The translations under genes were made by a program, and so were the position numbers. From the IMG/VR virus record IMGVR_UViG_3300015202_000050, positions 1 to 22,786 of that record: a DNA stretch of 22,786 nucleotides; one strand, 5' to 3'. The DNA is from a virus. Positions 1-22,786 of the stretch are shown piece by piece; within the stretch, counting starts at the first letter, position 1; the number at the start of each line of letters is the position of its first letter. The notes under the pieces were generated by a model, which saw nothing but the letters and a program-made list of their open reading frames with translations, was not told the origin of the DNA and ran no database searches.

Positions 1-324
1 AGCGGCGCCCGGATTGGCCGAGAGACCCGTTCCCCCGTTCGAGACAGCAACCGTACCGGTGAGCTTGGCCGCACCTACGGACGTGACGTCCGCGTCGACG
101 ATGAGCGACGCCGCCGCGTTCTGCGCACCCGCGACGATGTGCGGGATGCCCGTGCCGGTGGGGACCGTGCCGGCGCCACCCGTCACCGTCACGGTCGTAC
201 GCGCGTTCGTTGGATCGTCAACGACGGTCGCACCGACGAAATTGATCGTAGTCTCGGGGGCTAGCGCCACACCGCCTACTTGAACCGATGAGTAGGCCTT
301 GAAAAACTTATCTAACCAAGACAT
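1..324 (-). CDS. Tail-fibre-like protein, N-terminal part (runs off left edge)
   Basis: The frame opens with ATG at 324 and stays open for 108 codons to the window edge, so the 3' end is missing. A GGAAAGG-type ribosome binding site lies about 7 bases before the ATG. The product starts MSWLDKFFKAYSSVQVGG, continues with Thr/Val/Gly-rich beta-type sequence (ARTTVTVTGG) and reaches VSNGGTGLS near the edge. The NGGTGLS motif is common in phage tail fibres and other virion appendages, which is the main basis for the call. It is the last visible gene of the minus-strand tail block and is separated from the preceding fibre-type gene (826-1647) only by the plus-strand metzincin gene. It is likely distal tail fibre or fibre-associated protein; receptor specificity cannot be judged from this fragment. 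Confidence 0.7.
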   Translation of the reverse strand, partial: MSWLDKFFKAYSSVQVGGVALAPETTINFVGATVVDDPTNARTTVTVTGGAGTVPTGTGIPHIVAGAQNAAASLIVDADVTSVGAAKLTGTVAVSNGGTGLSANPGAA

Positions 325-369
325 TGCGAGCCTTTCCGCCGCCCTTCGGGACGACGTGAATTAAACTTT

Positions 370-825
370 GTGCGCCGCCGTCAAAGAGGCATGCGCGGGT
401 TCTTTGGGGTTGTGTTCGCGGTGGCGTTGTTCGCGTGCGGCGGGCCGGTGGAGGGCCCGTTGCACGTCCGCTTCGTTGGCTCACCAGAGGGGCTCGTGTT
501 CACCGAGGACGCCGCGGCGCAGTGGAACGCCGCTTGCGGGCGCATCGTGGTCGTCTTGTCGGATGAGGGGTGTCCTCTTGAGGAGGTTGGGGCTATCGCC
601 GGAGTAGACGTAACTGGACTGACCTCGCTGCACAACGCGTCTCCCCAGTGGATGCACGTCGATGCCCGCCAGTCGTTGCCCGTACGCAAGGAGAACATCG
701 CGCACGAAATTGGACACGCGCTGGGCTTCGGCCACTACGCCCACCCCGGCATCATGAACATTGTAACCGACCCGTCAAAGGAGCCCCAGGCCGAAGATTG
801 CGACCTAGGGCTCCTGCGTTTTTAG
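370..825 (+). CDS. Metzincin-type zinc metalloprotease lipoprotein (phage cargo gene)
   Basis: This is the only convincing plus-strand gene. From GTG 370 the product has 151 residues; ATG 391 (144 residues) is an alternative, with AGAGG only 1 base upstream. The N-terminus is a lipoprotein-type signal, MRGFFGVVFAVALFAC followed by GGP, with the lipobox Cys at residue 16 counted from ATG 391. The C-terminal half has HEIGHALGFGH (H105, E106, H109, H115), the HExxHxxGxxH zinc site of metzincins, followed by HPGIMN, whose Met122 fits the Met-turn. The chain is short and has Cys49, Cys61 and Cys137, which could form a disulfide. It is predicted to be an exported, lipid-anchored endopeptidase; the substrate is unknown. 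It is divergent from the fibre gene on its left and convergent, with no spare base, with the one on its right. Late transcription runs antisense through it, so it is probably expressed separately, as morons are. It could alternatively act on the cell surface during infection. Confidence 0.82.
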   Translation: MRRRQRGMRGFFGVVFAVALFACGGPVEGPLHVRFVGSPEGLVFTEDAAAQWNAACGRIVVVLSDEGCPLEEVGAIAGVDVTGLTSLHNASPQWMHVDARQSLPVRKENIAHEIGHALGFGHYAHPGIMNIVTDPSKEPQAEDCDLGLLRF

Positions 826-1647
826 TTACGGGCGGTACTGCATCACACGGATGCGCGAGCACGGTCCAGAGGTGCCCGCGGTCGAGCCGAGCACCGTCGC
901 GGACGAGGCACTACCCTGCACCTTCACAGTCACGGATCCTCCGCCTGTGACGGGATAGACTCCCGAGGCGGTTCTGGCGAGTAGGTCGGTGGACGTGACC
1001 TGCTGTTGGTTGTTCAAATTCAGTCGCACCGTTGTGCCGTTGTCGATTGCCGTCAGGTCCGTTAGCAGGGTCTGAGTTATGGTCGCGTTCGCGACCATCC
1101 AAGCGTCAAACACCAGGACGTCCCCAATGGCAACGTTACTCAGGGTAATGCTCATGCCCGGCACGTCTCCGAAGGTCGTAGGCACGGTCGCGTTCGTAGT
1201 GAGAATCTGCTGAGTAATCGTCACGAGGCGATTCGTAACCTGCGCGAGATTGATCTTCGTACTAAGCGAGAGGGCGGCAAACTGGATCTTGTCTGCTAGG
1301 TTCGAGAGATAGGTGTTCAGCTGATCGACGGTGAAGACATCGCCATTGCTCGGCTGCGCCGCGAACGGCAGAAGGTTGGTGTCCTTCGCAGTGCCACCTC
1401 CGGCGTACGCGCCATTGCCAACAGAGCCCGTGAGCGTAAACGATGTCGACCCCGTGACTGCGATAACGAACGTGCCGTTCGCAGCAGTGTTGCCGGTGGC
1501 TCCCGTGATGACCACCGTGTCGCCGTTAGCGTAGTTGTGCACGGCGGACGTAGTGATCGCAATCGGCGTGGAGTTCGTCGCGTTGGTGATTGTGGTGGTG
1601 GCAAACTGCGTGATGTTCGCGGCGTTGCCTTGGTAGGGGCTAGACAT
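826..1647 (-). CDS. Tail-fibre or tail-tip protein with one E1-FCCH-like module
   Basis: The product has 273 residues, starting at ATG 1647 with AGG about 6 bases upstream. Residues 27-87 form a compact beta-type module with the pattern PIAITT...GDTVVITGATGNTAANGTF...FTLTGS.GNGAY..GGT. Phage proteins with this pattern are often annotated as E1-FCCH-like. Residues 100-150 look helical (VDQLNTYLSNLADKIQFAALSLSTKI), perhaps a trimeric coiled segment. The C-terminal 120 residues are beta-rich and end in SRIRVMQYRP. The gene follows the gpI-like protein after 9 bases, the usual place for a fibre or collar protein. Its stop codon abuts the stop of the convergent metzincin gene. The virion role is inferred from position and composition; no catalytic motif is visible. 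Confidence 0.65.
   Translation of the reverse strand: MSSPYQGNAANITQFATTTITNATNSTPIAITTSAVHNYANGDTVVITGATGNTAANGTFVIAVTGSTSFTLTGSVGNGAYAGGGTAKDTNLLPFAAQPSNGDVFTVDQLNTYLSNLADKIQFAALSLSTKINLAQVTNRLVTITQQILTTNATVPTTFGDVPGMSITLSNVAIGDVLVFDAWMVANATITQTLLTDLTAIDNGTTVRLNLNNQQQVTSTDLLARTASGVYPVTGGGSVTVKVQGSASSATVLGSTAGTSGPCSRIRVMQYRP
1387..1569 (-). repeat. E1-FCCH-like module, copy in fibre-type protein
   Basis: This segment encodes residues 27-87 of the 273-aa tail protein. It shares the pattern GNTAANGTF...FTLTGS.G.GAY..GGT with two segments of the gpJ-like protein (3225-3401 and 3804-3983). The resemblance extends to the DNA: on the plus strand all three contain closely similar stretches around 'gtgccgttcgc'. 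Confidence 0.7.
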
Positions 1648-1656
1648 AAGAGCCTG

Positions 1657-2823
1657 TCACGTCCCGGTTGGGACATAAGATTGTTGATAGATCGCAACAC
1701 CGTCACAGACGACCGAGAATTTATTTAGCCCGGTCGTGCGTGCCGGGACGCTTTGGGCTCCTACGGTCTTCGCCCACGCGGCCCAATTGCCGTCGGGGTT
1801 GCCTGCACCGATGGAGGACAACGGAGAAAATTCGGCTCCCGGAACTCCAGTGCCACCCCCGAAGGCGAAGACGATCCAAGGGAACGACGTATGCGCAGAC
1901 TTCCAGGTTCGCACTAAGGATCGGAGCCCTGCCACGTAGCCGGAGGATTGGTTGCAGCCCCAAGCCATTGTTGCGACGTTGGCGCCACCCCAAGTCAAGC
2001 TGGGTGTGCCCCAAGCGGGCGCGGGACCGATGGATGGATAAGACCCTACAGCCCACGCTAGGGATCCATTGTTCACGTCAGACACCGCTGATGGATTGGC
2101 GATGACAACCGACGTAGGCGAGACCACAGACGCGATGGTAAACACCCCGTTGTTCGCCGACGTTGCAGCCCCTGTAATCGTCAAGACTCTTGTGGCTGCG
2201 GTCGTCGGCACACCCGACAAACCTGTGACGGCAGAGAAGCCATTCACCGGCGCGCCAATGGAGGCGGCCGCGCCGGTCGTGCCAGGGACCACGGTGAAAT
2301 ACAAAACAAGATACGCCGATTCGTTCGTATAGAGTCCGTCCCAATTCCAGTTCGCAGGGGCCGTACGCAGGCGCGCAGGAGGACCTCCTAGCTGAGACGT
2401 ATTGTAGTACGTGTCCCATGCAGAGTAGGCCCCTCCGGGTGTGGACGTGACTACGGTTCCGATGGGGACTTGGCCGGCGTACGTGGTAGGGGTCGAAACG
2501 TATCCGAGGACCTGCTGCAAGATCGAACGATTTGAGCCCGCCCGTTGCCACGTATCAAAGGCTCGTTTGAGCCGTGATGCGAACGCGGCGTTTGCTTCGT
2601 TCGGGCCTTGAGCCATGACCCGATCGTTGCCGAGATACGGCAATGCGGATGCGTCTCCTCTTCCGGGCAACCTCGCTGTAATGGCTTGGTTGAGCTTCTC
2701 GAGCAAGAGATCGGAAGAGAGCCCAATGGTGTAAAGGATCCTTTCCGCTACACCGCCTGAAAGCCACGGAGGGGAGATCTGCTTTACTACGTCCCTTTGC
2801 TGATGACCTAGATCAGTAGCCAT
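1657..2823 (-). CDS. Baseplate/tail protein, P2 gpI-like (Mu gp48-like)
   Basis: The product has 388 residues. The start ATG (2823) shares one base with the stop of the gpJ-like gene (TAATG), implying translational coupling. Residues 25-110 (ILYTIGLSSDLLLEKLNQAI ... AFASRLKRAFDTWQRAGSNR ... ILQQVLGY) follow the usual N-terminal plan of gpI-type tail proteins, which sit where the baseplate wedge meets the fibres. Residues 158-170 (NWNWDGLYTNESA) and 296-320 (YVAGLRSLVRTWKSAH, then PWIVFAF) match the conserved C-terminal region of the same group. Between them, residues 195-257 are an inserted beta module (LTITGAATSANNGVFTIASV...NNGSLAW). A gp48-like protein next to gpJ is the normal Mu/P2 order. 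The family call rests on motif pattern and position. Confidence 0.72.
   Translation of the reverse strand: MATDLGHQQRDVVKQISPPWLSGGVAERILYTIGLSSDLLLEKLNQAITARLPGRGDASALPYLGNDRVMAQGPNEANAAFASRLKRAFDTWQRAGSNRSILQQVLGYVSTPTTYAGQVPIGTVVTSTPGGAYSAWDTYYNTSQLGGPPARLRTAPANWNWDGLYTNESAYLVLYFTVVPGTTGAAASIGAPVNGFSAVTGLSGVPTTAATRVLTITGAATSANNGVFTIASVVSPTSVVIANPSAVSDVNNGSLAWAVGSYPSIGPAPAWGTPSLTWGGANVATMAWGCNQSSGYVAGLRSLVRTWKSAHTSFPWIVFAFGGGTGVPGAEFSPLSSIGAGNPDGNWAAWAKTVGAQSVPARTTGLNKFSVVCDGVAIYQQSYVPTGT
2053..2241 (-). repeat. NNG-type beta module inserted in gpI-like protein
   Basis: It encodes residues 195-257 of the gpI-like protein: LTITGAATSANNGVFTIASV, then a hydrophobic strand, then VNNGSLAW. It resembles the E1-FCCH-like modules nearby in layout (a GxANNGxFxI core followed by a second strand pair) but is a distinct variant. 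Confidence 0.55.
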
Positions 2824-4574
2824 TAGATACCCGTAACGGTTATGAGGGTGCTCGCCAGCGTAGCCACGTACGTTGATCCTGGATACGTAAGGTCCACAGC
2901 GCCGCCGTTGATCGTAATGTTAGATGAGGTCACAACGTACGACGGAGCTCCGTTGACGGAGCCTGCTTGATGCATGACTCCAATGATGTCGTTGTACGAG
3001 AACGTTCCCGCGTTACCTCCGATCGCCAAGCCTGCAAAGTAGTTCACTAGCGCGACTTGCACGGCGGTCTGATATGTATTGACCTGTGCCAAGGGCACAA
3101 TAACCGATCCGACCACGGCCACAGGGAAAGAGGTAGCGGCTTGCGTGATAGCCACCTTGCCGGTAGGCACACAATTCGATTGAAGGACCGCGTCGACTTC
3201 TCCTAGATCTCCCCCTTCTACGACGCCGCCGCCCGTGTAGGAAGCATTCGAGGTAGTGCCATTCAGCGTGAAGGTGCTCGCACCGGTGGATGCGATAACG
3301 AAGGTGCCGTTCGCGTTGGTGTCTCCGAGGACACCGTACAACGTCACGTAGGCGCCGGTAGAGAGTCCGTGTGGGGTTGCGGTAGTAATCGCGATCGGGG
3401 TACCAGCCGCGGCCGTGATGCCAAGGTTCGACACACCGGTTACCGGGCCCGCGGCGTTCGCGATCGTCGTCGTTACAACCCCTGCAAGTGCAGACACGAG
3501 AACCCGTGTGATGGGCGCGCTTAGAATGACGGCAGGTGTTTGCGCCGCCAAGATCTGCGATGCAGTGAGGGCAAAGTATTTATACGCGCCCGCCGCACCG
3601 TTAGGCGCGAGGCTTTGGATCTTCAGCCGACACCGAGCCGCAACGGAAACGTTGGACTCGTAGCCTTGCCCGAAGAACGCGGCGGGGTTCGAGACAGTGA
3701 CACCAGACAAGACTGACGTAGCCTGGGTGATAACACTAGGTGCAGAGGTCCCTCCCGGGCCTGCCAGATCGGCTACGAATGCAGCCACGGTGCAAACGTT
3801 AGTGGTGCCTCCGGACGTGTACGCGCCGGAGCCGTTCGATCCGTTCAGCAGAAACGAAGTCGTTGTGAGGACGGTGATCGTCCACATACCATTCGCCGCG
3901 GTGTTGCCTAGGACGCCTGCGATCTGAACCGCGTTCGACGAAGTCAATCCGTGAGCCGAAGCCGTCGTGATCGTAATCGGTCCGGTGTTGCTCGCGAACG
4001 AAACGGACCCTCCAACAAACTGCGAAGCCGAGATAGTGAGGCTTGCGACGTTAGAGTATCCTGCACCCGACGTTGGATTGCCAACGTGGTACGTGCCCGC
4101 AGCATAGGGCCCGTAGGTGTTAGTCGTCGAATTCGCAATAGCAATTGATCCTGGCGCTTGCTGAGCTCCGATACGTTGCACGTTGTAAACGGAGTCCGAC
4201 AACACGTCTAGCCACGTGACTACGCCGTTGGGATTCTGACCGGCGACCGAGGGGTCCGGTGAAACCGGCTGCACTACCGTGACCCCGTTGACGGCCGTTG
4301 ACGACACGGTTCCGGACGCCGCGAAATCCAAGAAGCCTCCTTGCGCCATGATCGACACAGCCGAGTCCGCCTGCGCGAACAGTTGTGACGTGATAGCGAA
4401 GATAGTTCTCGCGACCCCTCCGACTTGCCATGACGACGTTTGGAGCTGCAGCGTAACCGCATTCGCCAACATCTGGGATAGCCACGTGCCCGTTGGTGGC
4501 GTAGCTCCGGGGGAGGTAAGAGAGATTCCCGACGTCGCAGGAACGAAGAGAGAATTGATGTCGATGAAGGGCAT
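2823..4574 (-). CDS. Baseplate wedge protein, gpJ-like (Mu gp47-like), with two inserted FCCH-like modules
   Basis: The product has 583 residues, long for the family because of insertions. The diagnostic core is at residues 283-321: TQATSVLSGVTVSNPAAFFG, then QGYESNVSVAARCRLKIQSL, the gpJ/T4 gp6-type motif. The N-terminal part (MPFIDINSLF ... WLSQMLANAV ... FLDFAASG) also fits. Residues 198-257 and 392-450 are two FCCH-like modules. The second interrupts the hairpin between the strand TRVLVSALAGVV and GGDLGEVDAVLQSN, where typical gpJ proteins have a short turn. In the wedge, gpJ joins the tube-proximal hub to peripheral parts and rearranges on contraction. The start is 1 base after the stop of the gp25-like gene. 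Confidence 0.85.
   Translation of the reverse strand: MPFIDINSLFVPATSGISLTSPGATPPTGTWLSQMLANAVTLQLQTSSWQVGGVARTIFAITSQLFAQADSAVSIMAQGGFLDFAASGTVSSTAVNGVTVVQPVSPDPSVAGQNPNGVVTWLDVLSDSVYNVQRIGAQQAPGSIAIANSTTNTYGPYAAGTYHVGNPTSGAGYSNVASLTISASQFVGGSVSFASNTGPITITTASAHGLTSSNAVQIAGVLGNTAANGMWTITVLTTTSFLLNGSNGSGAYTSGGTTNVCTVAAFVADLAGPGGTSAPSVITQATSVLSGVTVSNPAAFFGQGYESNVSVAARCRLKIQSLAPNGAAGAYKYFALTASQILAAQTPAVILSAPITRVLVSALAGVVTTTIANAAGPVTGVSNLGITAAAGTPIAITTATPHGLSTGAYVTLYGVLGDTNANGTFVIASTGASTFTLNGTTSNASYTGGGVVEGGDLGEVDAVLQSNCVPTGKVAITQAATSFPVAVVGSVIVPLAQVNTYQTAVQVALVNYFAGLAIGGNAGTFSYNDIIGVMHQAGSVNGAPSYVVTSSNITINGGAVDLTYPGSTYVATLASTLITVTGI
3225..3401 (-). repeat. E1-FCCH-like module 2 in gpJ-like protein
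   Basis: It encodes residues 392-450: TPIAITTATPHGLSTGAYVT, then GDTNANGTFVIAST, then STFTLNGT and YTGGG. It is closely related to the module at 1387-1569. Confidence 0.7.
3804..3983 (-). repeat. E1-FCCH-like module 1 in gpJ-like protein
   Basis: It encodes residues 198-257: GPITITTASAHGLTSSNAVQ, then GNTAANGMWTI, then TSFLLNGSNGSGAYTSGGT. It lies between the N-terminal region and the conserved gpJ core. Confidence 0.7.
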
Positions 4575-4575
4575 G

Positions 4576-4959
4576 TTATTGACCTACGGTAAGAACCGTT
4601 GTGGTGACTGCAGAGATAGACAACACAAGAGGGAAAGGCCCGATACCGTCCTGGATGACAAGGCTAACAATCAGGACATTCGCGACAAGTGTTACAGCCG
4701 CAGTCGCGGCAAAAACGCGTTCGTCTTTGAGGCACTCGGCCTCTACGCCCGTACGGATTTCTCCTAGGTCCGCTCCAGACAAATCGTCGTTTAGAAATTG
4801 GCTCAGATCGTAACCGTAATTGGCATCCTCTAGAAGCCTACCACGAGGTGTTGACAGCCTGCGTGAGAGCGCCTGGCCGAGAAGCAATCTCCCCGACACC
4901 TCAAATCCGTTCGCGTCTATATCCGCAACGCACGAGAGGTCTGTGCCGTAATCAGCCAT
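4576..4959 (-). CDS. Baseplate wedge protein, gp25/gpW-like (Mu gp46-like)
   Basis: The product has 127 residues, a typical length. MADYGTDLSCVADIDANGFE, then LLLGQALSRRLSTPRGRLLE and DANYGYDLSQFLNDD match the gp25-like fold, in which the TPRG.L..D..YG.DL segment is the best conserved part. The C-terminal half (VLIVSLVIQDGIGPFPLVLS) supplies the strand pair that closes the domain. gp25-like proteins polymerise sheath contacts in the inner baseplate. The gene lies between the spike (4 bases upstream) and gpJ, exactly as in Mu and P2. Confidence 0.82.
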   Translation of the reverse strand: MADYGTDLSCVADIDANGFEVSGRLLLGQALSRRLSTPRGRLLEDANYGYDLSQFLNDDLSGADLGEIRTGVEAECLKDERVFAATAAVTLVANVLIVSLVIQDGIGPFPLVLSISAVTTTVLTVGQ

Positions 4960-4963
4960 GATG

Positions 4964-5653
4964 CTACCCCGTCTTTACGTTGGATGAGCCGAGACTAGGG
5001 AAGAGGGAGGACGCATTCGGCACCTTTGCCAAAAGCGCGGCGGAGATAAGAGGGACCCAAGCGGCTGCAACGGATGTCACAAGGGATCCCGCCACAAAGT
5101 TTGCGGCCTGTGCGGCAGCAAACGGCGCCTGTGCAATCGCAGTCGGCGGAGGGATGTACGAAGTGTTGGAGTACACCGTGAGGGCGTTCGTCATGGCAAG
5201 AGTCGTGAACGTCGCAGGCAATGCAGGCACTAAGCCGATGAACGCAGACATGAAGTTATAGATCAATACGACCGTCGCTTCGAGCGTCATGACGTGCTCG
5301 GTCGCAACCTGGAAGCCCGCGGTGATCGCAACCGAAGCAGGGGTTCCTAGGATGGACATGACGAACGGTCGCGACGGGTCTCCATTGATGAACGCCACTA
5401 GGCATCGTGACCCGGGGAAGAAAGGAGACGTCACAACCTCGCCTAGCAAGCTCGGTCGCAGCTCGATATTAGCCAGACTCGGAAGAGGTATCGTCGTATC
5501 GACCGGATCGCAATTGACCGTTGACCCCGCCAACGACTGTACCGAATACTCGTAGATCCCGTGGTACGTGAGTACCGGGATTTCTTGCCGGATGATTGAG
5601 CGGAGGTTCGTCAGTAGACGATCGAAAACATTGGGAGGGACAATCGCGCTCAT
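4964..5653 (-). CDS. Baseplate spike/assembly protein, gpV-like (Mu gp45-like)
   Basis: The product has 229 residues. Residues 40-105 form an OB-fold-like segment (VQSLAGSTVNCDPV, then GSRCLVAFINGDPSRPFVMS), in which GD..RP is the signature of gpV/gp45 and T4 gp5 N-terminal domains. No lysozyme domain and no HxH iron-binding tip motif are visible. Instead the C-terminal half is a hydrophobic, Ala-rich stretch (VLIYNFMSAFIGLVPALPAT, then AAQAANFVAGSLVTSVAAAW) and a short polar end. This is unusual for a spike, which normally ends in a beta-helix. The tip may therefore be supplied by another protein. ATG 5653 overlaps the stop of the hub gene by 4 bases (ATGA-type). Confidence 0.72.
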   Translation of the reverse strand: MSAIVPPNVFDRLLTNLRSIIRQEIPVLTYHGIYEYSVQSLAGSTVNCDPVDTTIPLPSLANIELRPSLLGEVVTSPFFPGSRCLVAFINGDPSRPFVMSILGTPASVAITAGFQVATEHVMTLEATVVLIYNFMSAFIGLVPALPATFTTLAMTNALTVYSNTSYIPPPTAIAQAPFAAAQAANFVAGSLVTSVAAAWVPLISAALLAKVPNASSLFPSLGSSNVKTG

Positions 5654-6330
5654 TGCGAGCCCGTGCCGTCAGTGAGGACTTGGACTCTTAGCTTTCCATC
5701 GTTGTCCATTGCGATCATAGTAAGTCCAATCTGCTGAGCCTTCGTGACTGCGTAATTGGCAAACGTGCGGCCAGGAACCCAGTCGGACAGGTTCTCTGTT
5801 GCGATCTGAAACCAACCGCGCCCACCAGACCAATCGGTGACTTGGAAAGGGGTGCTGATTGGGGCAATAGTGCGGTTGCCAATTTGGGTGACCCCCGCAT
5901 TGTCAACCCACCATTGTTGACCTGCAAGCTGCCGGAGCAACCGAGACGCGGGGGCTGTCTCGCGCGCATAGTTAGTCCCGACAATGTAATCGCTTTGTAC
6001 GCGCACTGTCTCGCCTACAAGTGCAGCCGCATCGGAGAGAAGCAACGAAAGGGGAATGCCTTTCGGGTTGCTGTAACCCTGGGCTGGAATAACCTTTCTC
6101 CAACCCCCTACGCCCCCTACGATACGTGTGGCGCGAGTCCCGGAAAAGCTAGCCATGCGAAAGACAGACCCCGTAAGCGTGAGGTCCCCTAGCGTGAGTG
6201 TCGACACCAATGGGATAACATCGGGCACCGCTAGGGTCACGTCCGCGCACCAAGTGCCGTACCAAGGAATCGTAACGTGTGCTACTTGGATGCGCTTACC
6301 GTTTAGCGCAGCGAACGGAGTCGAGGGCAT
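5650..6330 (-). CDS. Baseplate hub protein (gpD/Mu gp44 position)
   Basis: The product has 226 residues. It is beta-rich, with VAHVTIPWYGTWCADVTLAV at the start, a central GGVGGWRKVIPAQGYSNPKG, and SRLLRQLAGQQWWVDNAGVT followed by QIGNRT near residue 150. The last pattern (a short helix, W.VD..GVT.IG) resembles hub proteins of the gpD/gp27 type that hold a bound cofactor domain between spike and tube. The protein is shorter than Mu gp44, so it may be a reduced hub. Position between the initiator-position protein and the gpV-like spike supports the call. It overlaps the spike gene by 4 bases. Confidence 0.58.
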   Translation of the reverse strand: MPSTPFAALNGKRIQVAHVTIPWYGTWCADVTLAVPDVIPLVSTLTLGDLTLTGSVFRMASFSGTRATRIVGGVGGWRKVIPAQGYSNPKGIPLSLLLSDAAALVGETVRVQSDYIVGTNYARETAPASRLLRQLAGQQWWVDNAGVTQIGNRTIAPISTPFQVTDWSGGRGWFQIATENLSDWVPGRTFANYAVTKAQQIGLTMIAMDNDGKLRVQVLTDGTGSQ

Positions 6331-6339
6331 GGGGATCCT

Positions 6340-6900
6340 TTACGGGCTAGCAGCCTGCTTCATCAGTTCGGCGATCTGCTTCTGTTGTGCGTCCGCTACT
6401 GGATCCGCAACGTTGCCTTGCGGCGTGTTACCTGCGTTCGACTTCGACCCCGTCGGGGTCGAGACTGCAGATGCTTTCGGCGGTGGGAAGTATTCAAGCA
6501 ACGCCACGGTGATCGTGTAGAGCTGATTCCCTTCATGGACGATGTTTCCGATCTCCTCGCATACAACCGAGTTGACGTTGATATCCGCAAGTGCCGGATG
6601 ATAGATATCTACCGCCTGTACTGTGCGTTTCGTCGGATCGTATTGGAACAACAGCCGGAACGTGTCCCATGCCATGAAGTGTGTTGCCGTCCACAGCTTG
6701 AAGACAATCGACCCCTTCGCCGGCGGACGGGCAATGTATGTCACGGTGGCGCCAAGCGAGCCCTTGCCCTTTTTGACGTCCCACTCATTGACTCGTTTGA
6801 ATTCCCCTACCTTGCAAATGCCAGGGGACGTGGTTTGCCCGACACGGACAACGTCCCATTTTTGAGGATTGTCGATCGGGTTTACACCGCCAGAAGACAT
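6340..6900 (-). CDS. Tail protein of unknown function, initiator position
   Basis: The product has 186 residues. I do not recognise the family with certainty. The N-terminal 50 residues are polar (MSSGGVNPIDNPQKWDVVRV, then WDVKKGKGSLGATVTY). The central part is aromatic-rich (LWTATHFMAWDTFRLLFQYD) and the C-terminal 35 residues are a disordered-looking Ala/Pro/Gln tail. There is no LysM motif and no similarity in length to the Mu gp43 DNA-circularisation protein that usually occupies this slot. It sits 3 bases after the tape measure and 9 bases before the hub gene, so a tube-initiator or tail-length-termination role is the most natural inference. Confidence 0.7.
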   Translation of the reverse strand: MSSGGVNPIDNPQKWDVVRVGQTTSPGICKVGEFKRVNEWDVKKGKGSLGATVTYIARPPAKGSIVFKLWTATHFMAWDTFRLLFQYDPTKRTVQAVDIYHPALADINVNSVVCEEIGNIVHEGNQLYTITVALLEYFPPPKASAVSTPTGSKSNAGNTPQGNVADPVADAQQKQIAELMKQAASP

Positions 6901-6903
6901 GAC

Positions 6904-8817
6904 TTACAAACCTTCCATGAGGGCAATGCGCTCGAACAGTAGCGCGAGGGCTTCTTCCGTCAGATTCGCCGCGTCCTTACCGCCTCCCTCGATGACGATA
7001 GCCCCGGGCTCGACATTGATAGTAACTCCTCCGCCTCCGCCCTTGCCACCACCGCCCCCGGACATGCCGGAGGAAGCACCGCTTGCGGCGATCTTACCAA
7101 GTCCCGCTGACGACGCTTGGACCTGTGGTGCCGAGTTGTCGACGCCTTGCGCAACGCCTTGACCCATATAGTGCCCGAGCTCCATCATTACCTTGGAAGG
7201 CGAGTGAATCCCGAGAACGTTTTTGAACGTGTTCTTCGCAGAGTCCGCGATGCCCTTGACGGCGTTGACGACGGCACCTGCGCCCGACGTGATGCCGGAT
7301 ACAAGACCGCTAACGAAGTCCGTGCCTAGCTTGATCGCGCTCGTGACGAGACCAACGATAATGCTATCGACCTTATTTTCGACTTCAAGGAACGCTCCAA
7401 TGACCAACCATATTCCCGTCGCAACCGCAACGGCAGCCACTTGGCAGAGCAAGAAGAACCCGACGACCACAGCGAGTGCAACGGCGACAGTCATTACTGC
7501 GGCCTTCAATCCCTTGAATAGCACGTTCAAAGCGAACATGACCGCGGTGTTATTCTTGAGATCGAGAAGCCACTTCAAGATGGGACGCAACGCGATATAG
7601 CTCTTCAAACCATAGATCACGACATCCAAAAGAAAGCGCTTGATGTACGGGACAACCTTCGTGGCGAGGGCGAATACTTGTTTGAAGAACCCCCCGATGC
7701 CTACAGTGAGCGCCTGGCCGGAAGCCTTGCCTTGACCGAAGATATCAAAGAGGTCTTTGACCTGATCGAGGAACGGGCCGACATCGATCGACTCGAACAT
7801 CCGCATGATGTTCTCTTGGAACTTGCCCCACACGTTCGTGAGCGAACGACCCTGTTGGGCAAGGGCGCCAGCACCCTTGTCGGACGCGGCACTCTGCAAC
7901 GCGTCCCCGAACTTCGAGGCGTCGATGGTCCCTGCTTTGAGGCCCTTCGTGAGCGCCCCTTGCGAGATACCCATTTGCTTCGCGAGGTCACCGATATTCA
8001 AACCTACGCCTGCAAGCTGCTTCTCTAACTTTTTGAACGGGATGGAGAGCTTCGAGCCGGTCTCGGCCGCGGCGTTGACCTGTCCAAAGAACGTCGCGAA
8101 TTTTTCCGCGCCTCCATCGGCCATAGCCCCGGCGGACGCGGCAGCGCGCGTAAGCCCCTCTAGCTGATCTTTACCGGTGATACCCAGCGTGAGGAACGTT
8201 TGCACCATTGGGGCGAGCTGAGCCTTAGTCTGGCCAATAGAGTCCCCAAGCTTGTCCATCATCGCGACGGTTTCGAGGCCGGAGATTTTCCCTTCTCCGA
8301 GTACATCGAAAAGACTAACCATCTTGGCTCGAGCCTCGGAAGCCTCGATAGCCATTGTCACGCCCGCGAGGACGACGATACCAATAGCCGCCGCGGCGGC
8401 GGCTGCGGCCTTTGCGACCCCTAGATATCCCTCTTTGGCAAGCGCGAAGACTTCCTTGTTATCCTTCTTGAGTTGAGCCGCTTGCGACTTTTGGGTTGCA
8501 GCGAGCTTGACAGACTCGGCAATAGCCTTCTCTCTAATCTCTACGGCTTTCGTCTCTGCCGTTGCGGCAACCTTCGCGGCGTTGGCTTCCGCAAGCAACC
8601 CTGCGGGAATCTTCTTTTGAGCCTCTTCCAGCGATGAAGAGCGCTTGGCGAGGACGAGGTATTCCTTTGACATCATGCCGTTGATAGCCGACGCTTTTAG
8701 CATCGCTTTTTGCGTCGCGAGAACGGCGCCAGAAAGCGTCTTCATTTCGTCGGCGGCGCTCTTTGCCTCTTCCGACAAATTGCCTTTGAGGTCAATCGTT
8801 TCTTCGTATACCGGCAT
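6904..8817 (-). CDS. Tail tape measure protein
   Basis: The product has 637 residues, the longest in the window. Residues 1-135 are predicted coiled coil (KSAADEMKTLSGAVLATQKA, then AAKVAATAETKAVEIREKAI). Two hydrophobic stretches follow, near 137-160 (AAAAAAIGIVVLAGVTMAIE) and 445-485 (AVALAVVVGFFLLCQVAAVA, then TGIWLVIGAFLEV). Around 550-575 is VLGIHSPSKVMMELGHYMGQ, a hallmark of the C-terminal domain of tape measures. A glycine-rich linker (SGGGGGKGGGGG) precedes the last beta strand. Such proteins set tail length and pass through the membrane at injection. At the usual 1.5 angstroms per residue the tail would be roughly 95 nm. It lies downstream of the frameshifted chaperone and one small gene. 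Confidence 0.92.
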   Translation of the reverse strand: MPVYEETIDLKGNLSEEAKSAADEMKTLSGAVLATQKAMLKASAINGMMSKEYLVLAKRSSSLEEAQKKIPAGLLAEANAAKVAATAETKAVEIREKAIAESVKLAATQKSQAAQLKKDNKEVFALAKEGYLGVAKAAAAAAAAIGIVVLAGVTMAIEASEARAKMVSLFDVLGEGKISGLETVAMMDKLGDSIGQTKAQLAPMVQTFLTLGITGKDQLEGLTRAAASAGAMADGGAEKFATFFGQVNAAAETGSKLSIPFKKLEKQLAGVGLNIGDLAKQMGISQGALTKGLKAGTIDASKFGDALQSAASDKGAGALAQQGRSLTNVWGKFQENIMRMFESIDVGPFLDQVKDLFDIFGQGKASGQALTVGIGGFFKQVFALATKVVPYIKRFLLDVVIYGLKSYIALRPILKWLLDLKNNTAVMFALNVLFKGLKAAVMTVAVALAVVVGFFLLCQVAAVAVATGIWLVIGAFLEVENKVDSIIVGLVTSAIKLGTDFVSGLVSGITSGAGAVVNAVKGIADSAKNTFKNVLGIHSPSKVMMELGHYMGQGVAQGVDNSAPQVQASSAGLGKIAASGASSGMSGGGGGKGGGGGVTINVEPGAIVIEGGGKDAANLTEEALALLFERIALMEGL

Positions 8818-8820
8818 GGA

Positions 8821-9105
8821 TCAACCCCTCATCTTTGCAGCAATAGCTTCGGCGACAATCTTGTGGATTGCGGTGATCCAGCTACGACGCACACCCGCCT
8901 GTGGGAACACACCGATGATTTTGATCTGTCTCCCCTGCGCGACGACGTAGGCCTTTACCGCGTTGCCACTGCGCAACGGACCTCCGGGCTTACCGAGCTT
9001 ACGGATCTGTTCATTGATGATGGGTACAACAGCCCTCGCCACCTCTTCAGGGACAAAGGCCAATGCACGTAGCGAGGCTGCAGCGTCTACAAGTTTATGT
9101 GCCAC
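8821..9105 (-). CDS. Small basic tail protein, unknown
   Basis: The product has 94 residues and starts at GTG 9105, 3 bases after the stop of the frameshift extension; no strong ribosome binding site is visible, so coupling is likely. The sequence is basic (LGKPGGPLRSGNAVKAYVVA, then AAKMRG at the end) with a helix-strand pattern. It has no motif I can name. It stands between the tail chaperone and the tape measure, a slot where small assembly factors occur. Confidence 0.65.
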   Translation of the reverse strand: MAHKLVDAAASLRALAFVPEEVARAVVPIINEQIRKLGKPGGPLRSGNAVKAYVVAQGRQIKIIGVFPQAGVRRSWITAIHKIVAEAIAAKMRG

Positions 9106-9108
9106 AGA

Positions 9109-9599
9109 TTATTCAAACTTTGATTTGAGGTAGAGCCTTTGTCGCAATACCGTTTCGGCCACAATGTCACCGGCGACAAGCCCCTCTAGTTGAAGCTCTT
9201 CACCGGTGACAATGCTACGTAGCCAATCGGTAAGCCCGTCTCGAAAATCCCCGATTGATCTCAGTTGGGCCGCCCTGAGCTCGGCAATTATTTTACGTCG
9301 GGTTCCGCCGCCATCCCTGCAAGATGCAGCAGTGCTTTGGACGACGCCTCGGCAATGCCGGGCCACTCGTCTAGCAGCGCGTCGAATGCTTCGGGGGAAG
9401 GGTAAACAACGAGCTGCCGCGCGAGCTGTTCAGTCGCATCCGACGCAAGATCAGAATTGTTGATCCGCGAACGAAATTGCTTGTATTGAGCGCGTGAAGG
9501 CTTCTTGTAGACGACTTGCCATTCGCCTCCTGCAGCCTTGACCACGGCAATACGTCGGTGTTCGGACTCAAGCTTGGTAATGTCTTCTTGGCTAAGCAT
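9109..9599 (-). CDS. Tail assembly chaperone, long form made by -1 frameshift (lambda GT-type)
   Basis: The first frame (9599-9288) ends at TAA after an AAAA run. The -1 frame is open through that point to TAA at 9109 but has no ribosome binding site or credible start of its own. A slip at AAA (9293-9291) onto the preceding AAA would join 103 residues to a 60-residue extension beginning IIAELRAAQLRSIGDFRDGL and ending LRQRLYLKSKFE. The extension is charged and helical, like the second-frame part of other tail chaperones. In lambda, P2 and many other phages the long form coats the tape measure while the short form helps tube recruitment. The layout here, just upstream of the tape measure, fits. 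The frameshift is predicted, not proven. Confidence 0.75.
9260..9294 (-). promoter_or_regulatory. Programmed -1 frameshift site: AAAA slip plus downstream hairpin
   Basis: Reading on the minus strand, the in-frame codons are GTA AAA TAA, with AAAA at 9294-9291, so a Lys tRNA can re-pair perfectly one base back. About 11 bases after the slip lies a hairpin at 9279-9260. Its outer stem CTCAG/CTGAG and inner GG/CC pairs are separated by a 2-base bulge. A stop codon in the A site and a downstream stem are both known stimulators. It is not the classical X XXY YYZ heptamer. Confidence 0.6.
9288..9599 (-). CDS. Tail assembly chaperone, short form (lambda G-type)
   Basis: The preferred start is ATG 9599, with AAGGA 7 bases upstream; a longer frame from TTG 9614 has no comparable site. 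The 103-residue product begins MLSQEDITKLESEHRRIAVV, continues with GGEWQVVYKKPSRAQYKQFR, and ends LLHLAGMAAEPDVK. The pattern, a small N-terminal domain with VVYKKPSRAQ..QF followed by helices, matches the tail chaperones that precede tape measure genes. It acts in the cytoplasm and is not expected in the virion. Confidence 0.8.
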   Translation of the reverse strand: MLSQEDITKLESEHRRIAVVKAAGGEWQVVYKKPSRAQYKQFRSRINNSDLASDATEQLARQLVVYPSPEAFDALLDEWPGIAEASSKALLHLAGMAAEPDVK

Positions 9600-9610
9600 A
9601 AGGGTGTCCT

Positions 9611-9751
9611 TCAACCTTCGTCGTGCGAAGGCTCCGTGTCGAGAGGGTCGAGAGGGTCGAGAGGGGCCGAAGCCGGCGCACTATGCGCCGGCTTCGGGTC
9701 GAGGGGGGTTGGTGCCCCCCGGTCATGGAACGTAACAGTCGGTAGTGCCAT
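9611..9751 (-). CDS. Small Pro-Leu-Asp repeat protein, 46 aa
   Basis: ATG 9751 lies 3 bases past the tail tube stop and has GGGAGG 7 bases upstream, inside the tube gene, one of the best ribosome binding sites in the window. The frame runs 46 codons to TGA at 9611, 11 bases before the chaperone ATG. The product starts MALPTVTFHDRGAPTPLDPK and ends PLDPLDPLDTEPSHDEG. It is acidic and Pro-rich, probably disordered, with PLD four times. I know no family for it. Its DNA carries a perfect 13-bp hairpin and a 9-bp triplicate, so it may double as an RNA regulatory region between the highly expressed tube gene and the chaperone. Confidence 0.65.
   Translation of the reverse strand: MALPTVTFHDRGAPTPLDPKPAHSAPASAPLDPLDPLDTEPSHDEG
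9639..9665. repeat. Three tandem copies of TCGAGAGGG
   Basis: Three perfect 9-base units lie at 9639-9647, 9648-9656 and 9657-9665, with a related TCGAGGGGG at 9699-9707. Read on the minus strand in the 46-aa ORF, each encodes a Pro-Leu-Asp unit. Copy number could vary by slippage without changing the frame. Confidence 0.85.
9667..9697. other. Perfect 13-bp hairpin with 5-base loop
   Basis: CCGAAGCCGGCGC at 9667-9679 pairs exactly with 9685-9697 around ACTAT. It is flanked by two shorter stems: GGGGGG/CCCCCC at 9703-9708 and 9715-9720, and CCTTCG/CGAAGG at 9615-9620 and 9626-9631. No T-tract follows on either strand, so it is not a standard intrinsic terminator. All three lie within the 46-aa ORF. 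Confidence 0.8.
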
Positions 9752-9754
9752 CTA

Positions 9755-10249
9755 TCAGCCTCCCGGCGGCGCCTGTAGCGGCGATGCCAAATCGTCCTGG
9801 CCGTTGTAGAGAATCTTCAACGGTTGGAGATCGATCTTTCGTTTGCTAGGATCTGTGCCTTCGGTGTTGGAGGATTCCGTGGAGTCCATAGTACAGCCAA
9901 GGATTGTATCGGTAATGGTGTCGAGACCGTTTTCCGAATAGCTCACAACCACCTGGAAAAAGACGTCTCCATAGCCGCCGTTCAGACCTTGCTGACTAGC
10001 TTGTGCGATAAGCGCAGCCTGAAGACCTGTGTACTCACTAAGGAGCAATTCGACATCGGCCGAATACTCATTCGCGCCTCGCGTCTTCGCGACGGGGTCC
10101 GGATGGTTTTCGCGGACGATAGTACGATTACGCTTACGGGCATAGTTGACGGCCGTGATATAAAAGATCTGCCCCGCCAGTTTGATCTCGACCGAAGCCC
10201 ACGAATGGCGGACTCCGTTCGTCAACGGATATTGAATAGGTGTTGCCAT
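9755..10249 (-). CDS. Tail tube protein
   Basis: The product has 164 residues, the usual length for a contractile-tail tube subunit. The N-terminal part, NGVRHSWASVEIKLAGQIFY, then ITAVNYARKRNRTIVRENHP, is the characteristic beta hairpin followed by a variable loop. The middle contains YSADVELLLSEYTGLQAALI and the C-terminal strands include YGDVFFQVVVSYSENG and DLQPLKILYNGQDD. The gene is 3 bases downstream of the sheath, the standard pairing. Tube hexamers form the rigid inner channel around the tape measure. The C-terminus (SPLQAPPGG) is coded by the DNA that also holds the ribosome binding site for the 46-aa ORF. Confidence 0.82.
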   Translation of the reverse strand: MATPIQYPLTNGVRHSWASVEIKLAGQIFYITAVNYARKRNRTIVRENHPDPVAKTRGANEYSADVELLLSEYTGLQAALIAQASQQGLNGGYGDVFFQVVVSYSENGLDTITDTILGCTMDSTESSNTEGTDPSKRKIDLQPLKILYNGQDDLASPLQAPPGG

Positions 10250-10252
10250 TGA

Positions 10253-11797
10253 TCAAACCGCCGCGTTAGGATTCTGGTAACTGAGACTTGCAGAGATCGT
10301 GAGCACGTAGCCGCGTGCAATGATCTGGCCTGAGACGTTGACGTTGCTTGTCGACTTGACGTTATTCGTTCGATCGACAATGACGCTTGCACCCGCGGCA
10401 AGTGCCGAGGGTCCTCCCTGAACAGGCTGCGAGATCATTTTCTGAGAGAACATGATCGCGTTGACGGAGTTAGCTAGGAGGGCCTCAATCGCGCGCGCGT
10501 CGCGCTCGTCAATCGTGCCGTTCGCATTGATTCGGACATCGTCATCCACGACCTGCTGACCTACGGTGTGGATGATCGTCGCAAAGATATCCATGACGCT
10601 GCCGAGCATCATCATGAAAAAGTCTGAGCCGAGCGGCGCTGCCGTAAGCGGATTCGTGACGTACACGCCCGGCAATCCGGTGCGAGTCATCAGAGACATA
10701 AACCGCCCGCCCGTGCCGCTGTTGATCACGTAGTCCAGGCCGGGGTTGATTCGCTCGTCATGGTAAACAAAGCCGTCCACAGGATCGAGCAGTGGATTCA
10801 CGATGACAGACGTAAGCGCGCCGTCCTTCACTCTCCCGATATGTCGCTGCGGGGGTACAGTAACCGTGCGTGCGGCTGCAGCCCACGAAGCCGATCGCCT
10901 AAGTGCCGGAGCTCCGGTAGAAGCAGGGTTGGGGTAAGCCGTAGGCATATTCCAGTAAGCGGCTCCCGGACAAATTCGCCTTGCAGCCGTGGCTGAGTAA
11001 TCGGTTTGCAGAGAGGCCATCCAAGCTTGCTCTGTCTCGCCCGTGCCTCCGTATGCCGTCTGTGGAGACACGTCACGAGTGGATACGTAAGATCGTGTGT
11101 AGACGTAACCGAGGGCGAGCGTATCCAGGTAGCCTTGGATTGTGGAGGCGGTAGAGCCGTTGCACGCGCCGACGATATGGGTTGAGCCAACGCCCACAAC
11201 GGCATATTGAGAACCTTGAAAGGCAGTCAAAGCAGCCTGGATACCTGCCGTATTCCAGGTGGGTTCCGTCGTACCGAAGGTGCACGTCTGACCCGCGAGA
11301 ATGCTACCCGCCGCAAGGTTGAGAGTCACACCCGTGTTGCCCACGACGTAGACTACCGCCACGCCAAGATTGAGCACGGGGCCGTAGTTACGACCTGCAT
11401 CGAGAGACAGCTGGAAGGCAATGCCTGCGGTACCGATCGTACCTGCCGTAAGGAATAGGACCTTGACGTAGTACGTGTCCACCGGGGTCCCGGTAACCGT
11501 AACAACACTGGTACCTCCTGCCGACGTCGTGACAGCAGAGGCTGAGCCCGGAGTGCTAGTCGCCGCTTTGATCGCGATGGCAGTACCGCCCGCGAGACAA
11601 GTGAGGGCGGCGGCCTCGACAAGCGGACCTTGGCCAAGGTTGGTAAGCAGCGTGGTCGCGTTTCTGGTCGCGACGACCTGGCCAACCGCGCCTGCTGACG
11701 AACAACCGATTACTAGCTGGACGCTAGAACCGGGAATAATAATAGAGGCTGAGCCTCCATCGGAGATAGTAATATTTACGTTTCCGCCAGACGGCAC
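10253..11797 (-). CDS. Tail sheath protein, DUF2586-like
   Basis: The product has 514 residues. The N-terminus (VNITISDGGSASIIIPGSSV, QLVIGCSSAG) and the C-terminal domain (VDDDVRINANGTIDERDARA, then VNVSGQIIARGYVLTISASL) fit Mu-like/DUF2586 sheaths. The C-terminal core includes GLPGVYVTNPLTAAPLGSDF and FATIIHTVGQQVVDDDV, conserved because it forms the sheath mesh. Residues about 86-182 are a beta-rich domain (SVVTVTGTPVDTYYVKVLFL, then SLDAGRNYGPVLNLG) that should decorate the outside of the tail. The protein contracts to drive the tube through the envelope. It precedes the tube gene by 3 bases. Confidence 0.85.
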   Translation of the reverse strand: MPSGGNVNITISDGGSASIIIPGSSVQLVIGCSSAGAVGQVVATRNATTLLTNLGQGPLVEAAALTCLAGGTAIAIKAATSTPGSASAVTTSAGGTSVVTVTGTPVDTYYVKVLFLTAGTIGTAGIAFQLSLDAGRNYGPVLNLGVAVVYVVGNTGVTLNLAAGSILAGQTCTFGTTEPTWNTAGIQAALTAFQGSQYAVVGVGSTHIVGACNGSTASTIQGYLDTLALGYVYTRSYVSTRDVSPQTAYGGTGETEQAWMASLQTDYSATAARRICPGAAYWNMPTAYPNPASTGAPALRRSASWAAAARTVTVPPQRHIGRVKDGALTSVIVNPLLDPVDGFVYHDERINPGLDYVINSGTGGRFMSLMTRTGLPGVYVTNPLTAAPLGSDFFMMMLGSVMDIFATIIHTVGQQVVDDDVRINANGTIDERDARAIEALLANSVNAIMFSQKMISQPVQGGPSALAAGASVIVDRTNNVKSTSNVNVSGQIIARGYVLTISASLSYQNPNAAV

Positions 11798-11821
11798 GAT
11801 CTCACCTCATCCTTAGTCACG

Positions 11822-12712
11822 TCACCCTGTTTCAGGGTTCGTGCCTTGCGAATTATTTAGATAGTTGGTTGGATTGACTTGCGTGGTGGAGGGCGCGTAT
11901 TGCGTCGACGACCCGACAAGAGGAATCATCGGCTCGGACAAAACCGGCGTTTGAATCTCCAACGAAAATTCGATCTTGTGGCCGAATAGGTCCACAGTCG
12001 TAGCTGTTTCCAGCGAGTCTAACCAGACACCACTAGATGCAGTAAACAGGTTTGCCGCCGTTGCTTGCAACGACGCAATCACTTGATGATAGTATTGCTG
12101 AGTAGCATCGAAATCCGCCCCATAGTCTGGTGTGAGTACGGTGCCGTTTGAAGCGCATCCCCACACGGAAACTTGGAACGTCGTGAACTCTGTGTAGATA
12201 GGGCGTTGCTGCAGCACTACCATCGCGGTAGGGGTGGGTGTCAAATTCGCTGTGGCGAGCGCGTTAGCTCCGGCGCCCGTGACAGTGATCGTAGGGGGTC
12301 TCAAGTATCCCGACCCTTGGTTCGTTAGTGCGATACGCACTACCGCGCCCGTGCTCGATACAATCGGAGTGGCTGTAGCGCGTACTCCTGTACCGACGTC
12401 GGGAACGCTTATCGTAACGGTGGTGCCCGCACTATAGCCACCTCCGTATTGAGTCATCAGAATTGATCGGATCGAGAACCCCGGTGCGTTCGGGTTGTTC
12501 GGGTTGATCGGTTGTGTATTGACTGCTGCAGCCCTTGGACCGAAACGAAACGAAGTCGGGACGAATACGATTCGTGGAGGTGCCGTGTTCTCAGCGACAC
12601 GGCTCCTACTGATTACGATCTGACCGTCAACTAAAGGGGGTAGACCGGCGGCCGCGATCTTAGCTACAACATCAAGAGATATTGCGTTTACAAGCGCGAC
12701 CAAACCCGGCAT
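11822..12712 (-). CDS. Tail terminator/completion-type protein with inserted GSGY repeats
   Basis: The product has 296 residues, too long for a plain tail terminator. Residues 1-60 (MPGLVALVNAISLDVVAKIA, then QIVISRSRVAENTAPPRIVF) and 165-270 (RPIYTEFTTFQVSVWG, then YYHQVIASLQATAANLF and GHKIEFSLEIQTPV) look like the two halves of a Mu gp37-position terminator. Between them, residues 79-158 are two beta repeats of the form YGGGYSAGTTVTIS and QGSGYLRPPTITVTGAGA. The GSGY..PPT(I/V)T(I/V) repeat is common in phage structural proteins. The position, between the gp36-like connector and the sheath, supports a ring that caps the tail and binds the head. A C-terminal 35 residues are polar. Confidence 0.6.
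   Translation of the reverse strand: MPGLVALVNAISLDVVAKIAAAGLPPLVDGQIVISRSRVAENTAPPRIVFVPTSFRFGPRAAAVNTQPINPNNPNAPGFSIRSILMTQYGGGYSAGTTVTISVPDVGTGVRATATPIVSSTGAVVRIALTNQGSGYLRPPTITVTGAGANALATANLTPTPTAMVVLQQRPIYTEFTTFQVSVWGCASNGTVLTPDYGADFDATQQYYHQVIASLQATAANLFTASSGVWLDSLETATTVDLFGHKIEFSLEIQTPVLSEPMIPLVGSSTQYAPSTTQVNPTNYLNNSQGTNPETG
12239..12478 (-). repeat. GSGY-type beta repeats inserted in the terminator-type protein
   Basis: Two related units, GGGYSAGTTVTIS and GSGYLRPPTITVTG, are separated by VRATATPIVSSTGAVVRIAL. They occupy residues 79-158, interrupting what otherwise reads as one domain. Confidence 0.65.
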
Positions 12713-12713
12713 A

Positions 12714-13148
12714 TTACCAACCTCTATTTTTTGCCGTTACACCAGAGGCAACGAACACAACAGATTGCGTCATCAGGAGTGGCGTCAATGGGGGCGCCGC
12801 GTTCTGTGCAAGTGTCACCAAGGGGTGGGCTTGCTGCCGCTGAACCTTATTGAGCCAATCAATCGCGTCATCGTAACTGCGCTGAAACAACTGATCCGCA
12901 GTACTGTTTGGCGAGAAGCCTCGAATACGCAGTAGTTGTAGCGTCGCAATCTTGGCCACGGCCTGTGTAACAGCCGTATCCCAAGTGAGGAGCGGCACGG
13001 CGGTCTGACCCCACCTTGCGCGGAAGAACGTATCCGCGAAGTCACTAGCGACTTGCAGAGAGGCCGTAATCTGGGCCGCCGTCAAAGTGACTAGTGCCTG
13101 CGCGGGACAACCGACGTTTGCCAGATCGGTAGCAGTCGCGTAAGCCAC
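12714..13148 (-). CDS. Head-tail connector, Mu gp36-like (DUF1320-type)
   Basis: The product has 144 residues. MAYATATDLANVGCPAQALV, then QVASDFADTFFRARWGQTAV and PLLTWDTAVTQAVAKIATLQ follow the gp36/DUF1320 plan: a short N-terminal DL segment, a helix of the form AS..AD...R, a (L)W....A...A..LL helix and RGF. The C-terminal part is predicted to be variable. These connectors bind below the portal and form the neck. It lies 1 base from the terminator-type gene and immediately follows the 95-aa protein. Confidence 0.72.
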   Translation of the reverse strand: MAYATATDLANVGCPAQALVTLTAAQITASLQVASDFADTFFRARWGQTAVPLLTWDTAVTQAVAKIATLQLLRIRGFSPNSTADQLFQRSYDDAIDWLNKVQRQQAHPLVTLAQNAAPPLTPLLMTQSVVFVASGVTAKNRGW

Positions 13149-13436
13149 TTAGGCGTTACCCTGCTTGACCCAATGCACGAAGTACATATCTGTACCCGTG
13201 AACACGAGGGTGTTATTACCGCCGGACGCTTGGAAGAGCGCGTGCTTGAAATCGAGGGAGATCGTCGACCCGTTAGGGACCGGGACCGAGGCACCGTTGA
13301 GCATCGTAAAGGACGCGCCGCCCGCCGAAGCATGAGCTGTCACTGCGATGATCACAGAACCTGTCGGAACCGTTGCGGTCCCGACAGATCCTGCGGTGTA
13401 TCCCGGCGAGCCGATTAGGCCATGCCAGGGGGACAT
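13149..13436 (-). CDS. Small beta-rich head or neck protein, Mu gp35 position
   Basis: The product has 95 residues, from ATG 13436, 3 bases after the capsid gene. It is all beta in character: GTATVPTGSVIIAVTAHASA, then GSTISLDFKHALFQASGGNN and TLVFTGTDMYFVHWV. I do not recognise the family. The stop of this gene adjoins the ATG of the gp36-like connector. The position corresponds to Mu gp35, so a capsid decoration or neck role is likely. Confidence 0.65.
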   Translation of the reverse strand: MSPWHGLIGSPGYTAGSVGTATVPTGSVIIAVTAHASAGGASFTMLNGASVPVPNGSTISLDFKHALFQASGGNNTLVFTGTDMYFVHWVKQGNA

Positions 13437-13439
13437 GGA

Positions 13440-14471
13440 TTAGGCGCTCGACCGCGAGATGAAGTGAGGGAAGCCCCAAGCGGGCGCGCCTCGAGCAACG
13501 CTCCCAAGCTGGAACGTGTGCGTGTCGAACACAACCGGATCCTGTGGGTTGTTCCGATAAGTAAAGTCCGGCGCCTGACGAAGCAGCCAAGAGAGTGGCT
13601 TGATCGTCTTCTTGGTATCCATGAGATACCAAACGTTGTCCATCGTCGTACCACCAACCGCCTGTGGACCTCCGAGCTCCGGGAACATCAGGTAGTCCGC
13701 GTACGCGTTGGTCACGGTCGACGTCGAGCCAAAGAACGGCGCGTTAGGGCCAGGATTGGTACCTCCGCCGAGCTGTTGGAACTGGGTACTGCCCATGAAC
13801 TGCGACTGCAGAATAACGTCGAATGCCAGCTTCATCATAGTGCCGGACATTGCGAGATTAGGGACGATGCCCCAAGGCTCGCCGGACTCGGTCTTACGCC
13901 GCGCCATATCCTGCCAGACGGTAGCGAAAGCGGTAACAGAAAGCTGACCTCCAACGGTCTGTCCATTGATGACAACGCCGCCGCCGGTGTAGTCATTCGG
14001 GAAGGTACCACGCGACGCATCCCAATAAGAGATCGGGTGCGCCGTGTTGAAGTGCGTAAGACCGTCAAGGGTAAGCTGACGCGAGCCAACCTGCGAGCCC
14101 TGATTCTGGAGAAGGTCACGAAGCTGATAGTCCGGCCACTTGCGCGCCTGGACACCCATGTTCGTGATCGTCGGGTTGTAGATCCCGTACGTATCGTCCT
14201 GAAGCTTGAACTGATCGATTGACTGCGTCAGCTCGAAGTTCTGAATCGGAACGAGGTAGGTCTGCGGTCCCGGCTGGCGCGTAATACGCGGCCCAACCCA
14301 TTCCCGCATCTTGTCGACCATGCCCATCCAGCCGGAGATCCAAGCTTCGGTGCCGACTGGGAAGGTCGTTGAAATCTTGTCGGCAACGACTGGCGTAGCG
14401 TCGTATGCCTGGGAAAATCGGGTCTCAAGACCCGTGAAAAAGATATTGAGATTCTGGGGAGTGAGAAGCAT
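13440..14471 (-). CDS. Major capsid protein, Mu gpT-like
   Basis: The product has 343 residues. MLLTPQNLNIFFTGLETRFS, then QAYDATPVVADKISTTFPVG and WISGWMGMVDKMREWVGPR match the N-terminal signature of Mu-type capsid proteins (L...F.G....F...........A......G...W.G..P..REW.G.R). Further on, NFELTQSIDQFKLQDDTYGI and IVPNLAMSGTMMKLAFDV fit the HK97-fold core, and a C-terminal RQAPDFTYRNNPQDPVVFDT is also typical. It forms the icosahedral shell. AGGAAG lies 9 bases upstream of ATG 14471. The decoration-like gene precedes it and the gp35-position gene follows. Confidence 0.88.
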   Translation of the reverse strand: MLLTPQNLNIFFTGLETRFSQAYDATPVVADKISTTFPVGTEAWISGWMGMVDKMREWVGPRITRQPGPQTYLVPIQNFELTQSIDQFKLQDDTYGIYNPTITNMGVQARKWPDYQLRDLLQNQGSQVGSRQLTLDGLTHFNTAHPISYWDASRGTFPNDYTGGGVVINGQTVGGQLSVTAFATVWQDMARRKTESGEPWGIVPNLAMSGTMMKLAFDVILQSQFMGSTQFQQLGGGTNPGPNAPFFGSTSTVTNAYADYLMFPELGGPQAVGGTTMDNVWYLMDTKKTIKPLSWLLRQAPDFTYRNNPQDPVVFDTHTFQLGSVARGAPAWGFPHFISRSSA

Positions 14472-14494
14472 CTAATGGACTTCCTATGCGCCTA

Positions 14495-15382
14495 TCAGGG
14501 GGCGATCGTGTAGAAGACGTCAACGGAAACTGACCCTGCCGTAAGACCGGCAAGCGTACCCGTTGTGGCGGTAAGCGTGGCTTTGAGCTGCTGACCACCG
14601 CGTGCGGCATACGGGTTAGAGCCCGCAGTAGCAGTGACCAGAGAGGCGCCAGTGAACACCGACTGTGCGGCCAGGATTGAGCCGGCTGCATCCACGCCCC
14701 CCTGAAGGGACATCGTAGCAGCGGTAGCACCACCGCCGGAGAGTGGAGTAAGAACGTTGATCTCCGTCGCGACGAGACGGGCACTTGCCGGCATCGGAAC
14801 ACCCAGGTTGAACTGCGTGCCCGAAGTCTGCGCCTGAATCGTAACCAGTGGAAGCAGCACCGTGTAACGGAGAGTGAGCCCCACACACGATGGCGCACCC
14901 AGGTAGACCGGAACTTGAATGTTCGGGACTGCAACGCCCTGGCCCTGGAACGCGATACCCGCCTGGCCCGCGCCCGGGGGGCAAATGATCCCCGCGAATG
15001 GACGCACCGCAGACACACCACCCGAGTTGATCGAGACAGTGTTATTGTCCACGAAGTAGCAGGCCTGCCCAACGTTCACGGCGGTTATAGAGCCGTCCTG
15101 ATTGTAGTAGTACACACCTGGACGAATCAAGACATTGAACGAACCAACCGCACCAAAAGGAATATTGGTAGACAGGTTATTCACCTGACGTTCGCATCGA
15201 CCCCACACGAAAAGGCAAGTTGGGTCGCCTACGTCTACACAGTTGCCGTTGACGTCGCTGCCGACGGCCGTACCCGCGTAGAGAATCTTGTTAGCCGCAA
15301 CCGGGAGCGAAAGCAGCGCCGGAGGGGGAAGCTCGTCGGTTCCGAGCTTGACGATCTGAATATCATTAATAGCAGCAGTCAT
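14495..15382 (-). CDS. Capsid decoration-like protein
   Basis: The product has 295 residues and appears to have two beta domains. The first, residues 1-140 (MTAAINDIQIVKLGTDELPP, then ANKILYAGTAVGSDVNGN), resembles capsid decoration proteins, with an early A..L.AGT.V pattern. The second, residues 165-295, ends in GSVSVDVFYTIAP and contains MPASARLVATEINVLTPLSG. The gene lies between scaffold and major capsid genes, where decoration proteins are encoded in Mu-like and HK97-like phages. It would bind the outer shell after expansion. A two-domain size of 295 residues is larger than the usual 110-150, so a fusion is possible. Confidence 0.6.
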   Translation of the reverse strand: MTAAINDIQIVKLGTDELPPPALLSLPVAANKILYAGTAVGSDVNGNCVDVGDPTCLFVWGRCERQVNNLSTNIPFGAVGSFNVLIRPGVYYYNQDGSITAVNVGQACYFVDNNTVSINSGGVSAVRPFAGIICPPGAGQAGIAFQGQGVAVPNIQVPVYLGAPSCVGLTLRYTVLLPLVTIQAQTSGTQFNLGVPMPASARLVATEINVLTPLSGGGATAATMSLQGGVDAAGSILAAQSVFTGASLVTATAGSNPYAARGGQQLKATLTATTGTLAGLTAGSVSVDVFYTIAP

Positions 15383-15395
15383 GGTCTAAATCCTT

Positions 15396-16402
<1,007 letters not shown>

Positions 16403-16406
<4 letters not shown>

Positions 16407-17269
16407 TTTATTTTGCCCTTAGGAGACGACTCAGCGTCATTAGAAGATACAGAGGTGACTACCGTTTTTAGGAAGCCACCCCATGACTTGACACCGTCTG
16501 CAATGCCGACGGATACCGCGTCTTGTCCGATGAACACGCCGGCTTCTAGCGAAGCCACCGCATCGACCGTGGTGTTACGTGCCTTTGCTACGACACTCCA
16601 AAACACATTCGCAAGCTTCATGACTCTTGCCTGAATGCGATCCCGAATATCGTCCGTAAGCTCGCGATCGGCGTGGTTGTCCGCCTTATTCTCGCCGCTC
16701 GTTACAAGCGCGATATTGAAGCCTGTTCGTTTGTTTTGCTCGGTACGATCATACAACGTCGCAATGACCCCGATGCTCCCGATCGTGCCCGTGTCGGGCA
16801 ACCAGATCTCATCCGCCGCGCACGCAATCTCGTAAGCTGCCGAAGCAGCCATTTCGTTTGCGTACGCGTAGAGAGGGATCTTGTACTTCTTTCGGAGAGA
16901 TCTCAGCTTGCGATGAGCGAACGTTGCGCCCGCCGCCTCACCCCCGGGAGAGTCTATCCGGAGCACCACAGCCAAGGGAGGTATAGGCTTGTCAGTCACT
17001 CCGATGTCAACGACATCGAATCCCGACATCGCCCGTTCGACGCGAAACAGAATAGACTCGTAAGAGTCCCACTGTTCCGTCGCGTGATGCTCAAGAGGTC
17101 CGTGGATCGTTACGATCGAAATGTTGTCTTCCGTGCGTTCGTTCGGAGGGACTCCCGTATACAAATACGAGAAGTCCAACGCCTGTGGTTCGATCGCGAG
17201 GATCTCGCCGGCCCGTGATTGCGAACGGAATTGCCGAGGTTCAATCTTGGTCCTCGTCCTCTTTTCCAT
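16403..17269 (-). CDS. Prohead protease, S49 (SppA/ClpP-fold) family
   Basis: From ATG 17269 the product has 288 residues. Alternative starts in the same frame are ATG 17293 and TTG 17317; none has a clear ribosome binding site, and all lie inside the portal gene. The core has VVLRIDSPGGEAAGATFAHR, then NEMAASAAYEIACAADEIWL and TGTIGSIGVI. The predicted nucleophile is Ser143 (MAASAA) and the general base Lys195 (SGENKAD). Their 52-residue spacing equals that of the Ser/Lys dyad of Bacillus SppA. Proteases of this family clip the scaffold and capsid during prohead maturation. The gene sits between portal and scaffold. Mu itself uses a different fold with the scaffold in the same reading frame; here the two are separate genes. 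Confidence 0.85.
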
Positions 17270-18701
17270 TGTCGTCTTTCTTGGCTTCCTCATCTTCAAT
17301 TGAAGACGAGTCTGCAATGGCTAGCTTCGCTTCGACTTGGAGCGGTTGAGTAACTTCTACGTCTAGACCTTTGAGCCCAAAGCTCTGTGCGAACGCTGGA
17401 ACGTCCTTCACGTGGTACCCCGCGAGTCTCATATTTTGGAGTGCGAATGCGAACGATTGAAACGTCGAAGCTTTCGCTTTGAGGTCCTCTTGGGGCCGAA
17501 CGTCCCATTCAACCATCGGAGCCAAGTCCGCGTTACCGAAATTCACGGCGGCGAACGGTCTAGCGATTTGCATGTAGACCGTGCGAGCAAGTGAACGGGC
17601 GTCCGCCTGAATGATTGTTTGCTTTACATCGGCGTGGACACGAGCTGCAGCGAACGATCCCTCTTTTACCTGCGTCGTCAGATTCTGCCCGAGCAACGCA
17701 AGAGTGATCTCATCGTTACATTGGTTAATGAGCTCCTTGAAGCCCAACCAACTAGCATCAGCCGGTTCGAGATAACGAAGGTCATACTTTCCATACTTGG
17801 CCGCATCCGGGCCCCCGGGGAGCTGCAAGACAGACTCTTGACCAATACCGACTAGCTGTGTCTGGTAAGCAAGAATGTCCGTCGGGTCCGCGCCGAAAGG
17901 GGTATCCGCGAGCAAGATGGGAAAGCCGTGTCGCTCCGAGTATCGAGCCCAGTCTCGCAACGCGTAGTTACGTGCAAGCCACCACTGCGCCACCGCTCGA
18001 ATGGCACCCCGCATCCACCCTCGATACGATCCGTAGGGTGAGTGCAAAAGCCAATGCCCGTCACCAGGAGTAATGGCAACCTGACCGTCTCTCGTGATCG
18101 CGATGTGTGATCGCTGGATCCAATTGTACCAAGTGAAACGAGCGTTGAAGGATTGGATGTATGGCTTCCAGATCTCTTTTGACGTATCCCAAAGTAACTG
18201 TCCAGGTGCATTGCCTAGGCTGTTCGCAGTCTCCAGGATGTCGACCAATGCAGGTTCCGCCGTCATTTGGGGCCAATGGGCTTCCCAGGCACGAAGACAC
18301 TTCTTTGCACGAGGGTCATCGCGAAAGCGGCGTGGCATCGTAAAGCGGACGGGCTGGCCAATAAGGCCGGACGACCTAGAGCGCATTGCGGATTGAACAC
18401 GGGAGTCCGCGGCGATCGCGTCGTGGAGCTGCGCCGGGACGTTGAAAAGCCCCGTGGTCAGATCCTGCAGTGCGGCGCGTACGTTCGAGATCGACCAGCC
18501 GGTCTGGACGGCGAGGTTTGGAATTTCCCGGTCGATGCGCTGGGCGCGGACGCGGGTTGCCTTGTAGTCTGCAAGCGGATCAGTAGGGGGCTGAAAGGCC
18601 GGATCATCCGTCGCGGGAATGACATCCTGGCCAATCAGCGGACCGTGTAAAGTGGAAGTGCCTCCCGCAGGCTGCTTTCCCGTGAGAGGCTTCTTCGCCA
18701 T
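17241..18701 (-). CDS. Portal protein, Mu gp29-like (DUF935)
   Basis: The product has 486 residues, near the normal length. Diagnostic segments are DSRVQSAMRSRSSGLIGQPV around residue 100, PLADYKATRVRAQRIDREIP in the N-terminal region, WWLARNYALRDWARYSERHG with PILLADTP in the middle, and EITLALLGQNLTTQVKEGSF followed by AAARVH near 350. The last is the DUF935 signature. The C-terminal tail is acidic and Lys-rich (EDEEAKKDDNGKEDEDQD); its DNA overlaps the start region of the protease in another frame. Portals form the 12-mer ring through which DNA enters. GAGG lies 10 bases before ATG 18701. No gpF/gp7-type minor head gene follows, as Mu would have. Confidence 0.88.
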   Translation of the reverse strand: MAKKPLTGKQPAGGTSTLHGPLIGQDVIPATDDPAFQPPTDPLADYKATRVRAQRIDREIPNLAVQTGWSISNVRAALQDLTTGLFNVPAQLHDAIAADSRVQSAMRSRSSGLIGQPVRFTMPRRFRDDPRAKKCLRAWEAHWPQMTAEPALVDILETANSLGNAPGQLLWDTSKEIWKPYIQSFNARFTWYNWIQRSHIAITRDGQVAITPGDGHWLLHSPYGSYRGWMRGAIRAVAQWWLARNYALRDWARYSERHGFPILLADTPFGADPTDILAYQTQLVGIGQESVLQLPGGPDAAKYGKYDLRYLEPADASWLGFKELINQCNDEITLALLGQNLTTQVKEGSFAAARVHADVKQTIIQADARSLARTVYMQIARPFAAVNFGNADLAPMVEWDVRPQEDLKAKASTFQSFAFALQNMRLAGYHVKDVPAFAQSFGLKGLDVEVTQPLQVEAKLAIADSSSIEDEEAKKDDNGKEDEDQD

Positions 18702-18707
18702 GACTTC

Positions 18708-19142
18708 TTACCTCGGCATGTCCTCGTCAGAGAGGAGTCGGATCGTTGCGTCTTTCTTCTCGATGGCGGCCACGAGGAGTTCCCCGTTCTTAGCCCTCTG
18801 CTCTTCCACCGCCTGCCGGTAAGGCATGTTCAGTACCGCCACGTAAAGATGTGTCTCCATTGCGGCTGCGAGTGCCTTCTTCGGAAGGTGTCCCGCGATC
18901 AGTTCCGCTTTCGTCTTCCACGCTTGCCCTGCGCATTCCGGGTGTCTGCAAACCCACTTCACGTCTTTCGTATCGAGCACCTGCGAAAGGTCTTCGACTT
19001 CAAGATGAATCTTGCCGCCGGCGGCCAAGATGCGCCCGCTATCCAGCGTAAGAGGGAAAGTGAGCTTGTGCTGAAGCATCGCGCCGATGACGACTGGGAT
19101 GCAGCCGTAAACGCGGTAATCGGGACCAGTGTTAGTAATCAT
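18708..19142 (-). CDS. Unknown protein with zinc-finger-like Cys/His cluster
   Basis: The product has 144 residues from ATG 19142. Residues 1-60 are beta-rich (VYGCIPVVIGAMLQHKLTFP, then KIHLEVEDLSQVL). Residues 63-87 (WVCRHPECAGQAWKTKAELI, then AGH) have Cys65, His67, Cys70 and His85, a spacing (C-x4-C-x14-H) that resembles but does not match a standard C2H2 finger. The C-terminal half is helical. It lies 6 bases upstream of the portal, in the block of small genes after the terminase. A nucleic-acid-binding or packaging-accessory role is possible; I do not recognise the family. Confidence 0.68.
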   Translation of the reverse strand: MITNTGPDYRVYGCIPVVIGAMLQHKLTFPLTLDSGRILAAGGKIHLEVEDLSQVLDTKDVKWVCRHPECAGQAWKTKAELIAGHLPKKALAAAMETHLYVAVLNMPYRQAVEEQRAKNGELLVAAIEKKDATIRLLSDEDMPR

Positions 19143-19174
19143 AGTGCGTTAGTACCTGGGTGAGGGTTTCGAGA

Positions 19175-19510
19175 CTAAGAAGAAGAGAGATCGTAAAAGT
19201 CCCGTTCCGACAAAGGATTAACATCCTTGAATCGTTCCGAGTCAAAGCAGATAGTGAGTTTTGCTACGGGCTTGTCTCTACCCGCAGCCATAACGAAGCC
19301 ATTGACGACACGGCTATTACTGCGGCCGCCCGCACCAATCGTTGCGGTGCCCACACCGCGGCACGAAGAAGGGAGATCGAAATAGAAAGAAGCCTGATCA
19401 AGTGCGAAGGCTCGACAGAGCTCCGAATGGGAAAAATCTTTCACGGAACGCCAACGGTCGTCGCCCTGAAACATTGAACCCGGTGCACCGTTGAATCGAA
19501 TCGGAATCAC
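19175..19510 (-). CDS. Unknown protein, 111 aa
   Basis: GTG 19510 is preferred over GTG 19525 because GGAGG stands 7 bases before it and because GTGA overlaps the stop of the preceding gene by 4 bases. The product begins MIPIRFNGAPGSMFQGDDRW, contains FYFDLPSSCRGVGTATIGAG and VVNGFVMAAG, and ends KDVNPLSERDFYDLSSS. It has mixed alpha/beta character and no recognisable motif. It is part of the small-gene block between terminase and portal. Confidence 0.6.
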   Translation of the reverse strand: MIPIRFNGAPGSMFQGDDRWRSVKDFSHSELCRAFALDQASFYFDLPSSCRGVGTATIGAGGRSNSRVVNGFVMAAGRDKPVAKLTICFDSERFKDVNPLSERDFYDLSSS

Positions 19511-19668
19511 ACTCCCCCCTCCCACTTATTGCGGGGGGTAGTGCGCCTGGGTTCCCTATTCGGTTCAGAGGAGTACGTCGCGCCCTCTGCCGAACAGATA
19601 TCCTCGATCTCAAAAAGTGCTTCGACTTCGGTTTCAGCTTTGATGGGTTTCAGACTTCGCTTTACCAT
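19507..19668 (-). CDS. Small acidic protein, 53 aa
   Basis: ATG 19668 overlaps the preceding stop by 7 bases (ATGGTAA), the same arrangement as at the junction of the terminase with the next gene. The product begins MVKRSLKPIKAETEVEALFE, continues IEDICSAEGATYSSEPNREP and ends PRNKWEGGV. Only a weak GGA is seen 4 bases upstream, so coupling is assumed. A longer frame from TTG 19761 would overlap the 130-aa gene by about 100 bases and is less likely. Its function is unknown. Confidence 0.5.
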   Translation of the reverse strand: MVKRSLKPIKAETEVEALFEIEDICSAEGATYSSEPNREPRRTTPRNKWEGGV

Positions 19669-20054
19669 TCGGTCCGCTTTCGGAAATTGGTTTCCGCAAA
19701 AGCCTTCGTTGGCTTGCGCGGCTTTTGATTCGTTACGTATTGCCGAGTAAGGAATTCGCAATGGTCCGTATCTCCGGACAAGGCTGCTAAGACGATGTCT
19801 TGCTCGAGCGTTGTCCGTTGCCTAGGACCGAGTGAGTCGAGGCCTAGAGCTTCTCTAGCCGCGTTCACTGCTAGGATCGCAATCTCCTCGTCTGGATTAT
19901 CGCTTTCGGCAATGACTTCGATCGTCTGTCCGTGGATAGTAAAGAGGCACGCGCAAACTCTCCGGCCGTTCTCTCGAATGACTTGGACTCGTACATCCGG
20001 AGCTACTTCGCGTAGCCATGCGAAAAGAGATTCCCTGCTGTATTGACCTACCAT
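19662..20054 (-). CDS. Unknown protein, 130 aa
   Basis: ATG 20054 overlaps the large-terminase stop by 7 bases (ATGGTAG). The product starts MVGQYSRESLFAWLREVAPD, continues VRVQVIRENGRRVCACLFTI and IAILAVNAAREALGLDSLGP, and ends with a basic tail (RKPTKAFAETNFRKRTEW). The mixed alpha/beta N-terminal part could be a small ferredoxin-like or winged domain, but I cannot assign it. It belongs to the tightly overlapped block between terminase and portal. Confidence 0.65.
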   Translation of the reverse strand: MVGQYSRESLFAWLREVAPDVRVQVIRENGRRVCACLFTIHGQTIEVIAESDNPDEEIAILAVNAAREALGLDSLGPRQRTTLEQDIVLAALSGDTDHCEFLTRQYVTNQKPRKPTKAFAETNFRKRTEW

Positions 20055-21469
20055 TGAAATCTCTCTGAAACGTTCGTGGATGCTGCCGGAGCAAACGAAG
20101 TCGGAAACGATCGAGGGATCTGACGCGAAGCATCGGGAATGCTCTCAACCATGATCTCTGTGAGACCCCACACAAGAGCGTCCAAGCGATCCGATTGGGA
20201 GGTGCGTTGCTCCTCCGTCATTTCTTGCGAGGCGTCTCCGGAGTGGTGTCCGCCCGTCGGCAAATTGGCCGGGTCCCATCTAACGAGTTGATCTTCAAGC
20301 GTCGTGAATTCCCCGACGTGATGAACGCGTCGTTGCTCATACAACGCTGCTACCGGCTCTGCTCGAATGGCTTTACCGCGCGCCGCACGCACGCCTTTAT
20401 AAGGGATGTTGCGGTCGACCGTGCGAAGGACCATTTCGACTAACGCGCCACCGATGTTCAATTCGGTAACTACCCGATCCGCCTTCCACTTGCGGTAGGC
20501 GTTGACGACGATGACCGCCCATTCCTGGGGTGTCGCAACGGTCGACAAGTCTGCAAGGATGTACGCGTGACCGTCAATGCCAACGCCCATCACGATGATC
20601 CCACACTCGCAAGATTGCGCGTTCGCAGTCGCGGCCGGATCTACTGCGATGATGATGCGCTTCATCGGAGGCGCCTCGTCAACACGGCTACCGTCGATGT
20701 CCTCGCGCCTCCACATGCCCCCTGGGTTGTCTTCCAAGATCTCGGCAAAAAGCTCCTGACGACCTAGCCGTGTGCCCCCGTACTTGCGTAGGAGCTTCTC
20801 GGTAAACCCGGGAGCTAGGTTTGCTCTGTTGTCGAGCGTTGATCCTGTGGAGACCACAGTGCCTAGATCTTTGACTAACATCCGGATCAACGGCGTCGGC
20901 TTCGGGGTTGTAGTGATGCAACACTGCGGTTGCTTCCCTAGCCGAAGAACCATTTGCAATTGGTCCCAAGCCTGTTGTCCGTAGTTCCACGCGGCGATCT
21001 CGTCCGCCCAGGCTTTCTCGTATTGAGGTCCTCGGAGTGAGTCCGGCTCCTCTGCAGAGAACGTCGTTGCGATCGCGCCGTTCGGCCACGTGAGTCGACG
21101 ATTCGACGGGTTCCATTTCGGCGTCCGCGACGGGTGCGCGGTAGCCAAGATGCCGGACTCTCCCTCCACCATGACGTCTCGGATGTCCGCCGCAGTGCGA
21201 GCAACGAGCGCGATGCGCATCGCGCCGCCGGCGACTTGCTCGTGTACCCACTCTGCGCCGGAGCGCGTCTTCCCGAAGCCACGACCCGCAAGGATTAACC
21301 AGTTGTCCCACGGGCGGCCATCAGGCAACGACGCCGGAGCAATCTGATTATCTCTCGCCCAGATCCGCCACGTGTAGATCAACTCCAAGGCTTCCGCCTG
21401 TGATAGGCTCGCCACTAACGACTGGGCTTGCGCCTTCGTCAGTTTCTGGAATTTGGATCGGGAGATCAT
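20048..21469 (-). CDS. terL: Large terminase subunit (ATPase and nuclease)
   Basis: The product has 473 residues. Walker A is AGRGFGKT at 61-68, Walker B is KAWADEIAAW around 152-161 with the catalytic Glu next to Asp, and the coupling motif is ITTTPKPT at 185-192. The C-terminal RNase H-like nuclease begins at MKRIIIAVDPAAT (Asp277), continues with VTELNIGG (Glu337), and ends with SDRLDALVWGL (Asp430), giving the acidic metal cluster. The sequence resembles the Terminase_6/COG5323 group found in gene-transfer agents and many siphophages rather than Mu's enzyme. It pumps DNA into the prohead and cuts it. It overlaps the small-terminase reading frame by 122 bases and the next gene by 7. Confidence 0.9.
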   Translation of the reverse strand: MISRSKFQKLTKAQAQSLVASLSQAEALELIYTWRIWARDNQIAPASLPDGRPWDNWLILAGRGFGKTRSGAEWVHEQVAGGAMRIALVARTAADIRDVMVEGESGILATAHPSRTPKWNPSNRRLTWPNGAIATTFSAEEPDSLRGPQYEKAWADEIAAWNYGQQAWDQLQMVLRLGKQPQCCITTTPKPTPLIRMLVKDLGTVVSTGSTLDNRANLAPGFTEKLLRKYGGTRLGRQELFAEILEDNPGGMWRREDIDGSRVDEAPPMKRIIIAVDPAATANAQSCECGIIVMGVGIDGHAYILADLSTVATPQEWAVIVVNAYRKWKADRVVTELNIGGALVEMVLRTVDRNIPYKGVRAARGKAIRAEPVAALYEQRRVHHVGEFTTLEDQLVRWDPANLPTGGHHSGDASQEMTEEQRTSQSDRLDALVWGLTEIMVESIPDASRQIPRSFPTSFAPAASTNVSERFQW

Positions 21470-22007
21470 TTTTTACGGGGGCCACCTCTTCCGAAGGGCC
21501 AATAAGTTTTTCGAGCCGAGACATAAGGGCCACGTGCGCGTCGAACGACAGAGAGAGGCCTCCCGAGATATCGATCTTTTCTGACGCCGCGAGACCAAAT
21601 AGTTTCGTCTTTTTCTCTAACGCGGAGATCACGACGAACGCTGAGTTAGCGTCCCCATCGTCCGCCGCTTCGATGCTCCCTCGGATGATGCGATCAAGCT
21701 GATGAGAAACAATCTCACGGCGTTCGTTCACACGATCAGCAAAATCCCCGGACACCTTAGAGAGCTCCGAAGTAATGCCATCCCTAACGCGCTCAAAAGG
21801 CTTTTGAAGCTTGCGCGAAATCTCCGCCACAGTCAGTCCGGACACGTGCAACCGCACAGCCTCCACATGCCAATCCAGCCTTGCGACTTTGGGCGCGGAC
21901 TTCTTCTTTCCGAGAGTCTTGATCAAACGGCGCGCGAGTTTAGCCTTCGCTGCTTCCAGTGTCTTCGGGGTGATCTTCTTCGTCGTGGCCACGGGTCTTC
22001 TCTTCAT
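21348..22007 (-). CDS. Small terminase subunit-like, HTH protein
   Basis: From ATG 22007 the product has 219 residues; GTG 21992 (with AAGAGAAG upstream) and TTG 22013 are alternatives. The N-terminal 45 residues are very basic (KRRPVATTKKITPKTLEAAK). Residues about 45-80 contain a helix-turn-helix (AVRLHVSGLTVAEISRKLQK), consistent with DNA recognition. A helical middle (RREIVSHQLDRIIRGSIEAA) would form the oligomerisation part and the C-terminal 50 residues are Pro/Glu-rich. The gene immediately precedes the large terminase, with a 122-base overlap in different frames, which is unusually long. The call rests on HTH plus position; no direct family match can be claimed. Confidence 0.7.
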   Translation of the reverse strand: MKRRPVATTKKITPKTLEAAKAKLARRLIKTLGKKKSAPKVARLDWHVEAVRLHVSGLTVAEISRKLQKPFERVRDGITSELSKVSGDFADRVNERREIVSHQLDRIIRGSIEAADDGDANSAFVVISALEKKTKLFGLAASEKIDISGGLSLSFDAHVALMSRLEKLIGPSEEVAPVKNDLPIQIPETDEGASPVVSGEPITGGSLGVDLHVADLGER

Positions 22008-22095
22008 TCGCAAACGTCACCAAGAGATCCTCGATCACTCCGGCTACCGTGCCCGTTGCGCCCGCAAGCTTCGTTGCGAGAACGTAAGACAGCAT
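21940..22095 (-). CDS. Possible small protein, 51 aa, overlapping the small terminase
   Basis: ATG 22095 opens a frame to 21940. The first 27 residues (MLSYVLATKLAGATGTVAGV, then IEDLLVT) are moderately hydrophobic and encoded by DNA not used by another gene. The rest (EEKTRGHDEEDHPED) lies opposite the basic N-terminus of the terminase gene in another frame and may be a by-product. The ribosome binding site is weak. It may be a real leader or membrane-associated peptide, or no gene at all. Confidence 0.35.
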   Translation of the reverse strand: MLSYVLATKLAGATGTVAGVIEDLLVTFANEEKTRGHDEEDHPEDTGSSEG

Positions 22096-22205
22096 GGAGA
22101 TCCGAAGTCTCTTTGTGTGCCGATCTCCCTCGGGGATGTTAGGGCCAGATCTCGCGCGGCAACGCCGGTCGCGAACACCGTCGCCCCTAGGGGTTCGGTA
22201 GCCCG

Positions 22206-22421
22206 TCACCAAAGGTCCCAAGTCGACAGCGAGGGGGCCTCGAACGTCGCGGCGTCGAACTGGTCGGGGTCGAGAAGGAAGCCTCGCGTAATTTGGTCCA
22301 GGTGCCGACGATGACGCCGGTTGAACGATCGCTTCAGATCCCGGACGGTCCGCGACGGGATGCTCGCATACCTGGGTGTTCGCGATACGTACTTCTGAAC
22401 GGCCGGTCGGGTTGTAATCAT
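22206..22421 (-). CDS. Small basic protein, 71 aa
   Basis: ATG 22421 has GGAG 6 bases upstream, a good ribosome binding site. The product begins MITTRPAVQKYVSRTPRYAS, contains RTVRDLKRSFNRRHRRHLDQ, and ends DAATFEAPSLSTWDLW. The Arg-rich helix suggests nucleic-acid binding. An in-frame extension upstream, to GTG or ATG near 22550, exists but has no such site. The gene is about 200 bases before the small terminase. The function is unknown; an early packaging or regulatory accessory is one guess. Confidence 0.55.
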   Translation of the reverse strand: MITTRPAVQKYVSRTPRYASIPSRTVRDLKRSFNRRHRRHLDQITRGFLLDPDQFDAATFEAPSLSTWDLW

Positions 22422-22786
22422 ATCCAACTCCAAGCAATACCCACTACACGAGATAGACCGCATGCCCCTCACCGTGCGCACGGGAGTAGCTTTCAGAATT
22501 CGCGTTACGCGTCTTCCGTGGCCGTGCGGCGCGGCCGTTGTGTCCATATGGACGGGAGTCAAATATCGATGGCCACGTTAGCGGCCAGGGACTTTCGATT
22601 CCCAGTTCTTCGTTTAGGAGTCGAACCCAATACCACCCCGTTATATTGGGGCCGCTCTTCCATTGGCGTACCGAAGAATATTTTGCCTACCCCTACCTAC
22701 TGAACGAGATGCACTTTTCTGCATGGCGCGGCGCGTTGGTACGGGGTGGGGCCCAGCTGGCCGCGACCTCCCGAGCCGGCGGTGGG
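22422..22786. other. Region upstream of the late block without a convincing gene
   Basis: Apart from the tRNA-like element at 22606-22677 I see no supported gene here. An open frame continues the 71-aa ORF upstream to about 22562 but lacks a ribosome binding site. The last 55 bases are markedly GC-rich. A small palindromic hairpin, ATGCA-GAAAAG-TGCAT, lies near 22708-22723 on the minus strand. A promoter for the late block could lie here or beyond the right edge; I could not identify one. Confidence 0.4.
22606..22677 (-). tRNA. tRNA-like element with distorted D and anticodon arms
   Basis: The minus strand reads as a 72-base cloverleaf. The acceptor TCTTCGG pairs with ACGAAGA at six of seven positions, followed by T8 A9. 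The T arm is TTGGG-TTCGACT-CCTAA, with the conserved TTCGA loop and a G-C closing pair. The D loop has the conserved AATGGAA. Two faults are seen: the D stem CGCC pairs with GCG only if one A is bulged, and the anticodon stem GCCCC/GGGGT closes an 8-base loop, AATATAAC. Taken as a 7-base loop the anticodon would be ATA. CCA is not encoded. It may be a decayed or divergent phage tRNA. Confidence 0.5.

What the first reader, a model, noticed from the sequence alone, without database searches (positions are those of the whole stretch)
370..825. Metzincin lipoprotein gene inserted antisense in a phage tail-fibre region
A complete lipoprotein signal, HExxHxxGxxH zinc site and Met-turn candidate are seen on the plus strand between two minus-strand fibre-type genes. 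Its stop abuts the convergent gene with no spare base, so the late transcript must run antisense through it. This is the layout of a moron: expression in the lysogen, repressed or opposed during lytic growth. A surface-anchored protease could alter receptors, block superinfection or modify the host's envelope. Phage-borne metzincin lipoproteins are not a well described class as far as I know.
Basis: partly seen in the sequence, partly recalled or inferred. Interest (0 to 1): 0.65.

Follow-up and report, generated by a model that had tools for sequence, protein, structure and literature searches.

The report
Antisense lipoprotein protease beside phage fibres
A small lipid-anchored zinc-protease gene sits backwards among a phage's host-recognition genes, and unrelated phages carry a relative of it in the same kind of place, which suggests that phages may trade a protease that inactivates their own receptor so that infected cells cannot be infected again.

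Summary
Window 370-825 (+) encodes a 151-aa predicted lipoprotein (VALFAC lipobox) with HEIGHALGFGH and a Met-turn-like PGIM. Its TAG abuts the TAA of the convergent tail gene 826-1647. Every identified structural gene of the record is on the minus strand. Sequence-profile evidence for a metzincin is motif-only (Pfam Matrixin 18.6 bits, cut-off 24). An AlphaFold model made with eight phage sequences (pLDDT 60) puts karilysin first in Foldseek, and all 50 listed structural alignments are metzincins.

Relatives were found by sequence alone. Contig G003 (42% identity over 89 aa) has a lipoprotein metzincin antisense between two fibre-type genes, with a 4-nt overlap at its 3' end. G001 and G002 (28%, themselves related) have one convergent to the late block that ends in a giant fibre-like gene. 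Among ORFs of 100 aa or more, the metzincin is the only protein the window detectably shares with them.

This resembles the receptor-blocking lipoproteins Llp (T5) and Rtp45 (Rtp), also opposite-strand beside receptor-recognition genes. Best reading: a mobile fibre-locus gene for superinfection exclusion, probably by receptor proteolysis. Fold and layout are well supported; substrate, timing, activity and host are inferred.

The parts
370..825 (+). metzincin-type lipoprotein gene (151 aa; the true start may be ATG 391)
391..438 (+). lipoprotein signal peptide MRGFFGVVFAVALFA|C; acylated Cys codon 436-438
   Evidence: sequence; lipobox scan
703..735 (+). zinc-binding motif HEIGHALGFGH (residues 112-122)
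   Evidence: conserved in the relatives; Pfam Matrixin match 109-134
745..756 (+). PGIM, candidate Met-turn (Met129, 7 residues after the third His); Leu in the G001/G002 relatives
823..828 (.). abutting convergent stop codons (TAG on +, TAA on -)
1..324 (-). N-terminal part of a tail-fibre-type gene, cut off by the contig end; divergent from the metzincin (45 nt to GTG 370, 66 nt to ATG 391)
   Evidence: no convincing family match
826..1647 (-). tail/fibre-type protein with E1_FCCH-like repeat, convergent with the metzincin
1657..2823 (-). baseplate-proximal tail protein, weakly similar to tail proteins of Myxococcus phage Mx4 and Thermus phage Riverbug
2823..4574 (-). baseplate-type protein with FCCH repeats, weakly similar to Mx4 p64

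Best explanation
Window 370-825 encodes a lipid-anchored metzincin-fold protease that belongs to a mobile gene tied to the receptor-binding (fibre) locus of phages. It most likely inactivates the phage's own receptor: it is exported, lipidated and held in the host's outer envelope, where the protease domain clips (or the folded domain simply obstructs) a surface or outer-membrane receptor that the adjacent fibre proteins recognise. That would exclude superinfecting relatives and stop progeny from sticking to debris. Its own opposite-strand transcript would let it be made when the fibre genes are not (early in infection or in a lysogen), and its position would let it be exchanged together with matching fibre genes. 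Shown: the ORF, signal sequence and motif; homology to three lipoprotein metzincins in unrelated phages; the recurring fibre-side antisense layout; agreement of a low-confidence model with metzincins. Inferred: zinc binding, catalysis, substrate, timing, the exclusion role. The metzincin-fold lipoprotein part I hold at about 0.93, the mobile fibre-locus gene at about 0.75; the confidence given is for the receptor-inactivation role.
For: Homology beyond the motif: the part before HExxH aligns to the G001 relative at Z 7.6 and to the G002 relative at Z 6.7 against 500 shuffles, none reaching the score; hhalign 96%; 42% identity, E 1e-10, to the G003 relative. The G003 gene (38991-39443, ATG start) lies antisense between + strand fibre-type genes 38203-38994 and 39524-40432, with a 4-nt overlap at the 3' end and an 80-nt divergent gap; the window has 0 nt and 45-66 nt. 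In G002 it is convergent to the 1528-aa fibre-like gene that ends the late block; in G001 it is convergent to that block, with one gene between. Blastp of all window ORFs of 100 aa or more against G001-G003 gives only the metzincin, so backbones differ while gene and kind of site recur. Model 2: karilysin is first in Foldseek (E 1.1e-3, TM 0.63) and all 50 listed VIA rows are metzincins, best Z 8.4. Precedents: T5 llp lies on the opposite strand beside the receptor-binding gene oad; rtp45 lies on the opposite strand beside rtp44 and the J-like fibre gene; both products block receptors (PMC9586334, PMC12685063), and exclusion factors are said to be encoded at the receptor-binding locus (PMC9586334, PMC11990801).
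Against: Llp and Rtp45 are small, non-enzymatic plugs; no protease-type exclusion lipoprotein came up in the literature searched. Pfam and NCBIfam matches are below their cut-offs. The model is of modest confidence (pLDDT 60, pTM 0.59) and holds no zinc. G001 and G002 have Leu at the Met-turn position. Host and receptor are unknown. No promoter-like site precedes the gene.
Confidence: 0.4

Rival explanations
1. Accessory lysis factor: the envelope-anchored metzincin cleaves an envelope lipoprotein or wall enzyme late in infection and eases lysis, as the phage-derived Mtz/Tim pair does in Listeria.
For: Listeria Mtz (metzincin) cleaves the lipoprotein Tim and sensitises cells to phage lysis; prophage copies lie downstream of holin and lysin genes (PMC8235301).
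Against: The gene is antisense to the late genes in the window, G001/G002 and G003, so late expression would be opposed; no lysis gene was recognised beside it and no second credible lipoprotein (Tim-like partner) was found in the window. The Listeria protein aligns with the query at only about 23% with a chance-level E-value.
Confidence: 0.17
2. Lysogenic-conversion moron that benefits the host cell (surface proteolysis of environmental or rival proteins) and has nothing to do with phage adsorption; the fibre locus is only a tolerant insertion site.
For: G001 and G002 encode a tyrosine recombinase-like protein, so at least that lineage may be temperate; morons often sit between late genes with their own transcription unit (general knowledge).
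Against: The recurring position beside fibre genes in unrelated phages is not explained by tolerance alone, since other gaps between late genes would serve as well. No integrase was found in G003 or the window, though the window is a fragment.
Confidence: 0.25
3. A catalytically dead metzincin-fold lipoprotein that acts only as a receptor plug, like Llp.
For: Met-turn replaced by Leu in G001/G002; the known exclusion lipoproteins are plugs.
Against: All three His and the Glu are kept in every relative found, which a plug would not need; solved structures of PrtC Met-turn mutants (M226L, M226I, M226A, M226H; listed) show that the fold stands without the Met.
Confidence: 0.12
4. Chance ORF or antisense artefact of a tail gene.
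For: Overlapping ORFs exist on the other strand (381-698, 481-744).
Against: Homologues with 28-42% identity, lipobox and motif in unrelated phages; + strand codon-position pattern.
Confidence: 0.01

Closest known systems
Llp, lytic conversion lipoprotein of phage T5 (also Cor of T1-like phages and Rtp45 of Rtp)
   Same: Small phage lipoprotein; in T5 and Rtp on the opposite strand beside the receptor-binding/fibre locus; proposed same outcome, receptor inactivation.
   Different: Those are small non-enzymatic plugs (Rtp45 about 6 kDa) with no zinc motif described; here there is a metzincin domain, and exclusion has not been tested.
Mtz/Tim of Listeria monocytogenes and listerial prophages (PMC8235301)
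   Same: Phage-derived metzincin acting at the envelope.
   Different: Mtz is secreted and its partner Tim is the lipoprotein; near the lysis genes; no significant sequence similarity to the window protein; no Tim-like partner found in the window.
Matrixins / M10 metzincins (karilysin, MMPs) and snapalysin (M7)
   Same: HExxHxxGxxH, Met-turn-like residue, best model matches.
   Different: Small (about 129 aa mature), lipid-anchored, phage-encoded; family-profile scores below cut-off.
Metzincin-like domain in phage tape-measure proteins (contig behind L012; weak match in Arthrobacter phage Shambre1)
   Same: Related zinc-protease domain in a phage (38-39% identity for L012).
   Different: Part of a tail protein, not a lipoprotein and not antisense.

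Membership tests
Metzincins (clan MA(M)) | HExxHxxGxx(H/D) zinc motif | tested here: met
   HEIGHALGFGH, residues 112-122
Metzincins (clan MA(M)) | Met-turn after the third ligand | tested here: inconclusive
   PGIM with Met 7 residues after the third His; G001/G002 relatives have Leu
Metzincins (clan MA(M)) | metzincin fold | tested here: inconclusive
   Model of pLDDT 60: strand-helix-strands-active helix-helix order; karilysin first, Z 8.4 to MMPs; low confidence and no zinc
Peptidase_M10 (Pfam PF00413) | score over the curated cut-off | tested here: not met
   18.6 bits against 24; G003 relative 22.2; L012 domain 32.9, over the cut-off
Bacterial lipoproteins | N-terminal signal with lipobox and Cys | tested here: met
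   MRGFFGVVFAVALFAC by inspection and pattern scan; no SignalP was available
Superinfection-exclusion lipoproteins (Llp/Rtp45 type) | lipoprotein gene at the receptor-binding/fibre locus on the opposite strand | tested here: met
   window, G003 and G001/G002 against T5 and Rtp; in G001 one gene lies between
Superinfection-exclusion lipoproteins (Llp/Rtp45 type) | blocks adsorption of the phage to its receptor | not testable with these tools
   needs an adsorption or plating test
Superinfection-exclusion lipoproteins (Llp/Rtp45 type) | sequence homology to Llp, Cor or Rtp45 | not tested
   no direct alignment to those proteins was made; they carry no metzincin domain by their descriptions
Mtz/Tim pair | TIMP-like lipoprotein partner gene next to the metzincin | tested here: not met
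   no second credible lipoprotein among window ORFs; the contig ends in the neighbouring fibre gene

The most novel reading that the evidence does not exclude
Enzymatic superinfection exclusion: a lipid-anchored metzincin that destroys the phage's own protein receptor and travels between unrelated phages together with, and antisense to, the receptor-binding genes.
Probability: 0.27. Interest if true: 0.75.

Novelty: new variant of a known kind. Interest (0 to 1): 0.55.

Why it matters
Known receptor-blocking phage lipoproteins act as plugs. A protease version, kept antisense beside the fibre genes in unrelated phages, would be an enzymatic way to shut the door and a genomic marker (fibre-side, opposite-strand lipoprotein) for finding exclusion factors in metagenomic phages with unknown hosts. 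If the protease cleaves the receptor, its substrate would name the receptor of otherwise uncultured phages.

Tried and rejected
Single-protein scans of IMG/VR and of the genome collection with exact 8-residue words found no relative; tblastn in phage and plasmid collections gave chance-level hits only. A strict zinc-motif DNA pattern found nothing. A first alignment with Listeria and Acinetobacter matrixins supplied the HExGH word that reached G001/G002; the set L010/L008/L013 looks metzincin-like, but its pre-motif part is not convincingly related to the query (Z 2.0 for L010). Further scans added nothing new. The genome collection could not be searched by taxon, so relatives in bacterial chromosomes were not tested. 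L003 was rejected as a phage relative (repeat-domain similarity only). The window's TerL was sought in the records behind the loci without a match. The first AlphaFold model (pLDDT 50) gave no significant Foldseek match. The Acinetobacter 'phage' record with matrixins lies among ordinary host-type genes (dnaK, purK), so it was not counted as a phage precedent. No sigma-70-like promoter precedes the gene. Host assignment to Myxococcota rests only on weak tail similarity to Mx4 and a lipobox style, so it is left open.

Full report
What is there. The window is a whole IMG/VR virus record of 22,786 bases, linear, probably a fragment. Every gene identified in it is on the minus strand and reads as the late block of a contractile-tailed phage: TerL, portal, S49 head protease, major head protein, sheath (DUF2586), tape measure, baseplate, fibre-type genes. 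The exception is ORF 370-825 on the plus strand. It encodes 151 aa (or 144 from ATG 391) with a lipoprotein signal, HEIGHALGFGH and PGIM. Its stop codon abuts that of 826-1647. Its codon-position GC is coding-like. The motif occurred twice in 200 shuffles of the whole window.

Is it a metzincin? Pfam Matrixin matches only residues 109-134, at 18.6 bits against a cut-off of 24; NCBIfam is far below its cut-offs. Phage relatives raised the evidence. An alignment-based scan of IMG/VR brought in eight loci and a later one a ninth. Four proteins matter most: those in G001 and G002 (L006, L007), G003 (L027), and the domain in L012. The part of the window protein before the zinc motif aligns with the G001 protein at Z 7.6 and the G002 protein at Z 6.7 against shuffles, and hhalign gives 96% to their alignment. 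G003 is 42% identical over 89 residues, E 1e-10. A second AlphaFold model, of the mature domain with eight sequences, reaches pLDDT 60 and pTM 0.59 with the strand-helix-strands-helix order of metzincins. Foldseek's first five rows are karilysin entries (E 1.1e-3 to 2.8e-3), and the 50 rows shown by VIA are all metzincins, best Z 8.4. Z near 8 alone can be a common arrangement; the uniformity of the list and the motif together make a metzincin fold very likely. Zinc binding and catalysis are not shown.

The recurring layout. G003 (46,961 bases) carries its metzincin lipoprotein on the opposite strand to its late genes, between a fibre-type protein (38203-38994; PHROG tail fiber) and 39524-40432, just after the baseplate genes. 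Its 3' end overlaps the convergent gene by 4 nt and its start is 80 nt from the divergent one; the window has 0 nt and 45 or 66 nt. In G002 the gene is convergent to the 1528-aa fibre-like gene closing the late block; in G001 it is convergent to the same block, with one gene between it and the 1314-aa fibre-like gene. These fibre assignments in G001/G002 rest on size, position and a repeat match (DUF5907 in G002), not on a PHROG hit. A blastp of all window ORFs of 100 aa or more against those of G001-G003 found only the metzincin. The relatives were chosen by metzincin similarity, so the shared gene is expected; its position is not. A rough estimate by me, taking two or three fibre-side slots among about 60 genes, puts the chance of both lineages landing there near 0.002, before strand is counted.

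How it may work. Exclusion lipoproteins have the same arrangement in known phages. In T5 the lytic conversion lipoprotein gene lies on the opposite strand, directly beside oad, the receptor-binding protein gene. In Rtp, rtp45 lies on the opposite strand beside rtp44 and the J-like fibre gene. Llp and Rtp45 change their receptors (FhuA, LptDE) so that the receptor-binding protein cannot bind (PMC9586334, PMC12685063), and receptor-binding proteins and exclusion factors are said to share that locus (PMC9586334, PMC11990801). By analogy, the window protein is proposed to inactivate the receptor of the neighbouring fibres, here with a protease domain. All zinc ligands and the catalytic Glu are kept in the relatives, which favours an enzyme over a plug. 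The chain from layout to exclusion to receptor cleavage is inference.

Lifestyle. G002 has a tyrosine recombinase-like protein (sub-cut-off Pfam match with a typical C-terminal part) and G001 a 30% identical one, so that lineage may be temperate. None was found in G003 or in the window, which lacks its early region. Expression could therefore be in lysogens, early in infection, or both.

Known kinds. The nearest metzincin precedent is Mtz/Tim of Listeria, secreted metzincin plus lipoprotein, linked to lysis (PMC8235301). It differs in anchoring, partner, location and sequence. I found no paper on lipid-anchored phage metzincins or protease-type exclusion, within an open-access library only. 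Relatives in bacterial chromosomes could not be surveyed.

Verdict. The claim about lysogen expression and lytic opposition is untested, and T5 shows that an opposite-strand lipoprotein beside fibre genes need not mean lysogeny. I rate the finding a new variant of a known kind.

Noticed in passing
L012:5926-6312: A metzincin domain (Pfam Matrixin 32.9 bits, over the cut-off) embedded in a phage tape-measure-type protein, 38% identical to the window protein; Arthrobacter phage Shambre1 gives a weak match in its tape measure protein.
   Followed up: partly
L008:5169-6279, L013:5156-6267: In phage contigs, a lipoprotein-like ORF of 172 aa lies directly upstream of a signal-peptide metzincin, recalling the Mtz/Tim pair.
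   Followed up: no
L009:5407-6231: A protein with a peptidoglycan-binding domain followed by a full Matrixin domain (67 bits) in a viral contig.
   Followed up: no
L016:3025-3459 (- strand; G001 43025-43459): A second lipoprotein-like ORF (LLAAC) lies among the structural genes of G001, with no counterpart seen at that place in G002.
   Followed up: no
window 15396-16406: ORF between the head protease and the head genes with long Asp-Glu repeats, whose antisense frame reads as poly-Ser; low-complexity region.
   Followed up: no
window 22605-22677: ARAGORN reports a tRNA-like gene on the minus strand without a readable anticodon.
   Followed up: no
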